From: Dissulfurimicrobium hydrothermale
Lineage (GTDB): Bacteria; Desulfobacterota; Dissulfuribacteria; Dissulfuribacterales; Sh68
Direction of reading: 5' to 3'
DNA length: 64,000 bases
Assembly (NCBI RefSeq): GCF_022026155.1
Contig: NZ_CP085041.1
Location: forward strand, 156,306-220,305
In this document: positions 1 to 64,000 of the stretch, one piece after another
How positions within the stretch are numbered: position 1 is the stretch's first letter
How the letters are laid out: every line of letters begins with the position of its first letter
Notes under the pieces: generated by a model
The model's database searches: none
Told to the model about the DNA's origin: nothing
Seen by the model: the letters and a program-made list of their open reading frames with translations, nothing else
Program-made: the position numbers and the translations under genes

Positions 1-1
1 G

Positions 2-316
<315 letters not shown>

Positions 317-439
317 CTGGCGCCATGTTTCCATCTATAAGCCTCGAAGCCCAAGCACTACGGCTCAAAAATAGGATAAATCTTTGACTCAACCAACGGT
401 ATTATATTACATCATGGCACTTGACATGGATAACAGTAT

Positions 440-1618
440 CTACAGGGGGGCTTTCAACCCTTCCAGCATCTTTTCAATATCCCACACTGTATATACTTTA
501 ATATCTGTTCTTAATTGAGGTGTCTTACCACCATAAATTACCGCACCTCCAAATGGTGTATGTTTATATATTTTAAAAAACTTCCTGATATTTTTAAAAA
601 AATCTTCAGCTACCGTGGCACCGGCTTTAACCTCCATAGGAAACAGATCCCTCCCCAACTCATAAATTATATCAACCTCATCCCCTTTATTATCCCGATA
701 AAAGTACAGATTACTTCTTTTGCCCAAATTATATCTGTACTTTAAAATTTCCATCAGGACTAAATTTTCAAAGAGATTCCCTCTCAACGGGTCTCTCTCC
801 ACCTGATTTTCATTTTCAAGCCCAAGAAGATAACTGGCCAGGCCCACATCGTAAAAATATAATTTTGGTGATTTTATCAATCTTTTGGATACATTGCCAA
901 ACCAAGGGGGCAAAAGAAAAACAACAAAACTTGCCTCAAGAAGTGTCAGCCATGCCTTGGCAGTGGTCCCGGATACCCCGACATCATTTGCTAAGCTGTT
1001 GAGGTTTAAAACCTGTCCGATTCTGCCGGCACATAATTTTAGAAATTTCTCAAAAAGACTTAAATCCTTAATGTTAACAAGCTGTCTTAAGTCTCGCTCT
1101 ACATATGTCACAAGATAATCAGCCATTGCCTGATTAGGATTTAAGGACATGTCATATATACGAGGATAACCACCATTTAATATTAAACTTTCGATTGAGC
1201 TTATATCATAATGAGTCTGAATTTCAGAAATACTAAGAGGTAACAATTTTAACAGTGCTGTCCTACCCGCAAGTGTCTGGCTTATGTTACTAATTATCTC
1301 AAACTGTTGACTACCTGTAATTATAAACTGTCCTGGCTCTTTTCTTTCATCGACAATAACCTGCAAATAAGAAAGTAGCGATGGAACTCTTTGAATCTCA
1401 TCTAATATAACACGATTGCTGTATTGGTTGAGAAAGCCTCGCGGGTCGCTAAGTGCAAAGGCCCTTACATCCAGGGCTTCGAGGTTTACATACTGATAAT
1501 CCGGGAATGTAGCTCTGCACAGTGTGGTTTTGCCACTCTGCCTCGGCCCCGTAATGGTGACAATGGGATACTGAGTAGATAATTTTTTTAATACTGGCTC
1601 AATTTTTCTCTCAATCAT
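440..1618 (-). CDS. AAA+ ATPase of the DUF4143 family
   Basis: This 392-residue protein starts with an ATG at 1618. It has a Walker A motif (GPRQSGKTT, about residues 24-32), a Walker B-like motif (VILDEIQ, about 70-76) and a sensor-type ITGSQQF segment. An AAA_14 N-terminal ATPase domain is followed by a DUF4143 C-terminal domain with an FENLVLMEIL segment and a nuclease-like core (GDEVDIIYE, MEVKAG) that resembles the PD-(D/E)XK fold. Family members are common, patchily distributed and of unknown function; no partner is evident here. The gene is clearly more AT-rich than the polysaccharide genes downstream, which suggests transfer. It appears intact and monocistronic. Confidence 0.85.
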   Translation of the reverse strand: MIERKIEPVLKKLSTQYPIVTITGPRQSGKTTLCRATFPDYQYVNLEALDVRAFALSDPRGFLNQYSNRVILDEIQRVPSLLSYLQVIVDERKEPGQFIITGSQQFEIISNISQTLAGRTALLKLLPLSISEIQTHYDISSIESLILNGGYPRIYDMSLNPNQAMADYLVTYVERDLRQLVNIKDLSLFEKFLKLCAGRIGQVLNLNSLANDVGVSGTTAKAWLTLLEASFVVFLLPPWFGNVSKRLIKSPKLYFYDVGLASYLLGLENENQVERDPLRGNLFENLVLMEILKYRYNLGKRSNLYFYRDNKGDEVDIIYELGRDLFPMEVKAGATVAEDFFKNIRKFFKIYKHTPFGGAVIYGGKTPQLRTDIKVYTVWDIEKMLEGLKAPL

Positions 1619-1822
1619 AAATCCAAGTTAACAAAAATGGTACAATTTACAAGTTAAAGTTTATATTTGTACGTTATACTATTTCAAATCCCTACGCGCT
1701 ACTGTCATATCTATTACCCCCTCTTACCCCACAAAAACCACAAAAATGCCTGTCCTTTTTTATCCTATTTTCTTGAAGCTAAGGACGGACAGGCCTTTAT
1801 TATACTGGTGAGCCAGGACAGA

Positions 1823-2023
1823 TTATTTGCACTTTTCAATAACATTAAAAGTTATTTGATGATTTTGGGTGAAGGATTCCGCCCGCATGATGTGGCAGAA
1901 CCATTCGATGGTTTCCTTTGAGATAAATACGATGGCTGCTTTTTGTCTAATGAGCACAAATCCGCTGTCAAATAACATTTTTTCAGCTTCTTTGGCTGTC
2001 AGTCTTTGGATTTTCTCACCCAC
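1823..2023 (-). pseudogene. hicA: hicA-like toxin gene, frameshifted
   Basis: From a GTG at 2023 the frame reads GEKIQRLTAKEAEKML, then DSGFVLIRQK. This is the typical start of a HicA mRNA interferase (double-stranded RNA-binding-like fold). HicA then needs G-S-H with the catalytic histidine. That continuation is present but in another frame (SHRIYLKGNHRMVLP, then HHAGGILHPK), reached by restoring one base next to the A-run around 1945. The unshifted frame continues with unrelated sequence to a TAA at 1823. A one-base deletion has therefore inactivated the gene. No intact hicB partner is seen next to it; the RelE/ParE remnant lies immediately upstream. Identification rests on the two in-order HicA blocks. 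Confidence 0.65.
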
Positions 2024-2047
2024 GCACCATAACCTCGATAGGTGCAA

Positions 2048-2440
2048 TCATTCTAGCATGCTGGTCCGCACCAAGCGGTTCCCATGAGCCACCGTGCTGT
2101 AGCGGGGTAATTGAGGGGGCAAGGGGGAGTTATGCCTGAAAAGACGTCGTTGCAGCAATGTCTGCATATCGCAACGGCCATCGGCAATCACCATGACGTA
2201 TACATTTTCGGCCATGACGCGGTAAATGATGCGGTAGGGTTTGAAAAAAATCTCACGGTACTCGCAAAGTCCAACGGCCAGCAGTTCCTTCGGATAGGCT
2301 CCTCGCTCCGGATTTTCAGAGAGGCTCGAAAAGGCCTTCTCTATTTGAGAGAAAACTAATCCGCTTTTCCCGGCGCGTCGTGTGATTCAATTCTTCCAGG
2401 TCCCGGGACGCATCGTCGGTCAGAAATATTTGGAAAGTCA

Positions 2441-2441
<1 letters not shown>
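2048..2441 (-). pseudogene. RelE/ParE-family toxin gene, frameshifted
   Basis: The ATG at 2441 begins MTFQIFLTDDASRDLEEL, the usual N-terminus of a ParE/RelE toxin. After about 24 codons the homologous sequence jumps to another frame near 2368: KSGLVFSQIEKAFSSLSENP, then RGAYPKELL, EYREIFFKPYRIIYRV and VYVMVIADGRCDMQTLLQRR. These blocks are diagnostic for the family (plasmid-maintenance toxins acting on ribosome-bound mRNA or gyrase). The frame then runs past the expected end to a TGA at 2048. The start overlaps the stop of the antitoxin remnant by one base (TGATG), the normal layout of a toxin-antitoxin operon. A single indel explains the break. Both members of the pair are damaged, so no functional toxin is expected. 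Confidence 0.75.
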
Positions 2442-2917
<476 letters not shown>

Positions 2918-2933
2918 CCGTCCGGTCATATCT

Positions 2934-3728
2934 TCAACCGGCGAAGCCTTTGCCTATCGCCCCCATCTCAATTTCATAGGTCTTGACCGGTTTGATAGTT
3001 GGATATCGTCCGGCCATATATTTCTCGACTTGAGGGGTGAATGTGTACCCGATGAGCATTGCCTGTATGTTTTTACCAAGCACTGCAGAAAGGCGCTCCA
3101 GCATGGCTGCGAAACGGTCGGCATCCTTCTTCCCTGGTTGGGCCTTGCACTCTCCAACAAGATATACAGGATTGCCGTTTGCATCCTTACCCTCGGCCAG
3201 GATGTTCACCTCGTCATATCTATCGGCGCCGTATTCAATATTTTTTCTCGATACCCTCAATATCTCGAGACCGAAGACCCTTTTCGCATAGGCTGGAATG
3301 TATGGCATGAGCCTGTCTTCGATGCCGTATCCCACAGCATCAGAAAGCCCGCCTACCTGTTTGGCTAGATTGCCGAGCTCCTGTTCCGTCCTTTTCTGTG
3401 CCTCGGCAAGCTCCCCTACCCTCTGTTCCGTCCTTTTCTGCGCCTCGGCAAGCTCCCTTACCGTATCCTCCAAACGGCACAGCCGTTCCTCTGTCTTTTT
3501 CTGCGCCTCGGCAAGCTCCCTTACCGTATCCTCCAGACGGCACAGCCGTTCCTCTGTCTTTTTCTGCGCCTCGGCAAGCTCGCGCACGACCTCCTTGAGT
3601 TCGTTAAACTCATTTTTGGTGACACGATCCCGCTGTTGGCGCTCCATCTCCTCAAGGATCCCCAGAAGTATGGAACGAAGCGAGGGTTCGACCTTATCCA
3701 ACATTCTCACCAATTCGATCACAGACAC
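2934..3728 (-). CDS. Coiled-coil protein with PD-(D/E)XK-like C-terminal domain (DUF3782-like)
   Basis: This is a 264-residue protein. Residues 1-40 are helical. About residues 40-130 are a long coiled coil built of near-identical 21-residue units (VRELAEAQKKTEERLCRLED, repeated, then shorter ELAEAQKRTEQ units). The C-terminal half (about 140-264) contains YDEVNILAEG followed by VYLVGECKAQ, the D...E-x-K arrangement of a PD-(D/E)XK nuclease-like fold, as in DUF3782-type proteins of cyanobacteria and anaerobes. The function of such proteins is not known. The gene is opposite in strand to the polysaccharide operon and is bracketed by two copies of the gmd 3' end, so it probably arrived as an insertion. 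Repeat number may vary between strains. Confidence 0.7.
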   Translation of the reverse strand: MSVIELVRMLDKVEPSLRSILLGILEEMERQQRDRVTKNEFNELKEVVRELAEAQKKTEERLCRLEDTVRELAEAQKKTEERLCRLEDTVRELAEAQKRTEQRVGELAEAQKRTEQELGNLAKQVGGLSDAVGYGIEDRLMPYIPAYAKRVFGLEILRVSRKNIEYGADRYDEVNILAEGKDANGNPVYLVGECKAQPGKKDADRFAAMLERLSAVLGKNIQAMLIGYTFTPQVEKYMAGRYPTIKPVKTYEIEMGAIGKGFAG

Positions 3729-3898
3729 GGATGAAGCCCCTTAAAATCTATTGAATTTTAAAAATATATCACAAAAGAGAAAAAATAAATACCTTTAGAA
3801 AATTTAAAAATAATCTTTAATAAACCCAAGCAGCTCCTGAAAATAAATACCTTTTTGGCTTGATCTTGATCATGCTTAAATTATATTGCGGCAATGAA

Positions 3899-3959
3899 AT
3901 GAACTGATGTCATGATGATGGATGCGGATCTGGAGCGGGTAAAAAGGGAAGAGGCCTGA
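3899..3959 (+). repeat. Second copy of the gmd 3' end
   Basis: This stretch repeats bases 2854-2917 almost exactly. The block from ATGAACTGAT through GAGCGGGTAAAAAGGGA is shared, with one missing base (GATGTC here, GATTGTC there) and a different final triplet pair before TGA. It is a direct repeat about 1.04 kb from the first copy and flanks the coiled-coil gene. A second short direct repeat (AAATAAATACCTTT, near 3785 and near 3842) lies just upstream. The arrangement suggests a duplication or insertion event next to the polysaccharide operon. Confidence 0.75.
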
Positions 3960-4016
3960 TTTGCCGGGTATTATTTATAAAATATAGTGCAGCGCATAAA
4001 AAATAACAACAAACAA

Positions 4017-4565
4017 ATGGTTGCCATGGTCCCTCATCTGATATGGTTTACCGGGCTGAGCGGTGCAGGGAAGTCTACTCTTTCCAGCCTTTTTTGCGAA
4101 AAGCTTAAAAAATTAAACCATCATTTTTATCTCCTCGACGGCGACATAATCCGCAAGGGGCTTTGCAAAGACCTCGGTTTTTCAGACTCTCACAGGACGG
4201 AAAACATTAGACGGGTGGCAGAGGTCTCAGCTATCCTGCTCGATGCCGGCCTTTTTGTAATCGCCGCCTTTATTGCGCCCCTTGAGGCGGAAAGACTCTT
4301 GGCCAGAGGGATCGTCGCTGCAAAGGGTTATCAATTTATAGAGGTTTATGTAAAGGCCTCGCTTGAGACATGCGAAAAGAGAGACCCGAAGGGCCTCTAT
4401 AAAAAGGCCAGGCAGGGCCTTATTAAAAATTTTACAGGGATTGACTCACTTTATGAAATACCACAAAACCCCGATATAATCCTTGACACAGAGCGGGATT
4501 CGAAAGATGAATGCATTATGAGGTTGATGGATTTTCTTAAAGAAAAGGGGCTTATAACGACATGA
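4017..4565 (+). CDS. cysC: Adenylylsulfate (APS) kinase
   Basis: The enzyme phosphorylates APS with ATP to give PAPS, the donor used by sulfotransferases. The protein shows the P-loop (WFTGLSGAGKST), the LLDGD-IIRKGL motif, LGFSDSHRTENIRRVAEV (APS-binding and lid region), the IAAFIAP segment and DPKGLYKKAR. All are hallmarks of CysC. About 183 residues from the Met at 4017 is the normal single-domain length; a GTG at 3987 is an alternative start but adds only a polar tail, and neither has a strong ribosome site. It is the first gene of the polysaccharide operon. A dissimilatory sulfur bacterium uses APS rather than PAPS for energy, so this gene most likely supplies PAPS to the sulfotransferase at 12453-14156. 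Confidence 0.93.
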   Translation: MVAMVPHLIWFTGLSGAGKSTLSSLFCEKLKKLNHHFYLLDGDIIRKGLCKDLGFSDSHRTENIRRVAEVSAILLDAGLFVIAAFIAPLEAERLLARGIVAAKGYQFIEVYVKASLETCEKRDPKGLYKKARQGLIKNFTGIDSLYEIPQNPDIILDTERDSKDECIMRLMDFLKEKGLITT

Positions 4566-4632
4566 ATACAATGCTTGTAAGCATCTGGCGGTTTCGCCAG
4601 TTTATCATTTTATCCACCGTTAACCTGAATAT

Positions 4633-5433
4633 ATGATCTCTGTCGGGATGCTTCGGGATGTCTGGGCCTTTCGCGGTTTTATCGCGGCAAGCGTCAAGCG
4701 CGAGTTCCATACAAGGTACCGCAACACCCAGTTCGGCTTTCTGTGGACCATAATCCAGCCGCTTTCCATGATCACCATATACACGCTGGTGTTCGCCGAG
4801 ATCATGAAGCCGTCCCTGCCAGGCCACGACTCCAGATTCGCCTACAGCATATATCTCTGCGCAGGGGTCCTGACCTGGGGTTTTTTCAGCGAACTCCTGG
4901 GCCGCTCTGTGGGCATATTCGTGCAGAATGCGAACCTCTTGAAAAAGATCAGTTTCCCCAAGCTCTGCCTGCCGCTTATCCTGACCTTCTCAAGCCTTAT
5001 AAATTACGCGATCGTAATGGCCATCTTTATCGCCTTTCTCGTCGTCAGCGGCAATTTCCCGGGCCTGCCAGTCGTGGCGGCCATCCCTGTCATAGCCATC
5101 CTTGTCGCTTTTGGCATAGGGCTTGGCATTCTTCTAGGCACCATAAACGTATTTTACAGGGATGTGGAGCAGACTATGGGGATCGTCCTGCAATTCTGGT
5201 TCTGGCTGACGCCGATCGTGTATGCAAACAAGACGCTGCCTCCCTTCGCAGCCGCATTCCTGAAGTGGAACCCGATGTGGTCTTTGATAAACGCCATGCA
5301 CACGATATTTCTCGACGGGCGTTTCCCTGACTGGGCCAGCCTTATCTATCCCGGGGTCCTTTCGATTGGTCTGGTTTATCTGGGTATGTTCGCATTCTGG
5401 AGGCTCAGCGGCGAGATCGTGGATGAGTTATAA
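4633..5433 (+). CDS. Polysaccharide ABC exporter, permease subunit (Wzm/KpsM-like)
   Basis: This 266-residue ABC-2-type membrane protein has an amphipathic N-terminus (VKREFHTRYRNTQFGFLW), then about six membrane segments, and the typical QFWFWLTPIVY segment of O-antigen and teichoic-acid exporters. With the Wzt-like ATPase it should carry a finished, undecaprenyl-linked glycan across the inner membrane. The gene overlaps the ATPase gene by 11 bases, so the two are translationally coupled. The length matches the family (about 260-270). Whether the product is O-antigen or another glycan cannot be told from the sequence. Confidence 0.92.
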   Translation: MISVGMLRDVWAFRGFIAASVKREFHTRYRNTQFGFLWTIIQPLSMITIYTLVFAEIMKPSLPGHDSRFAYSIYLCAGVLTWGFFSELLGRSVGIFVQNANLLKKISFPKLCLPLILTFSSLINYAIVMAIFIAFLVVSGNFPGLPVVAAIPVIAILVAFGIGLGILLGTINVFYRDVEQTMGIVLQFWFWLTPIVYANKTLPPFAAAFLKWNPMWSLINAMHTIFLDGRFPDWASLIYPGVLSIGLVYLGMFAFWRLSGEIVDEL

Positions 5434-6688
5434 AATGGGCTATATTCGTGTAAACGGCATTGGCAAGGCCTATAAACGCTATCGCAAGAAATCCGGCCGT
5501 TTTTTGGAGTGGTTGGGGCTTGGCGTACATCACGAGCTCAAGTGGGTGCTTAGGGACGTGAGTTTCGAGGTGCAGCCCGGCGAGGCCGTGGGCATTGTGG
5601 GCGTAAATGGCGCTGGGAAGAGCACGTTACTTAAGATCGTTACCGGCACAGTGAAGTCTACCACCGGCACGGTTGAGGTTGGAGGTCGAGTTTCTGCCCT
5701 TTTGGAGCTGGGCATGGGGTTTCACCCTGACTTCACAGGCCGTGAGAACGTCTATATGGCTGCGCAGTTAAAGGGCATGACCCGTGACGAGGTGACGGCG
5801 AAGATGCGTGAGATCGAGGAGTTTGCGGAGATCGGAGACTACATCGATCAGCCCGTGCGTGTATATTCCAGTGGCATGCAGGTGAGGCTGGCCTTCTCTG
5901 TGGCAACATGCGTGAGGCCAGATATTCTGATCGTTGATGAGGCGCTCTCTGTGGGGGATGCCGCGTTTCAGCACAAAAGTTTTGACCGTATACGAAGCTT
6001 TAGTGACAGAGGCACTACCTTGCTTTTCGTCTCTCACAGCCCTGCCATGGTTAAAACTCTGTGCGATCGGGCTTTATTGCTTGACACCGGACTTTTGGTA
6101 AAAGACGATTCACCAGATGCCGTCCTAGATTACTACAACGCATTAATAGTGAAAGCAAAGGAGGACTTGAAGATCCGCCAAGTAGAAATGGAAACTGGGC
6201 ACAAAATAACGCGCTCCGGAAGCGGACATGCGGAAATTACCGCAGTCGAGCTATTAAACAACGGCACTGCGGTAAGAGCGGTAAGAAGCGGGGAACCGGT
6301 GACCGTTCGAGTTGGCACCAGAATCCACAAGCCTATTGAAGATCTGACCGTGGGAATACTCTTTCGAGATCGTTTGGGTAATGACGTCTTCGGGACCAAC
6401 ACCTTTCATCATGGTTGTTCCCCGAAATGGCCTCCCGTAAACCAGCAAATTTGGGTGGACTTTCAAATCCCTCAGCTTTTATTTGGAACAGGAAGTTACA
6501 GTCTAACAGTTGCCCTTCATAAAAGCCACAGCCATGTTTCAGGAAATTACGACTGGTGGGATAGAGCCTTAGTGTTTCAGGTAGTACCTGGAGATCATCC
6601 ATTAGGCATAGGTGTCTGTAACCTACCCATTTGTATTAAATGGCATGAGCCTTCACATTCTGATCCCGGGAGCAAAGGCAATGGCTGA
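5423..6688 (+). CDS. Polysaccharide ABC exporter ATPase with glycan-binding C-domain (Wzt-like)
   Basis: The start ATG at 5423 lies inside the end of the permease gene, giving about 421 residues. The nucleotide-binding domain (about residues 1-245) has Walker A GVNGAGKST, signature YSSGMQVRLAF, Walker B ILIVDEAL and the switch histidine in LLFVSHS. About residues 270-400 form a Wzt-type C-terminal beta-sandwich (DLTVGILFRDRLGNDVFGTNT, then LLFGTGSYSLTVAL). In E. coli O9a/O8 this domain recognises the modified non-reducing end of the glycan and gates export. A homologous domain occurs on the sulfotransferase in the same operon, which suggests that both read related glycan structures. It overlaps the next gene by 8 bases. 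Confidence 0.92.
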   Translation: MSYKMGYIRVNGIGKAYKRYRKKSGRFLEWLGLGVHHELKWVLRDVSFEVQPGEAVGIVGVNGAGKSTLLKIVTGTVKSTTGTVEVGGRVSALLELGMGFHPDFTGRENVYMAAQLKGMTRDEVTAKMREIEEFAEIGDYIDQPVRVYSSGMQVRLAFSVATCVRPDILIVDEALSVGDAAFQHKSFDRIRSFSDRGTTLLFVSHSPAMVKTLCDRALLLDTGLLVKDDSPDAVLDYYNALIVKAKEDLKIRQVEMETGHKITRSGSGHAEITAVELLNNGTAVRAVRSGEPVTVRVGTRIHKPIEDLTVGILFRDRLGNDVFGTNTFHHGCSPKWPPVNQQIWVDFQIPQLLFGTGSYSLTVALHKSHSHVSGNYDWWDRALVFQVVPGDHPLGIGVCNLPICIKWHEPSHSDPGSKGNG

Positions 6689-8165
6689 CGACGCTTTTTA
6701 TTACGCCTTCGAAGAACGCCATAGAGGATCCCGAACCTTGATCAAAAGCCGCCTGTCTATCTATCTTCCTTTTGTCAATCCTCTGATGGAATTCTACAGC
6801 CGACCCTCTGCCGTCGATCTTGGATGCGGTCGAGGTGAATGGCTTGAGCTCATGGCAGAAAACGGCTTTAACGCAAAGGGAATCGATATAAACGACAGAA
6901 TGCTTGAGGTATCCCGTAGCCTCGGATTTTCAGTGGAAAAAATGGACGCCGTGGAAGCCCTCGAGGCTCTCAATGATAATTCTCAAGCCGTGGTCACAGC
7001 GTTTCATCTAGTAGAGCACCTGCCTTTCGAGACGGTCGATAAACTGGTTAAGGAAGCTCAAAGGGTCCTTGTCCCGGGGGGTATTCTCATTATTGAAACG
7101 CCCAACCCTGAAAACCTCATAGTTTCTTCCACTAATTTTTATTTGGATCCCACTCACCTGAGACCCATTCCTCCTCAGCTTTTGAGTTTTCTGGTGGAAT
7201 ATCATGGCTTTTTTAGACACAAAATCCTGCGACTCCAGCAACCCATTGACGTTCTTACGACGAAAACCACGTTATGGAATGTCTTTAGTGGAGTCAGCCC
7301 TGACTATGCCGTGGTGGCGCAAAAAGGTTCCTCCGATGCCGGTATGCTCTCTAAATTTGACTCTATCTTTGACATTAGCAAACCGGTTGGCACGAAAATA
7401 GATCAAATGGCTTTAAAATACGATGAAGACAGAACAGCCGAAAAATCACAGCTGTTGAAAGCTTTGACCGAAAAGCTTGATCAAGCAAGTAACGCAATAG
7501 CATTGTTGAGTTCGCGTTTAGCTGAGACAGAGTCCCGCTTGCAGCGTGCAGAGGATGATGTAAAGGCTGCAAGGGAGCGTGCTGAAGCCTCCGAGAGGCG
7601 TGCTGAGGAAGCAAGTAACGCAATAGCATTGTTGAGTTCGCGTTTAGCTGAGACAGAGTCCCGCTTGCAGCGTGCAGAGGATGATGTAAAGGCTGCAAGG
7701 GAGCGTGCTGAAGCCTCCGAGAGGCGTGCTGAGATGGAAAGGGAGCGCGTCGGGCGTTTGGAGCTTGAGCTTAATGCTGTCTATAATAGCCGTTCATGGC
7801 GCGTCACAAGGCCATTGCGTCTGGTCTTCCATCAGGCAAGGCTCATCAAGGGTCAAGGATTTGCGGCGCGTACAAAGACCATTGTAAAATCCGTTGCAAA
7901 ACCGATTCTGGTCCGATCCATAACTTTCTTTGATTCTCATCCGGCCCTCCGGAGCCGTTGCATAAACTTCATCCGTAAATTTGGTCTGTATGATAACACC
8001 CGGGCCTTCTACAGGCGTTTTATGTACGGGCGGCAGGAGCCGCAGCCCGCAGCAGCACGGCCGGTTACAGATATCGAGTTGCAGCAACTCTCCCCTCGGG
8101 CGCACAGGATATATCTGCAACTCAAAGAGGCCATGGAGAGACACGGCAGGGATGATTGTCGATAG
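6681..8165 (+). CDS. Methyltransferase with long coiled coil, WbdD-like chain terminator candidate
   Basis: The ATG at 6681 follows GGGAG and overlaps the Wzt gene. The N-terminal class I SAM methyltransferase (about residues 35-200) shows VDLGCGRGEWLELM, GIDINDRML, AFHLVEHLPF and LVPGGILIIETPNPEN. Residues of about 250-370 are a strongly predicted coiled coil holding two copies of a 42-residue unit (SNAIALLSSRLAETESRLQR, then AEDDVKAARERAEASERRAE). The C-terminal part has an NSRSWRVTRPLR segment, then basic helices that may dock on the membrane. In E. coli, WbdD (methyltransferase plus coiled coil) caps the glycan, and the coil length sets chain length. Here a kinase domain is not evident, so the match is to architecture and context, not to the whole protein. 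Confidence 0.8.
   Translation: MADDAFYYAFEERHRGSRTLIKSRLSIYLPFVNPLMEFYSRPSAVDLGCGRGEWLELMAENGFNAKGIDINDRMLEVSRSLGFSVEKMDAVEALEALNDNSQAVVTAFHLVEHLPFETVDKLVKEAQRVLVPGGILIIETPNPENLIVSSTNFYLDPTHLRPIPPQLLSFLVEYHGFFRHKILRLQQPIDVLTTKTTLWNVFSGVSPDYAVVAQKGSSDAGMLSKFDSIFDISKPVGTKIDQMALKYDEDRTAEKSQLLKALTEKLDQASNAIALLSSRLAETESRLQRAEDDVKAARERAEASERRAEEASNAIALLSSRLAETESRLQRAEDDVKAARERAEASERRAEMERERVGRLELELNAVYNSRSWRVTRPLRLVFHQARLIKGQGFAARTKTIVKSVAKPILVRSITFFDSHPALRSRCINFIRKFGLYDNTRAFYRRFMYGRQEPQPAAARPVTDIELQQLSPRAHRIYLQLKEAMERHGRDDCR
7483..7733 (+). repeat. Near-exact 126-bp tandem duplication inside the coiled coil
   Basis: Bases 7483-7607 and 7609-7733 are identical over 125 positions; the units lie in frame with a period of 126 bases (42 codons, six heptads). 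The two copies differ only at their last triplet (GAA versus ATG after GAG). Perfect DNA identity implies a recent duplication or active gene conversion. It lengthens the coiled coil of the WbdD-like methyltransferase by a whole number of heptads. Confidence 0.95.
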
Positions 8166-8260
8166 ATTCGCCCTGCGCGATAAATGACAGATTGATGGGA
8201 TTATAAAAATTGCATAGGCGAACACACAGACCCGCCCATGCATATAGGAGAGGGAGATAG

Positions 8261-11200
8261 ATGCGCATCGTTCTTGACATGCAAGGGGCGCAGACTGAAA
8301 GCCGTTTTCGCGGCATCGGCCGCTATACCATGTCGCTTGCCAAGGCCATTGCGCGCAATCGGGGAGAACATGAAATCATCCTTGCCTTAAGCGGTCTGTT
8401 TCCCGAGACCATTGAGCCCATCCGGGCGGAATTCGACGGGCTTCTTCCGCAAGAGAATATCCGCGTCTGGCAGGCACCCGGCCCGGTACAGGAATGTCAG
8501 CCCGGAAATGAGTGGCGCCGTAAGGTGGCCGAGCACATTCGCGAGGCCTTTCTTGCAAGCCTCAGGCCTGATATCATCCATGTCTTCAGTCTGTTCGAGG
8601 GCTATGTGGACGATGCGGTGACCAGCATCGGCCTATTCGACAGCGACACCCCTGTGAGCGTAACCCTCTATGATTTGATTCCCTTGCTGCATGCCGGCCT
8701 TTATCTGGATCCCAATCCGCTTTATAAGGCATATTACATGCGAAAGCTCGAGCATCTGAAGAAGGCCTCCCTTCTTCTTGCCATATCAGAGTCTTCGCGC
8801 AAAGAGGCTATAGAGCATTTGGGATTCCCTGAAGATGCGGTGGTAGATGTATCTACAGCGGTTGATGAATGTTTCCGGCCTTTGGCTCTAAGCAAAGAAG
8901 AGGAGGAGAGGATTCGACGGAAATTCGGTATCCTGAAGCCCTTTGTGCTCTATACCGGTGGCATTGACCACCGCAAGAACATCGAAGGACTGATCCGCGC
9001 CTATGCCGGGCTTTCTGAGAAATTGAGAGACGGTTATCAGCTTGTCATGGCCGGCAAGATGCCGGAAGGAGAAAGGCGAAGGCTCTTGGCCCTTGCACAA
9101 CAGTATGGGCTTAAGTCGAATGAAATAATCTTTACGGGCTATGTGAGCGACGAAGATCTTGTCCGTCTTTATAATTTGTGCACCGTATTTGTTTTTCCTT
9201 CGCTTCACGAAGGTTTTGGTCTGCCGGCGCTTGAGGCCATGGCCTGCGGCGCGGCAGTGATTGGCTCGAATACCACAAGCATTCCAGAAGTGATTGGCCG
9301 GGAAGATGCCCTGTTTGACCCGCACAAGGACGATGCAATCGCCGAGAAGCTCGAGCTGGTGCTTACTGACGAGGACTTTCGAAGGGAATTGCAGCACCAC
9401 GGCATTGAGCAGGCAAAGAGGTTTTCATGGGATGAGTCGGCAAGGTGGGCAATTGCCGCCTTTGAGGCCTTTTATGCCAAGAAAGCAGATCAACCGGTGC
9501 TTGTCAAACCTGCCCGCCGTCCCAAATTGGCTTATATCTCGCCACTTCCGCCGGAAAGAAGCGGCATCAGTGACTACAGCGCAGAGCTCCTCCCCGAGCT
9601 TGCCAAGTATTATGACATTGAAGTGATTGTAGCGCAGAAGGATGTTTCTGACCCATGGATTAAGGCCAACTGCCCGGTGCGCAGCGTAGAATGGTTCCGG
9701 CAGAACGCATGGAGCTATGACCGCGTGCTCTATCACTTTGGTAATAGCCCTTTTCATACCCACATGTTTGATCTGTTGCAGCCCTATCCAGGCGTGGTTG
9801 TCCTGCACGACTTTTTTCTGAGCAGCGTACTGGCTCATGAAGAAATGACAGGGGCCATACCCGGGATGTGGACACGTGCCCTGTATCAGTCGCACGGTTA
9901 CAATGCTGTTCAGATGCGCTTTTCTAAAAATGGGATTGAACAAGCAAAATTGCGCTACCCTTGCAATCTTCAGGTACTGCAGAACGCTCTTGGGATAATA
10001 GTGCACTCCGATTACTCTAAGCGATTGGCGAAAAAATGGTATGGTGAGAACGCCGCCTGTGACTGGGTTGTTATTCCGCTCCTGCGCGTCCCTGCGCCCG
10101 ATGCGGATCGCCTCAAGGCGCGCGGGCAGTTAGGTCTTGCCCATGACGCATTTCTAGTGTGCAGCTTTGGCATGCTCGATCCGACCAAATTGAACCATCG
10201 TCTCCTTCAGGCATGGCTTGCCTCATCCCTGTCCAAAGATGGGCGCTGCAACCTGGTGTTCGTGGGCCAAAATCACGGCGGTGACTACGGGGCCCAGCTT
10301 TTAAAGACCATAAAAAAAAGCGGCCTTGAAAGGCGTATCCGCATTACGGGTTGGGCAGACGCCGATACCTTCCGCCGGTATCTACAGGCGGCGGATGTGG
10401 CTGTGCAACTGCGCACGCTCTCCCGCGGAGAAACATCAGGGACGGTGTTGGACTGCATGAATCACGGGCTTGCCACCATCGTCAATGCCCACGGCAGCAT
10501 GGCGGAATTGCCGAAGGATGCGGTATGGATGCTACCCGATGAATTTGAAGAAAAAGAACTTGTTCAGGCGCTCGAAACGCTGTGGAAGGATGATGACCTG
10601 CGGCGGTCGCTGGGGCAAAAGGCAAAGGAGATCATTTTAACCCGCCATAGTCCTTCAGGATGCGCCAGACAGTATTTCGAGGCAATAGAAAACTTTTATG
10701 CCAGGTCGCAAACTGAAATCTGTAATTTAGTCAAGGCTATTGCGACCGTTGATGGACATCATCCAACAAGAGATGAATTGGCTGCGATTGCAACATCTAT
10801 CGCTCGATCCATTTGTGCAAAGCCCCAAATCAAGCAGATCCTGCTGGATGTCACGGCTACGGCTCGAAATGATCTCAAAACCGGCATTGAGAGGGTTGCC
10901 AGGGCCATCCTTCGAACACTTATTGAATCGCCGCCTTCGGATCATCGTATTGAGCCTGTGTATTTGACGAATGAAGGCGGTTTCTGGCACTATCGCTATG
11001 CCCGTCGCTATACGTTAGGATCTTTAGGATGTCCTCAAAACGCATTAGACGACGAGATAGTTGACCTGCAAAGTGGTGATGTGGTGCTTGGCTTGGACAT
11101 ATCAGGAGATACGCTTGTTCACGCCGGTCGTTCAGGCCTTTTTGCCCACTGCAGGGCTTCGGGGGTTAAAATATATTTTCTCGTTCATGACATATTGCCC

Positions 11201-12460
11201 ATAACCCTTCCTGGATTTTTCCCTCCTGGCGCGAATGCGCGCTTTGAAGCCTGGCTTCAGACTGTTACGTCTTGTGACGGAGCGGTTTGTGTATCAAAAG
11301 CAACGGCAGAATCACTTGTTGAATGGTTGAAAAACCTTGGCCCTCATCGCCATCGACCCTTTAGAATAGCCTGGAATCACCATGGCGCAGATATAAAGGA
11401 TTCTATCCCTTCGCGGGGGATGCCGGACAGTGCACAGCATGTACTGGAAGAACTTGCCAACCGGCCGAGTTTCCTTATGGTGGGCACCATCGAGCCTCGA
11501 AAGGGTTATCTGCAATCTCTGCAAGCGTTTACTCAATTGTGGAATAGGGGCGTTGATATCAATCTCGTCATTGTGGGTAAAGAGGGGTGGAAGGATGTCC
11601 CAGAGGCTATGCGAAGGACGATTCCTCAGATCATGCAAACCATCCGCTCCCATCCTGAACTTGGCAAGCACCTCTTTTGGCTCGAGGGCATCAGCGACGA
11701 ATATCTGGAGAAGGTCTATGCCGCCTCCACATGTTTGATCATGGCAAGCGAGGGCGAAGGCTTCGGGCTTCCGCTCATAGAATCTGCCCGCCACAAACTT
11801 CCCATCATTGCGCGGGACATTCCGGTCTTTCGAGAGGTGGCGGGTGAGCACGCCTTTTATTTCCCGAACGATAAATCGCCTGAGGTGCTGGCCCAGGCCA
11901 TAATGGAGTGGCTTGAACTTTACAAGGAAGGTAAGCATCCCAAATCCGAAGGAATGCCATACCTTACATGGAAGGAAAGCGCTCAAAACCTTCTGAATAT
12001 CATATTGAACAACAAGTGGGCCTATGAGGTCATGCCATATGGAACGATTAGGCCAGGTGTGATCTGTAATCATAAGAGCCACAGGCTGGAGTGGTCAGGG
12101 GGCTGGAGCAACCCAGAAAAGCACTTTCGCTGGACCGACGGACACGAGGCTAAACTCAGGTTTTATATAGCCCCAGAGGAGGTCACGAAATGCACAAGGT
12201 TTCGCCTGCTTCTCAATACGCTGGGAAAACAACAAATGGAAGTATGCCTAAACGACAGCCTGAGCTTTAGCGGCGTGATTGAAGGGGTCGACAGGGAACT
12301 TATTATCGAAACAGCGTCTTTTTGTTCAGGTCTCAATAGGCTTCTTTTCAGGCTGCCCAATGCCAGGCAACCGAATAATGCCGATTCGAGGATGCTCGCA
12401 ATTGCTTTGAAAGAATTCGTAATACTATCAGCACAACAAGGAGGCCGAAACAGTGAATAG
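8261..12460 (+). CDS. Trimodular GT4 glycosyltransferase
   Basis: This 1399-residue protein contains three GT-B, GT4-type domains in a row. Domain 1 (about residues 1-400) ends with EGFGLPALE near residue 317. Domain 2 (about 420-800) starts at AYISPLPPERSGISDYS and has GETSGTVLD near 722 at the matching place. Domain 3 (about 850-1240) starts at ILLDVTATARNDLKTGIERV and has EGEGFGLPLIE near 1163. The last 150 residues look like a beta-rich domain (LEWSGGWSNPEKHFRW). Multi-domain polymerases such as WbdA build repeating mannans in ABC-exported O-antigens. This one probably assembles the repeat unit exported by Wzm/Wzt. The linkage and sugar are unknown. A GGGAG site precedes the ATG. Confidence 0.9.
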   Translation: MRIVLDMQGAQTESRFRGIGRYTMSLAKAIARNRGEHEIILALSGLFPETIEPIRAEFDGLLPQENIRVWQAPGPVQECQPGNEWRRKVAEHIREAFLASLRPDIIHVFSLFEGYVDDAVTSIGLFDSDTPVSVTLYDLIPLLHAGLYLDPNPLYKAYYMRKLEHLKKASLLLAISESSRKEAIEHLGFPEDAVVDVSTAVDECFRPLALSKEEEERIRRKFGILKPFVLYTGGIDHRKNIEGLIRAYAGLSEKLRDGYQLVMAGKMPEGERRRLLALAQQYGLKSNEIIFTGYVSDEDLVRLYNLCTVFVFPSLHEGFGLPALEAMACGAAVIGSNTTSIPEVIGREDALFDPHKDDAIAEKLELVLTDEDFRRELQHHGIEQAKRFSWDESARWAIAAFEAFYAKKADQPVLVKPARRPKLAYISPLPPERSGISDYSAELLPELAKYYDIEVIVAQKDVSDPWIKANCPVRSVEWFRQNAWSYDRVLYHFGNSPFHTHMFDLLQPYPGVVVLHDFFLSSVLAHEEMTGAIPGMWTRALYQSHGYNAVQMRFSKNGIEQAKLRYPCNLQVLQNALGIIVHSDYSKRLAKKWYGENAACDWVVIPLLRVPAPDADRLKARGQLGLAHDAFLVCSFGMLDPTKLNHRLLQAWLASSLSKDGRCNLVFVGQNHGGDYGAQLLKTIKKSGLERRIRITGWADADTFRRYLQAADVAVQLRTLSRGETSGTVLDCMNHGLATIVNAHGSMAELPKDAVWMLPDEFEEKELVQALETLWKDDDLRRSLGQKAKEIILTRHSPSGCARQYFEAIENFYARSQTEICNLVKAIATVDGHHPTRDELAAIATSIARSICAKPQIKQILLDVTATARNDLKTGIERVARAILRTLIESPPSDHRIEPVYLTNEGGFWHYRYARRYTLGSLGCPQNALDDEIVDLQSGDVVLGLDISGDTLVHAGRSGLFAHCRASGVKIYFLVHDILPITLPGFFPPGANARFEAWLQTVTSCDGAVCVSKATAESLVEWLKNLGPHRHRPFRIAWNHHGADIKDSIPSRGMPDSAQHVLEELANRPSFLMVGTIEPRKGYLQSLQAFTQLWNRGVDINLVIVGKEGWKDVPEAMRRTIPQIMQTIRSHPELGKHLFWLEGISDEYLEKVYAASTCLIMASEGEGFGLPLIESARHKLPIIARDIPVFREVAGEHAFYFPNDKSPEVLAQAIMEWLELYKEGKHPKSEGMPYLTWKESAQNLLNIILNNKWAYEVMPYGTIRPGVICNHKSHRLEWSGGWSNPEKHFRWTDGHEAKLRFYIAPEEVTKCTRFRLLLNTLGKQQMEVCLNDSLSFSGVIEGVDRELIIETASFCSGLNRLLFRLPNARQPNNADSRMLAIALKEFVILSAQQGGRNSE

Positions 12461-14156
12461 AAAGTTGTTTTTTGACCACATTCCAAAGACCGCCGGAACC
12501 AGTCTGCAGCAGTTTTTTGTGGAGGCCTTCGGAAAAGAAAAGGTGACAGAAACCTTAAGGGGATTAAAGTATCAGCACGCCCTATCTGTCTATGCGAATC
12601 GACAGGTCATTACTGGCCATTTCTACTTCACTTGCGAAGAAAGCCTGCCTGAAGGGTATGTATGGGCAACGGTTTTAAGGGATCCAAGAGAGCGAACCCT
12701 TTCAGAATATTTCTATATCGTTAACGATGTGCCGGATACAGGCGGCGGGCCGATAGAACGCCGTATCAAGTCCATGTCCCTGGAGGAGGCACTTCATGAC
12801 TCAGAGTTTTGCGACCGAATTCGAAACTACCAGAGCGTTCACTTCGCATCCTTTTTTCATTCCACACCATGGCAGCTTGACAGAGCAGAGTTTTTACGCC
12901 TGGCAAAGAAAGGGCTTGAGCAATACCATCTTGTAGGCATAACCGAACGGCTGGAAGAGCTTGTGGAGGTGTTGAAGAAGGTATTCAATATTCCTGAAGA
13001 AGTTAGGCTGAAACGCTACAATGTTACATCCAGGCGGGAAAGATTCTCTGACCTGCCGTCTTCACTTCAGGCCCGCATTCTGGAACTTGTGGATGTGGAC
13101 ATGGAGCTCTGGCAGTATGCGGAGGAGCTCTTTGAAAACAAAACCAAACACTTCGATGCGAGCTCACTCCCCAGCGACTCGAAGAGCGAAGCCCAGGCCT
13201 GCAAAATGGCCTCTTCCGTTTCCAGTCCTATTGAGCCGGCTGGCATTCAGGGGGATGGATCTCTGGAGCTTTTGAGCGTGACGGTGAGCGGTCAGCTCAG
13301 GCCGCAGATGCCCACGTTTCTGCCGGGGGAGCGGGCATTCCTTCGCATAGCCTTTCGAGCCGTCAAGGATATAGACGATTTGACAGTAGGCTACAGCATC
13401 CATCATGACTCAGGGCTGCATATTTTCGGCATTAACACGCGGCTTCTGGGGAAAAAGCTTTCGGTAAAGGCAGGTGGAGAATACTACGTGGATTTTCTCT
13501 TCCCTGTAAACCTCGGGCTGGGAAAGTACTTTGTGAACATCAGCGCCCATTCCGGACTGACTCATCTGGAGCGCTGCTATCTCTGGCGGGAGAAGGTTGC
13601 CAGTTTTGACGTGAACGGTTTCGCCGATGTGCTTTTTGAAGGCCTGGTGCGACTGATGCCTTCCATGTCAGCGGGTTTGATGAGTGGAGAAGGTCGGCTT
13701 GAGTGGGAACAGACTTCGGTTCAGGGGGTGCAACGTATCGGCTATGACACGCCTCCCATATCGGACTGCAGAGGATTTATTCGCTGCATGCCGAGGATTG
13801 AGACCCTGGAACTGAGACCTGGTCAGCAGATTGCCATAACTGTGGAGGTCATGAACCAGAGTCAGCAGATCTGGTATCTCGAAGGGAACAAGCCTGTCTA
13901 TCTCAGCTATCATTGGCTGAACAAAGAGGCCGAGCCTGTAATCTTTGACGGCTTTAGAACACCGCTTCCGTGCAATGAAATTCAACCCGGGGAGCTTGTT
14001 CAGGCCACAGCAATGGTAGAAGCCCTTAAGCAGGCTGGAGAATATACCTTGGAATTGACCCTTGTGCAGGAAGGTGTTACCTGGTTTGAAGAAAGAGGGT
14101 TTGTAACGGAAAAATTAAACATTAGTATAGACCACGATAGGAGGATAAGTCAATGA
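12453..14156 (+). CDS. Sulfotransferase fused to a Wzt-like glycan-binding domain
   Basis: This is a 567-residue protein with a GTG start at 12453, chosen because AAGGAGG lies just upstream; it overlaps the glycosyltransferase by 8 bases. The N-terminal sulfotransferase domain (about residues 1-225) has the 5'-phosphosulfate loop DHIPKTAGTSLQQFF and the 3'-phosphate motif VLRDPRERTLSEYF, so the donor should be PAPS. Residues about 265-390 resemble the Wzt C-domain (DIDDLTVGYSIHHDSGLHIF, then GINT, and LGLGKYFVNISAHSGL). Residues about 430-560 form another beta-rich module (ELRPGQQIAITVEVMNQSQQ, then FEERGF). It probably sulfates the glycan at the cytoplasmic face before export. No other protein with this combination is known to me, but no database search was possible. 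Confidence 0.85.
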   Translation: MNRKLFFDHIPKTAGTSLQQFFVEAFGKEKVTETLRGLKYQHALSVYANRQVITGHFYFTCEESLPEGYVWATVLRDPRERTLSEYFYIVNDVPDTGGGPIERRIKSMSLEEALHDSEFCDRIRNYQSVHFASFFHSTPWQLDRAEFLRLAKKGLEQYHLVGITERLEELVEVLKKVFNIPEEVRLKRYNVTSRRERFSDLPSSLQARILELVDVDMELWQYAEELFENKTKHFDASSLPSDSKSEAQACKMASSVSSPIEPAGIQGDGSLELLSVTVSGQLRPQMPTFLPGERAFLRIAFRAVKDIDDLTVGYSIHHDSGLHIFGINTRLLGKKLSVKAGGEYYVDFLFPVNLGLGKYFVNISAHSGLTHLERCYLWREKVASFDVNGFADVLFEGLVRLMPSMSAGLMSGEGRLEWEQTSVQGVQRIGYDTPPISDCRGFIRCMPRIETLELRPGQQIAITVEVMNQSQQIWYLEGNKPVYLSYHWLNKEAEPVIFDGFRTPLPCNEIQPGELVQATAMVEALKQAGEYTLELTLVQEGVTWFEERGFVTEKLNISIDHDRRISQ

Positions 14157-14716
14157 ACATTCAGCATTTGGCAAAGGGCTTGGTGGTTGGAATGGTTGTG
14201 GTGGCAATGTTTGCTCTATCCGGTTGTGGAGACAGTGGCCAAAAAAAGGAAGCACAAGAAAAAGCCAGTAGTAAGGTACAACCTGCTGGTGTGTCTCAAC
14301 CTCAGGATGTGGTGAAGAAGAATCTAACCCAGTTTGAAGATCTTCTGAAAGCTACAAAGTGCTACATCGATAAAGGGCTCGATGTGAAGGAGCTTTATCC
14401 TTTGACTGCCGAAAGTGCTGATTGCCTTGATAAAGGATACGGAGGCTATGAAAGGCCCGCCCCGAACTATAACTGGACCCATCAGGACGGCTGGCTGGGC
14501 ATGTGGGGAAACAAGAATCAGATAGGTGTGGGCCTGAGCGGTTCCTTTGAGGAGATAAAACCGGTTCTTGAGAGATACAAGGCCGATGTAAGGGAGATAT
14601 TTTTTCCTTATCCGACGAAATATGAGCCTAATAAAGCAATTCCCTCTGATACCAAAGGACTGCTGCTGATGGTATTCCCAAAAGAGTTTGTGATGGGGGC
14701 CGAAGGTAAAAAGTAA
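14153..14716 (+). CDS. Lipoprotein of the polysaccharide operon
   Basis: This is a 187-residue protein. The N-terminal signal peptide ends with a lipobox (FALSGC, Cys near residue 25), followed by a Gly/Ser/Lys-rich linker. AGGAGG precedes the ATG, which overlaps the sulfotransferase stop (ATGA). The C-terminal half (about residues 65-180) has NWTHQDGWLGMWG, IGVGLSG, PVLERYK and FFPYPTKY. The same blocks appear in order at the C-terminus of the membrane protein encoded at 18467-20563. The family is not one I can name. A periplasmic or outer-membrane role with the exported glycan is inferred only from position and lipidation. Confidence 0.75.
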   Translation: MNIQHLAKGLVVGMVVVAMFALSGCGDSGQKKEAQEKASSKVQPAGVSQPQDVVKKNLTQFEDLLKATKCYIDKGLDVKELYPLTAESADCLDKGYGGYERPAPNYNWTHQDGWLGMWGNKNQIGVGLSGSFEEIKPVLERYKADVREIFFPYPTKYEPNKAIPSDTKGLLLMVFPKEFVMGAEGKK

Positions 14717-14722
14717 ACTACG

Positions 14723-14740
14723 TACCGGCTAAAGCCGGTA
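14723..14740. terminator. Hairpin after the polysaccharide operon
   Basis: A perfect 8-bp inverted repeat (TACCGGCT, AA, AGCCGGTA) begins seven bases after the lipoprotein stop. It has no long T-run, so it may be a weak terminator or an mRNA 3'-end stabiliser. Position at the operon end supports a transcript-end role. Confidence 0.45.
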
Positions 14741-14882
14741 GCTTTGATACTAGCTGGACGCCGATCAGAAATAGGAGGATGCATATCTTACCAAATTGTT
14801 GTGGAGTATAATACTCCCCAAATTTTAGACAGAGTAACTTAGTGGTAAAGTAGCCTGCCGAGACTTCAGGAGGTTAGGCAGG

Positions 14883-15173
14883 ATGAGCAGGTTGCACAGG
14901 AATCACGATGCGGTTTTTAAGGCCAGGGTAGCGCTTGAAGCGGTCAAACAGGAAAAAACCATCGCCCAGCTTTCAAGTGAATATGGGGTACACGCAAATC
15001 AGATAGGACAATGGAAGAAGCATCTTATCGAGGGACTCCCTACGCTTTTTTCTGATAAGAGGAAAAAATCCGAGGAAGAGGGAGAGGGGCTTAAAGACGA
15101 GCTTTACCGGCAGATAGGGCAGCTCAGTGTGGAATTGGAGTGGCTTAAAAAAAAGTCTCGACTGCTCAGTTAA
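14883..15173 (+). CDS. IS3-family transposase OrfA
   Basis: This 96-residue protein carries the HTH_Tnp_1 pattern (FKARVALEAVKQEKTIAQLS, then YGVHANQIGQWKKHLIE) and a leucine-rich C-terminal helix (LYRQIGQLSVELEWLKKKS). It binds the element ends. Its last codons contain the A8 run; slipping back one base gives a frame that reads KKVSTAQLNEKRGM straight into OrfB, the usual way IS3 elements make the OrfAB transposase. Confidence 0.92.
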   Translation: MSRLHRNHDAVFKARVALEAVKQEKTIAQLSSEYGVHANQIGQWKKHLIEGLPTLFSDKRKKSEEEGEGLKDELYRQIGQLSVELEWLKKKSRLLS

Positions 15174-15187
15174 ACGAGAAGCGGGGC

Positions 15188-16021
15188 ATGATAGAGCCGG
15201 GGCATTCCATGATACCTGTATGTCGCCAATGTGATTTGCTTGATCTATCAAGGGCGTCTTACTATTACGAGGCGAGGGAAGAAGACAGATATAACCTTGA
15301 GCTTATGAGGCTTATAGACGAGCAGTTTACAGAGACGCCGTTTTATGGGATAGCGAGGATGACGGCGTGGTTAAGGAAAGAGGGCCATGGAATAAATGGG
15401 AAGCGGACACGGCGTTTAATGCGGCTCATGGGCCTTGAGGCTATATACCCCAAGCCTCGGTTAAGTGTCAGCGATCAGGAGCATAAGAAATATCCCTATC
15501 TTTTGAGGGGGTTAACGATTATCCGTCCTGATCAGGTATGGAGCGCGGATATAACATACATAAGGCTTAGACATGGTTTTATTTATCTGGTGGCTGTTAT
15601 TGACTGGTACAGCCGGTATGTCCTGAGTTGGGAGATATCGACTGGGCTGGACAAGGAGTTTTGCATGAACGCCCTTGATCTGGCCCTTAAGATAGCCTTG
15701 CCTGAGATATTCAATACGGATCAGGGTGTCCAGTTTACAAGCATGGATTTTACCTCACGCCTTGAATCATTGGGGGTACGGGTCAGCATGGATGGCCGGG
15801 GCAGGGCGTTGGACAATGTATTTGTTGAGCGTCTCTGGAGGAGTGTTAAATATGAGGAGGTTTATCTTAACGACTATCAGGACGTAAGGGCTGCCAGGGA
15901 TGGCTTAAGACGGTATTTCGATTTTTATAATAATGAACGGCTCCATCAATCCCTCGGTTATGCAACACCGGCTGAGGTTTATAAAAAGGGGCTGCCTTTA
16001 AAACAAAGACAGGCTGCCTGA
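15188..16021 (+). CDS. IS3-family transposase OrfB (DDE integrase domain)
   Basis: This 277-residue DDE enzyme has an HTH_21-type N-terminus (RQCDLLDLSRASYYY), then the rve core with the first Asp in VWSADITYI, the second in FNTDQGVQFTS, and the Glu in NVFVERLWRSVKYEEVYL. The final DFYNNERLHQSLGYATPAEV is the family signature. All three catalytic residues are present, so the element may be active. The frame is -1 relative to OrfA. Confidence 0.94.
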   Translation: MIEPGHSMIPVCRQCDLLDLSRASYYYEAREEDRYNLELMRLIDEQFTETPFYGIARMTAWLRKEGHGINGKRTRRLMRLMGLEAIYPKPRLSVSDQEHKKYPYLLRGLTIIRPDQVWSADITYIRLRHGFIYLVAVIDWYSRYVLSWEISTGLDKEFCMNALDLALKIALPEIFNTDQGVQFTSMDFTSRLESLGVRVSMDGRGRALDNVFVERLWRSVKYEEVYLNDYQDVRAARDGLRRYFDFYNNERLHQSLGYATPAEVYKKGLPLKQRQAA

Positions 16022-16130
16022 TCCACTAAATACCCCTCGATTTTTTGTCTTGACAATGGGGAGTAGCTTACTATTAGTAAACCGTGGCAGATGTTTAAGG
16101 ACAGCAATTTTACAAAAACCTCCCTAAGAG

Positions 16131-16304
16131 ATGCTCTGTTGGGGAGATAAAGCTAAATACTCCGAGAAAGCAAGTCCTCAAGCTGCTTGTAAGATGATGT
16201 CTGAGGGACTAAAAGGGTGTGATAGTGCTCCTTTGGAGATCATTAAAACCAATCCTTACTTTAGGGGTTTCCTAAACTCCTGGACTGTGGATAGATGTAT
16301 ATAA
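16131..16304 (+). other. Unrecognised remnant ORF between IS3 and the AT-rich block
   Basis: This 57-residue frame contains DKAKYSEKASPQAACKMMSE, then GCDSAPLEIIKTNPYFRGFL. Just upstream, in another frame, MFKDSNFTKTSLRDALLG (from 16091) looks as if it belongs to the same protein, so one frameshift may have broken it. I do not recognise the family. It may be the 3' part of a gene disrupted when the insertion sequence or the AT-rich block arrived. No clear ribosome site. Confidence 0.3.
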
Positions 16305-16367
16305 ATGAGGGACTATAAATGAGGATAAAAAAGTTAAAAATTTTAGCTTAATAAGCGAAACTAGACT

Positions 16368-17327
16368 ATGGAAAACAAAAATAATCCAAAAATTGCTGTA
16401 GTTATACCCTGTTACAATGAAGAAAAAAATATTGAAGCTTGCTATAATAGCTTAGTAAATATTCTAAATCAGACAAATTGTAAATATGATTTAATCTTTG
16501 TTAACGATGGCTCCAAAGATAATACCTTAGAAAAACTTATAAATCTACACAAATCTGATTCTAATGTAAAAATAATAGACTTTTCTAGAAACTTTGGCAA
16601 AGAGATAGCTTTAAGCGCAGGGCTTGACTATGTAGATGCAGATACAGATGCTGTTATTCCTTTTGATGCCGATCTACAACATCCCCCAGAAGTTATTTTG
16701 CAGATGCTTGAAAAGTATAAAGAAGGTTACGACATAGTAAACGCTGTCAGGAGTAAAAGAGACGGTGAAACGTTTTTAAAGAAGATTACATCAAAATTAT
16801 TTTATAAGATTATAAACAAGCTTACGGATATTGAGATACCAAAAGATGTAGGAGATTTCAGACTAATCTCAAGAGATGCTCTGGAAGCTATTAAGGGTAT
16901 CAGGGAAAGAAAGCGTTTTATGAAGGGTATATTTGCATGGGTAGGATTTAAAACTGCTTCTGTATATTACGAAAGAGCCCCAAGACATTCTGGAAAGACA
17001 AAATGGAATTACATAAAATTAATAGATTTAGCAATTGAAGGTATTACTTCATTTTCAGCAGCACCCTTGAGGCTAGCCTCTTTACTTGGTCTTTTGGTTT
17101 CTTTTGTGGCTTTTTTATATGCAGTTTGGATAATTATAGCTAAATTAGCTTTTGGAAATCCGGTTAAAGGCTATCCTTCAATGATGGTAGCTATTTTGTT
17201 TCTTGGCGGAGTGCAGCTTATAACTATTGGAATAATTGGAGAATACATTGGACGAATATATGAAGAAGTAAAACAAAGGCCGCTTTATATAGTAAAAAAA
17301 GTTTATGATAGGAGTGGTAGTGAATAA
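16368..17327 (+). CDS. GT2 glycosyltransferase, dolichol-phosphate-mannose-synthase type (GtrB-like)
   Basis: This is a 319-residue protein. The GT-A domain shows VVIPCYNEEKNIEACYNSLV, FVNDGSKDNT, FSRNFGKEIALSAGLD and the metal-binding FDADLQHP, then DVGDFRLISR and RKRFMKGIFAW. Two C-terminal membrane helices (about residues 230-255 and 265-290) are typical of GtrB/DPM1-type enzymes, which charge undecaprenyl phosphate with a sugar. It heads a tightly overlapping four-gene set with a GtrA-like flippase and a large membrane protein, which together resemble O-antigen side-chain modification (Gtr) systems. The DNA is clearly AT-rich, unlike the genes on both sides. Confidence 0.9.
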   Translation: MENKNNPKIAVVIPCYNEEKNIEACYNSLVNILNQTNCKYDLIFVNDGSKDNTLEKLINLHKSDSNVKIIDFSRNFGKEIALSAGLDYVDADTDAVIPFDADLQHPPEVILQMLEKYKEGYDIVNAVRSKRDGETFLKKITSKLFYKIINKLTDIEIPKDVGDFRLISRDALEAIKGIRERKRFMKGIFAWVGFKTASVYYERAPRHSGKTKWNYIKLIDLAIEGITSFSAAPLRLASLLGLLVSFVAFLYAVWIIIAKLAFGNPVKGYPSMMVAILFLGGVQLITIGIIGEYIGRIYEEVKQRPLYIVKKVYDRSGSE

Positions 17328-18057
17328 TCAAAAGAAAAATGGCGATCTAATAAAAATAAGTGGCGACTATCACTATAAAGCATCACTATCAAAAAATAAA
17401 ATCAAAAAATTTTGGTATTATTCAAAAAAGACAGCCATAAAGAGATTTTTGCCTCCTCAAACAGGAGACAATGTCTTAGATGTTGGATGCGGTTCAGGCG
17501 TTATAACAAATTTTTTATCAGAATTAGGAGCATCTGCCATTGGCATTGATGGCAATATAGAAGCCATTAACTTTGCTAAATCTAAATTCGAAAATAGTAG
17601 ATGTCGTTTTATTTACGGGTTAGTAGATGATGATTACAAATTTGATTTATTGTTTAACAAGATATACTGTTTAGAATTAATCGAACACATATATTATAAT
17701 CAAGGTCTTAAGATGTTAAGAAATTTTTATAGAATTTTAAAACCTGGTGGGAAAGTTTTTCTTACTACACCTAATTATCGAAGCGCATGGCCATTGATAG
17801 AGTATTTGATGGATAAATTTCACCTTTCTAATCCACTGGATAAATATCAACATGTAGAACACTATGACAGAAATAAATTAAAAAAGATAATTGAAGAAGC
17901 TGGATTTCAAGTAAATCATATAAAAACTAATTGTTTAATAGCTCCTTGGTTGGCACCATTTACGTGGGGGGGGGCTTTAATGGTTGATAATTTAGAATCA
18001 AAGTTACCATACGGTGGCTCTATTTTAGTTGCTGTCTTCGAAAAAGAGAGTAAATGA
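17305..18057 (+). CDS. Class I SAM methyltransferase, UbiG-like
   Basis: This 250-residue protein (from ATG 17305; GTG codons at 17314 and 17320 are alternatives) overlaps the GT2 gene by 23 bases. Motifs are VLDVGCGSGVITNFLSELG (SAM site), GIDGNIEAI, CLELIEHIYY and LKPGGKVFLTTPN. This is the UbiG/COQ3-like fold, but the substrate is likely a sugar or lipid-linked sugar given the position between glycosyl-transfer genes. Same AT-rich composition as its neighbours. Confidence 0.85.
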   Translation: MIGVVVNNQKKNGDLIKISGDYHYKASLSKNKIKKFWYYSKKTAIKRFLPPQTGDNVLDVGCGSGVITNFLSELGASAIGIDGNIEAINFAKSKFENSRCRFIYGLVDDDYKFDLLFNKIYCLELIEHIYYNQGLKMLRNFYRILKPGGKVFLTTPNYRSAWPLIEYLMDKFHLSNPLDKYQHVEHYDRNKLKKIIEEAGFQVNHIKTNCLIAPWLAPFTWGGALMVDNLESKLPYGGSILVAVFEKESK

Positions 18058-18470
18058 CATACATAAAAACTATCCGTAATCAGGTGGTAAAGTTCCAGAT
18101 TTTTTACAAGTACTTAATTGTTAGCATAATAAATACTATCGTAGGCTATGGCATTATATTTTCTCTAATGTATATAGGCACATCTCCAGAAATCAGCAAT
18201 CTAATTGGCTACTCTATAGGCATATGCGTATCCTATGTGCTTAATAAAATTTATACATTTCAAAGCAAAGCCCATCCCAAAAAAGAATTTCCAAAATTTG
18301 TTGCTTCACTTTTGATTGCTTATGGTCTAAATTTTTTAACTTTGGTTTTTTGTGTTAGAGCAATTCATATTAATGCCTATGTCTCGCAAATTATAAGCGG
18401 TGCGGTTTATACTTTAAGCGGCTTTTTGCTTGCAAAGTATTTCGCTTTTAGAAAGGAGAGAGTTTTGTGA
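18054..18470 (+). CDS. GtrA-like membrane protein
   Basis: This 138-residue protein has four predicted membrane helices. It opens with FQIFYKYLIVSIINTIVGYG, includes SYVLNKIYTFQSK and ends with LAKYFAFRK. This is the PF04138 (GtrA) pattern, thought to move undecaprenyl-phosphate-linked sugar across the membrane. ATGA overlap with the methyltransferase and overlap of its stop with the next start (GTGA) show tight coupling. Confidence 0.88.
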   Translation: MTYIKTIRNQVVKFQIFYKYLIVSIINTIVGYGIIFSLMYIGTSPEISNLIGYSIGICVSYVLNKIYTFQSKAHPKKEFPKFVASLLIAYGLNFLTLVFCVRAIHINAYVSQIISGAVYTLSGFLLAKYFAFRKERVL

Positions 18471-20563
18471 AAAAAAATTATTATGTGTTGCTGTTATATT
18501 TTGTTTTAGCTTTATTTTTTTGGGGACTGCCAATGAAGTTTGACTTTGCTGGCAGAATTAATATAGGTGGTGATGTTGCTTTTTATTTGTGGAGTTTAAA
18601 ATGGTGGCCTTGCGCGATATCTCACGGTCTCAATCCATTTTTAACTAAAGCATTTTGGGCTCCTTTTGGTCCAAACCTTGCCTGGACTACATCTTGCCCT
18701 AGCCTAGCATTAATTATGTGGCCTATTACTGCATTGTTTGGAGTTGTATTTTCATATAATTTTGTAACTTTAATATCTTTAACACTTGCGACATACGGAA
18801 TCTATCTAATAAATAAACAACTTGGTTTAAGAGAATTAAGTTCAATATTTGGCGCTTTGGTGTTTTTCTTTTCATCTTATGTTTGGGGTCAGCTTCTTGG
18901 GCATTTAAATTTAGATATTGTATTTGTTGTAGTCTTTTTGTGTTATCTTTATGTGTTAAGATTTAAAGATTTAATTGGCAGAAAAAAATATATAGTTTTA
19001 TTTGCTTTACTGCTGGCATTTCAGTTTGGTATATCAAATGAAATTTATGCTACTTTCATTGTGTTTAGCTTTTTTGCCTTTGCTGTTTTGATAATATTGT
19101 ATGTAAAAGAAAAAGACTACAGGCAAAAACTTATAGTTACAGGCCTTGAAACAACAGCATCTATAGCTTTAAGTGTTGTTTTGCTTTTGCCATATATTTA
19201 TTATATATTGCATGGATTTGTATCGGGATCATTAAATAACAATTCTTTATATGTATCCGATCCATTAAACTATATTATACCTACACCAATAACCTGGCTT
19301 TTTGGCAATATGTTTTTACCCATTAGTTCAAAATTTTCTGGAAATTTTGCAGAAGAAGGAGCTTATCTAGGACTACCTTTGATTTTTATTATCTTTAGCT
19401 TTACATATATAGCATTTAAAAACCTGAAAAAACAAAGCAAAATGTATATCTTTATAGTTTTATTTTTCTTGATAGCAATTATCTTTAGCTTTGGACCATA
19501 CTTGAGGGTTTTAAATCATCAGATAATTCCAATGCCGTGGATTGTTTTTGCAAAATTACCTTTTCTTGAACAAGCACTGCCAACAAGGTTTACTCTTTAT
19601 GTTGATATAATTGTTTCTATTATATGTGCTTTGTGGCTTGAAAAAACACACTACAACATAAAATTTAAATTTATAATAGTTTTTTTAGCAATATTATTTC
19701 TAATACCAAATCTTAACCTATATAACGGTTCTGAAATAAAGTATCCTGAATTTATATCATCGGGCACATATAAAGATTATATAAAACCAAATGAAAATGT
19801 TATTGTCTTTCCAACTTATGCTATTGGCGGTTTTCAAGGGCCACTATGGCAGCAGAAAACAGATTTTTATTTTAATCTATCGCAAGAAATTGCTGGGCCT
19901 GTTCCTAAAGAATTAAGAAACGATGTTACTATTTCTTGGGCATTGTATAATCTTTTTTATGGTGAAACGAAACCAACACTGAATCCAAGCTCAACTTTTT
20001 CTTTTCTTAATTACCTTGCAAAATGCAATGTGAGTGCCATCTTGCTTCCAGAAAACTTTCATAATCCGATTGTCGAAAAATTGCTTGATTCGTTAGAGAG
20101 AAAACCTATCAGTGTCGGTGGGGTTAAGCTGTATCAAATAGATAGAAATTATTTAAATACTCTCATACCTAAGGCTAAAGATACATATCTAAGAGAAGCT
20201 ATTGATGTATTTACCACTCTTTTCACTTCTTCCCAAAAATTCTTATCTGACGGCGGTGATCCATCTAAACTTTTGCCTCAATATCTCGAAGAACAGGGCT
20301 ATTTAGCAAAATCCTTTGGGTACAAGACAGGTCCTGCTGTTAATTGGACAGATAATAATGGCTGGATAGGCCAGTGGGGCTGTCCTGATGGAAAGGGCAA
20401 ATGTTTTGGTGTCGGGTTGCTGGGTGACATTGATATGCTAGAGCCAATTATCGAAAGGTACAACTCTCAATCACTGCAGACATTCTTCCCATATCCAAAA
20501 CCATATGATCCGAGCGCTGCTGCAGGGTCTGGCCAATTGTTGATGATATTTAGAGCGCCATAA
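18467..20563 (+). CDS. Large membrane protein, probable glycosyl transfer, with a C-terminal soluble domain
   Basis: This 698-residue protein has roughly 11-12 predicted membrane helices in its first 420 residues, then a soluble C-terminal region. The N-terminus (FDFAGRINIGGDVAFYLWSL) and the early acidic loop resemble GT-C membrane glycosyltransferases, though I cannot name the family. It takes the place of the serotype-specific Gtr protein after gtrB- and gtrA-like genes. The last 110 residues (NWTDNNGWIGQWG, FGVGLLGD, PIIERYN, FFPYPKPYDP) match the C-terminal half of the lipoprotein at 14153-14716. This links the AT-rich block functionally to the upstream operon. Confidence 0.75.
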   Translation: MKKNYYVLLLYFVLALFFWGLPMKFDFAGRINIGGDVAFYLWSLKWWPCAISHGLNPFLTKAFWAPFGPNLAWTTSCPSLALIMWPITALFGVVFSYNFVTLISLTLATYGIYLINKQLGLRELSSIFGALVFFFSSYVWGQLLGHLNLDIVFVVVFLCYLYVLRFKDLIGRKKYIVLFALLLAFQFGISNEIYATFIVFSFFAFAVLIILYVKEKDYRQKLIVTGLETTASIALSVVLLLPYIYYILHGFVSGSLNNNSLYVSDPLNYIIPTPITWLFGNMFLPISSKFSGNFAEEGAYLGLPLIFIIFSFTYIAFKNLKKQSKMYIFIVLFFLIAIIFSFGPYLRVLNHQIIPMPWIVFAKLPFLEQALPTRFTLYVDIIVSIICALWLEKTHYNIKFKFIIVFLAILFLIPNLNLYNGSEIKYPEFISSGTYKDYIKPNENVIVFPTYAIGGFQGPLWQQKTDFYFNLSQEIAGPVPKELRNDVTISWALYNLFYGETKPTLNPSSTFSFLNYLAKCNVSAILLPENFHNPIVEKLLDSLERKPISVGGVKLYQIDRNYLNTLIPKAKDTYLREAIDVFTTLFTSSQKFLSDGGDPSKLLPQYLEEQGYLAKSFGYKTGPAVNWTDNNGWIGQWGCPDGKGKCFGVGLLGDIDMLEPIIERYNSQSLQTFFPYPKPYDPSAAAGSGQLLMIFRAP

Positions 20564-20756
20564 TCAAGCCCACACAGGACTCGCTTCGTTCCTCATGCGC
20601 AATCGTTCGAGCGATCATCAACCATTATCAACCGACCCTTGCCCCTGGAAAACAACCCTCGGGGGGCATCACTGGTCTGATTTTAATTCTTTGTTTTTTC
20701 GACAGAATTGCTATAATCTCTTAAAGTTAACCGCAGCTGTTCAAGGGGGACGAGCT

Positions 20757-20888
20757 TTGAGCACTTTCACTGATGCCGAACTGCTGGTCTTGCTCAACGA
20801 TCTGGAATCGGACCGGGTCGAGCGTAAGGAGTCTTTCAAAGGTAAAGCGTCCGAGACGGTGCGCGCTCCCCGGCGGGCGTTTTCTTGA
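20757..20888 (+). pseudogene. 5' fragment of a Schlafen/AlbA_2-domain gene
   Basis: A TTG at 20757 after GGGGGA starts a frame reading FTDAELLVLLNDLESDRVER, then KESFKGKASETVR. This is the standard opening of proteins with a Schlafen AlbA_2 (divergent AAA_4) DNA-binding domain, usually followed by EAICAFAND. At that point the sequence turns into APRRAFS and stops. A sigma70-like promoter (TATAAT at about 20712) sits upstream. Only about 36 of the usual 400 or more residues survive; the 3' side is fused to the next membrane gene. Confidence 0.6.
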
Positions 20889-21277
20889 TTCTTTCGGGGG
20901 TCACCTTGTTGCTCTATGTGTTCGGGCTACTCCAGCGTTACGGCCAGGGAGAAAATTATTTCTTTACCTTCGGCGGCATCGTTGCGGTTTTCTCTTGGCG
21001 TGCATTGATGCGCTACGCGCGGGAACGCATCTTCCACACCCATCCAGCCCTGGCGGAAAAAATTTACGGCGGGAAAGGGACGATCTATTTCTCCGGCGCC
21101 CTGGTCGGGCTGCTCGTCACCGCCGGTCTGCTTGCGATTAATCTTGCCCCGGTCGCCGAGCAGATGGCGGTCATCGTTTACTACCTCCTGGTGACCGGCA
21201 CTGTCCTGGAAATTCTGGCGTTGCGACGGGAGGCAAGGGGGCGCGGCAAACAAGCAGCCGAGGAAACCACCGAATGA
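20885..21277 (+). CDS. Small membrane protein, possibly N-terminally truncated
   Basis: This is a 130-residue frame with a TTG at 20885 as first listed start, but the hydrophobic reading (GVFLILSGVTLLLYVFGLLQ) begins before it, close to where the Schlafen fragment breaks off. It has three to four membrane segments and a charged tail. It overlaps the flippase start (ATGA at 21274), so it belongs to the same transcript. No family recognised; truncation by the upstream junction is possible. Confidence 0.5.
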   Translation: MILSGVTLLLYVFGLLQRYGQGENYFFTFGGIVAVFSWRALMRYARERIFHTHPALAEKIYGGKGTIYFSGALVGLLVTAGLLAINLAPVAEQMAVIVYYLLVTGTVLEILALRREARGRGKQAAEETTE

Positions 21278-22503
21278 GCCTGCGTTTTCTTTCGGCGCAG
21301 TGGGCGGCCACCGCCTATGTCGGCCTGGTTGGCCTCGGCTTGAATTTTTTGTTGGCGCGGCTGCTTGGACCTGGGCGTTTTGGCGACTACGGCGTTGCGC
21401 TTGCAGGGGGCGCCATAGCTTGTATCTTCCTGGATGGTGGCTTCAAGACGCTGTTGATGCGTGAGCGGACACTGGCCACAGGTGCATTGGCTGGGCTGGT
21501 TCCAACATTGCATGCAGTGGCAATAGGACACGCCATGGGGACCGCTGTTGTCATGGGCACCCTGGTGTTTGTTTTTATGCCCGGGCATCGCGATCTGGCT
21601 GTCGCTGCAGTAGCGTATTTTCTTGGCATAGCGTTAATCCAGTTTGTATCAGGGGCGTTACGGGGCGACGGGCGCTTTGACGCCGATGCCGGGTGGCAGG
21701 TGGGCGCGCGAACCGTCAGTGCGGTCGCCATTTTGGGGGTTCTTTTGGCAGGGGCAAAAACTCCGACAGAAATTCTGCTTGCAGGGGCGGCGGGTTCTTT
21801 GGTATCCATAATGTTTCTTCCCCATGGCCAGGCCCGGTTCCCTCGTCTGGAGTGGCATCCGGAGGCTTATCGCGCCGCGGTATTTCTGTTGTGGATAGAT
21901 CTTGCAACGGTGGTCTATTTCCGTTCAGACATGTTGCTGTTGAAAGTCATTGGGGTGCCGGCCTGGGAGATCGGGCAGTACGCAGCAGCCTACCGTTTTA
22001 TCGAGGCCATTATCCTGCTTGCCACCCCGATTTCTCTGCTTATTTTTCGCAAATTGCGACTGGAATGGCAGGATTTACAACGCCTGCGCCGACGGACATG
22101 GCGGGCGTTACTCTTGGCTGCGGCGGCGGGGGTTTTGGCGGCTACCCTCCTCTCGGTATTTGGCGAATGGGTGATTGCGCTGGCTTATGGAAAGGCCTAT
22201 GGTGAAGCCACCAGTTTGCTGGGCGTTTTGGCATGTGCGCTGCTTTTCATCCTGCCCAACTTTATTCTGACACAGGCCGCGATTGCGTTAAATCATGAAC
22301 GTGCCTATGCAGTTATCGCTACGATGGCGGCAGCGCTGAATATCGTGTTGAATAGCTGGCTCATTCCCCGTTATGGCGTAAAGGGCGCCGCATGGGTCAC
22401 GGTTGCCACGGAGGGTTGGCTGTTTGTTGGCTTATCCGGATTCCTGCTCGCACAGCGCCGGGCTGTTGACAAGCCCCATACAGACAAGGTAGTTGTGTTA
22501 TAA
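21274..22503 (+). CDS. Polysaccharide flippase (Wzx/MATE-like)
   Basis: This 409-residue membrane protein has about 12 helices and the Polysacc_synt pattern: an N-terminal NFLLARLLGPGRFGDYGVAL, later AWEIGQYAAAYRFIEAII, and ALNIVLNSWLIPRYGVKGAA near the C-terminus. Such proteins move lipid-linked oligosaccharides across the inner membrane in the Wzx/Wzy route. Its presence next to a Wzm/Wzt system suggests a second, separate glycan pathway. The GC-rich composition contrasts with the AT-rich block just upstream. Confidence 0.87.
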   Translation: MSLRFLSAQWAATAYVGLVGLGLNFLLARLLGPGRFGDYGVALAGGAIACIFLDGGFKTLLMRERTLATGALAGLVPTLHAVAIGHAMGTAVVMGTLVFVFMPGHRDLAVAAVAYFLGIALIQFVSGALRGDGRFDADAGWQVGARTVSAVAILGVLLAGAKTPTEILLAGAAGSLVSIMFLPHGQARFPRLEWHPEAYRAAVFLLWIDLATVVYFRSDMLLLKVIGVPAWEIGQYAAAYRFIEAIILLATPISLLIFRKLRLEWQDLQRLRRRTWRALLLAAAAGVLAATLLSVFGEWVIALAYGKAYGEATSLLGVLACALLFILPNFILTQAAIALNHERAYAVIATMAAALNIVLNSWLIPRYGVKGAAWVTVATEGWLFVGLSGFLLAQRRAVDKPHTDKVVVL

Positions 22504-22517
22504 TTCTAACGTCCTCG

Positions 22518-23702
22518 GTGCCTATTTTTCCTATAGATGTCATGTTTGAGTCAAATCGTATATATCGTATTGGAGTTGACGCACGTATACTGTCCGAGAG
22601 GATAACCGGTATTGGTCGCTACACATACGAAATGCTTGCGGTCCTTGTCGATCGTGGCCATAAGTGGTTCCTTTATTCTCATCGCCCTCTCGTCGTGGGG
22701 GATTGGTCTCAGTCCAACGTGCAGTTGCGCACCGCCAATCTGCCTGAGGCAATCAATTTGCCGAGGCGTATGTTACGCCTGGCCTGGGCCCAGAGTGTCC
22801 TTCCCTGGTGGGCAAATCAGGATGATATTGATCTGTTCTGGGCCCCCGGGCATCGGCTGCCTTACTATTTGCCCCGGCGGATTGCCCGTGTCGTAACCAT
22901 TCATGATCTGGTTTGGAAACATGCCGGGGAAACCATGAGACCCTTCGCCCGCTGGCTTGACGCAAAACAAATGCCGGCGGCAGTGCGTATCGCAGACCGC
23001 GTAATTACGGTGTCCGGTCATACCGCACAGGATCTCGTTGCGGAGATGCCGGAAGCGAAGAATAAGGTGAGGGTGGTGCATTTGGGGGCGCCTGCTTTGC
23101 ATCCAACCGCTTCCCGGGGGTCTCTAAAATCCATAGGGATTGATCGTCCCTATTTCTTGTTTGTTGGCACGCTTGAGCCACGTAAGAATCTATATCGCCT
23201 GCTGGAGGCCTATGCTACCCTGCCGGAAGGTATAAAGAATAGTATTCTGCTCGTTATTGCAGGCGGCAAAGGGTGGGGCGGGGTGGATGCGCAGGCTGTT
23301 TCGTCACGACTTGGCCTGAACCGCAGCGTTCATATCCTGGGTTATGTTAGTGATGAAATGCTTTCTACCTTGTATGCACATGCCCTCTTTTTGGCCATGC
23401 CTTCGCTGTATGAAGGATTCGGTTTGCCGCTTCTGGAGGCGATGGCCAGGGGTACGCCGGTGTTGACTTCGAACTGTTCATCCATGCCGGAGGTTGCCGG
23501 GGATGCCGGGCTCCTGGTAGATCCGCATGATGTTGGTTCCATAGCCAAGGGCCTACTGGCACTGCTTACCGATGAGACGCTGCGCCGGAATCTGGCCCAG
23601 CGCGCCAAAGTGAACGCCCAACGTTTTAGTTGGCAAAAGGCCGCTGACGCCACACTGCAGATATTTGATGAGGCCATAGAAGAGCGGCGACGGCTCTTTT
23701 AA
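22518..23702 (+). CDS. GT4 glycosyltransferase
   Basis: This is a 394-residue GT-B enzyme; a GTG at 22518 or the ATG at 22542 may be the true start. It has YRIGVDARILSERITGIGRY at the N-terminus, VTIHDLVWK, FLFVGTLEPRKNLYRLLEAY, and MPSLYEGFGLPLLEAMARG with the E-x7-E donor motif. This is a mannosyltransferase-like (WbaZ/MtfB type) protein. It forms an operon with the flippase and closes the polysaccharide region before tRNA-Lys. Confidence 0.9.
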   Translation: MPIFPIDVMFESNRIYRIGVDARILSERITGIGRYTYEMLAVLVDRGHKWFLYSHRPLVVGDWSQSNVQLRTANLPEAINLPRRMLRLAWAQSVLPWWANQDDIDLFWAPGHRLPYYLPRRIARVVTIHDLVWKHAGETMRPFARWLDAKQMPAAVRIADRVITVSGHTAQDLVAEMPEAKNKVRVVHLGAPALHPTASRGSLKSIGIDRPYFLFVGTLEPRKNLYRLLEAYATLPEGIKNSILLVIAGGKGWGGVDAQAVSSRLGLNRSVHILGYVSDEMLSTLYAHALFLAMPSLYEGFGLPLLEAMARGTPVLTSNCSSMPEVAGDAGLLVDPHDVGSIAKGLLALLTDETLRRNLAQRAKVNAQRFSWQKAADATLQIFDEAIEERRRLF

Positions 23703-23835
23703 AGTAAGCGCTAAATTAACTACCTATCCCAGGTCTTGGGCTATGGGCAAAACAAAAGGACATCCACTTGAAAAGGCTGTTGCTGTTTAAGCAGCTACTG
23801 TCTAGTTACATAAGTTGACAATGAGAGGTAGTTGA

Positions 23836-23934
23836 AAATTCAACCAGGATGCCAGTCGGGCCAAGAAGTCAGCCCGCAGTGGACTAATTATTACTGATCG
23901 TGGTCGCCCTGCCCATGTGCTGTTGACCATTTAA
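23836..23934 (+). pseudogene. Phd-type antitoxin remnant
   Basis: The frame reads FNQDASRAKKSARSGLIIT, then DRGRPAHVLLTI and a stop at 23932-23934, with a TGA directly before the FNQ block at 23833-23835. The order FNQDxSxAKxxA...ITDRGRPAHVLL is the classic core of Phd/YefM antitoxins. Stops on both sides show it is dead. About 350 bases around it (23703-24070) hold no other gene. Confidence 0.6.
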
Positions 23935-24070
23935 GAACACAGACATCTCATCCACTTATGTACCGGACTCGCCTGGCTGCGTTGCCACTAGAGAGCGAGT
24001 ATAGGGGAAATAGAAGCGATGATCCGTAAAGGCATCTGCTTTCATCTCAAGGGACTTATGGGTACTGGCT

Positions 24071-24146
24071 TGGTGGGCCGTCTAGGGATCGAACCTAGGA
24101 CCTACTGATTAAGAGTCAGTTGCTCTACCAATTGAGCTAACGGCCC
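24071..24146 (-). tRNA. tRNA-Lys (CTT)
   Basis: The minus strand gives a 76-base cloverleaf: acceptor GGGCCGT pairing with ACGGCCC, D-arm AGCTCAATTGGTAGAGC, anticodon arm ACTGACTCTTAATCAGT with anticodon CTT, T-arm TAGGTTCGATCCCTA, and encoded CCA. It marks the end of the polysaccharide island; tRNA 3' ends are common integration sites, but no matching direct repeat was found in this window. Confidence 0.96.
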
Positions 24147-24289
24147 ATATGCAAAAACAGAGAGTTTTTTACCACGATTTTGTTTCATGTCAAGCCGTTG
24201 GATAGGCCAAACAAATATTGACTTTCTGTTTTAAGGTAGAATAAAATTAATTTTTAGATTTATTACTAATTAATTTTCAGGGAGGGTTC

Positions 24290-26029
24290 ATGGAGCGGTT
24301 TAAAGATCTCAGCCTCAGCAAAAAGATAAATTTAGCCGTAATCATATTGCTTATGATCGGATCATTCTTGCTCACTTACCTTATTGGTGCAAGGGGACAT
24401 GATCAGCTCAAAGAAAATGTGATTCGCGAAGCAAAGGCGATCGTAATCCAGGCCGAAGCCATGCGTTCAATGATAGCTAAGCTTAATAGCCAGGGTGCCT
24501 TCAAAACCTATTTGTACGATATAAAAAGGGGGTTGGAAAGTCAGGATCCAGCTTATAAAAAGGCGGCGCTTCAAAAACTTCTCGAGACAGTGCCTGTGGT
24601 AAGCACCATTTCCATGCTTAAAAAGAATGCAAAAGAGGCGGGATATCTCCTCCGTGTACCCAAAATAAACCCCAGAAATCCCAACAACACACCAGACCCG
24701 ACGGAAAAGGAGGTGCTGGAAAGACTCTCCACCGGCAAAGATACCGATATAGCTGTCTTCGGAAGATATAAAAATCCAAATACAGGTAAAGAAGAAGATG
24801 TGCTTCGGTTCTTCAGGCCGATAGTCCTTACCAAAGACTGCGAGATGTGCCACGGCGACCCAAGGCTTTCTAGGGAATATTGGGGAAATGATGAAGGCAA
24901 AGACCCAACCGGCACTGTCATGGAAGGTTGGAAGGCTGGCGAGGTCCACGGTGCCTTTGAACTCATCTTCTTTTTGGACAGCGCCTTGGCCCAATTGAGA
25001 AACAATCAGCTTGTAGTGGCCTGTGTGACCTTTTTGGGCATATTTATGATTATAGCAATCGTCTCTTTCATTATAAAACGTGTACTTACAAGGCCTCTTA
25101 ATGATATAATTTTGCAGGCGGAGCGTATTTCAAATGGTGATATATCCCATGAGATATATATCAAATCGAATGATGAAATAGGGGTACTTGCCGCTGCATT
25201 TAAAAAGATGCAGGAAGGGCTTTATAGACTTATAAAAGGTGTAAAATCAGAGGCGGAGGAGGTATCGGCATCTGCAAAAAAACTCTTGTCTGTAAGTGCT
25301 GTTATGGCTGATCAGAGCATAAAGTCATCAATGAGAGCCAAAGATACCTCGAGCATCAGCGAAACGGCAAGTGATAATATCAAGACCATTGCTTCAGCTG
25401 TTAATGATTTCTCGATAGCTTCACAGGAAATAGCGACAAATGTAGTCCAAGCTGCATCGATAAGCAATCAAGCTAAGGAGAAGATGGATGTATCAGGCGA
25501 ACAGGTTCTTAAATTAGGAGCTAATATAACAGAAATAGGAAAGGCGGTCAGGCTAATAAGTGAGATAGCGGGACAGACAAATCTTTTGGCATTAAATGCA
25601 ACAATTGAAGCAGCCCGCGCTGGAGAGGCAGGCAAGGGTTTCGCTGTTGTCGCAAATGAGGTAAAGGAACTTGCCAAGCAGACAGCTCGAGCAGCAGAAG
25701 AGATAACATCAATGATCAAGACCATACAAGATGAAAGCGCAAATACAGTTGAGGCCATAAGTGAAGTAAAAAGTATAATAGATAAATTGAATGATATTGA
25801 TAATACCATTGCATCGGCAGTTGAAGAGCAAACGGCTACCGTGAGCGAAATAACAAACAATATCAGCGGAGCGGCCGATGGTATAAGCCAGGTCTCTGCA
25901 CTTGCCGGTGAGGTGTCGGGACTTGCAGAAGACACATCGAGGGATGCAGCGTCCACTAAGGAGCAGGCTAGGCAGCTCTCTGAGCTGGCCAGCCGTCTGC
26001 AAGAGATCATCGGGACCTTCAAGTTGTGA
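24290..26029 (+). CDS. Methyl-accepting chemotaxis protein with a haem-binding sensor domain
   Basis: This 579-residue protein has a membrane helix at about residues 13-31, a periplasmic domain of about 210 residues, a second helix (about 242-265), HAMP (about 265-320) and a signalling domain with the hairpin tip [20 protein letters not shown] and [14 protein letters not shown]. The periplasmic part has one c-type haem motif CEMCH (in [14 protein letters not shown]) within a Tll0287-like (DUF3365) domain. Such receptors can sense redox state, O2 or NO at the haem. The start ATG follows AGGGAGG. It is monocistronic. Confidence 0.92.
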
Positions 26030-26044
26030 TCATTCGAGTGAGAA

Positions 26045-26770
26045 ATGGATAGCGCGAATTCAGACCTGCTTACCGGCAAGGCAGGCCTTACCTGTCTAAA
26101 ATCAGAGGGCCTTGAGCTCCTTCAGCCTCAAATGGGCTACCGTTTTTCTGTTGATGTCCTGCTGCTTTGTGATTTCATCCGGCTCAAAAAGAGGGAACAG
26201 GTCCTCGACCTCGGCGCTGGCTGCGGGGTCATCGCCCTGATACTTGCCAAGAGACATGAAGATGCAAGGATAACGGCGATCGAGGTCCAAAGAGACATGG
26301 CCTGTCTTGCCTTGGAAAACATCAGATTGAACGGGATGGAAGGACACATCCGTCTGATAGAATGGGATCTGAACAGGATACACGAGGTCGTCGCACCCGG
26401 GGAATTCGACCATGTTGTGAGCAATCCGCCTTACCGCTCCGCGGGTTCAGGCAGACTCTGTACACATCCATGCGATGCCCTGGCCAGGCATGAGATACTG
26501 ACGGATTTGAGTAGACTGCTCAAGTCCGCCCGTTACGCCCTGAGGCCCGGAGGGCGCATAAGCCTCATATATCCGGCAAGCCTTACAGTAAAACTGTTGT
26601 CCACTATGCGCGAGGTCCAGCTCGAGCCGAAACGGATGCAGATGATATATCCAAGGCCTGGGGCGAATGCAAGACTTATCGTTGTCGAGGGTTGCAAAGA
26701 CGCTGGCGAGGAGATGACTGTACTTCCTCCCAGATATATTGAACCGATTGCTCAACCTCGGACGATATAA
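26045..26770 (+). CDS. TrmN6-type methyltransferase
   Basis: This 241-residue class I methyltransferase has LDLGAGCGVIALILAKRH (SAM site), an acidic IEVQRDM, and the N6-adenine motif NPPYRSAGSGRL. The N-terminal region FSVDVLLLCDFIRLKKREQV fits TrmN6/YfiC enzymes, which methylate A37 of tRNA-Val1. It lies 15 bases after the chemoreceptor and may be cotranscribed. A general small-molecule or other nucleic-acid substrate is possible. Confidence 0.8.
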   Translation: MDSANSDLLTGKAGLTCLKSEGLELLQPQMGYRFSVDVLLLCDFIRLKKREQVLDLGAGCGVIALILAKRHEDARITAIEVQRDMACLALENIRLNGMEGHIRLIEWDLNRIHEVVAPGEFDHVVSNPPYRSAGSGRLCTHPCDALARHEILTDLSRLLKSARYALRPGGRISLIYPASLTVKLLSTMREVQLEPKRMQMIYPRPGANARLIVVEGCKDAGEEMTVLPPRYIEPIAQPRTI

Positions 26771-26814
26771 GACTATATAATCGACGGCCTTTCAACGCTA
26801 GTCCAGCTGGGTGT

Positions 26815-27333
26815 TTATGTCTGGCGCCCCTTTCCTTGGACATATTTGACATAAAGCCTTTTAAGGCACTCCGCCAGCTCCTTGTCGTTGATCTTGCGGA
26901 CCATGGCCTCCGCCGTTTCCATTACGCGAGGATCAGGCGCCGGTATCCCTGCGTCTTTTTTATCCCAACTGTCTCGGCCCTTCGAGTGCCAAAGGGATCT
27001 CAAGCCATCCACATCACCGAGTTCGAACCTTATGTTTTTAAACCGCATTCGGTTCGGGAGCCTTGCATTCAGGCGGTCAAGCATCTCGTTTTTTATAAAA
27101 GACAGCTGTTGCATCCAAATGGAATCAGACACCTTGACGACCAGGGTGTCTTTGCCTTGAAGTCTATCGGGCCATGCGTAAAGTGGGATCTCATGGCCCA
27201 TAACTTCTTCCCAGGATCTCCAAGCCTCAGCCCTTGAGAGCCTGTCCTCCCATCCCCGGCGCTCGAAAGCGGTCTTCAATATCCCAGACAACAGGATTGG
27301 GCAGCCACGGCCCTTATTTTTGTCCACCCACAA
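26815..27333 (-). CDS. DUF721 protein
   Basis: This 172-residue protein carries the DUF721 (DciA-like) core: WEEVMGHEIPLYAWPDRLQG, then TLVVKVSDSIWMQQLSFIKN and RLPNRMRFKNIRFELG. DUF721 includes DciA, a loader of replicative helicase DnaB in many bacteria, but this protein is only distantly like it. TTG 27333 or GTG 27327 is the start; the gene overlaps the phosphomannomutase end, so the two form an operon. Confidence 0.75.
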   Translation of the reverse strand: MWVDKNKGRGCPILLSGILKTAFERRGWEDRLSRAEAWRSWEEVMGHEIPLYAWPDRLQGKDTLVVKVSDSIWMQQLSFIKNEMLDRLNARLPNRMRFKNIRFELGDVDGLRSLWHSKGRDSWDKKDAGIPAPDPRVMETAEAMVRKINDKELAECLKRLYVKYVQGKGRQT

Positions 27334-28675
27334 TCTCCTTGAGGCGATTTTCCATTAAATTACGGATCTCGCCGAGCCTCTTTTCACTTGAGGCCTCGAA
27401 ACGCAGCACCAACACCGGCTGGGTGTTGGACGCCCGAATGAGTCCCCAACCATCGTCGAAGATAACTCTTACGCCGTCTATGTCTATGGTCTTGAATCTT
27501 GCTGAAAACCACCCCTTCGCTCGTTCCACTATGGCGAATTTCCTCTCATCAGGGCATTCTATACGGATCTCTGGCGTTGAATATATCTCCGGCAGGTCTT
27601 TAAAGAGATATGAAAGCGGCCTCTCATCAGACGCCATTATCTCGGCAAGCCTTAACGATGCATATACCCCGTCGTCATAGCCGAAATAACGATCGGCGAA
27701 GAAGATATGCCCGCTCATTTCGCCCGCAAGGAGCGCGCCCTCGTCGGCCATCTTCTTTTTGATAAGTGAGTGGCCGGTCTTCCACATAATGGCCCGCCCC
27801 CCTGCCTTTTCGATCTCTTCGTAGAGTATGTGCGAGCACTTGACCTCCCCGATTATGGCAGCCCCGGGGTGGTTTTTCAAGACCTCCCTGGCGAATATGA
27901 CCATGAGCCGATCTGCAAAGACAATATCGCCCTTTTCATCCACTACGCCCAGGCGGTCTCCATCCCCGTCATAGGCCATGCCTGCATCCGCCCCTGTCTC
28001 AAGGACCTTGTCCCTGAGCGCCGCGAGGTTTGCCGGAACGGTAGGGTCGGGGTGGTGGTTTGGAAATAAGCCATCCACATCGCAAAACAGCGGGATTACA
28101 TCGCAACCTTGGTCTTCAAAGGCCCTTGGCGCAACCAGCCCTGCGACGCCGTTTCCAGCATCCAAAACGACCTTAAGCCGATGGGAGATATGGATGTTTT
28201 CTTTCATGTAATCGAGATAGGGACCTGAAATGTCATAAGACCTCACCGCGCCCTTACCATGGGAATACGCCCCTTTTTCGATTATCTCCTCGAGTTCGAG
28301 TATCCTCCGACCATACAGTGTGGATGTCCCGAGGCACATCTTGAATCCGTTGAATTCAGGCGGGTTGTGGCTGCCCGTAACCTGTATGCCGCCGTCTGTC
28401 TTGAGGTGAAATATAGCGAAGTAAAGAAGCGGCGTCGGGCACTGGCCAACGTCTATGACATTGATACCTGCAGATGTGATGCCCTCTATCAGGATCTTTT
28501 GGATATGCGCTGAGTGGGCCCTTCCGTCCCTGCCGCATGCAACCTCTTTAAGTCCATTTTTTATGACATATGTCCCGTAGGCCCTCCCTATAGCGAAGAC
28601 CGCATCATCGCCCAGGTCTTCATCCACCCTGCCTCGTATGTCGTATTCCCTGAAGATATGCGGGTTTATCGGCAT
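27314..28675 (-). CDS. Phosphomannomutase/phosphoglucomutase
   Basis: This is a 453-residue alpha-D-phosphohexomutase of the AlgC/ManB type. It has all four site motifs: phosphoserine loop VTGSHNPPEFNGFKM, metal loop YDGDGDRLGVVD, sugar loop GEMSGHIFF, and phosphate loop RASNTQPVLVLRFE. It interconverts mannose or glucose 6- and 1-phosphates and can feed GDP-mannose for the surface glycans upstream. First gene of a two-gene operon with the DUF721 protein. Confidence 0.92.
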   Translation of the reverse strand: MPINPHIFREYDIRGRVDEDLGDDAVFAIGRAYGTYVIKNGLKEVACGRDGRAHSAHIQKILIEGITSAGINVIDVGQCPTPLLYFAIFHLKTDGGIQVTGSHNPPEFNGFKMCLGTSTLYGRRILELEEIIEKGAYSHGKGAVRSYDISGPYLDYMKENIHISHRLKVVLDAGNGVAGLVAPRAFEDQGCDVIPLFCDVDGLFPNHHPDPTVPANLAALRDKVLETGADAGMAYDGDGDRLGVVDEKGDIVFADRLMVIFAREVLKNHPGAAIIGEVKCSHILYEEIEKAGGRAIMWKTGHSLIKKKMADEGALLAGEMSGHIFFADRYFGYDDGVYASLRLAEIMASDERPLSYLFKDLPEIYSTPEIRIECPDERKFAIVERAKGWFSARFKTIDIDGVRVIFDDGWGLIRASNTQPVLVLRFEASSEKRLGEIRNLMENRLKEIVGGQK

Positions 28676-28815
28676 CGCCGTCCTCCGAATCTTTTTAATC
28701 CGGTTTAAAAAACCCGGTTGATATCTTATACTATCGCATCGTTTTATTTAAAAGATCCTTTCTGTCCATTTGTGTCGTAAGGATTAAGAGATTTTTTAGG
28801 TTGCGGTTGTGAGTT

Positions 28816-29847
28816 GTGAATAGATACAATCATGAAATTGGACCAAGACATATCCTTGCCATCGAGACATCCTGCGACGAGACCGCTGCTGCAATCATTG
28901 AAGACGGCAGGCGTATATTGAGCAGTGTGGTGGCTTCGCAGATAGCTGTACACAGCGAATACGGCGGGGTCGTTCCTGAGCTCGCCTCGCGTTGCCATCT
29001 TGAGGCCATCGTCCAGGTGGTGGAGAAGGCCATTTCGAATGCAGGGATTGGCATTAGGGATGTTGATGCTGTGGCTGTAACCCAGGGCCCAGGTCTCGTC
29101 GGCTCATTAGTGGTAGGTCTTTCCTTTGCCAAGGCATTGGCAGCGGCGCGTTTCCTTCCGATTACGGGTGTAGATCATGTGCATGCCCATCTCCTTTCCG
29201 TCTTTCTTGAAGAAAAGCCCTGTTTTCCATTCATCGGCCTTGTCGTCTCTGGCGGCCATACGGCCCTTTATTTGGTAAGAGACTTCCTCTCTGCAGAGCC
29301 GCTCGGACAGACCAGGGACGATGCGGCTGGAGAGGCATTTGACAAGGTTGCGAAGATACTGGACCTTGAGTACCCTGGCGGCCCTGTAATAGGGCGCCTT
29401 GCAAGTAGGGGGGATGCCTGTGCATTTCAATATCCACGGGCGAGGCTCAGGGATACCCCCTTTGATTTCAGCTTCAGCGGGCTTAAGACGGCGGTTCTAA
29501 CCTCTGTAAAGAGACTGCGTGAGGGTGCCTTGGTGCCTATCGAGGATGTATGCGCCTCGTTTCAGGAGGCGGTGGTTGATGTGCTCGTGGAAAAAGCCGT
29601 TTCTGCATTAATGACATATGGCATAAAAGATCTGGTCATCTGCGGTGGAGTGGCGGCGAACCAGAGGCTAAGGGAAAAGGCCTCAGAGGCCGCTTTGGTC
29701 AGCGGTTTCAGGATATTTTTACCATCCCCGGCCCTCTGCACCGACAATGCCGCCATGGTTGGCCTTGCCGGGTATCATCGGCTGAAGGCAGGTCTATTCT
29801 TAGGCAGCGATGCAGATGTATATTCGAGGTCTTTCGATGGGCAATAA
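28816..29847 (+). CDS. tsaD: tRNA N6-adenosine threonylcarbamoyltransferase
   Basis: This 343-residue ASKHA-fold enzyme starts with a GTG at 28816. It has ILAIETSCDETAAAII at the N-terminus, the metal-binding histidines in VDHVHAHLLSVFL, FIGLVVSGGHTALYLV, DDAAGEAFDKVAKILDLEYP, and LVICGGVAANQRLRE. It adds threonylcarbamoyl to A37 of ANN-decoding tRNAs together with TsaB, TsaC and TsaE (not in this window). Overlaps the next gene by 11 bases. Confidence 0.96.
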   Translation: MNRYNHEIGPRHILAIETSCDETAAAIIEDGRRILSSVVASQIAVHSEYGGVVPELASRCHLEAIVQVVEKAISNAGIGIRDVDAVAVTQGPGLVGSLVVGLSFAKALAAARFLPITGVDHVHAHLLSVFLEEKPCFPFIGLVVSGGHTALYLVRDFLSAEPLGQTRDDAAGEAFDKVAKILDLEYPGGPVIGRLASRGDACAFQYPRARLRDTPFDFSFSGLKTAVLTSVKRLREGALVPIEDVCASFQEAVVDVLVEKAVSALMTYGIKDLVICGGVAANQRLREKASEAALVSGFRIFLPSPALCTDNAAMVGLAGYHRLKAGLFLGSDADVYSRSFDGQ

Positions 29848-30376
29848 CATGTTAAATCCTTTAAAGACGCTCAGATACTACTGGCTCCGGCTGCTGAGGT
29901 TAAAGGGGGACCCAATTGTCACTGCCCGCGGTGTCGCTATTGGGACGTTCGTTGCACTTACCCCTACAGTGCCGCTGCATACGATAATTATCGTGTCCCT
30001 TTGCACACTTTTTAGAGGTAATATCATTGCTGGTGTAATAGCCAGCTTCCTGGTCAGCAATCCATTCACCATGCTTATTCACTATTATGCGGCATGGAAG
30101 ATTGGGGTGTGGCTGACAGGAAACCGTGTCTCTTGGAACGAAATCTACAGCCTGATCAAATTGGCCCATGGTGTCGGTTTCTTTGCCACGCTTAGGCACA
30201 TTTACGCAATTGGCACGGATATCATCGTCACTATGCTGGTAGGAGGGGTCGTTTTCGCCCTGCCGTTCGGAGTAGGGGCCTATTTTCTTTCCATATATCT
30301 GTATACAGCGCGTCAGAGAAAAAAGATAAAGAGGTATCTGGAGACCTCGAATAACCGATGGTTTAGAGGTCGGTAA
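29837..30376 (+). CDS. DUF2062 membrane protein
   Basis: From the ATG at 29837, inside the end of tsaD, this 179-residue protein shows the DUF2062 pattern: GVAIGTFVALTPTVPLHTII, then FLVSNPFTMLIHYYAAW, and three membrane segments. Earlier in-frame starts only read tsaD codons. The family occurs near tsaD or lipid genes in many Gram-negatives; its job is unknown. Confidence 0.85.
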   Translation: MGNNMLNPLKTLRYYWLRLLRLKGDPIVTARGVAIGTFVALTPTVPLHTIIIVSLCTLFRGNIIAGVIASFLVSNPFTMLIHYYAAWKIGVWLTGNRVSWNEIYSLIKLAHGVGFFATLRHIYAIGTDIIVTMLVGGVVFALPFGVGAYFLSIYLYTARQRKKIKRYLETSNNRWFRGR

Positions 30377-30812
30377 GCCGCTGTCTATGAAAGACCTTTA
30401 TTTTGAGCATTTATTACCTCTTGTTTTATACTAGCTGTCACGTTTCCTGAGATTATATATAGATTTATTAAATAACTAGTAGGTTACTCTAGTTTATTAT
30501 TGTTGCCATTTTTTAAGGACCTGCATAGGTAATATATATAATCACACTGCCATAAAATAAGCCGTAACTCTTGATAAATAAAGGACTAGACGGATGGAAC
30601 AACTAGGAACATCAAAAGGACTTCTGGCAGCCAATAGCTGTCTGCATGCCGCCCTGTTGAAAAACTGCCTGATTTCTATGTAGTCGGATTATCAGTCTCA
30701 AATCTCGATGAGATCTTGGTAGCCATGATAAATATGGCCATTTTTTTGACAAAATATCATTCCCCATAGGACCATATTCCTTCCCTTTGCGCCACTTCAT
30801 GCAGCTCTGATG
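30377..30812. other. Non-coding gap without recognisable gene
   Basis: No frame here resembles a protein. The stretch is AT-rich in its first half, with several TATATA-like runs near 30455 and 30535. It joins the SDR and TnpB remnants to its right, so it probably consists of decayed sequence. Confidence 0.5.
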
Positions 30813-31040
30813 TTATACAATCTCACGGCATAAGGCCCCACCGCTTACGGATATATACTGACCTGTTACGAAACAGGAGGCGTCTGACGCCAACAGCACC
30901 GCCCCGGCGATGTCATCAGGCATGGCATTGCGCCATGAAGCGGGGTCGATTTTGCGATGCATCTTTTACCTCGGTTGAAAACGGCCTTCTTCCCGCCCAC
31001 AAGCTTTGCCTCAATGCCTCCCACGAATATTTCAAAAAGG
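30813..31040 (-). pseudogene. C-terminal fragment of a short-chain dehydrogenase
   Basis: On the minus strand, from about 30962, the frame reads HRKIDPASWRNAMPDDIAGA, then VLLASDASCFVTGQYISVSG and GALCREIV to a TAA at 30813-30815. The pattern (P-x-D-I-A...LASDAS-x-F-V-TGQ...V-x-GG) is the universal C-terminus of Rossmann-type short-chain dehydrogenases, such as acyl-carrier-protein reductases. Upstream in another frame is IFVGGIEAKLVGGKKAVFNR, whose origin is unclear. Catalytic Ser-Tyr-Lys are missing, so this is a remnant. Confidence 0.6.
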
Positions 31041-31070
31041 CTTCTAACAGTTAGAATAAATCTATTTAAT

Positions 31071-31471
31071 CATTCAAAAGCAAACTTGAAATTATAGGAC
31101 ATGATGAAGTAAAACAACTTGCCAAAACAGATTTAGCTAATGCCTTCTCTGGAAGGCGTGCTAAAAGAGAATTATTTATAGACACAGCAATAAACAAAAC
31201 ATTCAACACAGATCTAAATGCAGCGGTAAATCACATTAAGATAGCTAAAGACATTAATACAAACTATTTGCAACACAAACTCTTCAAACTCTCTAACCCA
31301 ATAAAACTAAAAAGCGACTGCGATTTTTGCAGACTACTGCAAAATAGCGTGTCGGGTAAGGCGACAGGTATTGCCCTGCCGCAGCGTCAGGTGAGCAATG
31401 CTCACGGCTTTAAACATGTAAACTTAAACTCTGATAGTGATTTATATCAGAGTTTAGTAGGTTTAGAGTGA
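31071..31471 (+). pseudogene. TnpB-like (IS200/IS605 type) C-terminal remnant
   Basis: An open frame of about 133 codons with no good start. It reads LIDs not typical of host genes but contains AFSGRRAKRELFIDTAINKT and FNTDLNAAVNHIKIAKD, which match the last conserved block of TnpB proteins (the D-x-N-A-A-x-N catalytic tail). TnpB is an RNA-guided nuclease of transposons. The catalytic N-terminal two-thirds are absent. The tail runs on into AT-rich sequence to a TGA at 31469-31471. Confidence 0.6.
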
Positions 31472-31593
31472 CGGAAAATAGTCAATCTTTAACACTCTAC
31501 TAAGTTTTGTTGCGGGCCTTAAGAAATTCCTCTCTTGAAATACCTGTCTGTGCACAAATCGTTCTCAATGTTGATGTCTCGATTTTGGAATAA

Positions 31594-34215
31594 TCAGGCC
31601 CGGTTTTTTAATCTCTCCAAAAGATCCGCCGCCGGTACTGGGGGAGAGCAGAGAAACCCCTGTATTCCATCGCAGCCGGCCTTATTTAAAAATTCGAGCT
31701 GCGCATCCCTTTCCACTCCCTCGGCAATGACCATAAGTTTCAGCGAATGTGCAAGGTTTATAATGGCGCTCGTAATTAAGGCATCGTCTTCAAAATCAGG
31801 CAACCCGTCGATAAAGGTCTTGTCTATCTTGAGGGCATCAATTGGGAGTTGTTTTAAGTAAGAAAGTGACGAATATCCTGTACCAAAGTCATCGATTGAG
31901 ATATTTATGCCTAACTTTTTGAGCTTCCATAGGATCCCTATGGCGTCTTCTTCGTCCTCCAAAATAGCGGTCTCCGTGATCTCAAACTCCAAACAAGATG
32001 GATGAAGCCCTGCCGCACCAATGATCGTCTTTACCATATCGACCAGATTTTTTTGTCTGAACTGCTTTGGAGAAAGATTTACGGCAACACTTATCGGATG
32101 CCCCAAGTCACGCCATTCAACCGCCTGCCTGACCGCCTCTTTTATCACCCATTCACCGATTGCAAATATCAAGTCACTTTTTTCAGCAATTGGAATAAAT
32201 TCCGCAGGCGAAACAAAGACACCATCAGGCCGTATCCAACGGATCAATGCCTCGCACCCCATAATCCGTCTGGTCAAAAGGTCAAGCTTCGGCTGATAAT
32301 ACAAAATAAATTCCTTGTCGCTCACTGCCTTTTTAAGCCCATACAACAAAATAAGATCGGAGGTCATCCTTTTGTTTAAGTCCTGCGTAAAGACCTCGAT
32401 ATGTCCGATTCCATGTGTTTGAGCCTTTTTTAAGGCTATCCTTGCCGTTCCTACAAGCTGATCGGGTATCAAGGCGTCTGACGGGTAGAAACTTACACCG
32501 ATTGAACAGGTAAGATGGATCTCTCGGCCTTCCAAAAAAATTGGAGAGGATACAGCTTCCATCAATCTGTTCAATATCACCATGGCGTCATCCTCACTCT
32601 TTATGTCTCTCAAGAGGAGGAAAAAGGCATCTTCGTGTCTCGCAATCGTATCCCCTAGGCGGACAGCGGTCATCAACCGCTTGGCGACGATCTTTAATAT
32701 GTTGTCACCGACGACGAAACCAAAGCTATTGTTGATGGCTGTAAAATCATCTAAATCTATGAGCGCTACGACCAGCTTTTCCTTCCGGCCTGCGGCCTCT
32801 ATACCTAATTTAAGATAATCAAGAAAAAGGGGCAGATTCGGGAGGGTGGTCAATGGATCACAATCTTGGACGCCCTGTAAGGCAGCCTGCCTTTCCAGGC
32901 TGCACGATAACTCATGAAATGTAGCAATGTAATTTATTATATTGCCAGTCCGATCTTTTATTGCATTGATTGTAAGCCGCTCAAGATATACCTCGCCCGA
33001 TTTTCTTCTATTCCATATCTCACCCTGCCATCTGCCGACCTTTTTTATAGCCTCCCACATCTCCTTATAGAATTCACTGCCATGGCGGTCTGATTTTAAG
33101 ACCCTAGGATTTTGGCCTATGATTTCCTCGGGTAAATAGCCAGTGATCCTTGTAACGGCTGGATTTATCATCAATATCTTGCCCATTGGATCAGTGACAG
33201 TCAGAGCATCTTCTGTATCTTCGAACGCCACGGCTAAGAGATCGAGCCATTCCTCAAGGGCAGCTGCATGGGGGAGATAGAGAGCCTTGTCCATCCCCAG
33301 TCTTTCAGACTTTTTATAGCGGCTGTCATATCGGATGGCGGCGCCGATAATGTTTGCGGCGGAATCGACAAGCCCGAGCTCTCCGGCTGAAAATAGGGAT
33401 CCTGGCTTGAGATGTAGGCATAGAACGCCAAGGACGATGTCGTTATATTTAATGGGCAAGACCACATGGCCGTGCGACGCCATCGAATCAAATCTGATTT
33501 CATGGTCGTTGTCGACGTCTTCTTTGATTATCCTCTTGCCAGCCGCCGCCCTCCCACACAGGCACCAATTGTAAGGCACCTTTTGACAAAATTTTATAAG
33601 CGGCAGATCGAGATTCCTGTATGCGAAGAGGAGGAGGGTCTTTTCTTCATTTTCGCTGTTCAAAAAGACCGATGATTTTGTGACGGCGGGGAGTAGCGAA
33701 TGAATCTCACCCAGAAAAGAGGTCGTGCGCGCCTTGAGCGAATCGCTTGAAAACATAAGCACCAGCAGCCTGCCAAGAAGCTCATTTCCATAATCGTCTT
33801 TCTCGGCCTCCGGGCAACCTGCCAAGTCCCTGCCAAAGAGAATCAGTCCATCTATTAAACTATTTTCTCTAAATGCAGGGGCCCAGGAGATGGCAAATTT
33901 TTTTTGGCGGCCGTCCTGTAAAGCTATGACCCCCCTGCCATGCCAACCAGCCCCTTCTTCCATCCGACCAGCCCGCATAAACACCTCCAAGGCCGAGGGA
34001 AAGCCGGCAAGGTTGATGAGCTCTTCGTCGCTTTTGCCGTGCCATGACGTATCTTCAAGGCCGAAGAGCCTTAAGGCCGACAGATTTGCATCGATCCACC
34101 TGCCTTGGCTGTCTTTAAAGACAAAGATATCCGCCGGGACGGGACATACATCGGGCATAATTTCTACCTCAAATCTCTCATGCTTCGGCGGATATAAAAA
34201 GGACCGAGCATCCAT
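31594..34215 (-). CDS. PAS-GAF-PAS-GGDEF-EAL protein, probable c-di-GMP phosphodiesterase
   Basis: This is an 873-residue protein. A PAS-like region (about residues 20-130) and a GAF-like region (about 145-300) precede a PAS (about 325-440), then GGDEF (about 455-610) and EAL (about 625-870). The GGDEF active-site loop is degraded to RHEDAF, so cyclase activity is unlikely. The EAL domain keeps GCEALIRW, EITETAI, and IDDFGTGYSSLSYLKQLP with KIDKTFI, so hydrolysis of c-di-GMP is plausible. No membrane segment is visible. It is monocistronic. Confidence 0.92.
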   Translation of the reverse strand: MDARSFLYPPKHERFEVEIMPDVCPVPADIFVFKDSQGRWIDANLSALRLFGLEDTSWHGKSDEELINLAGFPSALEVFMRAGRMEEGAGWHGRGVIALQDGRQKKFAISWAPAFRENSLIDGLILFGRDLAGCPEAEKDDYGNELLGRLLVLMFSSDSLKARTTSFLGEIHSLLPAVTKSSVFLNSENEEKTLLLFAYRNLDLPLIKFCQKVPYNWCLCGRAAAGKRIIKEDVDNDHEIRFDSMASHGHVVLPIKYNDIVLGVLCLHLKPGSLFSAGELGLVDSAANIIGAAIRYDSRYKKSERLGMDKALYLPHAAALEEWLDLLAVAFEDTEDALTVTDPMGKILMINPAVTRITGYLPEEIIGQNPRVLKSDRHGSEFYKEMWEAIKKVGRWQGEIWNRRKSGEVYLERLTINAIKDRTGNIINYIATFHELSCSLERQAALQGVQDCDPLTTLPNLPLFLDYLKLGIEAAGRKEKLVVALIDLDDFTAINNSFGFVVGDNILKIVAKRLMTAVRLGDTIARHEDAFFLLLRDIKSEDDAMVILNRLMEAVSSPIFLEGREIHLTCSIGVSFYPSDALIPDQLVGTARIALKKAQTHGIGHIEVFTQDLNKRMTSDLILLYGLKKAVSDKEFILYYQPKLDLLTRRIMGCEALIRWIRPDGVFVSPAEFIPIAEKSDLIFAIGEWVIKEAVRQAVEWRDLGHPISVAVNLSPKQFRQKNLVDMVKTIIGAAGLHPSCLEFEITETAILEDEEDAIGILWKLKKLGINISIDDFGTGYSSLSYLKQLPIDALKIDKTFIDGLPDFEDDALITSAIINLAHSLKLMVIAEGVERDAQLEFLNKAGCDGIQGFLCSPPVPAADLLERLKNRA

Positions 34216-34249
34216 ATTTAAGTATAAACCCGGCCGCTTGCAAGATGCG

Positions 34250-34486
34250 CTAGCGCCCCTGAAGAAAGGCCTTTATCTCGTCAACTGTAAACAGCTTACC
34301 CGACCCCTTGAGTTTGCCATCGATCGCGATACCCGGCGTTGCCATGACCCCATAGCCGACTATCCGTCCCATCTCGGTCACCTTTTCTATCTCGGCCTGG
34401 AGCCCAAGCTCCTTTGCCGCATCTTCCGCATTTCTTGCCAAGGCCTCGCATCTCTGACAGCCGGGTCCAAGTATCTCGATCTTCAT
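34250..34486 (-). CDS. Small thioredoxin-fold protein
   Basis: This 78-residue protein has IEILGPGCQRCEALARN (C-x-x-C redox motif) and the cis-Pro segment VMATPGIAIDG. It belongs to the short redox-active disulfide (Thioredoxin_3) family, often found beside arsenic or metal permeases. It lies downstream of the permease and [2Fe-2S]-like genes on the same strand, and probably helps supply electrons for arsenate reduction or permease function. Confidence 0.88.
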   Translation of the reverse strand: MKIEILGPGCQRCEALARNAEDAAKELGLQAEIEKVTEMGRIVGYGVMATPGIAIDGKLKGSGKLFTVDEIKAFLQGR

Positions 34487-34672
34487 TATTTATATCTCCT
34501 TTCTTTATCTCGATTGCTCAAATTAATTTTTATCACCCGCAGCAGCCGCAAAGGCAGATATGGCAACCGCCTTCTCAAGGGATTCCTTGCCTTCTTTACT
34601 TGCTTTCTTGGATAAACCATATCCATATTAACTCATCGCATTATCCGCAACCCGGCGGACGTCGGCAAGGCA

Positions 34673-34828
34673 TCAGCGGCCCCTTGGATTTTTTGTGGCG
34701 CACTCGCATCTTCCGGCCTTTTTGGCTGCCATGATCCTCTCAAGGATCAAAGACCGGCCGTGCGTCTTTACATCGTCGATGATGTCTTCATCCGTGTAAT
34801 TAAAGCAGTAACAAATAGTCTCCGGCAT
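34673..34828 (-). CDS. Small BFD-like [2Fe-2S] protein
   Basis: This 51-residue gene starts with ATG 34828 and ends TGA 34673. It reads ETICYCFNYTDEDIIDDV, then GRCECATKNP; the C-x-C and later C-x-C pattern matches bacterioferritin-associated-ferredoxin-like domains (also the N-terminal domain of some CopZ chaperones). It lies 17 bases downstream of the permease gene on the same strand, so it belongs to the arsenic-type operon. The remaining gap to the thioredoxin gene (34487-34672) has no convincing frame. Confidence 0.7.
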   Translation of the reverse strand: MPETICYCFNYTDEDIIDDVKTHGRSLILERIMAAKKAGRCECATKNPRGR

Positions 34829-34845
34829 GATCCGCCTACTTTTCT

Positions 34846-35805
34846 CTAGCCCATAACGAAATTGAAGAGATAGCCAACAATTATTATAGCCACGGCTGTT
34901 ATACCAAAAAATACGGCTAGAAGCTCCTTCTTTAGCACCTGGCTCAGGATCATGGCCTCAGGAAACGAAAGGGCGGTCACCGCCATCATAAAGGCAAGGG
35001 TGGTGCCGAGCGGCAGACCCTTGCTCATCAAGGCCTGGACTACTGGGATCACGCCTGCTGCATTGCTGTAAAGCGGAACGCCTATCAGGACCGCTATGGG
35101 CACGGCAAAGGGGTTGCCAGGCCCTGCGTATCTCAGCAGAAAATTTTCCGGCACATAGCCGTGGACAAATGCGCCTACGGCGATACCACCCAACACATAT
35201 GGCCAGATGCGTCGCAGGATGTCCTTTACATAACCCTTTGCGTATTCAAACCTGTCATGCCAGGTCATCTCAGGGACAGCCGCCTCGCCCATCCTTATCT
35301 GCCATACGTAGTCAGCGACGTATCTTTCCATGTTCAGCCTGCCGATGACAATACCAGCAACGATGGCCACTGCAAAGCCTGAAAAGAGATAAAGCGCCGC
35401 TACCTTCCAGCCGAAGAGACCGAAGAGCAGGACGAGCGCGACCTCGTTCACCATGGGAGACGAGATGAGGAAACTGAAGGTCACGCCCAGAGGGATGCCG
35501 GATTCGACAAAACCTATGAAGAGCGGGCAGGCCGAGCACGAGCAGAACGGCGTCACTACACCTAGCGCCGCGGCAAGTATGTGGCCGATTATCAGCCTTT
35601 TATTTCGCAGAAACCTCCTCGTCCTTTCAGGGGTAAAGAAGCTCCTGACAATGGAGACGAAAAAGATGATCACGGTCAGGAGGAAAAATATCTTGGTCGT
35701 GTCCTCGATAAAAAAATGCAGGGCCTCAGTAAGATGCGCCCCAGGATTGAGGCTCAGCCAACGGTAGGTAATGAGATCGGCAAGCAATGTAAATATCTTC
35801 AGCAT
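34846..35805 (-). CDS. ArsP/SO_0444-type permease
   Basis: This 319-residue protein has about eight membrane helices. The family hallmark TPFCSCSACPLFIGFVESG (paired Cys in a helix) is followed by SFLISSPMVNEVALVLLFG. PF03773 members include ArsP, an exporter of trivalent organoarsenicals, and proteins linked to copper or zinc efflux. It overlaps the arsC gene by 7 bases, which favours arsenic. Location in the inner membrane. Confidence 0.87.
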   Translation of the reverse strand: MLKIFTLLADLITYRWLSLNPGAHLTEALHFFIEDTTKIFFLLTVIIFFVSIVRSFFTPERTRRFLRNKRLIIGHILAAALGVVTPFCSCSACPLFIGFVESGIPLGVTFSFLISSPMVNEVALVLLFGLFGWKVAALYLFSGFAVAIVAGIVIGRLNMERYVADYVWQIRMGEAAVPEMTWHDRFEYAKGYVKDILRRIWPYVLGGIAVGAFVHGYVPENFLLRYAGPGNPFAVPIAVLIGVPLYSNAAGVIPVVQALMSKGLPLGTTLAFMMAVTALSFPEAMILSQVLKKELLAVFFGITAVAIIIVGYLFNFVMG

Positions 35806-36233
35806 GACGCCTCCTTAAGACCAAGCCTTTCCCTGACAAACGGGACGAGCTTTTCAAACATCTCGTCCCTTAATCGTCTGAAGGCGACAAGCCTCTCTTT
35901 CTCGCTGCCTTGCGCCTCTGTTGGGTCGTCAAAGCCAAAATGGACCCGCGGCCCCTGATCAGGTATAAACGGGCAGGTCTCGGCAGCCCCGCCGCACAGC
36001 GTGACCACTAGATCAAAGCGCTGGCCGCTGAATTCATCTATGTATTTTGATCGGTTTCGAGAGATATCGATCCCGATCTCGCCCATCACGCTGACTGCAA
36101 GCGGATGGACGCCGGCAGGGCTCGTCCCTGCTGAAAAGGCCTTGACCAGGCCTTTAAGGGCCTGGTTTATGATGCCTTCAGCCATCTGACTCCGGCAGGA
36201 GTTTTGAGTACATAGAAAAAGGATGTGCTTCAT
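35799..36233 (-). CDS. arsC: Arsenate reductase, LMW-phosphatase fold
   Basis: This 144-residue protein has the P-loop CTQNSCRSQ (C-x5-R), and the second redox pair in TLCGGAAETCP, as in thioredoxin-coupled ArsC. It reduces arsenate to arsenite. First gene of the four-gene minus-strand set (arsC, permease, BFD-like, thioredoxin). No arsR is visible beside it, so control is unknown. Confidence 0.92.
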   Translation of the reverse strand: MKHILFLCTQNSCRSQMAEGIINQALKGLVKAFSAGTSPAGVHPLAVSVMGEIGIDISRNRSKYIDEFSGQRFDLVVTLCGGAAETCPFIPDQGPRVHFGFDDPTEAQGSEKERLVAFRRLRDEMFEKLVPFVRERLGLKEASC

Positions 36234-36372
36234 CAGGGTCTCTGTCGAATCTTTTTTAAGATATTAAATAAAAATTTTTATATATAATGTCAAGACAACA
36301 TACGACGGGCAAGAAAAAATTTTCTTGCCGGAAGATAAAAATCCCCATAATCTATCTATAGACAAACATTTT

Positions 36373-36528
36373 TGATGATCTCGTAAAAAATCATTATATG
36401 AGATGGCTAAGCAAAAATCGTAAATGCAAGGTGCGCAGATCCTGGAGAATGAGGCATACTCCCTGTACGCCGCAGTGACGACGGATGCAGCGCAACACAG
36501 CGGTTGGCGACCTTTTGCGACACCATCA
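36373..36528. repeat. MITE-like repeat element (complete copy)
   Basis: A 156-base non-coding element bounded by inverted repeats: TGATGATCTCGTAAAA at 36373-36388 and, inverted, TTTTGCGACACCATCA at 36513-36528 (13 of 16 positions). The left half (36372-36438) matches the region 47500-47567 in inverse orientation over about 65 bases. Short length, terminal repeats and lack of a gene suggest a non-autonomous mobile element or an REP-like repeat. The rest of the gap 36234-36622 has no gene. Confidence 0.72.
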
Positions 36529-36622
36529 CTTTTTGTCATAAAAGATTTTTTAAGGCCACTGAAAAAGGTCAAAGACATAGACACGGTCCATCAGACCGGC
36601 CTTGAATGAAAGGAGTTAAACC

Positions 36623-37372
36623 ATGAAAGCCAATACGGTAGCTGCTGCAAAAGGCGCAGCGTGGTACATCGGCGGATGGAAGATCGTGAGGCCCAGGCTT
36701 GGTATGTGGATATTGCTGTGTCTGGCGTACTGGCTTATCGGCATATTCTTGCACATCCTCCCGTTCTTGGGGTGGCTTGCCTTCTCCCTTCTCATGCCAG
36801 GCATTACAGGCGGACTATTTAAGGCCGCCCACGACTGGGAAACTGGCAGGGAACCCTCTTTTGAACACCTTATCGCGGCCTTTAAAGACCCTGTAATCCG
36901 CAACAATGTCATTATCCTCGGCGCTGTCGGCATCGGCTTCAACATCCTGAGCGCTGCGTTGATATTCATTACCATAGGCGGGCTTGGGATGCACATGCTC
37001 ATGCACAGGGCATATCTAGGTCTCTACTCCGTCGTCCATCTTGCCGTAGGGGCGGTCTTTGTCTCTATTCTACTGCTCATACTAGCGCTCCTGTTCGCCT
37101 CAGCCATGCTGTATGCCATCCCACTTGTCATGCTCACAGGGACAGGACCCATGGAGGCCATGAAACTCAGCATCGAGGCATGCATGAAAAACGTCTTGTC
37201 AATGACCGTCTATGGGTTAATTTATCTGCTTTTGGGCATCCTGACCGTATTCACCCTCGGCCTCGGGTTGATCATGCTCATGCCCATCACCATAACATCA
37301 ATCTATGCAAGTTTTAAGGATATCTTTTCTGAAGAGACAAGACCCCAACATATGCCTGCCGGCGCCGCCTAA
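36623..37372 (+). CDS. BPSS1780-like membrane protein
   Basis: This 249-residue protein has five to six membrane helices and the pattern GWKIVRPRLGMWILLCLAYW, then PGITGGLFKAAHDWETGREP. It follows AAAGGAG. The family (BPSS1780/DUF2189-like) is widespread and of unknown function. It stands alone between the MITE-like repeat and the peptidase gene. Confidence 0.7.
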   Translation: MKANTVAAAKGAAWYIGGWKIVRPRLGMWILLCLAYWLIGIFLHILPFLGWLAFSLLMPGITGGLFKAAHDWETGREPSFEHLIAAFKDPVIRNNVIILGAVGIGFNILSAALIFITIGGLGMHMLMHRAYLGLYSVVHLAVGAVFVSILLLILALLFASAMLYAIPLVMLTGTGPMEAMKLSIEACMKNVLSMTVYGLIYLLLGILTVFTLGLGLIMLMPITITSIYASFKDIFSEETRPQHMPAGAA

Positions 37373-37442
37373 AAAAACTGTTTCCCGCACACCGGCCATG
37401 TGCTATCCTCGCCTTCTTAAGAGACAATGGAGGTGAGAAGGC

Positions 37443-38555
37443 ATGGAAAAACAAGTAGCCATTTATAGGACACCTTTGAAACGTCTGATGAGGATCAGGG
37501 CGGTCCTGAGGGCGCGGGTACTAGACGCCTTCCTGGTCACATCCCCGGAAAACCGCCGTTATTTGAGTGGATTTACAGCGGAAGACGCTGCAATAAACGA
37601 ATCGTCGGGTGCACTCTTTATTACGCCCGCTGAGGCCGTAGTGCTTACCGACGGCCGCTATGGGGCCCAGGCGGGGCTTGATTGCCCTGGCTGGCGGGTG
37701 TTTATATATCAAAAAGGCCTTAAAGAGGCCGTTAAGAGGTTGACTGACGGGACCAAGGTCAAGAGGGTTGCCTACGAACCTGAATATATTACCTGTGCAG
37801 GCCTCGACTCCTTAAAAAAGACCTGCCCACAAATCGACTTTGTACCTCTTCAAGGCAGGATAGAGACGATGCGGGCTGTTAAATCGCCGGAAGAGCTTGG
37901 GTTCATAAAGGCGGCGATCTCTGCGGCTGAAGATGTATTTGAAGAGATTTCCAGCTCCATACGCCCGGGCATGACCGAAAAAGAAATCGCCTTGCGCATT
38001 GTTGAAGGCCTTTCAAGGCGTGCAGACGGCCCGTCATTCCCCCCGATCGTGGCCTCCGGCCCGAACGGGGCGCTTCCACATGCAATCCCTGCAGAAAGAC
38101 CGATACGCGAAGGCGAGCCCATTATTATAGACATGGGGGCGAGGCTAGACGGTTATTCATCCGACATGACACGGACGATATTTATCGGACAGCCACGGCC
38201 GCCCTTTAAAGAGATATACAAGATGGTGAGAAAGGCCCAGATAGCGGCACAAGACACGATCAGGGCGGGCATGGCGGCAAACGCGGTCGACAAGACGGCC
38301 CGCGACATAATAAATGCAGCAGGTTATGGCCAGATGTTCAACCATTCCCTCGGCCACGGCATAGGTCTTGCGGTCCATGAGGCCCCGGTCCTGTCACCGA
38401 GGGCCAAGAAGACCTTAAAACCTGGCATGGTGGTGACCATCGAACCGGGCATATACCTTCCAGGTCAAGGCGGGGTCAGGCTTGAAAACATGGTCTATGT
38501 AGAAGAGAGGGGCAGACTGGTCTTGAGCAGAGACGAATGGTTCTATGACTTTTAA
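37443..38555 (+). CDS. M24 (Xaa-Pro) aminopeptidase
   Basis: This 370-residue protein has a creatinase-like N-domain (VLRARVLDAFLVTSPENRRY) and an M24 catalytic domain with all metal ligands: IDMGARLDGYSSDMTRT (two Asp), FNHSLGHGIGLAVHE (His), TIEPGIYLPG (Glu) and GGVRLENMVYV (Glu). It removes N-terminal residues before proline. GAGGTGAGAAGGC precedes the ATG. The tatC gene follows after 20 bases, so the two may be cotranscribed. Confidence 0.93.
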   Translation: MEKQVAIYRTPLKRLMRIRAVLRARVLDAFLVTSPENRRYLSGFTAEDAAINESSGALFITPAEAVVLTDGRYGAQAGLDCPGWRVFIYQKGLKEAVKRLTDGTKVKRVAYEPEYITCAGLDSLKKTCPQIDFVPLQGRIETMRAVKSPEELGFIKAAISAAEDVFEEISSSIRPGMTEKEIALRIVEGLSRRADGPSFPPIVASGPNGALPHAIPAERPIREGEPIIIDMGARLDGYSSDMTRTIFIGQPRPPFKEIYKMVRKAQIAAQDTIRAGMAANAVDKTARDIINAAGYGQMFNHSLGHGIGLAVHEAPVLSPRAKKTLKPGMVVTIEPGIYLPGQGGVRLENMVYVEERGRLVLSRDEWFYDF

Positions 38556-38575
38556 TTCAAGACGCTAGATCGCAC

Positions 38576-39328
38576 ATGACCGACAAAGACCAGGGGCGAC
38601 ACAATCCATTTAAAGAATTGAGTCTTACCGAGCATCTCGCCGAGCTGAGACGCCGCATAGTAGTATCACTTATCGCCGTCGCTATATGTTCAACACTGTC
38701 TTACGCCTTCATAGAACCTATATTCGCCGTGCTTGCGAGGCCGATCGAGGCAGTGCTACCGCCAGGAACGTCACTTATATTCACCTCATACCCTGAAGCG
38801 TTCTTTATATATATAAAGCTCGCCATCACGTGCGGCGTCTTCCTTGCAAGCCCGATTATTATCTATGAGATATGGGCATTCGTGGTCCCAGGTCTCTATG
38901 AACATGAAAAACGCCTCGCTCTGCCATTCGTCCTCCTCTCAACCGCATTCTTTGTTGGAGGGGGGCTGTTCGGCTACTTTGTGGCCTTCCCGACGGCCTT
39001 CAAGTTTCTGGCAAGCTACGGCAATAAGTACCTGCGTCTCATGCCCAATGTAAGCGAGTACTTCAGCCTTACGATCCATCTGCTCATAGGCTTCGGGATC
39101 GCCTTTGAACTGCCCGTCTTTATAGCCCTCCTAGGGGTTGTCGGCATAATAGATGCAAAAATGCTCCAAAGAAACCGCAAGTACGCTATTCTCATAAACT
39201 TCATCCTGGCGGCCGTTCTCACCCCGACACCAGATATATTGAACCAATTTATGCTCGCCGTCCCGCTCATGCTGCTCTACGAGATAAGCATCGTCCTTGT
39301 CTGGCTCATAGGCAAAAGGGGGCGTTAG
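38576..39328 (+). CDS. tatC: Twin-arginine translocase subunit TatC
   Basis: This 250-residue protein has six membrane helices and the conserved N-terminus LTEHLAELRRRI, the FxxxxxP loop TSYPEAFFIYIKLAI, and FELPVFIALLGVVGIIDAKM. TatC recognises twin-arginine signals. DsrO, encoded at 53150-53947, begins with DRREFIKIAG, a twin-arginine-like signal, and should be a client. tatA/tatB are not in the window. Confidence 0.95.
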   Translation: MTDKDQGRHNPFKELSLTEHLAELRRRIVVSLIAVAICSTLSYAFIEPIFAVLARPIEAVLPPGTSLIFTSYPEAFFIYIKLAITCGVFLASPIIIYEIWAFVVPGLYEHEKRLALPFVLLSTAFFVGGGLFGYFVAFPTAFKFLASYGNKYLRLMPNVSEYFSLTIHLLIGFGIAFELPVFIALLGVVGIIDAKMLQRNRKYAILINFILAAVLTPTPDILNQFMLAVPLMLLYEISIVLVWLIGKRGR

Positions 39329-40203
39329 TCCCGCCTCATCCGTGGGTCCAGCGCATCCCTCAGCCCTTCGCCCAAGAGATTAAATCCAAGGACCGTGATT
39401 AAAATGGCAAGGCCTGGAAATACCGAAAGCCACCAGGCCACATCAAGGTTGTCCTTGCCCTCCGCCAGCATGTTGCCCCAACTGGGTGTAGGCGGCTGTA
39501 CCCCTATACCGAGAAAACTGAGCGCGCTCTCCGTTAAGATAGCCCCACCGATTCCAAGGGTGGCCGAGACAAGTATCGGGGCTATGGCGTTCGGGAGTAT
39601 GTGCGAAAAGACTATCCTCATATCTGATGCCCCGGAGAGTCTGGCTGCAAGTACAAAATCGCGCTCTTTAAGCGACAGGAACTCCGCCCGCACGAGACGC
39701 GCGACGCCCATCCACCCGGTCAAGCCTATTACAGCCATTATATTGAAAATAGATGGCTCAAGAAAGGCTATCACGGCCATTATTAGAAATATCGCCGGGA
39801 AACAGAGCATTATATCCACAAGGCGCATGATAACTACATCGATCAGCCCGCCATAATAACCTGATAACGCCCCAAGGGCCACTCCGATGAGGGTTGAAAG
39901 CCCTACGGCCACAATGCCGACGACAAGCGATATCCTGGCGCCATAGATCAACCTCGAAAGACAATCGCGCCCGAGGGTATCCGTACCAAGAAGATGCGCC
40001 CTTGAAGGCGGCTCAAGTATGTGCCAGGTGTCTATGGCCTGGGGGTCATAAGGAGATATGACAGAGGAAAAGACAGCTGTGACTGCAAGACATCCAATGA
40101 TCAGGAGACCGGCCACAGCAAGGGGATTTCTAAAAAAACTGGCCCATAAACCGCGCCTGACGCTGGATGCCTTGCTTTTTGCAGCCCTATCCGCCATGCG
40201 CAC
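39325..40203 (-). CDS. Peptide-type ABC transporter, permease 2 (DppC/OppC-like)
   Basis: This is a 292-residue membrane protein. An N-terminal helix is followed by the BPD_transp_1 domain with the EAA loop (EFLSLKERDFVLAARLSGAS, then ILPNAIAPILV). The DppC/OppC-specific LLGTDTLGRDCLSRLIYGAR lies near residue 75. It overlaps the partner permease by 17 bases and ends four bases inside tatC, on the opposite strand. No ATPase genes are adjacent, which is unusual for the system. Confidence 0.92.
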   Translation of the reverse strand: MRMADRAAKSKASSVRRGLWASFFRNPLAVAGLLIIGCLAVTAVFSSVISPYDPQAIDTWHILEPPSRAHLLGTDTLGRDCLSRLIYGARISLVVGIVAVGLSTLIGVALGALSGYYGGLIDVVIMRLVDIMLCFPAIFLIMAVIAFLEPSIFNIMAVIGLTGWMGVARLVRAEFLSLKERDFVLAARLSGASDMRIVFSHILPNAIAPILVSATLGIGGAILTESALSFLGIGVQPPTPSWGNMLAEGKDNLDVAWWLSVFPGLAILITVLGFNLLGEGLRDALDPRMRRD

Positions 40204-41182
40204 CGGTCCTTATCCTCGGGTCGGCAAGGCCATAGCCTATATCTGCAAGGAGATTCCCAATGAGCGTAAGGATGGAGACTATCACGAGGTTCCCCATTAG
40301 AACCGGGTAATCTCTGGACATGACGCTCGCCCACATGAGCTGACCTATGCCTGGAATGGCGAATATGGACTCAAAGATGACACTTCCACCGATAAGCCCC
40401 GGAAGCGACAACCCAAGTATGGTGATCAAGGGCAACAGCGCATTTCTCAAGGCATGCCGATAGATGACCGTCCTTTCTGGCAGGCCTTTTGCCCTTGCCG
40501 TCATGATGTAGTCCTGCCTCAGGACCTCGAGCATGGAAGAACGCACGTAACGCGAGATACCTGCGAGCCCGCCAAGGGCCGAGACCAGCACCGGCAGAAA
40601 GAGATGCCGCGACCAGTCGACGACCTTTTCAAGGATAGTCATATCCTGATAACCCATAAGGCTGTGAAGGCCGGAGATCGGCAGCCAACCCAACTCCACG
40701 CCGAAACACAACATCATGAGCAGGGCCACCCAGAAAGACGGGGCTGCATAAAACAAGAATATGACGACGGTCGTCACTTTGTCGAAGGTCCCGCCCTGCC
40801 TCACGGCCGAAGCCACGCCAAGCGGGATGGCGACAAGCAGGATGAGTCCGAGGGAGAGGGTGTTTATAAGTATCGTCACCGGCAGCCTTTCTTTTATCTT
40901 CTGCCACACAGGCGCCCGATCCGGCGCAAACGACCTCCCAAGATCGAGATGGGCGAGTCCGTTGAGCCAGCGCCAGTACTGGACGTATATGGGCTTATCG
41001 AGGCCGTACTGAACCCTCAGTCTCTCCCGCATCTCCGGGGTCATCTTGGGGTTGAGATCGGCCTGTACACCTATAGGCTCTCCTGGGGCAAGGTGCATGA
41101 CGATGAACGAAATGACCGTTATCCCGAAAAACGTCGGGACCAGCACAGCCAACCTCTTGATCAAGTATTTCACAACTGCCAT
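40187..41182 (-). CDS. Peptide-type ABC transporter, permease 1 (DppB/OppB-like)
   Basis: This 331-residue protein has the DppB N-terminus (YLIKRLAVLVPTFFGITVIS), about six helices and the EAA loop QDYIMTARAKGLPERTVIYR, then HALRNALLPLITILG. It forms the channel with the DppC-like protein. It lies between the binding-protein gene and the second permease. Confidence 0.93.
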   Translation of the reverse strand: MAVVKYLIKRLAVLVPTFFGITVISFIVMHLAPGEPIGVQADLNPKMTPEMRERLRVQYGLDKPIYVQYWRWLNGLAHLDLGRSFAPDRAPVWQKIKERLPVTILINTLSLGLILLVAIPLGVASAVRQGGTFDKVTTVVIFLFYAAPSFWVALLMMLCFGVELGWLPISGLHSLMGYQDMTILEKVVDWSRHLFLPVLVSALGGLAGISRYVRSSMLEVLRQDYIMTARAKGLPERTVIYRHALRNALLPLITILGLSLPGLIGGSVIFESIFAIPGIGQLMWASVMSRDYPVLMGNLVIVSILTLIGNLLADIGYGLADPRIRTGAHGG

Positions 41183-41198
41183 ATCATCATCCTCATGG

Positions 41199-42809
41199 CT
41201 ATCTGGTCATGTATATCTGCTCATTTTTCGGCACCCACCACCTGATGAAATTGTAACTTATGCCCGACGGCGACGGCTCGACCCCTTTGAACCTCTTACT
41301 GATAACAGGGAGGGCCATCGGCACGTACAAAAATACATACGGCTGATCGTCTGCCAGTATCTCCTGCACCCGATCATATATCTCTTTCCGCTTTTTTCTG
41401 TCAAATGTGCGGCGACCTTCAACGAGCAACCTGTCGAGCTCAGGGTTTTTATATCCGATGAAATTGAGCCCATTAGGCCCGGTCCTTGAGGAATGAAATA
41501 TATCATAGATGTCCGGATCCGGCCCGGTGGTCCATCCAAGGATGACGGCTTCAAAACGGCGTTTGTCTATAAAGTCGTTTATCAGGGCGGTCCATTCGAC
41601 AGACCTTATCTTCATCTCAATCCCTATCTGCCTAAGACGATATTGAATGATTTGGGCAGTGGCCTCGCGCACGCTGTTTCCCTGATTTGTCAAGACGGTA
41701 AAGGAAAACGGGCGGCCGTCCTTGTCAAGTATCCCGTCTCCATCCGTATCCCTCCACCCCGCCTCGGCCAAAAGCCTGCGGGCCTTTGCCGGGTTGTAAG
41801 GATAACGCCTGACATTCGGATTATAGAACCAGGCATCGGGCTTATAGGGGCCAGTTGCGGCAACCCCGTAACCCAAAAGCACCCCGCGGACCAGTTCATC
41901 CTTGTCTATGGCATATGCAATCGCCTGACGTACGCGTCTATCTTTAAACAACGGGGACCTCAGGTTGAAACCTAGATATGTATACGAAAAAGAAAGGTAT
42001 TTGTATTTGTTAAAATTATTTTTAAAAAACCCAGTATTGGTCTGCCTCTTGTACTGGATCGGGGAAAGATCCATCCAGTCAAGCCCGCCGCTTTTGAGCT
42101 CGAGGAACATGGTGGCCGGATCAGGGATTATGCGCATGAGATAGCGGTCCAAACACGGCCTGCCCTCAAAATAGTCAGGATTCGCCTCAAGGACTATCTT
42201 CTCTTGGGTCCTCCATTCCTTGAGCATGAATGGACCGGTCCCAACCGGCTTGCGCGCAAGTGGGCTCTTCGTGATGTCTTTGCCCTCCAAGAGGTGTTTC
42301 GGCAGCACCACTATATCGCCCCACGAGCTCAGGGCAGGCGCAAACGGTTCTTTATATGTGACACGGACGGTATAGGGATCAGGCGCCTCAATGGACTTCA
42401 CCTCCATGAAATCCCCTGCGTATGGGGTCGGTGTCTTGGGATCAGTTATCAGCTTGAATCCGAAGATCACGTCATCGGCGGTAAATGGAACGCCGTCCTG
42501 CCACTTCACGCCTTTTCTGAGGTGGAAGGTGATCACGAGACCATCATGCGAGATATCCCACGACTTGGCCAAATCGCCGACAAGGTTCAGGTTTTTATCG
42601 TATTTAACAAGCCCGTTATAGACAAAACCGGCTATCTCATGTGAGGTTGCATCTGAGGCAAGCATTGGGATAAGGGTCGAGGCATCCCCTATGGAACCGA
42701 CGACTATGGTATCCCCATAGTAGGGACACTTGTCCACGGCCAACGCATCCAGGCACATGACGACAATGAACAGGGCTGCAAGAAACAGCAATCCTGAAAG
42801 GCGTTTCAT
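41199..42809 (-). CDS. Peptide-type ABC transporter, substrate-binding protein
   Basis: From the ATG at 42809 (a longer frame to 42878 lacks a signal) this is a 536-residue SBP_bac_5 protein. A signal peptide (MKRLSGLLFLAALFIVVMCL, cut near ALA) precedes GDTIVVGSIGDASTLIPMLA. The conserved AKSWDISHDGLVITFHLRKG and WQDGVPFTADDVIF motifs are present. It captures peptides or nickel-like ligands in the periplasm. Which ligand cannot be told. First gene of a three-gene operon. Confidence 0.92.
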   Translation of the reverse strand: MKRLSGLLFLAALFIVVMCLDALAVDKCPYYGDTIVVGSIGDASTLIPMLASDATSHEIAGFVYNGLVKYDKNLNLVGDLAKSWDISHDGLVITFHLRKGVKWQDGVPFTADDVIFGFKLITDPKTPTPYAGDFMEVKSIEAPDPYTVRVTYKEPFAPALSSWGDIVVLPKHLLEGKDITKSPLARKPVGTGPFMLKEWRTQEKIVLEANPDYFEGRPCLDRYLMRIIPDPATMFLELKSGGLDWMDLSPIQYKRQTNTGFFKNNFNKYKYLSFSYTYLGFNLRSPLFKDRRVRQAIAYAIDKDELVRGVLLGYGVAATGPYKPDAWFYNPNVRRYPYNPAKARRLLAEAGWRDTDGDGILDKDGRPFSFTVLTNQGNSVREATAQIIQYRLRQIGIEMKIRSVEWTALINDFIDKRRFEAVILGWTTGPDPDIYDIFHSSRTGPNGLNFIGYKNPELDRLLVEGRRTFDRKKRKEIYDRVQEILADDQPYVFLYVPMALPVISKRFKGVEPSPSGISYNFIRWWVPKNEQIYMTR

Positions 42810-42825
42810 ATCCACCGCCCCATGG

Positions 42826-43692
42826 CTACAATCTCTTAAGTCTTGCCTTGAGCGCCTCCACACAATCGTACGGCACACACAACCCGCCCCTGCCTCTTCC
42901 TATGGCTATCTGGGGCTTAGCGCTCCCATGATAGTCGCTCCCGCCTGTAGCGACAAGCCCGTATTTGGAGGCGATTGCAAGGCATGTCTTTGTAAAATCC
43001 AAGGAATGTTCGCTGTAATAACACTCCATACCGTCCAGGCCTTTCGACGCCAAACGGCCTACCAGCGCATCAAACCCAGCTTCATCCTCACATGCAAGAC
43101 TTATGGGATGGGCGAGCACAGCAAGCCCACCGGCCGCATGGATGGCGTCCACGGCCTCTTTGGGCGACAGTATGGACTTAGGTACATAGGCAGACGCACC
43201 TTTTTTGAGAAATCTCGCAAAGGCCTCACCTGTCGAGCCTACATACCCATGTCTGACCATCGCCTTTGCGATATGCGGCCTTCCTATCTGACCGCCTCCT
43301 GACATATCCTCGAGCTCTTTCAGTGACAAAGGTTTGCCCATTTGGGCAAGGCGCTCAAGGATAAGTGGGTTACGTTTCGCTCTTGCCGCCTGGACCCTTT
43401 CAAGCACCTCGTTTAAGGAGGCTGAATCCGCATCGATATAATAGCCTAGCATATGCATATCGCCTTTAGCTATATTGGCATTGACGCTGAGCTCAACCCC
43501 CGGCAAGACCTCGATCCCTGCCTTATGGCCGGCCTCTATGGCGCTATCAAGTCCACTAACAGTATCGTGATCCGTAATGGCCACCGCCTTGAGTCCGGCC
43601 GCAGCCGCAAGACGTATAAGGTCTTCCGGCCTGTCAGAACCGTCCGACGCAGTAGTATGTGTATGAAGGTCGCAGCATCCGATTGCATCCAT
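42826..43692 (-). CDS. PHP-domain phosphoesterase (RNase AM/YciV-like)
   Basis: From the ATG at 43692, after GGGGGAG, this is a 288-residue protein. The PHP motifs are CDLHTHTTASDGSDRPEDL, VAITDHDTVSGL, VLPGVELSV, VLAHPIS and TGGSDYHG, all with metal-binding His/Asp/Glu. YciV-type members degrade 3',5'-nucleoside bisphosphate (pAp), which arises from PAPS after sulfate transfer. That gives a tentative link with the PAPS-using sulfotransferase here, though the enzyme also acts on RNA ends. Confidence 0.82.
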   Translation of the reverse strand: MDAIGCCDLHTHTTASDGSDRPEDLIRLAAAAGLKAVAITDHDTVSGLDSAIEAGHKAGIEVLPGVELSVNANIAKGDMHMLGYYIDADSASLNEVLERVQAARAKRNPLILERLAQMGKPLSLKELEDMSGGGQIGRPHIAKAMVRHGYVGSTGEAFARFLKKGASAYVPKSILSPKEAVDAIHAAGGLAVLAHPISLACEDEAGFDALVGRLASKGLDGMECYYSEHSLDFTKTCLAIASKYGLVATGGSDYHGSAKPQIAIGRGRGGLCVPYDCVEALKARLKRL

Positions 43693-43836
43693 TTTCTCCC
43701 CCATGTCTTTATCCAAAATGGTCATGATCAGACTGAATAGTCATTCGGCTAAAAGTTGTATTGAAATCGTCAAAAAATTTCTATGCAACCTTCTTTAAAA
43801 TACCACAAAAATCTTCATGCAGCCGCCTTTTTAGGG

Positions 43837-43906
43837 TTGACAAAAAATGCACAAAGATATTATAAGAATAAACTATGTAGAAAAGTATTTTACCGAATGA
43901 TCATTC
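43837..43906 (+). promoter_or_regulatory. dsrABD promoter and palindromic operator candidate
   Basis: TTGACA at 43837-43842 and TATAAG at 43861-43866 (18-base spacer) form a good sigma70-type promoter. About 28 bases after the -10 lies the perfect palindrome GAATGATCATTC (43895-43906). A related site, GAATAGTCATTC, is at 43735-43746. Similar GAAT...ATTC sites accompany the dsrM-operon promoter at 57624-57722. Position after the transcription start would suit a repressor. Confidence 0.6.
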
Positions 43907-43992
43907 ATTTTTTTTGAATCGCAGGGTTTTTAAGGAGATATCAAGCAGGTTAATTTTTGTTATATTATATTCCATCAAGGAGGGAGAATTAA

Positions 43993-45279
43993 ATGGCAGA
44001 TGTCAAGAAACATGACACCCCGATGGTCGACGAGCTAAAAAAGGGCCGGTGGCCGAGCTTTGTCGACGACATTGAGCAAAAAGGTCTAAAGGGCAAGCAG
44101 GAGTGTCTCGATCTCCTCGGACAGCTCGAGCTATCTTACAAACACAAAGAGACCCACTGGAAACATGGCGGGATCGTCGGCGTGTTCGGCTACGGCGGCG
44201 GGGTCATTGGGCGTTACTCAGACGTACCAGAGATGTTCCCAACCATAGCCCACTTTCACACCATCCGCGTCAATCAACCTGCAAGCAAGTTCTATTCCTC
44301 GGCTTATCTCAGAAAACTCTGCGAGATGTGGGACCACAGAGGAAGCGGCATGACCAACCTCCACGGCTCAACAGGAGACCTGATCCTACTTGGCACCAAG
44401 ACAGATCAGCTCGAGCCCATCTTTTACGATCTTACCCATCAGATGAGTGTGGACCTCGGCGGATCGGGCTCCAACCTCCGCACCCCTGCCTGCTGTATAG
44501 GCAAAGCGCGTTGCGAATACTCCTGTATAGACACACAGGCCATCTGTTATGACCTGACACAGACGTATCAGGATGAACTGCACAGGCCGGCCTTCCCCTA
44601 CAAATACAAGTTCAAGATCTCTGGTTGCGCCAATGACTGCGTGGCCGCCATTGCCAGGTCTGACTGCGCCATCATCGGGACATGGAAAGACGACATCCGC
44701 ATCGACCAGGCGGCTGTAAAGGCTTATATAGGCGGCGAGCTCAAACCGAATGCCGGGGCACACAGCGACAAAGACTGGGGAAAATTCGACATTCAGAAAG
44801 AGGTCATTGATCGCTGCCCGACAAACTGCATGTGGATGGAAGGCGACAAGCTCAAGATAGACAACCGCGAATGCACACGCTGTATGCACTGTATCAACGT
44901 TATGCCTGCTGCCCTCCGCCCAGGCACCGATACAGGTGCCACCATACTTCTAGGCGCCAAGGCACCTATCCTCGAAGGCGCCCAGCTTGCCACCCTGGCC
45001 ATACCATTCATCAGAATGGAGGCCCCTTATGATGAACTAAAAGACTTTATAGGCAAGATATGGGATTGGTGGATGGAGGAAGGCAAAAACCGCGAGCGCT
45101 CAGGCGAACTTATCCAGCGCCAGTCCATACAGGAACTGCTGCGCCGTACAGGCCTCAAGGCCATACCGCAGATGGTCAAGGAGCCGCGTTCCAACCCGTA
45201 TGTCTTCTGGAGTGCAGAAGAGGTCGAAGGTGGATGGAAACGCGACCTTGCGGAATTCCGTAAGAGACATGCAGCATAA
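43993..45279 (+). CDS. dsrA: Dissimilatory sulfite reductase, alpha subunit
   Basis: This is a 428-residue protein. The catalytic part shows RVNQPASKFYSSAYLRKLCE, TGDLILLGT, and the sirohaem/[4Fe-4S] cysteines in TPACCIGKARCEYSCIDTQA and ISGCANDCVAAIARSD. A ferredoxin domain near the C-terminus includes the four-Cys ECTRCMHCINVMPA region. With DsrB it forms the A2B2 enzyme that reduces sulfite (bound to DsrC). Length and motifs are normal. AAGGAGGGAG precedes the ATG. The dsrD gene downstream points to the reductive type. Confidence 0.98.
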   Translation: MADVKKHDTPMVDELKKGRWPSFVDDIEQKGLKGKQECLDLLGQLELSYKHKETHWKHGGIVGVFGYGGGVIGRYSDVPEMFPTIAHFHTIRVNQPASKFYSSAYLRKLCEMWDHRGSGMTNLHGSTGDLILLGTKTDQLEPIFYDLTHQMSVDLGGSGSNLRTPACCIGKARCEYSCIDTQAICYDLTQTYQDELHRPAFPYKYKFKISGCANDCVAAIARSDCAIIGTWKDDIRIDQAAVKAYIGGELKPNAGAHSDKDWGKFDIQKEVIDRCPTNCMWMEGDKLKIDNRECTRCMHCINVMPAALRPGTDTGATILLGAKAPILEGAQLATLAIPFIRMEAPYDELKDFIGKIWDWWMEEGKNRERSGELIQRQSIQELLRRTGLKAIPQMVKEPRSNPYVFWSAEEVEGGWKRDLAEFRKRHAA

Positions 45280-45303
45280 TTTGATAAGGAGGCGAGACAT
45301 AGT

Positions 45304-46554
45304 ATGAATGAGTATCTTGAGAAGCAAAAAGAACTGTATGGAGACAATCCGGGGTTTGATATCTCAGAGGTGGTGTCCAAGCCCTACGATAAAGAACTGG
45401 CGGGAAAGCTCTATGACCCCAAAAAACCGATGCAAAACCGTATCACAGACATAGGACCGCCGCACTATTTCCAGTTCATGCCGCCGGTTATCCAAAAGAA
45501 CTACGGCAAATGGAAGGTGCATGAGATAATAGAACCCGGCGTTATTAAATATACAAGCGAGACAGGGGATGTCTGTTTTGCCGTACGTTGCGGATCCGCC
45601 CGTCTGATCACCACCGATCTCATAAGAGAAGTGGCCGATATAGCAGACAAATATTGCGACGGTTCGGTCCGCTGGACCACCCGTAACAATATCGAGTTTC
45701 ATGTGACCTCCGAAGAAAAGCTGCGTGCCCTAAAAGACGACCTTAAGGGTCGCAAATTCCCTGGCGGGTCATACAAGTTCCCGATAGGCGGCACAGGGGC
45801 GTGCGTGACCAACATCGTGCACACCCAGGGCTGGGTGCATTGCCATACGCCGGCCATCGATGCATCGGGCGTAGTAAAATCAGTAATGGATGAGCTCTAC
45901 GACTACTTCGGCAGCCACAAGCTCCCTGCCCAGGTGAGGATCGCCCTTGCCTGCTGTCTCAATATGTGCGGCGCGGTCCACTGCTCCGATATCGCTATCC
46001 TAGGTATCCACCGCAAACCGCCGCTTATTGAAGACGAACGCATCACCGGCGTCTGCGAGATACCTCTTGCCGTTGCAGCCTGCCCTCTCGGTGCCATCAA
46101 GCCCGTTACGGTGGAGGTCAATGGTGAGAAGAAAAAGACCGTCAGGGTCAATGAAGAACGCTGCATGTTCTGCGGCAACTGCTACACCATGTGCCCTGCC
46201 ATGCCGCTTGCAGACGGCCAGGGCGACGGTATTGCAATTTTAGTGGGTGGCAAGATATCAAACCGTATCACCGCCCCGAAATTCTCAAAACTCATCATCC
46301 CATATATACCCAATGAGCCGCCGCGTTGGCCGACTACGGTAAAGACGGTAAAACACATCCTTGAAGTCTACGCTGCCAATGCAAATAAATATGAACGGCT
46401 GGGTGAATGGGCTGAGAGGATCGGCTGGGAACGCTTCTTTGAGAAATGCGATATCCCGTTCACAGACAAATCAATTGATGATTATCGTTTGGCATACACC
46501 ACATACCACACAACAACACAGTTCAAGTGGAGTGTGCATACCGATAACCTCTAA
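45304..46554 (+). CDS. dsrB: Dissimilatory sulfite reductase, beta subunit
   Basis: This is a 416-residue protein. Core motifs include [59 protein letters not shown] and the ferredoxin domain with [17 protein letters not shown]. DsrB carries the catalytically active sirohaem in known enzymes. It lies 24 bases downstream of dsrA and 18 bases upstream of dsrD, so one operon. Confidence 0.98.
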
Positions 46555-46572
46555 TAAAAAGGGGGTACTAAA

Positions 46573-46818
46573 ATGGCAGTAGATAAAGAAGAACTCAAAC
46601 GGAAACTCGTAGAGTACGCCACAAAAAAAGCTGCATTCAAGTCAAAGATGTATATAAAAGACCTATATGCAGCGATGCCTGAGGCGTCGCCCCGCGAGGT
46701 AAAAAACGCGGCAAACGAACTGGTAAGAGAAGGAAAGCTTGAATTCTTCTCGTCAGGGAGCACCGTAATGTATGGAGTGCCTGGCTTCGGCAAGGGAACC
46801 GAAGAGGCCTTCGAGTAG
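46573..46818 (+). CDS. dsrD: DsrD winged-helix protein
   Basis: This 81-residue protein (LKRKLVEYATKKAAFKSKMY, then IKDLYAAMPEASPREVKNAA) matches DsrD, a small winged-helix protein reported to activate DsrAB allosterically in sulfate reducers. Its presence marks the reductive type of the pathway. A strong terminator begins 23 bases after its stop. Confidence 0.96.
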   Translation: MAVDKEELKRKLVEYATKKAAFKSKMYIKDLYAAMPEASPREVKNAANELVREGKLEFFSSGSTVMYGVPGFGKGTEEAFE

Positions 46819-46840
46819 AAAAATGGTTGTAGAGGCCGCA

Positions 46841-46874
46841 AAGACCCTTAAGGGTACCCGCCCTTAAGGGTCTT
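46841..46874. terminator. Bidirectional terminator after dsrD
   Basis: A perfect 14-bp inverted repeat (AAGACCCTTAAGGG, six-base loop, CCCTTAAGGGTCTT) is followed by T-rich sequence on the plus strand and preceded by A-rich sequence, so it can stop both dsrABD and the convergent Cys-cluster gene. The last codons and stop of the latter (TAA at 46848-46850) lie inside the stem. Confidence 0.92.
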
Positions 46875-47495
46875 TTTCATTAAAGGTGCGGCGATATCCT
46901 TGAGAGGCCTTCCAAAGAAAAAATCCATGACGGTCGCCTCTATTCCGAAAAACTCAATAAATTCCCTGCGGAAGGTGTTGTCAAGGTCTATTTTTTCATC
47001 GATCTTATACAGGGCGGCACTGCCCCCTAACGGGATCGTCGAGGTAAACAATTCAATGAATGCCGCTGCTGAGAATCTCGCCTCATAGGAAGATATGACC
47101 TCATAAAGAAACGATCCTTCTGGTATGACCGCACTTCTTGAGAGTACATCGTGCATAAATAATCTTATAGAATCCTCTGGATGCCAACACTTTAAGACTC
47201 GACACTCCAGGGGACGGTTTTCATAGATATTGCACGCCTTGGCCGCAGGATCGAAGAATTTGCAGGCCCACGAGCCAGGTACACCCTTTATCTTCACCAA
47301 TTCTATCGGAGTCTGAACTATAATACCTTTAACTGGATCACGTATTGGCTCACCTGCCCTTATAGTAAAAAGATCTCCTGGTTGCAGTACACCGTCATTA
47401 AGAAGGCAGACATCTTCTTGATGAAGGGTCGGACCGCCCTTTATACAGCACTGACCGCAGCGGATACATGATGTCCTGATGTTATCGCCGTTCAT
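46848..47495 (-). CDS. YkgJ-type cysteine-cluster protein
   Basis: This 215-residue protein has the metal-binding pattern SCIRCGQCCIKGGPTLHQED near the N-terminus and CKFFDPAAKACNIYENRPLE, then CRVLKCW. This is PF03692 (YkgJ/CxxCxxCC), a putative Zn or Fe-S binding family without a known function. The start codon lies at the end of the partial MITE-like repeat, and the gene converges on dsrD. A link with sulfite reduction is possible only by position. Confidence 0.85.
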   Translation of the reverse strand: MNGDNIRTSCIRCGQCCIKGGPTLHQEDVCLLNDGVLQPGDLFTIRAGEPIRDPVKGIIVQTPIELVKIKGVPGSWACKFFDPAAKACNIYENRPLECRVLKCWHPEDSIRLFMHDVLSRSAVIPEGSFLYEVISSYEARFSAAAFIELFTSTIPLGGSAALYKIDEKIDLDNTFRREFIEFFGIEATVMDFFFGRPLKDIAAPLMKKTLKGGYP

Positions 47496-47499
47496 TCAT

Positions 47500-47567
47500 C
47501 ATCGCGCGCCTTGCATTTGACGATTTTTGCTTAGCCATCGTATAATAGTTTTTTACGAGACCATCAA
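47500..47567. repeat. Partial MITE-like repeat (second copy)
   Basis: Read on the minus strand, this stretch begins TTGATGGTCTCGTAAAAAAC and contains GATGGCTAAGCAAAAATCGT and AAATGCAAGGCGCGC, which correspond base by base to 36372-36438. Only one end of the element is present. It overlaps the 3' end of the HEAT/TPR gene, whose final codons (TTG ATG GTC TCG TAA) are the terminal repeat itself. Confidence 0.8.
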
Positions 47568-49271
47568 CTTTTCAAGGCCCTTTTGAAGTATAGATGCACG
47601 CTCCTTTGATCCCATTTCGCTGTAGATCTTGTGCGCAAGCCTATACGCATCAATTGCACTTGGGATGTCACCCTGCCTCTGATATATATCGCCTATGCCT
47701 GTTAGATAGAATGCGGCACGGGAGGCGTCGCCGAGCGATTCGACCAATTCAAGGGCAAAGAAAAGATAGGGCAAGGCCTTATCCGGTTCGTTATCAGCCC
47801 TGTAAATATCTATTATCTTCTCTGCAAGCAAGACCTTGCCTATATCATCGCCTCCCTTTTCACATATGGCCATGGCCCTCTGATAAAGGGGTATGGCGGC
47901 CTTGAAGTTTCCCCGCTGTACGTGAAGATCAGCAAGCTTCTCACATGTATTTGCTATTTCAACATGTCTACCTTGGTCTTCGAATCTCTTCAATGCCTCT
48001 TCAAGCTTTAAAATGGCATCAAGTGACATCCCTCTGCCCATCAGCACGGCAGCCTCCCTATAAAGCTCAACAGCCTCGTCCGAACGGACAGGATCGCCGC
48101 CGTTTTTTATTTTACCCGCGTCTTCATCCATATATTTATCACCCCCATTAATACCATATATATTCGACAAGGCCTCCCTTGCGATACGACCGACTGTGGT
48201 CTTGATAAGCATCTCGCCGTCAAAGAGATCGACTGTCTCCTCGTCCATTACCATCCTTTCAATGGCCGATGCAGCCTCTGCGGCCTTAATCCGACCAAGC
48301 GCCCATGCAGCATGGCCGCGCACGTTTGGATCTGGATCTTCAAGAAAATTAAAGATCGAGAAAAAGGCGTTGGACCTTACAAGCTTGGGGTGCTGGCCGC
48401 CGATACGTCCCATGGCCCAAAAGATCGCAGGTCTGGACGGCGGGTCATTCAGAAGTCCGAGCAGGTGCCTTATAAATGAACCATAAACGCCCGGCCTGAG
48501 CCTTATGACCTCGCCCAACGTCTCTATCGCGCCCCAATTGGCAGCAGCAGAGTCATTGCATGCGTACAAAAGCGTGCGCACCATATTGCCTGCGACAGAA
48601 GGACGATCGTCTGCCAAGCGTCCTATCACAGCTCCAAGCGCCATAACAGCATTCCATCTCAAACGGATGTCAGCGGCATAGAGAAGGCGTTGCACCTTTC
48701 TTATGACAAGAGGATCGTGGACCGCGGCTAACGATAGCTCTTCAATGCGCCCATCGCGCACTAGGTTGTCAACATCCCCTTTTGAGTATCTTGCGCTGGC
48801 TGTCTGAAATCCGCCATGAATACGATCTCCTTTTTCTTGCACACCCCTGGTTTGATCGTCTATTGCACCGAAGGAACCCCTGCCCCTTGAGATGACATCT
48901 CTAAGATCAGGCTTCAGGCGGATAAAAGTCAACACCCCCTTGACCCGTTTCCCTTCTTTTGTGCGCCCTGTGGGCTCAACTAGATTGGACTCGATATCAT
49001 AACCCTCCAACAGGGCGTCTTCATAATCCTCCCCTGGCATAAGCCCCCAGGCCATATCCCAATCGTCCCCACAGGCAAAACCGAGCGCCTCCATAAAGGC
49101 TGCGCCTAGATTATGACCCGTTATATCGTGCACATAGACAGCTGTACATTGGCAGACCCCGAATTCGAAATCCGCAAACCTCCTGGGCTCCCTTGTCTTG
49201 GGGCGGACTATCAATCTGTCACATAGCGGGCATCTGGCCTCAGTTGCACCGCCAGTTGCAAAATTTGCCAT
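47553..49271 (-). CDS. HEAT-repeat and TPR protein
   Basis: This is a 572-residue protein. The N-terminus has C-P-L-C and a second Cys pair (GVCQCTAV) that may bind zinc. About residues 170-375 are HEAT-like repeats (LLYAADIRLRWNAVMALGAV, PNVRGHAAWALGRIKAAEAA). About 400-570 are TPRs (AVELYREAAVLMGRGMSLDA, KAAIPLYQRAMAICEKGGDD). Such proteins occur near dsr genes in other sulfate reducers, as I recall (DVU0298-like), but the function is unknown. The final residues LMVS and the stop come from a repeat element. TPR protein 49280-49927 lies just upstream. Confidence 0.8.
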   Translation of the reverse strand: MANFATGGATEARCPLCDRLIVRPKTREPRRFADFEFGVCQCTAVYVHDITGHNLGAAFMEALGFACGDDWDMAWGLMPGEDYEDALLEGYDIESNLVEPTGRTKEGKRVKGVLTFIRLKPDLRDVISRGRGSFGAIDDQTRGVQEKGDRIHGGFQTASARYSKGDVDNLVRDGRIEELSLAAVHDPLVIRKVQRLLYAADIRLRWNAVMALGAVIGRLADDRPSVAGNMVRTLLYACNDSAAANWGAIETLGEVIRLRPGVYGSFIRHLLGLLNDPPSRPAIFWAMGRIGGQHPKLVRSNAFFSIFNFLEDPDPNVRGHAAWALGRIKAAEAASAIERMVMDEETVDLFDGEMLIKTTVGRIAREALSNIYGINGGDKYMDEDAGKIKNGGDPVRSDEAVELYREAAVLMGRGMSLDAILKLEEALKRFEDQGRHVEIANTCEKLADLHVQRGNFKAAIPLYQRAMAICEKGGDDIGKVLLAEKIIDIYRADNEPDKALPYLFFALELVESLGDASRAAFYLTGIGDIYQRQGDIPSAIDAYRLAHKIYSEMGSKERASILQKGLEKLMVS

Positions 49272-49279
49272 AAAGCAGC

Positions 49280-49927
49280 CTATCCTCGTTGCGTCCTGGC
49301 CTTCTCAGAGACCAGCTCCACAAACTGCTGATGGACAGGATAGCCGTATCTGCACGCCTCTTCGAGGTGCCCCATGGCTGACTTGTAATCACCTTTATTA
49401 TAATACGCTACGGCAAGGTTATTATGTGCAAGGCCAAAAGAAGGGGCCAGACTAACGGCCTTCTTGCCGGCGCTTATCGCCTTGTCCAGCTCATCTTTCT
49501 CGATATAGACCGTAACAAGGTTCGTCCAGACCGTAACCATATCAGAGTTGATTTCCAGGGCCCTTGTCAAATAATGCGCAGCTTCATCCCAATTTTTTAG
49601 CTGAATATATGCAGAACCTATGTTTGCCAGCGCCTCTGCAGACATCGGGTACGCCTCTAGGGCCTTTTTGTTTTCCTCTATCCCCTTATCAAATTCCCCC
49701 ATCTGAAAATACAGGGAACCAAGGTTGACCCTTATCTCAAAGGACAATGGATCTATCTCAAGCGCATGCCTGAAGGCCCTGACAGCGTCTTCGAACCTGC
49801 CTGAACGCCAATAGCTAAGGCCGAGCCTGTGGGCGGCGATCACCGACCTTGGATTCTTTTCGAATTCCCCTTCAAGGGTCTGTATGATATCATGTGTCTC
49901 ACCGGATGAAACAGGGGGCATTGCCAT
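49280..49927 (-). CDS. TPR protein
   Basis: This is a 215-residue protein of five to six tetratricopeptide repeats (RLGLSYWRSGRFEDAVRAFR, VNLGSLYFQMGEFDKGIEEN, ANIGSAYIQLKNWDEAAHYL). TPRs bind protein partners. It lies 8 bases before the HEAT/TPR gene, and AGGAGAG precedes its ATG, so the two form an operon and may interact. No catalytic domain. Confidence 0.88.
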   Translation of the reverse strand: MAMPPVSSGETHDIIQTLEGEFEKNPRSVIAAHRLGLSYWRSGRFEDAVRAFRHALEIDPLSFEIRVNLGSLYFQMGEFDKGIEENKKALEAYPMSAEALANIGSAYIQLKNWDEAAHYLTRALEINSDMVTVWTNLVTVYIEKDELDKAISAGKKAVSLAPSFGLAHNNLAVAYYNKGDYKSAMGHLEEACRYGYPVHQQFVELVSEKARTQRG

Positions 49928-50001
49928 GCATCTCTCCTTATTGCATTTTTATCTTGTAATTTGTTCCATAATCTAACCCAAATATATCGGAAGGCAAATA
50001 T

Positions 50002-50259
50002 ATGGGCGGCGATTCTATTGAGAAACGGCAAAAAAAACATCTCACCTGTATATTCTGCGGCGGTCCGGCGGAGATTAAGGGCAGATGAACACATGCAAGG
50101 GTAGTCTGCAGGTCTTGCGGGCAAGAAAAACCGGCTTCTTTTTACAGGGATCAGATTGATGACCTCAAGGAACAGATATGCATCGGCCTCCCGGAAGAAG
50201 AAAACAGCGCTATAACCCATTGCCCAAAGCCTTGCGACACAAATCGATATAACCACTGA
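50002..50259 (+). pseudogene. Small zinc-ribbon gene with an in-frame TGA
   Basis: An ATG at 50002 after GGAAGG opens LTCIFCGGPAEIKGR, then TGA (50086-50088), then HARVVCRSCGQEKPASFYRD, IDDLKEQICIGLPEEE and a real stop at 50257-50259. The two C-x-x-C pairs straddle the TGA and form a normal zinc ribbon if the TGA is read through. The likeliest reading is a nonsense mutation in a small zinc-ribbon gene. The 3' end overlaps the end of the radical SAM gene on the other strand. Confidence 0.45.
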
Positions 50260-51901
50260 ATCTGTCAGAGTCCTTAAATGGGGCCAGGTACAAAAGGGCG
50301 TCTTCATATCTTCCAAGATTCATCATGCTTGTCGCAATACATAGACTCAGGTCTTCAGAGCCTGGGAAATGAACCAGGCCCTCCAATGCAACCCTTATGG
50401 AACCCTTAAGGTCACCCTCCCTTTGTTTGAGCGCAGACAGCCCAAGATATGCCCTGTGATTAGGGTGGTAGCCCAGCGCACGTTCAAAAAGAACGGCTGC
50501 AACACTGTCTTTTTCTAACACCTGATCGATCTTTGAATAATCGCCATGACTGAAGGTCATGGCCAACCTGGATAAAAAATCGGCATGGAGTGAATAAAGG
50601 CCCGGATCATCTTTTAATTCAACATTCAATGCATAATTGTGGAGATTGCCGTAAAAATGGGATCTCAAACGCCTGCCGAACGACAATATGTCTTCTGCTG
50701 TAAGGCTATGGTCGATCTCGAAATACATTATATCTTCAATACGGTTTAACCATATATCATCCGACACCCCTGTCTTTTTTACAAAATCCTCATAAAGCCT
50801 GGTACCAGGAAACAGATCAAGGATATAAAAGATTATGCTAAGCGGCTTAATCTCATCAATCAGGTCTATCGTCTCCTGGATGGTCTGCTGCGTCTCACCA
50901 GGACAGCCATAAATAAAATAGGCCCTAGCCAGTATACCGTAACTTGTCGTCAGGGTAAAAGCCCTTTTTATGTCTTGCAACTTTATGTCTTTATTGAGTC
51001 TATTTCTTATTTCAGCCGAACCGCTCTCTACGCCGTAACTTATCTGTATACAGCCCGCTCTTCTCATCCAATAAAGTACGTTTTCATCTACGTAATCCAC
51101 CCTTGATATCGCAACCCATCTGATATCAAGAGCTAATTCCAATATCTTTTTACAGATCTGGATCACCCTGATCTTGTCAAGGGTAAATGTGTCATCGGAA
51201 AAATAGAAAAAACGGACCCCTTTTTCATACAAAAGCGACAGCTGCTCCACAAAATAATCGGGCGAATGAAACCTTACCCTTCTCTTCCAAAACCTAGGTG
51301 AGCCGCAAAAGGTGCAGTTCCATGGACACCCCCTAGAGGAGACAACATGCTCGAATGTAAAATATCTTGCAGGGTTCGGCAGCATGTCTATATCCTCAAT
51401 AAATTTTTGATCACCAGTGCTGATGGCATTGCCGTCACAACGAAAGGCCAAACCTTTTATGTCTCCCAGTCCGCCATGCGCCTTTCCATATTCAATCCTC
51501 TCGATCAGGCGCAAAAACGTAATCTCACCCTCACCCTTGATCACAAAATCGACCTCTGGATAGTTTTCAAGGATATGCCTCCATAAAAATGTTGCGCCAG
51601 GACCGCCGAATACAACCTTTATATCCGGGAAGAGCCTCTTTGCCACCCTAGCCATATCGATACCGCCCCATCTGTTGGCATGAAATATCGAAAATCCGAT
51701 GATGTCAGGCTGCTTTTCCTGCAAAATCTTTTCATATATTTCAACTTGGCCTTTTATCTCATGGAAATTCAATATCTCGACATCGATACCCCTTTCCTTC
51801 AAGACCGCACCGATATAATAAAGCCCTATAGGAACGGCTCTTATGTCATAATCAATAACCCTTTGATCGAGAAAATGTGGATAGATGAGCAGTACCTTCA
51901 T
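50210..51901 (-). CDS. B12-binding radical SAM protein
   Basis: This 563-residue protein starts with a cobalamin-binding domain (about residues 1-135; VLLIYPHFLDQRVIDYD, GGPGATFLW). The radical SAM domain (about 185-400) has the C-x3-C-x2-C motif in SSRGCPWNCTFCGSPRFWKR. The C-terminal 120 residues look TPR-like (ALGYHPNHRAYLGLSALKQR). The family (BchE-like) includes methyltransferases and ring-forming enzymes; the substrate is unknown. It lies downstream of, but separated by a terminator from, dsrP. Confidence 0.9.
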   Translation of the reverse strand: MKVLLIYPHFLDQRVIDYDIRAVPIGLYYIGAVLKERGIDVEILNFHEIKGQVEIYEKILQEKQPDIIGFSIFHANRWGGIDMARVAKRLFPDIKVVFGGPGATFLWRHILENYPEVDFVIKGEGEITFLRLIERIEYGKAHGGLGDIKGLAFRCDGNAISTGDQKFIEDIDMLPNPARYFTFEHVVSSRGCPWNCTFCGSPRFWKRRVRFHSPDYFVEQLSLLYEKGVRFFYFSDDTFTLDKIRVIQICKKILELALDIRWVAISRVDYVDENVLYWMRRAGCIQISYGVESGSAEIRNRLNKDIKLQDIKRAFTLTTSYGILARAYFIYGCPGETQQTIQETIDLIDEIKPLSIIFYILDLFPGTRLYEDFVKKTGVSDDIWLNRIEDIMYFEIDHSLTAEDILSFGRRLRSHFYGNLHNYALNVELKDDPGLYSLHADFLSRLAMTFSHGDYSKIDQVLEKDSVAAVLFERALGYHPNHRAYLGLSALKQREGDLKGSIRVALEGLVHFPGSEDLSLCIATSMMNLGRYEDALLYLAPFKDSDRFSGYIDLCRKALGNGL

Positions 51902-51931
51902 AGAAAAACTTCTTTCATCGTTTTAATAAAA

Positions 51932-51959
51932 AAGGCTGATCCCTTTTGGGATCAGCCTT
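51932..51959 (-). terminator. Terminator of the dsrMKJOP operon
   Basis: On the minus strand, a perfect 12-bp stem (AAGGCTGATCCC / GGGATCAGCCTT, 4-base loop) is followed by TTTTTTATT. It begins 29 bases after the dsrP stop and ends the transcript from 57541. Confidence 0.93.
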
Positions 51960-51987
51960 AAACAGATAAAATCAAATCCCGGGCTGT

Positions 51988-53142
51988 TTACGCGTTTTCC
52001 TGCCTCACAGACACGACAACTTTGTATAGAATGGTAAGGATCAAGGCGCCTATCGCCCATATAGCTGTTGCAATGGCTATCTCGGGAAATGTGGGGTGGT
52101 ATTCAGTGACCTGTTCCAATGGGTTTGGTATAAAACCACCAATCACAAGACCTACACCCTTATCGACCCATGTCGAAAAGAATATAGATGCACACGCCAC
52201 AACAAGAAACGTATGATTTCTACGAAGCGGCGGTATAAGCAGGAGCAAGATGCCAAAAAGCCCGAAGGTTATGGATGTCCACATCCAGGGCACGAGCTCA
52301 TGATAGCCGTCAAGGCCAAAAAAGAGGTACTTTAGGCCGCTCATATGGCCCGGTATGTTGCTGTAAAATGCTGTAAAGAATTCCAGCGCCAGAAAGAACA
52401 TATTGGCTATCTGCGCATAGCACACGGTCTTGGCGACAGACTGGATAGCCTCTTCTCCAGGCTCAAATCTTGTCAGTTTCTTGACTAAAAGCAAAAGAAG
52501 TATAAGTAGGGAAGGCCCGGCTGCGAAAGCGGACGCCAAAAATCTAGGGGCCATGATTGCTGTCAACCACAGATGGCGACCTGGAAGACCTGCATATAAA
52601 AAGGCTGTAACAGTATGTATACTGATCGCCCATGGGATGGATAGATATATAAACGGTTTAATCCACGCTGGAGGCGGGACATGTTTACGCTCGGCGAGCA
52701 GGCTGTTCCACCCGACTATTATATTGATGGCCAAATAACCATTTAAGACGATCATATCCCAAAAAAGTATCGAGTTCGGTGTGGGATAAAACAAGACGTT
52801 AAGCATACGTTGAGGCTGTCCTATATCCACAATTATAAAAAGCAGACACATAACAACCGCAGCAATCGCCAAGAATTCACCAAATATGACTATATTTGCA
52901 TATTTTTGATAGTGATGGAGGTATTTAGGGATTACCAGCATAACTGCACCCGCTGCCACGCCGACGAAGTAGGTGAACTGGGCTATATAGACGCCCCATG
53001 AGATATCGCGGCTCATGCCCGTAATGCCCAGACCGTAATTCAGCTGGTATATCCAACACGCAAACCCGACACCTATAACTGCGAGCAGGAATATGATCCA
53101 ACCCCAATACCTTTGACTTCCAACCAATGCCTTTTCTAGCAT
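51988..53142 (-). CDS. dsrP: DsrP, NrfD-type membrane subunit
   Basis: From the ATG at 53142 (a longer frame to 53169 overlaps dsrO), this is a 384-residue protein with ten predicted helices. NrfD/PsrC family features include YGLGITGMSRDISWGVYIAQ and LILLLLLVKKLTRFEPG. It exchanges electrons between quinone and the periplasmic DsrO/DsrJ. Last gene of the operon. Confidence 0.95.
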   Translation of the reverse strand: MLEKALVGSQRYWGWIIFLLAVIGVGFACWIYQLNYGLGITGMSRDISWGVYIAQFTYFVGVAAGAVMLVIPKYLHHYQKYANIVIFGEFLAIAAVVMCLLFIIVDIGQPQRMLNVLFYPTPNSILFWDMIVLNGYLAINIIVGWNSLLAERKHVPPPAWIKPFIYLSIPWAISIHTVTAFLYAGLPGRHLWLTAIMAPRFLASAFAAGPSLLILLLLLVKKLTRFEPGEEAIQSVAKTVCYAQIANMFFLALEFFTAFYSNIPGHMSGLKYLFFGLDGYHELVPWMWTSITFGLFGILLLLIPPLRRNHTFLVVACASIFFSTWVDKGVGLVIGGFIPNPLEQVTEYHPTFPEIAIATAIWAIGALILTILYKVVVSVRQENA

Positions 53143-53149
53143 AGCACCC

Positions 53150-53947
53150 TCACACCAAATAGAATACAAACGGCTCTGTGCCCAACTCTATCTTACGCCT
53201 AAGAGAGGTCCTTACCCGAAGAACCTGTCTTATGTTGGAATTCGGATCAGCAAGATTGCCGAATGTCATAACCTCAGGCGCCGCCTCGGCACAGGCTGGT
53301 ATCTGACCCTTGTCTATCCTTTCCACGCAGAAGTTACACTTCTCGACAACACCACGCATCCTGGTCGGAAATTCCGGATTCAACTTCCTCCCTTTCAATC
53401 CTTCCCTTGGATCACGCCAATTGAAACTGCGCGAACCGAAAGGACATGCAGCCATACAGAAACGGCAGCCTATACACCGATGATAGTCCATCGCAACTAT
53501 ACCGTCGGGCCTTTTGAACGTCGCCCTCGTAGGACATACCCTTACACAGGGCGGATGGTCGCAGTGATTGCATAAAAGCAAAAACGGCAGCTCTTTTATA
53601 GCGTCGTCTATATATTCGTTTGCGCCGTCGGCAAAGGCATGCTCATACGTATCCCCCCATATCCATTTGACCTCGTCCTTTTTGTTATTGAAATGAGGGA
53701 TGTTATGGAGGTAATCGCAGACCCCCCTCACCTTTTGCACTACTTGACCGTCACATTTCTTTACATCAATAGTCATGCCCCACCTGATCTTGGGCAAATC
53801 TTCTTTTCGCAGTCCAGCCCCACCCTCTTGTCCTTCAAAGGCATCCAGATCACCCGGACGAAGCAGTTCAAACGCACCTTTGCCCGTGATACCCAACAGG
53901 GCGGAGATCCCGGCTATCTTGATGAATTCTCTCCTGTCCATGCTCAT
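53150..53947 (-). CDS. dsrO: DsrO, periplasmic iron-sulfur subunit
   Basis: From the ATG at 53947, overlapping the dsrJ stop (ATGA), this is a 265-residue protein. The N-terminus MSMDRREFIKIAGISALLG is a twin-arginine-like signal. Cluster motifs are LCNHCDHPPCVRVCPTRATF, RCIGCRFCMAACPFGSRSFN and CNFCVERIDKGQIPACAEA. It mediates electron flow between DsrP and DsrJ. The frame extends to 53995, but the upstream codons are dsrJ in another phase. Confidence 0.95.
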   Translation of the reverse strand: MSMDRREFIKIAGISALLGITGKGAFELLRPGDLDAFEGQEGGAGLRKEDLPKIRWGMTIDVKKCDGQVVQKVRGVCDYLHNIPHFNNKKDEVKWIWGDTYEHAFADGANEYIDDAIKELPFLLLCNHCDHPPCVRVCPTRATFKRPDGIVAMDYHRCIGCRFCMAACPFGSRSFNWRDPREGLKGRKLNPEFPTRMRGVVEKCNFCVERIDKGQIPACAEAAPEVMTFGNLADPNSNIRQVLRVRTSLRRKIELGTEPFVFYLV

Positions 53948-54354
53948 AATTCGTTTCCTTTTGCATCCCTTGGCGCAAGATGACATTCCCAGCAATATGG
54001 GTCTTCAACCCCTGCGTAATTATGACACCTGTCGCAGAATTCCTTTTTGTTGGAATGACACTTCATGCAGGTATTCTGCAGGCTTACGTAGTATTTTTGG
54101 CCTCTACTGTTTATATAAACACGTTTACCCTTTCTAAGGGCCTCATCCCGCCATGTTATCAGAAACTGCATATGCGACGACTTCATAAACTCCTTGCCTT
54201 CTACACACTTCTTCTCAGCAAGTTCTCGTATAACCGGTGTATCAAGCTTCGGCTTAGGAGGTGGCACGACTCTGCCCATTGCCGACCAGATCGGAACGGT
54301 CATGAGACCTACAAATATCACAAGGCCAGGGATTATCTTGTTTGCATCATACAT
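53944..54354 (-). CDS. dsrJ: DsrJ, triheme cytochrome c
   Basis: This 136-residue protein has an N-terminal membrane anchor (IIPGLVIFVGLMTVPIWSAM) and three c-type haem motifs: CMKCH, CDRCH and CWECH in about 35 residues. This matches DsrJ, which in other species carries one haem with an unusual His/Cys ligation. It overlaps dsrK by 8 bases. Confidence 0.96.
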   Translation of the reverse strand: MYDANKIIPGLVIFVGLMTVPIWSAMGRVVPPPKPKLDTPVIRELAEKKCVEGKEFMKSSHMQFLITWRDEALRKGKRVYINSRGQKYYVSLQNTCMKCHSNKKEFCDRCHNYAGVEDPYCWECHLAPRDAKGNEL

Positions 54355-55963
54355 CGCTGCCTTCCTCCCCTTTCGGGATTTCTTCCCCTCGCAGATTCAT
54401 AGTCCTGTCCCCTTCGCCCTCCATTATCAGTGCGTTCGCTACTAATTCCGACACACCTGCTACCTTGACGCCTGGCACCCAATATTCCATCGAGGCTGGA
54501 AGCACTGCTCTATCGATAGCGCAGATACATGCAAGCGTATTTACACCATGCTTTTCATGAACATACTTAACAGCATTGGCCCTCGGAAGCCCGCCCCTCA
54601 ACCTGATCTCCATATTTTCGCTCGCATTAAGACCAGCCCCACTACCGCAACAGAAGGTCTGTTCCCTGATAGTTGTATCCGGCATGTCATAGAAATAGTT
54701 GCAGACATTCTTTATCACATAACGGGGCTCTTCCAGGATGCCCATGGCCCTTGAGGGATTGCATGAATCGTGGAATGTTACCTTCAGATGGTTATTGCGG
54801 TTCTTGTCTAACTTGAGCTTGTTGTTCTTGATAAGATCAGCTGTAAATTCGGTGATGTGAACCATCTTTGTGGACTTCGCGTTTTCAAACCTCGTCCCGG
54901 TAATCGGTGAGACAGGCTCCTCCAGGAAGTCGGCCGGGCCGTTGAAGGTATCCATGTACTGATGAATTACGCGCCACATATGCCCGCACTCCCCGCCCAG
55001 TATCCACTTCACACCAAGTCTTTTGGCCTCTGCATATATCTTTGCATTGAGGCGTTTGGCCATCTCAAAAGACGTAAAGAAGCCGAAATTACCGCTCTCG
55101 GATGCATAGGTACTCCATGTGTAATCAAGACCTATATGTTCGAAGATCATCAAATAACCCATGAGCGTATAGATACCCGGATCGGCGAAGACATCGCCCG
55201 AGGGCGTGACAAAGAGTATCTCTGCCCCTTTTCTGTTAAACGTGGGATTTATCCGGATACCGACATAGGTCTCGATATCGTCACAAAGGAATTCAATATT
55301 TTCCTTAAATGTATGTGGCTTCAGACCAAGGTGATTGCCGATATGATAGCAGTTTGAAACAGGCTCCTGGATCCAGTTGATATTGAGACCGAGAAGGTTC
55401 AAGAGTTCACGCCCTATAATAGTGACCTCCGCCGTATCAATACCGTACGGGCAGAATAAGGAGCAACGCCGGCACTCTGTGCACTGGAAAAAATAATACC
55501 ACAATTCCTTGATCACAGAGGCTGTAAGCTCCCTACCGCCAGCAAGCCTGCCCAGTATCTTACCGGCCGTTGTGAATTCCTTTCTGTAGATGGATCTCAA
55601 CAGCTCGGCCCTGACCACCGGCATATTCTTCGGGTCACCGGAACCAAGAAAAAAGTGACATTTATCCGCACAGGCGCCGCACCTTACACAGATATCCATA
55701 AATATCTTAAAGGAACGGTGTTTATCCAGCCTCTCCCTCATACCGTCGAAGAATATCTGCTGCCAGTTCTCCGGCAAGTTCCAGTCTTCATCAAGAGGAT
55801 TCCAATGATGGGGGTTGGGCATCCCGACATCTGCTATCTTTTCCGGTTTGGCGGGATGACAATAGATACCAGGCTTTATCTTAACAGGGGTATCCATCCA
55901 ACCCGTCTTAGGCGGATTGTAGTCAATTCTCAGCATCTCTTGCGGTATTAGATCCTTAGCCAT
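54347..55963 (-). CDS. dsrK: DsrK, HdrD-like iron-sulfur subunit
   Basis: This is a 538-residue protein. Two [4Fe-4S] motifs (VRCGACADKCHFFLGSGDP; CTECRRCSLFCPYGIDTAE) precede CCG domains (LGGECGHMWRV, FHDSCNPSRAMGILEE, FCCGSGAGLN) that bind the non-cubane cluster of HdrD-type proteins. It is thought to act on the DsrC trisulfide in the cytoplasm. dsrM stops 6 bases before its start. Confidence 0.97.
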   Translation of the reverse strand: MAKDLIPQEMLRIDYNPPKTGWMDTPVKIKPGIYCHPAKPEKIADVGMPNPHHWNPLDEDWNLPENWQQIFFDGMRERLDKHRSFKIFMDICVRCGACADKCHFFLGSGDPKNMPVVRAELLRSIYRKEFTTAGKILGRLAGGRELTASVIKELWYYFFQCTECRRCSLFCPYGIDTAEVTIIGRELLNLLGLNINWIQEPVSNCYHIGNHLGLKPHTFKENIEFLCDDIETYVGIRINPTFNRKGAEILFVTPSGDVFADPGIYTLMGYLMIFEHIGLDYTWSTYASESGNFGFFTSFEMAKRLNAKIYAEAKRLGVKWILGGECGHMWRVIHQYMDTFNGPADFLEEPVSPITGTRFENAKSTKMVHITEFTADLIKNNKLKLDKNRNNHLKVTFHDSCNPSRAMGILEEPRYVIKNVCNYFYDMPDTTIREQTFCCGSGAGLNASENMEIRLRGGLPRANAVKYVHEKHGVNTLACICAIDRAVLPASMEYWVPGVKVAGVSELVANALIMEGEGDRTMNLRGEEIPKGEEGSDV

Positions 55964-55969
55964 CTTAGC

Positions 55970-56965
55970 TTATTCCCTCTCAACTGGTATTCCTGCGCCC
56001 TTCATAAGGTCTCTGAACTCATCCTCGTATTCATCATAGGTATGAATCTTGACAGGATAATTCCATGGATTGACGTGCCTGACCATCCTGTTATTGTTGG
56101 CCATATTCCTGGTCGGACTCAAAAAGACCCCCCCAAGGTGCATAAGCTTGCTGAACGGAAAATAGGCCATAAGGACGCTCACCAGCGTCGCATGGATAAA
56201 AAAGATCGGTCCTATCCCATCAGGCATAACTGGATGGAAGGTCGCCAGGCCCACCAAAATCTCTTTTACGCCCACAATGTCGGTCCTGATGAAGAAACGC
56301 ATTAATATGCCGGTCGTCGCTATGGCGAGTATTAAAAACAGCGGAAAATAATCAGCCGGTAATGAGATATAGCGTATCCTCGGACTCATGAGACGCCTCA
56401 GCAATAAAAAAGTAACCCCGGCAATCAGAAGCACATCAGTGATATAAAGCGGCGGGGTGCCGATCTGCATGATCGAGTCCAACTTATCAAGCCATTCGAC
56501 AAAACCAGGGACCGGCACCATGAAAAGACGGAGGTGTCTTACGGCTATAATGAAAAATGCCCAGTGGAAGGCCAAAGCAAACAACCACAGCCACTTGGCC
56601 GGGCCATAAATAAGATTGCCGCTACGGAGCTCGGCCTTGGTATTTCTGAACAGTGATCTAAAGGCCAGAATTTCAAAGGCCATGCGCCCCAGCACACCCA
56701 TCGTGGTGCTCGGATTGTCAAGCTTTGCCTGCTTTATCCATGGGAGAGAAAATTCCTGACCTGCTGTCGTAGGGATACGAAACGGCACCGGTGACTTAGC
56801 CCAGTCAAGCACACGAAAAACAAATCCGACAAGCAATATGGTAAAGCCGGTATAAGGAAGAATCACACCGAAGACATATTGCAACCCTGCCATCGAACCT
56901 ACCAAGGCGGCTAAAATTATCACCAAAACCGCAATCAGGGATATCATTGCACCCATTACCAACAC
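55970..56965 (-). CDS. dsrM: DsrM, NarI-like cytochrome b
   Basis: This 331-residue protein has about six helices and the NarI-like core (FALAFHWAFFIIAVRHLRLF, PIFFIHATLVSVLMAYFPFS) with His haem-b ligands. It passes electrons from menaquinol to DsrK. The start ATG follows GAGGTG. It begins 6 bases downstream of the RsbRD-like gene, so the latter is part of the operon. Confidence 0.95.
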   Translation of the reverse strand: MLVMGAMISLIAVLVIILAALVGSMAGLQYVFGVILPYTGFTILLVGFVFRVLDWAKSPVPFRIPTTAGQEFSLPWIKQAKLDNPSTTMGVLGRMAFEILAFRSLFRNTKAELRSGNLIYGPAKWLWLFALAFHWAFFIIAVRHLRLFMVPVPGFVEWLDKLDSIMQIGTPPLYITDVLLIAGVTFLLLRRLMSPRIRYISLPADYFPLFLILAIATTGILMRFFIRTDIVGVKEILVGLATFHPVMPDGIGPIFFIHATLVSVLMAYFPFSKLMHLGGVFLSPTRNMANNNRMVRHVNPWNYPVKIHTYDEYEDEFRDLMKGAGIPVERE

Positions 56966-56971
56966 CTCACT

Positions 56972-57541
56972 TTAGCTAAGACCTTGATTATTAATATCTT
57001 TTTCAAGGCCAATATCTTTAAACATGCCTTTTTTTATAAGATATGATGGACACATAGTCACCTCTGACAACACAAAAGGTCTCTTCATAATGTCGTTGAG
57101 CTTGATCTCCCACACTCGCTCCCGACACTTCATATACACATCAAAGGCCATTAATACGAATTTGTCGATCTTAGATTCCAACGAAAGGATATCTTCCAAT
57201 TTGATCTTACCGCCCAAATCCTGCGCACGAATCTCATCTCTAATGGCCTTTTTTAGCAGATAAAACACCGAAACAGCCCCGGACGGCTCAAAATCTTGCA
57301 CCGCCCTGATCCTCACCATCTCGTCCATTTGATCCTTGACATTTTCGGGATCACCACCTTTAAGAATCTCTTCCAAAATAGGACCGGCCGCATTTAAAAT
57401 GGTATAGCCAACTGGATTTGCGAACCGATCTTTCTGGCCGAGCAAAAACTTGGCAGTCTCAGGGGGATATGTCGCCGCTATCAAACGTATCCACCTGTCT
57501 TCTATAACTGCCAGGCGTTCATGTAATAGATTATTCATCAT
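56972..57541 (-). CDS. RsbRD-like N-terminal domain protein leading the dsr operon
   Basis: This 189-residue protein carries the globin-like RsbRD_N pattern (HERLAVIEDRWIRLIAATYP, VGYTILNAAGPILEEILKGG, VRIRAVQDFEPSGAVSVFYL). In RsbR proteins this domain senses stress. A gene of this type precedes dsrM in several sulfate reducers. It may sense a signal for the Dsr membrane complex, but no evidence in the sequence shows that. It sits directly after the operon promoter. Confidence 0.82.
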   Translation of the reverse strand: MMNNLLHERLAVIEDRWIRLIAATYPPETAKFLLGQKDRFANPVGYTILNAAGPILEEILKGGDPENVKDQMDEMVRIRAVQDFEPSGAVSVFYLLKKAIRDEIRAQDLGGKIKLEDILSLESKIDKFVLMAFDVYMKCRERVWEIKLNDIMKRPFVLSEVTMCPSYLIKKGMFKDIGLEKDINNQGLS

Positions 57542-57623
57542 AAAATCATCTATACTCGAAGGCGGCCTTATCGGCTTTCAATCCTTTTGCTGTAATGACA
57601 GACTATTTCATCCCATTTTATTT

Positions 57624-57722
57624 ATGAATAGATATTCATTATGGGGATTATGTATATACCTGTTACAATGTTGTGTCAAGGCCTTAAACCGATAAAAATT
57701 TTATTCATGAATAACCGTTCAT
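57624..57722 (-). promoter_or_regulatory. dsrMKJOP operon promoter with palindromic operator candidates
   Basis: On the minus strand, TTGACA (complement of 57674-57679) and TATACA (complement of 57651-57656) with a 17-base spacer make a near-ideal promoter. ATGAATAGATATTCAT (57624-57639; 7-bp arms) lies 12 bases after the -10, and TTATTCATGAATAA (57701-57714, perfect palindrome) overlaps ATGAATAACCGTTCAT (57707-57722) upstream of the -35. All resemble GAATGATCATTC near the dsrA promoter. Confidence 0.62.
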
Positions 57723-57839
57723 TTTTATAGACAAATCAATGGAAACTGTCAAGCCTAAAAATTCGGATATCTTTTTGAAATTGTATTCAGCTCGGCCCTG
57801 TGCAGACAACCTTGATCTACCCTTGACACCAAATATATT

Positions 57840-58094
57840 ATGAAAAATTCGAGCTGGTCTAGGATGGATTCCCTTTTGGAAAAACAAGGCGTGGTCATAA
57901 AACCCATCGCTGATTTTCTGACCGATAAACCGGATTTTTCCGGGACCACGATACTTGGTGACGGCTCAATAGGGCTGATCCTTGACATCCCGTTGTGCTT
58001 AACAAGGCAAAAAGGGGTTGTGCAGCGTAGACAGAGGGCCATGGAACTTGCCGCACTGGGACTTGGGGGAGGTGGTATACAATTCATTAACTAG
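57840..58094 (+). pseudogene. cheA 3' fragment
   Basis: An 84-codon frame with no ribosome site. It reads LLEKQGVVIKPIADFLTDKP, then FSGTTILGDGSIGLILDIPL. This is the C-terminal CheW-like domain of CheA histidine kinases (usually GVSGATILGDGRVALILD), and the rest of the gene is absent. It stops at TAG 58092-58094. Only a remnant; the nearest chemotaxis gene is the receptor at 24290. Confidence 0.6.
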
Positions 58095-58399
58095 AGAAAG
58101 GCCCAAAATTAGTAGTAATTGCCAGGGCTTTCCTCTGGCAGGACCATTCTATCCCGCTGCAGGATAAACAGGCTGTCACCCGCCTGATATCTTTATCGAG
58201 GATATATTTTTATGGGATATGATTTTTGTAAACGAGACAATAACCCCCGCAGACTGATTGGAAATCGGGTTTTCCTTATCAACTTGAGTATTCATGGTCT
58301 GGCGATCTTTTATTGATAGGGCCATTTATATCACAGACGATGGGAGAAAAAGGGGGCGCAAACTGCACCGATTACGGCTTACCCTCTTTATAATGGTCT

Positions 58400-58690
58400 C
58401 TAGTGTCTGTTTCCATGACACAAGGATGGATGCATCTCAACTAAATATTTTACCCTTGATTCGATGGCGTCCGGTCTCAACATACCTGACTTTCTTAATC
58501 CTTTTAACGCCCCGTTAAAGATATCCGTAATATTGGATTCTATCTCGCCAATCCTCCGGCTCACATAGCCGCATGCAATGGGAACCTTACAGGCAGGATT
58601 GCCTATACCAAGCAAGGTCTTTATGAGTCCTGTTTTAGAAGAAATAACACCTCAGCCTTATTATTGCGCACAATAAAATTTAATCTTTCC
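58400..58690 (-). other. Unrecognised, possibly broken gene
   Basis: On the minus strand the frame RLNFIVRNNKAEVLFLLKQD (from about 58690) stops near 58622, and another frame continues TGLIKTLLGIGNPACKVPIA, CGYVSRRIGEIESNITDIFN, LRPDAIESRVKYLVEMHPSL to a TAG at 58400. Together they could be the C-terminal half of a TetR-type regulator, but I cannot confirm that. The gap 58095-58399 shows nothing else. Confidence 0.25.
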
Positions 58691-58846
58691 GATATCGTTC
58701 ACAGCTTTCTAAAAGGGTGCGCCCCCTCAAGCAAATTATAAGTTATTGATTTGGTTATGGCGATTAGCATGTAAACGGATCACTTGCTTACAATTATAAT
58801 GCCCTTGACACCAAAAAAATCAAATGGTACAAGAAAAATCTCTTAA

Positions 58847-58921
58847 GGGCGGGTAGCTCAGCGGGAGAGCATCGGCCTTACAAGCCGAGGGTCACAGGTT
58901 CAAATCCTGTTCCGCCTACCA
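58847..58921 (+). tRNA. tRNA-Val (TAC)
   Basis: A 75-base cloverleaf with acceptor GGGCGGG/TCCGCCT, D-arm AGCTCAGCGGGAGAGC, anticodon arm CGGCCTTACAAGCCG with anticodon TAC, T-arm ACAGGTTCAAATCCTGT, and encoded CCA. Confidence 0.96.
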
Positions 58922-58963
58922 CCCTAGTTTCAAAAGAAGGTAAATGAAACGACTTAAAAATTC

Positions 58964-59040
58964 GGGGTCGTAGTTCAGCCGGTTAGAACGCTGGCCTGTC
59001 ACGCCAGAGGTCGCGAGTTCGAGCCTCGTCGGCCCCGCCA
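58964..59040 (+). tRNA. tRNA-Asp (GTC)
   Basis: A 77-base cloverleaf with acceptor GGGGTCG, anticodon arm CTGGCCTGTCACGCCAG with anticodon GTC, T-arm GCGAGTTCGAGCCTCGT and encoded CCA. It lies 42 bases after tRNA-Val and is followed by a terminator. Confidence 0.97.
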
Positions 59041-59047
59041 AAAATTA

Positions 59048-59082
59048 AAGAGGCAGACCGCTTATTGCGTCCGCCTCTTTAT
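59048..59082 (+). terminator. Terminator after the tRNA pair
   Basis: AAAGAGGCAGACCGC and GCGTCCGCCTCTTT pair around TTATT with one mismatch and one bulge, and the T-rich TTTATT follows. It also faces the end of the convergent lipoprotein gene. Confidence 0.88.
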
Positions 59083-59106
59083 TCATTTGTGGTCTATCCC
59101 GAAAAA

Positions 59107-59883
59107 TCAATCTTTTCGTATTGTTGCATCTTCCATTATGGCACTGCACCTATATCCTGCGCCGAAATCCCTGTCTGAATGCAGTATTCCACTTGCGGTC
59201 ACCACATCGCCGACTGCCGGCAGGTCCTGTGATGTAACAACAAGATCAAAGTCGCCCTTTTCTTGTGTGCCTGAGCCGTCTTGAATGTGCACCCAGTTTT
59301 TACCCATAATGCCGGTCGACACCTTTACCACTACACCTCTTACAACCGCCTGTTTGCCGTTGATCTCCGCCTTCGTCCTGTAGATCTCCGCAATCGTATA
59401 GCTATTAGGGCCCTTGGCCCGTTCGATCCTTACATCTTTTTTCTCCAACAAGACATGATGGACCGCCCCATCCTCGGCGGCCAGAGCGCCTTGCGAGTGG
59501 CCGCCCGATATGATACCTGACGAGAAAACGATCCTGTCGAACGTGCGCTTAAGCGTATTGCTTGTAAAACCCTTCATCTCAATGCCCGGATCAAGCAGCA
59601 GATCGTCTCCAATTGAAACCTTGGTCTCTGGCATCGCCACCCATATTTGAGAGTCGCCTCTATCAAGCAATACATACGTATAGCCGCCACTGTCCATGGT
59701 CTGGATGACCTTGCCCTTGAGATAATCAGTCGTGGCTGCATGCCCAGAATCAGTCTTTGTCTGCGTCTGCCCAGGCTTGTTTTCCGTACGGCGACCGCCT
59801 TCGCTGGAGCATGATACGAACAAACCCCAAAAAACAGCTGCCGACAAACCCAAGATAACGATCGTTTTTGCCCCTTTTCTCAT
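59107..59883 (-). CDS. Lipoprotein with two OB-fold domains (NrfJ-like)
   Basis: This 258-residue protein has a signal peptide with a lipobox (GLFVSC, Cys near residue 25) and two similar OB-fold units: GKVIQTMDSGGYTYVLLDRG to FDRIVFSSG, and VRGVVVKVSTGIMGKNWVHI to YRCSAIMEDATI. NrfJ-like OB-fold proteins are linked with periplasmic cytochromes or metal binding. The gene stands alone, convergent with the tRNAs. Confidence 0.8.
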   Translation of the reverse strand: MRKGAKTIVILGLSAAVFWGLFVSCSSEGGRRTENKPGQTQTKTDSGHAATTDYLKGKVIQTMDSGGYTYVLLDRGDSQIWVAMPETKVSIGDDLLLDPGIEMKGFTSNTLKRTFDRIVFSSGIISGGHSQGALAAEDGAVHHVLLEKKDVRIERAKGPNSYTIAEIYRTKAEINGKQAVVRGVVVKVSTGIMGKNWVHIQDGSGTQEKGDFDLVVTSQDLPAVGDVVTASGILHSDRDFGAGYRCSAIMEDATIRKD

Positions 59884-60057
59884 TGGTTGCGCTCCTTGAT
59901 GTTTAAATATTGATTCCTAAAAATTTTCAAAACATCTTCTCCGACGACAATCCTGGGATATGAAAAACCCGATCTTGCAGCTAATTTGCTATATTATAAT
60001 AAAAAATCTATTTCATCACCTTGTTATTGTTGTTATCGGCTAGGCGAAGATCAATCC

Positions 60058-60096
60058 TTGACAAAAAACTTTTTTAAATTAAAAATAATAATTATT
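60058..60096 (+). promoter_or_regulatory. perR promoter with PerR/Fur-type box
   Basis: TTGACA at 60058-60063 is followed by the palindrome AATAAT-A-ATTATT (60084-60096), which overlaps the probable -10 region and resembles PerR/Fur boxes (TTATAATnATTATAA). Autorepression by the encoded regulator is likely. Confidence 0.6.
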
Positions 60097-60114
60097 CTTT
60101 AAAAAGATACCTCA

Positions 60115-60534
60115 ATGAAAACAAACAAGATCAGGATGACCCGGCAACGTGAGATAATAATTCAGGAACTGAGGGCGCTCAAAACCCATCCGACGGCAGA
60201 TGAACTGTATGACAAGGTCAAAAAACGCCTCCCTAGGATCAGCCTTGCAACCATCTACCGCAATCTGGAAACACTTGCAGCCCTAAATATCATTCAAAAA
60301 CTTGAGGTGACGGGCAGACAAAAACGTTTTGACTGGGATACATCGAATCACTATCATATAAAGTGTATCAAGTGCGGCAGGGTCGATGACATCCCTGCAA
60401 TCCAATTAAATGAGATAGAAAGGGCTGTTACAGATCCGTGCGGCTATACAGTGCTTGGTCATCGCCTTGAATTCGAAGGCATATGCCCGGGGTGCAAAAA
60501 GAAAGGGGAACGATCATCCTCAAAAGAAAGATAA
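60115..60534 (+). CDS. Fur-family regulator, PerR-like
   Basis: This 139-residue protein has the winged helix (MTRQREIIIQELRALKTHPT, RISLATIYRNLETLAALNII) and a regulatory metal domain with IKCIKCGRVDD and ICPGCKKKG, the structural Zn site. Placement before rubrerythrin and peroxiredoxin supports PerR (peroxide sensing) rather than Fur. A palindromic box precedes it. Confidence 0.9.
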   Translation: MKTNKIRMTRQREIIIQELRALKTHPTADELYDKVKKRLPRISLATIYRNLETLAALNIIQKLEVTGRQKRFDWDTSNHYHIKCIKCGRVDDIPAIQLNEIERAVTDPCGYTVLGHRLEFEGICPGCKKKGERSSSKER

Positions 60535-60578
60535 TTTTTATATCAATAAGTTAAATTTAAATAAGGAGGTGCGTTTAG

Positions 60579-61154
60579 ATGGACAGGATCAAAGGCACAC
60601 AGACAGAAAAGAACATCCTCATCGCCTTTGCGGGTGAATCTCAGGCAAGAAACAGATACACCTACTATGCAAGCCAGGCAAAAAAAGAGGGTTTTATACA
60701 GATTGCAGCCATCTTTGAAGAAACAGCCAACCAAGAAAGGGAACATGCAAAACGGCTCTATAAACTCCTTGAAGGCGGGGACGCAGAGGTAACGGCAATT
60801 TTTCCGGCCGGTACCATTGGATGCACCAGGGACAATCTCCTCCATGCAGCCCAGGGCGAGAACTACGAACACAGCCAGATGTACCCCGGCTTTGCAAGGA
60901 TCGCCAGGGAAGAGGGATTTAATGAGATAGCTTGCATATTTGATGCCATAGCGGTCGCTGAAAGACAGCACGAAAAGAGATACAGGGCACTGGCCAAAAA
61001 CATAGATGAAGGAAAGGTCTTCAAACGCGAAGAGACCGTGGTCTGGCGCTGTAGAAACTGCGGCTATCTCCATGAGGGAAAAGAGGCACCTGAAAAATGC
61101 CCTGCCTGTGCACACCCGATAGCCCACTTCGAATTGCTGGGCGAGAATTGGTAG
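60579..61154 (+). CDS. Rubrerythrin
   Basis: This 191-residue protein has a ferritin-like diiron domain ([49 protein letters not shown]) and a C-terminal rubredoxin-type Fe site ([25 protein letters not shown]). It reduces peroxide to water in anaerobes. AAGGAGG precedes its ATG. It lies 44 bases after perR. Confidence 0.97.
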
Positions 61155-61193
61155 CTATAAAAACCAAAACAAAGATAACAGGAGGTAGTATTT

Positions 61194-61826
61194 ATGTGCA
61201 ATCTGGTTACAAAAGAGGCGCCTGACTTCAAGGCAAAGGCGGTCATGCCCGACAACAACTTTAAGGAGATAAGCCTTTCTTCGAACAGGGGAAAATACAT
61301 CATACTTTTTTTCTATCCCCTTGATTTCACCTTTGTCTGCCCGTCCGAAATACTGGCCTTTGATACGGCGCTGGACGAGTTTAAAAAGAGAAACTGCGAG
61401 GTCATCGGGGTCTCGGTAGACTCCGAATACACCCATCTCGCCTGGAAAAACACACCTGTCAACAATGGAGGCATAGGCAATGTCAGATATCCTCTGGTGG
61501 CGGATCTCTCGAAACAGATATCCAGGGCCTACGGTGTTCTGCTGGAGGAAGCTGGCGTGGCCTTACGCGGCCTGTTCCTTATCGACAAGGGGGGCATTGT
61601 ACGGCATGCGCTCATAAATGATCTGCCGCTTGGCAGGAATGTCGATGAGGCCATCCGTATCCTTGACGCCTTGCAGTTCCACGAGGCCCACGGCGATGTC
61701 TGCCCGGCAAACTGGAGGCCTGGCGAGGAGGCCATGAAGCCTACCAAAGAGGGTGTGGCGAGCTATCTGGCCAAGCACGGCGCGCAGGGCGCAAAGAAAG
61801 GCTGCAAAAAGAGCGGATGCAAATAA
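61194..61826 (+). CDS. 2-Cys peroxiredoxin (AhpC/Prx1 type)
   Basis: This 210-residue protein has the peroxidatic Cys in [13 protein letters not shown] and the resolving Cys in [12 protein letters not shown]. The C-terminal tail [10 protein letters not shown] adds two cysteines that could bind metal or form disulfides. It detoxifies peroxides, likely using thioredoxin. It is in the same operon as rubrerythrin. Confidence 0.95.
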
Positions 61827-61847
61827 TTTTACTTACCTAAAGTACTG

Positions 61848-61885
61848 ATGCCCATCTTTAAAATCGCTTTTTTAAAGATGGGCAT
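61848..61885. terminator. Strong hairpin after the oxidative-stress operon
   Basis: A perfect 16-bp stem (ATGCCCATCTTTAAAA with TTTTAAAGATGGGCAT) closes a six-base loop. There is no T-run right after it, but position at the operon end and the AT-rich base suggest a terminator. Confidence 0.75.
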
Positions 61886-61919
61886 GTGAATTTTACGTTA
61901 AAAAGGGAGGAGGGTAAAA

Positions 61920-63266
61920 ATGAAAGCGACCATAAAGGGCGTAATAATGGCTGTTGCAGCGCTTTTTTTAACACCGGCCTTGGGCTTTCCGGCGGATATG
62001 GGGAAACTTAAGTACGACGACTTCCAGAAACCCGACTACTGCGCCAGCTGTCACATACAAATACACGAGGAGTGGGCGCAGAGCCTCATGTCCCAGTCCT
62101 ATACCCACAAGTGGGATGAGGTTGAATACTTTAAGCTTGCCCTTCCCCACGCCTTGAAACTTGAAAAGGTGTCAGGGGTGAAGGCAGGATGTATCGCCTG
62201 CCACGGACCTCTGGCCTTTCTCTCAGGCGACATCCCGCCAAAGCCGGTTGTGGCGAATACCCGCGCAAACGAGGGGGTCTCCTGCGAGATCTGCCACAAT
62301 ATAACAGGGAGCACAGAGAAGGCGCCCTACAACTTCAGTTTCACAATTGATCCAAATGGCATAAAGCGCGGACCGAGAAAGGACGCCGAAAGCCCTGCAC
62401 ACGGCACGCAATTCTCTGAATTCACCAGGAGCCCAGAGCTCTGCGCCACCTGTCACGACGAACAGAGCCCCTACGGCGCATGGGTAAAAGAGACCTACAG
62501 GGAGTGGAAGGCCGGGCCCTATGCAAAAGAGGGGACAAGATGCCAGGACTGCCACATGTATCACTCACCGGGCAAATCGACCGACATGGGCCCTGAGAGA
62601 AAAGACATCGCCCATCACGTCTTCCATGGCTCACACTGGCCGAACAAGCTGGCCGGGGTCATTGATCTGGCCCTTTACACAGAAAACGCCACGGTTTCGC
62701 CGGGCCAAACGATAAACTTCCGGGCCGAGCTCTTTAACGGCAAGGCCGGTCACTTCGTGCCATCCGGCTCGACAGAGGAGCGCATGCTCTGGCTCGAGGT
62801 CTGGGCGGTGGATGCAAAAGGCAGGCGCTATCCCGTGCCTGTAACAAAAAAAGGCTTCAAAGATGAAGGATTCACTATCGCCGACTCAAAGACCCTGGCC
62901 TATCAGGACTATGGCGAGATCATGAATATAAAGGGCTTCAAGGGCCTCAAGAGGGATGGAAATGTGCCGGACGGGGCGCGCATCTTTAGAAGACCGTTTT
63001 TCAATCCAAAGGGCGAAATGACCACCTGCCAGTGGTACACGGTAGAAAACACCCGGGTTGACTACAGAATCGGGCCCAGGGAGACGAAGATCGAACACTA
63101 CAGCTTCAACCTCCCCAAAAATCTTCCAAAGGGTGCGCTTACGATCGAGGCCAGGCTCTACTACAGCGAGGTCCCAAGCTCTGTGGGCGATTTTTTTAAA
63201 CTCCCAAAGGAGGAATACGCGCCGATCCTGGTAAACGAAAACAGACTGTTATTCGCGGTCAAATAA
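61920..63266 (+). CDS. Pentahaem cytochrome c
   Basis: This 448-residue protein has a signal peptide (about 24 residues, cut after GFPA) and five c-haem motifs: CASCH, CIACH, CEICH, CATCH and CQDCH, all in the first 220 residues. The C-terminal half has no Cys-x-x-Cys-His and looks beta-rich (LALYTENATVSPGQTINFRA). GGGAGGAGGG precedes it. It lies next to a hydroxylamine-oxidoreductase-like gene, so both may serve a periplasmic redox chain for N or S compounds. Confidence 0.9.
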   Translation: MKATIKGVIMAVAALFLTPALGFPADMGKLKYDDFQKPDYCASCHIQIHEEWAQSLMSQSYTHKWDEVEYFKLALPHALKLEKVSGVKAGCIACHGPLAFLSGDIPPKPVVANTRANEGVSCEICHNITGSTEKAPYNFSFTIDPNGIKRGPRKDAESPAHGTQFSEFTRSPELCATCHDEQSPYGAWVKETYREWKAGPYAKEGTRCQDCHMYHSPGKSTDMGPERKDIAHHVFHGSHWPNKLAGVIDLALYTENATVSPGQTINFRAELFNGKAGHFVPSGSTEERMLWLEVWAVDAKGRRYPVPVTKKGFKDEGFTIADSKTLAYQDYGEIMNIKGFKGLKRDGNVPDGARIFRRPFFNPKGEMTTCQWYTVENTRVDYRIGPRETKIEHYSFNLPKNLPKGALTIEARLYYSEVPSSVGDFFKLPKEEYAPILVNENRLLFAVK

Positions 63267-63279
63267 GGAGGATCAACCG

Positions 63280-64000
63280 ATGAAGATTATTAAAAGATAT
63301 CTCACGGGCGCAGCCTTGATCACCGCATTGATGGCGCACGGCACAGGCAGCGCCCTTGCCCAGGGCAAGATAAGCGATGCCACGCAGGCCTGTCTCGGGT
63401 GCCACGAATCCGCAACCCCAGGGATTGTGGCCGACTGGAAGAGCGGGCGCCATTCAAAAATGACCGTCGAAGAAGCCCTCAAGAAGCCGGTTATCGAAAG
63501 ACGCATATCCATAGAAAAGGTCCCTGCGGGCATGTCTGGGATAGTTGTGGGCTGTGCCGAGTGTCACACAATAAATGCAGCCTCTCACAAGGATACCTTT
63601 GAACACAATGGCTTCAAGGTCCATGTGGTTGTGACCCCCCAGGACTGCGCCGAATGCCACCCGGTTGAAAGGGACGAATATGCAAAGAATATCATGTCCC
63701 ATGCCTATGGAAACCTTGTAAATAACCCTGTCTATCACGGCCTTATGGACTCGACAAACGGCATAGCCGCATTTGACGGCAAAAAGGCGACTATCGGCAA
63801 GCCAGATCAGATCACACAGGATGACTCTTGTCTCTACTGCCACGGCACAAAGATAGAGGTAAAGGGCCTGAAGGCGCGCGACACCTCGATGGGGGAGATG
63901 AAATTCCCCGAACTTGCAGGCTGGCCAAGCGTAGGGGTTGGCCGCATAAACCCCGACGGCTCCAAGGGCTCATGCACCTCGTGCCACCCGAGACACGCCT
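63280..64000 (+). CDS. HAO-like multihaem cytochrome c (cut by window edge)
   Basis: The ATG at 63280 follows AAGGAGG, and the frame is open for 240 codons to the edge. A signal peptide (TGAALITALMAHGTGSALA) precedes five haem motifs so far: CLGCH, CAECH, CAECH, CYLCH-type (SCLYCHG) and CTSCH. The spacing and WKSGRHSKMTV resemble octahaem hydroxylamine oxidoreductase-like proteins, which in anaerobes often reduce nitrite or hydroxylamine. The remaining hams and the crosslinking Tyr lie outside the window. Confidence 0.85.
   Translation, partial: MKIIKRYLTGAALITALMAHGTGSALAQGKISDATQACLGCHESATPGIVADWKSGRHSKMTVEEALKKPVIERRISIEKVPAGMSGIVVGCAECHTINAASHKDTFEHNGFKVHVVVTPQDCAECHPVERDEYAKNIMSHAYGNLVNNPVYHGLMDSTNGIAAFDGKKATIGKPDQITQDDSCLYCHGTKIEVKGLKARDTSMGEMKFPELAGWPSVGVGRINPDGSKGSCTSCHPRHA

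Follow-up and report, generated by a model that had tools for sequence, protein, structure and literature searches.

A sulfotransferase fused to a Wzt_C domain with an altered predicted cap pocket in a Wzm-Wzt glycan operon of Dissulfurimicrobium hydrothermale

Analysis of a 64,000-nucleotide stretch of the Dissulfurimicrobium hydrothermale genome (the window, contig NZ_CP085041.1) identified a protein in which a sulfotransferase is followed by a Wzt_C domain and by a third, unnamed C-terminal domain. The fusion is genuine and is encoded in one operon with a Wzm-Wzt polysaccharide exporter whose ATPase bears a Wzt_C domain of its own. As read from aligned residues, the Wzt_C domain of the sulfotransferase keeps the sugar-binding frame of its solved relative but not the methyl pocket. 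Judged by these residues and by conservation, the domain most likely serves to target the enzyme to a glycan, with a specificity that differs from that of the exporter. The features are listed in Table 1.

Table 1. Genes, domains and residues of the operon and its fusion protein, in window positions (residues in brackets: Aquifex numbering)
Feature	Position	Strand	Remarks
Adenylyl-sulfate kinase CysC	3987..4565	+	makes the sulfate donor PAPS
Wzm	4633..5433	+	membrane subunit of the polysaccharide ABC exporter
Wzt	5435..6688	+	exporter ATPase; C-terminal Wzt_C at about 6209-6622
Methyltransferase with long coiled coil	6681..8165	+	candidate capping enzyme
Three-module GT4-type glycosyltransferase	8261..12460	+	1399 aa
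Fusion protein: sulfotransferase, Wzt_C and unnamed C-terminal domain	12453..14156	+	567 aa; GTG start
Sulfotransferase domain, Sulfotransfer_2/PF03567	12462..13121	+	aa 4-223; profile match
Wzt_C/PF14524 domain	13248..13655	+	aa 266-401; profile, sequence match to solved structures, model overlay
Altered cap-pocket residues Y314 (Ile299), S315 (Leu300), N362 (Thr346), S364 (Ala348)	13392..13544	+	
Kept sugar-contact residues N328 (=Asn313), H366 (=His350), H371 (=His355), W378 (=Trp362)	13434..13586	+	
E396 in place of Val380	13638..13640	+	
C-terminal domain without Pfam family	13779..14135	+	aa about 443-560
Small predicted lipoprotein	14153..14716	+	ATGA overlap with the sulfotransferase stop

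The catalytic half of the protein was assigned using the Pfam profile Sulfotransfer_2, which matched with E 9.3e-12 and 46 bits against a cut-off of 22; the PAPS-binding motifs of the family were present as well. The 5' phosphate loop (K12, G15-T16-S17), G55-H56 and the 3' phosphate loop (R76-x-P78-x-x-R81-x-x-S84) were invariant in four homologues, G55-H56 being a possible catalytic base in this family. No ABC_tran match was found in the fusion protein using Pfam; its catalytic half is Sulfotransfer_2, and it lacks the N-terminal ABC nucleotide-binding domain of a Wzt exporter ATPase. By profile comparison the catalytic domain is distantly related to the 6-O- and 2-O-sulfotransferases that act on heparan sulfate (5T03 and 3F5F, E 3e-6 and 0.009), which have phosphate-binding motifs in common with the fusion protein but are animal enzymes and carry no Wzt_C domain.

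The second domain matched Wzt_C with E 1.5e-25 and 90.3 bits against a curated cut-off of 30.4, bearing out the earlier note, made from the sequence alone, which had proposed that a sulfotransferase here carries a Wzt-type domain. The note had placed the domain at 13257-13620, which was the right place but slightly short at both ends, and its description of the protein passed over the third domain. It had also aligned the domain by eye with the Wzt of the same operon, and the register of that alignment was right, with a local score of 109 compared to 27 +/- 4.7 for 1000 shuffled sequences (maximum 59). A six-frame search of the genome with PF14524 detected three places: the fusion protein, the operon Wzt and a further wzm-wzt pair elsewhere.

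The fold of the domain was assessed using an AlphaFold2 model of positions 13242-13664 built from its alignment with the operon Wzt domain and with three sequences of Wzt type that came from viral contigs (pLDDT 83.8, pTM 0.79). The full fusion protein modelled without an alignment reached a pLDDT of 32. The domain model superposed on the crystal structure of the Aquifex aeolicus Wzt CBD (8DKY) with Z 19.8 and 1.1 Å over 122 residues, on the Escherichia coli O9a Wzt (2R5O) with Z 16.1 and on the O12 Wzt (5HNO) with Z 15.9. The top structural matches were all Wzt CBDs (Z 15.4-19.8), and the first non-Wzt sandwich followed at Z 12.3. Because the Wzt CBDs outscored the first unrelated sandwich, the sulfotransferase domain, which was the one modelled, can be said to share the Wzt fold as opposed to that of a generic beta-sandwich, the distinction on which the earlier note had staked its claim. 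For the operon Wzt domain membership was sequence-based, the whole protein matching the Aquifex Wzt with E 5.9e-83. The Aquifex CBD was also the nearest solved relative of the sulfotransferase domain by sequence (E 5e-22, 32-33% identity over the aligned domain) and differs from it in sitting on an ATPase rather than a sulfotransferase. The O9a (2R5O) and O12 (5HNO/5HNP) domains share the fold (Z 15.4-16.1) but have 14-18% identity and are borne by ATPases. Their caps are different ones, methyl phosphate for O9a and beta-Kdo for O12.

The first 8 nt of the fusion gene are also the last of the glycosyltransferase gene, and the small lipoprotein gene that follows is probably in the same transcription unit. 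The operon Wzt matched Wzt_C with E 8.9e-35, and in the operon a long coiled coil was noted only in the product of the methyltransferase gene beside it. Within this coil a 126-nt unit (42 aa, six heptads) is tandemly duplicated at 7478-7729 with 98% identity between copies; if the coil were a molecular ruler, the duplication would have lengthened the ruler recently. The genome encodes no full APS kinase besides CysC, whose gene lies 67 nt upstream of wzm, with a terminator-like hairpin between the two genes, and ATP sulfurylase is encoded elsewhere in the genome. The APS kinase gene was not found beside the operon in the other fusion-bearing genomes. A supply of PAPS beside the exporter supports sulfation, though the hairpin and the lack of this linkage in the other genomes count against it, and the two enzymes together are consistent with PAPS-dependent sulfation of a polysaccharide, as judged from gene content. 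A segment, NWT..GW.G.WG ... FFPYP..Y.P, is common to the small lipoprotein and to the C-terminal end of a membrane protein of 698 aa (18467-20563), and no Pfam family matched either protein. An IS3-like element with two ORFs (14883-16021) follows the operon, and G+C drops to 31-33% at 16-20 kb (16001-20000), suggesting recent acquisition of that part.

Full-length homologues of the fusion protein (aa 2-560) were detected in three of the 395 genomes of the phylum searched, G148 (65% identity), G290 (48%) and G249 (49%), and the four genomes with the full fusion belong to four different families. Wzt_C was matched in the three other homologues with 71-83 bits. In all three genomes wzm and wzt lie upstream of the fusion gene, with a methyltransferase and a large glycosyltransferase gene between wzt and the fusion gene in G148 and G249 and with wzm-wzt directly adjoining it in G290. 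In a fifth case, G050, the start of the sulfotransferase and the end of the Wzt_C domain flank a run of unknown bases (an assembly gap), again after wzm-wzt. A possible sixth case in G362, a sulfotransferase beside wzt whose frame stops inside Wzt_C near the end of the contig, was not counted. Further sampling of related classes gave no additional full fusion, so that about 800 genomes of the phylum yielded four full cases. Such a rare and patchy occurrence is what one would expect of surface-polysaccharide loci. In G290 the gene that follows the fusion gene (L042:9369-11138) starts with a sulfotransferase-like loop, FLHSLFRSGSTYLFNVF, and continues into a long coiled coil; it possibly encodes a chain terminator of sulfotransferase type, an assignment that Pfam did not support.

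No relative was found in a contig collection queried with the single protein and with the alignment, or in viral contigs queried once with the fusion and once with the C-terminal domain. All annotated plasmid matches of the Wzt_C domain were ABC ATPases. Plasmid p5 of Azospirillum brasilense encodes a protein (WP_247896129.1) with the same order of Sulfotransfer_2, a Wzt_C-like domain and the C-terminal domain, surrounded by polysaccharide genes and with a Wzt on the same plasmid. It is more distant, with 25% identity to the fusion protein; its Wzt_C match (E 1.9e-4) lies below the curated cut-off and its sugar-contact residues were not evident by eye.

The C-terminal domain matched no Pfam family, and a profile of it gave chance-level matches only when compared to solved structures. 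The N_BRCA1_IG-like sandwich had no profile match in the fusion protein, and its match in the Azospirillum relative was weak (E 0.005, below the cut-off). The C-terminal domain of the fusion also ends an FkbM methyltransferase in G249, forms lipoproteins by itself and occurs four times in one G086 protein, ahead of a glycosidase-like region; it may be a second binding module. These occurrences are at L045:2404-3609, L046:618-3884, L007, L011 and L024, and they make up a domain family with no matching Pfam entry in the proteins tested.

The conservation of the Wzt_C domain was compared between sulfotransferases and exporters of the same four genomes. The sulfotransferase Wzt_C domain of D. hydrothermale was 80, 60 and 60% identical to those of G148, G290 and G249, as compared to 60, 19 and 37% for the CBD of the Wzt and 80, 64 and 70% for its NBD; between genomes the ranges were 51-80% for the sulfotransferase domain and 19-60% for the Wzt CBD. 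Over the four sulfotransferases, 60 of 135 columns (44%) were invariant in Wzt_C, 79 of 235 (34%) in the catalytic domain and 31 of 151 (21%) in the C-terminal domain, making Wzt_C the most conserved part of the fusion protein across four families. Over the four Wzts the NBD had 124 invariant columns of 240 (52%) and the CBD 11 of 140 (8%). The difference between the sulfotransferase domain and the Wzt CBD gave a Fisher P of 1.2e-12, treating columns of four related proteins as independent, and Wzt CBDs diverge fast in general. In a phylogenetic tree the sulfotransferase domains formed one clade apart from the Wzts, with support of 100/99 for the core four and 89/42 with G050 included, a join marked by the tree tool as a possible long-branch join. 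None grouped with the Wzt of its own operon. We rejected an origin of the domain by copying of the adjacent Wzt domain, as its identity is higher to the Aquifex CBD (32-33%) than to that neighbour (29%), from which the tree also separates it. Such a tree fits a single fusion event and speaks against a duplication of the adjacent domain.

The binding pocket was compared using the Aquifex CBD (8DKY, 6O14), for which residue roles are known with 3-O-methyl-mannose bound (PMC9445017). There the sugar ring is held by Asn313 and His350, while His355 connects the second sugar with the ATPase domain. The methyl pocket is made up of Leu300, Thr346, Ala348 and Trp362 and is also lined by Val380 of the partner subunit. 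We aligned 31 domains, including five sulfotransferases and 25 ABC-type Wzt domains. The equivalents of Asn313, His350 and His355 were kept in all five sulfotransferases and that of Trp362 in four, with Leu in one homologue. The cap pocket had changed: in the D. hydrothermale domain Leu300 is replaced by Ser, Thr346 by Asn, Ala348 by Ser and Val380 by Glu. Ser stood at the Leu300 position in every sulfotransferase but in a single one of the 25 ABC-type Wzt domains, a divergent case, and Glu stood at the Val380 position in all four full-length sulfotransferases. The Ile299 position was Tyr or Phe (Phe/Ser at 299/300 in G050), the Thr346 position was Asn, Asn, Asp, His and, in G050, Ser, and the Ala348 position was Ser in three and Ala in two, G050 among the latter. 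The sulfotransferase domain therefore lacks the methyl-cap pocket of the Aquifex type, which is a feature of that subtype and not of the whole family. Because the Thr346 and Ala348 positions vary among Wzts too, and G050 has Ser and Ala there, the argument for a polar pocket depends chiefly on Ser in place of Leu300 and Glu in place of Val380.

The Wzt of the operon keeps the Ile, Leu, Asn, Thr, Ala, His, His and Trp of the Aquifex pocket, with Ile replacing Val380. As these cap-binding residues are kept, this Wzt has the look of a 3-O-methyl cap reader; the gene for the coiled-coil methyltransferase adjoins. In G249 (L043:5856-7073) and G329 (L035) the Wzt domains have Cys for His350 and Gln for Thr346, and in G249 an FkbM-like protein adjoins wzt; by these residues the two Wzts would perhaps read a different cap.

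The best explanation, which we hold with modest confidence at somewhat better than even, is that a PAPS-dependent sulfotransferase is held on its glycan by the Wzt_C domain and sulfates it before capping and export. The enzyme would be a cytoplasmic polysaccharide sulfotransferase of an ABC-transporter (Wzm-Wzt) glycan pathway, with Wzt_C acting as a carbohydrate-binding module. This module would grip the lipid-linked glycan, most likely at its non-reducing end or terminal units, using the same sugar-contact residues as Wzt, and would not require, and perhaps would exclude, the methylated cap that is the predicted target of the exporter. Held on the right chain in this way, the catalytic domain would add sulfate ahead of the capping step.

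The earlier note had instead suggested that the sulfotransferase binds the same modified end as Wzt, coupling sulfation and export on the same capped chain. The common fold and family, the sugar-contact residues common to both proteins and the placement of both genes in one operon agree with this, and the shared fold and a likely role in glycan binding stand. Reading of the same end is not supported: Leu300 and Val380 are replaced in the sulfotransferases, whereas the operon Wzt retains the Leu and has a conservative Ile, and the Wzt domain changes strongly between genomes while the sulfotransferase domain changes less. As the two domains do not vary together, reading of the same end is disfavoured, and with the cap pocket turned polar in one protein and its residues kept in the other, the two probably read different chain ends or states; we consider a common end unlikely. 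The divergence of the Wzt domains weighs as well on the proposal that chains are terminated by the sulfate itself and that the domain holds the enzyme's own product end as a check of length or quality, since the Wzt domain should then be conserved along with the sulfotransferase, which it is not. In its favour, genes for terminating enzymes accompany wzm-wzt, and the terminator of Klebsiella pneumoniae O7 has a predicted CBM (PMC11231755), but the separate coiled-coil methyltransferase of the operon better fits the terminator role, making this proposal improbable.

The domain could also serve mainly in protein docking or dimerisation, forming a self-dimer or pairing with Wzt at the exporter. 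Wzt domains dimerise, and the FEGLVRLMP segment after the last sandwich strand, whose Aquifex equivalent contacts the partner, is strongly conserved and lies at the low-confidence tail of the monomer model. Docking, however, gives no clear reason for the invariant sugar-contact Asn and two His, and the Wzt domains of the four genomes are too diverged to offer a constant partner surface, so we regard it as rather doubtful, though it fares somewhat better than reading of a common end. Acquisition of the domain by recombination as a passenger without function in the sulfotransferase would match the patchy distribution of the fusion but hardly the finding that no other part of the protein is as well conserved, and we give it very little credence.

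The earlier note had named no described protein with this fusion, and in the titles and abstracts of the open-access literature we likewise found no description of Wzt_C or Wzt joined to a sulfotransferase. Mann, Kimber and Whitfield, who surveyed chain termination and the organisation of CBMs in 2019, reportedly predict new termination chemistries and may already mention sulfotransferases. A close parallel in design is the ORF6 terminator of K. pneumoniae O7, also a glycan-modifying enzyme of an ABC-transporter pathway with a CBM-like sandwich, but one that is a methyltransferase-kinase and also has GT modules and a coiled coil. The 2024 paper describing it classed the CBM as Ig-like on the strength of a model, without assigning it to Wzt_C, and knew of no such domain in other terminators (PMC11231755).

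The timing of cytoplasmic polysaccharide modification relative to export is known for only a few capped O antigens. Here one operon encodes two members of one recognition family, one borne by the exporter and one by a modifying enzyme, and their pockets differ at a handful of residues to which a crystal structure has assigned roles; two small soluble domains should therefore allow a test of which comes first, modification or export. A tentative extension of the preferred account, which we think possible rather than probable, is that the exporter's reader was taken over by the sulfotransferase and re-tuned, from sensing the presence of a methyl cap to sensing a state that is polar, uncapped or modified in another way. 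Two versions of one reader, acting on the same chain end of one polysaccharide, would then order its modification and export. The Wzt_C domain may also be a targeting module by which sulfation could be directed to a chosen polysaccharide.

Follow-up and report, generated by a model that had tools for sequence, protein, structure and literature searches.

A MITE of Dissulfurimicrobium hydrothermale with inverted ends and an apparently exchangeable REP-like core

Bacterial MITEs, among them the Correia elements, QMITE1 and QMITE2, and Chunjie of Geobacter uraniireducens, the last compared here by its description in a review (PMC10969869), are described as short, non-coding, multicopy and intergenic elements with inverted ends and target duplications. 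CGTC REPs, which occur in several phyla, had no dedicated transposase according to a 2013 report (PMC3733652). In the sections of that report by Di Nocera and colleagues that deal with palindromes, the CGTC dimers of H. neapolitanus were located within 41-bp palindromes, for which those sections mention no duplications, and the GTAG dimers of A. variabilis were located within long palindromes (PMC3733652). According to the description of QMITE2 of Coxiella burnetii, a GTAG REP lies inside a MITE that has inverted ends and 7-11 bp duplications (PMC5896051).

The element considered here lies in a 64,000-nucleotide stretch of the D. hydrothermale genome (the window), between the divergent genes of a low-molecular-weight phosphatase (35799-36233, minus strand) and of a protein with a DUF7847 domain (36623-37372, plus strand). 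An initial annotation had placed a 156-base element without genes at 36373-36528, with 16-base imperfect inverted ends and a half-copy 11 kb away. The element exists and its coordinates were correct to within one base at each end, but the outermost T (36373) and A (36528) were found to belong to the flanking target duplication, and the true unit is correspondingly shorter (Table 1). The inverted ends are indeed imperfect and extend over about 19 bases. The half-copy was recovered as described, and the only reading frame that overlapped the element was a mechanical one of 106 aa on the minus strand, with no transposase. With a length of 154 bp, no coding capacity, terminal inverted repeats, dispersed copies and a target duplication, the window element is a MITE, and taken as such it is ordinary.

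Table 1. Positions in the window of the element, its parts and its truncated copy
Feature	Position	Strand	Basis or remark
Whole mobile unit, 154 bp, GATG...CATC	36374..36527	+	Boundaries from duplications in own genome and relatives
Left target-duplication copy, ATTTTT	36368..36373	no strand	5/6 same as 36528-36533
Right target-duplication copy, ACTTTT	36528..36533	no strand	5/6 same as 36368-36373
Left terminal repeat A, GATGATCTCGTAAAAAATC	36374..36392	+	End-pattern search; inverted partner 36509-36527
Right terminal repeat C, minus-strand reading GATGGTGTCGCAAAAGGTC	36509..36527	-	End-pattern site G000:C1:192814-192833
Inner repeat B, pairs with C', closes hairpin	36402..36418	+	Covariance model R1
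Conserved core hairpin with tandem G.A mismatches	36439..36486	+	Relatives' alignment: G.A/A.G columns, compensatory pairs
Truncated copy, left part only	47504..47566	-	88% identity over query 1-64

The absence of further copies in the genome had been named as the finding that would speak against a mobile element. The genome, a single 2.03-Mb contig with an estimated completeness of 99.95%, contained 26 matches to the element (E <= 0.001), two of which (L016 and L025) were the halves of one split copy. The closest copy (L002), 132 kb distant and with different flanks, was completely identical over 155 bp, while the remaining near-full copies were 77-89% identical to the window copy. The whole-genome search with the ends that had been recommended gave 42 end-like sites at up to three mismatches, compared with none for the reversed control pattern. 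The 26 matches, the identical copy at an unrelated site and the 6-7 bp target duplications bear out the earlier suggestion that the element is a non-autonomous mobile one.

The split copy (L091, G000:C1:1297300-1299100; copy 1297651-1298704) was interrupted by a degraded insertion sequence, an rve-type fragment, which had duplicated 7 bp of the element, TAGCCAT. The element family is therefore older than this rve-type insertion. An internally deleted copy of about 104 bp (L092, G000:C1:468795-468900) kept both ends and, by eye, came straight after a GC-rich palindrome that has a run of T. In addition, a lone end-like site (L090 376-395, G000:C1:1283275) was followed by a differing interior, GATGGCTGGAACCC...AAGGCGCGAGGAAG, and may represent a decayed relative whose core is different.

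When left and right flanks were aligned, the copies agreed on one register, in which 6 bp outside GATG...CATC are duplicated. The initial annotation had proposed a check for such duplications, and in this genome they were exact in 5 of 20 copies (shuffled mean 0.64, P 0.0002) and at least 5/6 identical in 8 of 20 (shuffled mean 2.63, P 0.0009). These 20 rows comprised 19 of the 22 copies of the flank alignment and the split copy; L012, L016 and L021, which lack an end, and L023-L026 were excluded, and L013 and L020 were included although their ends are doubtful. The duplication of the window copy was 5/6 identical, and the flanks of its identical partner, L002, agreed at only 3 of 6 positions. 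Target sites in the genome were AT-rich with duplications of 6-7 bp, the length also found in the loci of relatives apart from one case of 12, and 39 exact 6-bp duplications gave the target consensus AANNTT. Short B-C' units had an exact duplication in only 1 of 13 cases. Palindromic target sites, suspected by eye, were unsupported in an inverted-flank test.

The window copy alone folded unexceptionally (z -1.08 as DNA, -1.20 as RNA), and the structure of the core appears only when copies are compared. Covariance model R1 matched the window at 36402-36527 with 87.5 bits (E 8.2e-19). For the core alignment, which was fitted to a covariance model, the best 84 of 103 matches were taken and rows at least 85% identical were removed, leaving 59 non-redundant sequences. 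In these the hairpin retains GAGGAATGA facing GCAGTGACGA. The conserved columns were, in order, G.A in 50 of the 59 sequences, A.G in 50, G-C in 59, G.A in 56 and A.G in 59, followed by a pair that was A-T in 55 and G-C in 4, one that was T-G in 36, T-A in 22 and C-G in 1, and a G.A in 57. This central invariance is partly by construction, because most loci were retrieved by the exact core pattern; the A-to-G core variant was present in loci retrieved otherwise (L034, L050, L258-L262). The flanking stems contained many compensatory pair types. G-T pairs outnumbered A-C pairs (139 versus 56 of 2168 cells), an excess suggesting that the folding strand is the plus strand as given.

Compensatory changes and a G-T excess that points to the folding of one strand would be expected of a functional structured RNA or a bidirectional terminator copied for the benefit of the host, its mobility being incidental. 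The placement is also intergenic, with only 5 of 111 cores within ORFs in loci that were 84% coding according to a simple ORF caller. However, no Rfam family scored above the gathering threshold at the element, a simple scan detected no terminator-like site and the presence of the element was patchy, in 23 of 60 genomes. Moreover, the 94 of 111 cores with both neighbors had no orientation bias, the upstream gene being on the same strand in 43 and on the opposite strand in 51 (convergent 19, divergent 19, tandem 56), which gives no indication of a role in host transcripts. An RNA or terminator function as the reason for the copying is thus regarded as unlikely.

The same conserved folded strand, with its G.A mismatches and G-T pairs, is what a REP-like element moved through single-stranded hairpins by a tyrosine (Y1/HUH) transposase of the RAYT kind might be expected to have, and Y1 genes were present in 36 of the 60 genomes searched. 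Movement by such an enzyme is nevertheless very improbable, since there was no Y1 match in the D. hydrothermale genome or in G004, G014 and G053, with 24-56 copies each, and exact 6-7 bp duplications flank elements at both ends. Y1 transposition is not known to make target duplications of this kind.

A driving transposase elsewhere in the genome had also been envisaged, and here the initial annotation was not upheld: neither a transposon whose ends match nor a relative of the candidate driver described below was found. When the 42 end-like sites were inspected for a transposase with similar ends, the only inward pair 0.3-4 kb apart was the split copy. The genome had no match for Y1, DDE_Tnp_1, DUF772, ISNCY_1 or the L402-type protein. 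The transposons identified by the family searches, which included Transposase_mut and rve, were three IS256-type and two rve-type copies, all with other ends. The IS256-type copies (L251-L253; G000:C1:470420-471494, 1579181-1580255 and 1635048-1636122) are near-identical, have ends GAGGGTGTAAAATAA, and each gave three separate reading-frame matches broken at identical places. The rve-domain insertion sequence, which encodes a 290-aa protein, was present at about 15.5 kb in the window (G000:C1:171829-172110) and at G000:C1:430348-430629, the two copies being 99.5% identical over 1287 bp.

The IS256-type and rve-type transposons were the only ones that the family searches of this genome returned, and one of the IS256-type copies stops some dozen bases short of an element copy, so these unrelated resident transposases could be supposed to have moved it. 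Their ends (GAGGGTGTAAAATAA...; TATCTTACC...) are, however, dissimilar to those of the element, and this explanation is very improbable. Most copies in this genome are 77-89% identical to the window copy, and one pair is recent and identical. They are probably near-orphans, and their transposase was probably lost or supplied from outside.

Among 60 genomes, the consensus search detected the element in 19 and the covariance model search in 23, with 24 matches in the genome of D. hydrothermale and a maximum of 58 in G034, where the number of candidates scored was also 58. The exact core pattern occurred in genome contigs in at least 120 stretches. The 80 titles listed for these stretches included five Nitrospirota-type names (Thermodesulfovibrio and kin among them), four Proteobacteria without further rank and one Candidatus Tharpella, the others being Deltaproteobacteria or delta proteobacterium, Thermodesulfobacteriota, and Desulfo-, Syntropho- or Geobacter groups. 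Records with the hairpin core carry Deltaproteobacteria as well as Nitrospirota names, and the ends differ by clade. A single stretch in IMG/VR had the exact core pattern. In viral contigs, one end pattern identified 5 stretches, each with an adjoining G.A core, and a second end pattern identified none. The whole consensus had no match in plasmids or phages, nor did the GATG-type ends in plasmids.

In the loci of relatives, ends of the repeat A type also delimited units, here called shells, with other cores. A phylum search of 395 genomes with an end variant that excludes most right ends of G.A-core shells found this variant in 26, and many of the variant ends enclosed interiors other than the G.A core. 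The 116 shells in the collected loci were classed by core and scored for an exact duplication of at least 6 bp, with the expectation taken from mispaired flanks. Such duplications flanked 22 of 54 shells with the G.A core (0.36 expected), 20 of 30 with CGTC REP cores (0.29), 3 of 3 with CCCTCTCCC cores (0.03), 2 of 5 with GTCATTGCGAG cores (0.05), 1 of 3 with GCGCAAAG cores (0.01), 0 of 2 with GTCATTTCGA cores, and 4 of 19 with other cores (0.15), a class that includes four G.A-core copies of D. hydrothermale missed by the pattern (L001, L002, L009 and L018). Some shells are not independent because they share flanks; with same-flank shells removed, the counts were 21 of 53 for the G.A core and 17 of 27 for the CGTC core.

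The CGTC class was chosen by the pattern GTCA..CC, the other traits of the anatomy being unselected, and its shells were located through their ends, so that they are a sample of shells and not of all CGTC REPs. Of these 30 shells of relatives, 26 contained a hairpin that matches the anatomy described for CGTC REPs, with tag, 8-9 bp stem and 4-5 base loop, compared with 1.9 of 30 in shuffled interiors, and 14 held outward pairs. The CGTC units had a CCA tail in 38 of 41 cases and an exact CGTC in 32 of 41. The kind of core found in the window is different, since such a hairpin occurred in 1 of 54 G.A-core shells. The G.A core was also present in a second type of shell with CAGGCTGTTGAAAAA ends, the CAGG shell, which had an exact 4-bp duplication in 8 of 28 cases, compared with 1.39 expected, and YTAR at the right in 17 and at the left in 12 of the 28. 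Shells adjacent in a row were observed at L318, and L301, L305 and L310 also belong to the loci in which shells with GCGCAAAG or other cores were noted.

The same shell ends thus carry CGTC REP pairs, the G.A core and other palindromes, so that cores interchange; the interior as well as the ends is conserved, and exchangeable. Within the D. hydrothermale genome, the matched copies all have one kind of core, the G.A hairpin.

An insertion sequence with ends of this kind was found in a relative from the same phylum (L402 in G260), where GATGAACTCGTAAAAAGTA and GATGAACCCGTAAAAAGTC, 1.9 kb apart, surround a 583-aa ORF. The protein (P0001) has DUF772 and DDE_Tnp_1_6 domains and scored 154.6 bits against a curated IS1182 cut-off of 270 bits, and because the score is below the cut-off it is called IS1182-type and not IS1182. 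The insertion sequence accordingly encodes a divergent IS1182-type DDE transposase. Its own flanks showed no clear duplication (AAATCTT / AAGAGTG). AAATCTT was present on both sides of a G.A-core copy directly adjoining the insertion sequence (L402 180-420). The second AAATCTT coincides with the insertion sequence's left end, an arrangement that would result if the copy had jumped into the extremity of its presumed driver.

The locus was reached through a weak match in G260 to the ISNCY_1 model, which had matches in 12 of 26 genomes, 2 of them above the cut-off. The strong ISNCY_1 matches in G329 and G365 were rejected as drivers, ends of this kind being absent. The search for relatives of the L402 protein covered 80 genomes and was positive in 6, with an intact protein in one; the copy-rich G004, G008, G014, G015 and G034, with 22-58 copies each, had none. 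Such ends adjoined pieces of related proteins in G030, in G027, in a second G260 copy and, with 3 substitutions, in G080; matching ends were not seen beside the protein fragments of G064 and G083. Six plasmid records contained relatives at 25-37% identity, among them a Microvirga protein, 37% identical, that lies between perfect 18-bp ends GACGGGGCGGTAAAAAGT, with no duplication of this element's own seen. Of the distant relatives examined (25-28% identity), L426, annotated as IS1182, had other ends and L425 had none that were clear. No relatives were present in viral contigs or among solved structures. In the first 214 loci, 11 end pairs around ORFs were listed; in the four of these loci that were inspected, and in the end pairs around ORFs at L305 and L315, no transposase was seen by eye among the ORFs.

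For the second shell type, an insertion sequence in Microvirga lies between CAGG ends that have CTAG on either side, and so does one in Rhizobium, where the gene is broken. The Microvirga protein, of 363 aa, is an IS5-family transposase by score (281.5 bits, cut-off 140). A DUF772 ORF lay beside one CAGG end in G051, a relative from the same phylum, and the second end was not found.

We consider it likely that the MITE consists of a shell moved by an IS1182-type transposase with a 6-7 bp duplication, and of a separable REP-like core that is exchanged among shells. In the proposed scheme, 1) the shell would be the pair of ends, about GAYGRNCTCGTAAAAAGTC, 2) a divergent IS1182-type DDE transposase would cut and join the shell ends, duplicating a 6-7 bp target, AANNTT, 3) the core would be a REP-like hairpin carried by the shell, and 4) a second shell with CAGGCTGTTGAAAAA ends and a 4-bp YTAR duplication, which matches an IS5-family element, would also carry the G.A core. 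The ends, the duplications, the interchange of cores, the conserved fold and the insertion sequence with such ends can be read from the sequences themselves, and from these we infer that an L402-type transposase may move the shell in trans. Several observations argue against this explanation: the L402 and Microvirga insertion sequences lack a clear duplication, relatives of the L402 protein are rare and absent from copy-rich genomes, matching ends were not seen at the fragments of G064 and G083 or in the distant relatives examined, and exact duplications were present in only 22 of 54 G.A-core shells and 1 of 13 short B-C' units, with 3 of 6 flank positions matching at L002.

A broader and more tentative version, less probable than its negation, is that REP-type hairpins in general are interchangeable passengers. 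The G.A core would then be a selected folded module that outlives its ends and has moved between IS5-type (4-bp YTAR) and IS1182-type (6-7 bp) shells, and CGTC REPs would have spread likewise. If so, the core would be a general device, for example for end pairing or element protection, and not the debris of a deleted transposase gene.

The window element would thus belong to a system in which shells and REP cores combine many-to-many. Since CGTC REPs, often as outward pairs, lie within ends associated with 6-7 bp duplications, their spread can be tested directly, and the shell offers a route of movement to a class that was reported without a transposase. A G.A hairpin conserved with two kinds of ends and in two phyla reverses the pattern expected of MITEs, in which the ends are most conserved, and raises the question of the purpose of the core. 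A literature search that covered few subscription papers found no report of shared ends or core exchange; a first set of core-sequence strings had no match in the papers covered, and the matches listed for a second set were unrelated.

As far as the published descriptions of QMITE2 (PMC5896051) and of the palindrome-enclosed dimers (PMC3733652) go, both precede the present case, and a REP as a component of a MITE is not wholly new. Three points appear to be new: a common set of transposon ends with target duplications encloses both CGTC pairs and the G.A core, a single core is found in two shell types, and each of the two end types also occurs on insertion sequences. The shells of relatives resemble the CGTC REP dimers, as their anatomy is given in PMC3733652, in tag, stem and loop in 26 of 30 cases, whereas the window core differs. 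QMITE2 has GTAG, not the G.A or CGTC core, and its description in PMC5896051 concerns one species, with partial alphaproteobacterial relatives, and does not extend to core exchange. The ends of the two shells match those of insertion sequences, of IS1182 type and of the IS5 family, with DUF772 and DDE transposases; unlike these, the window element has no transposase gene. Finally, in contrast to the Correia elements, QMITE1, QMITE2 and Chunjie, it is the interior that is conserved here, in two phyla, and the ends that vary, and the same ends enclose several unrelated cores.
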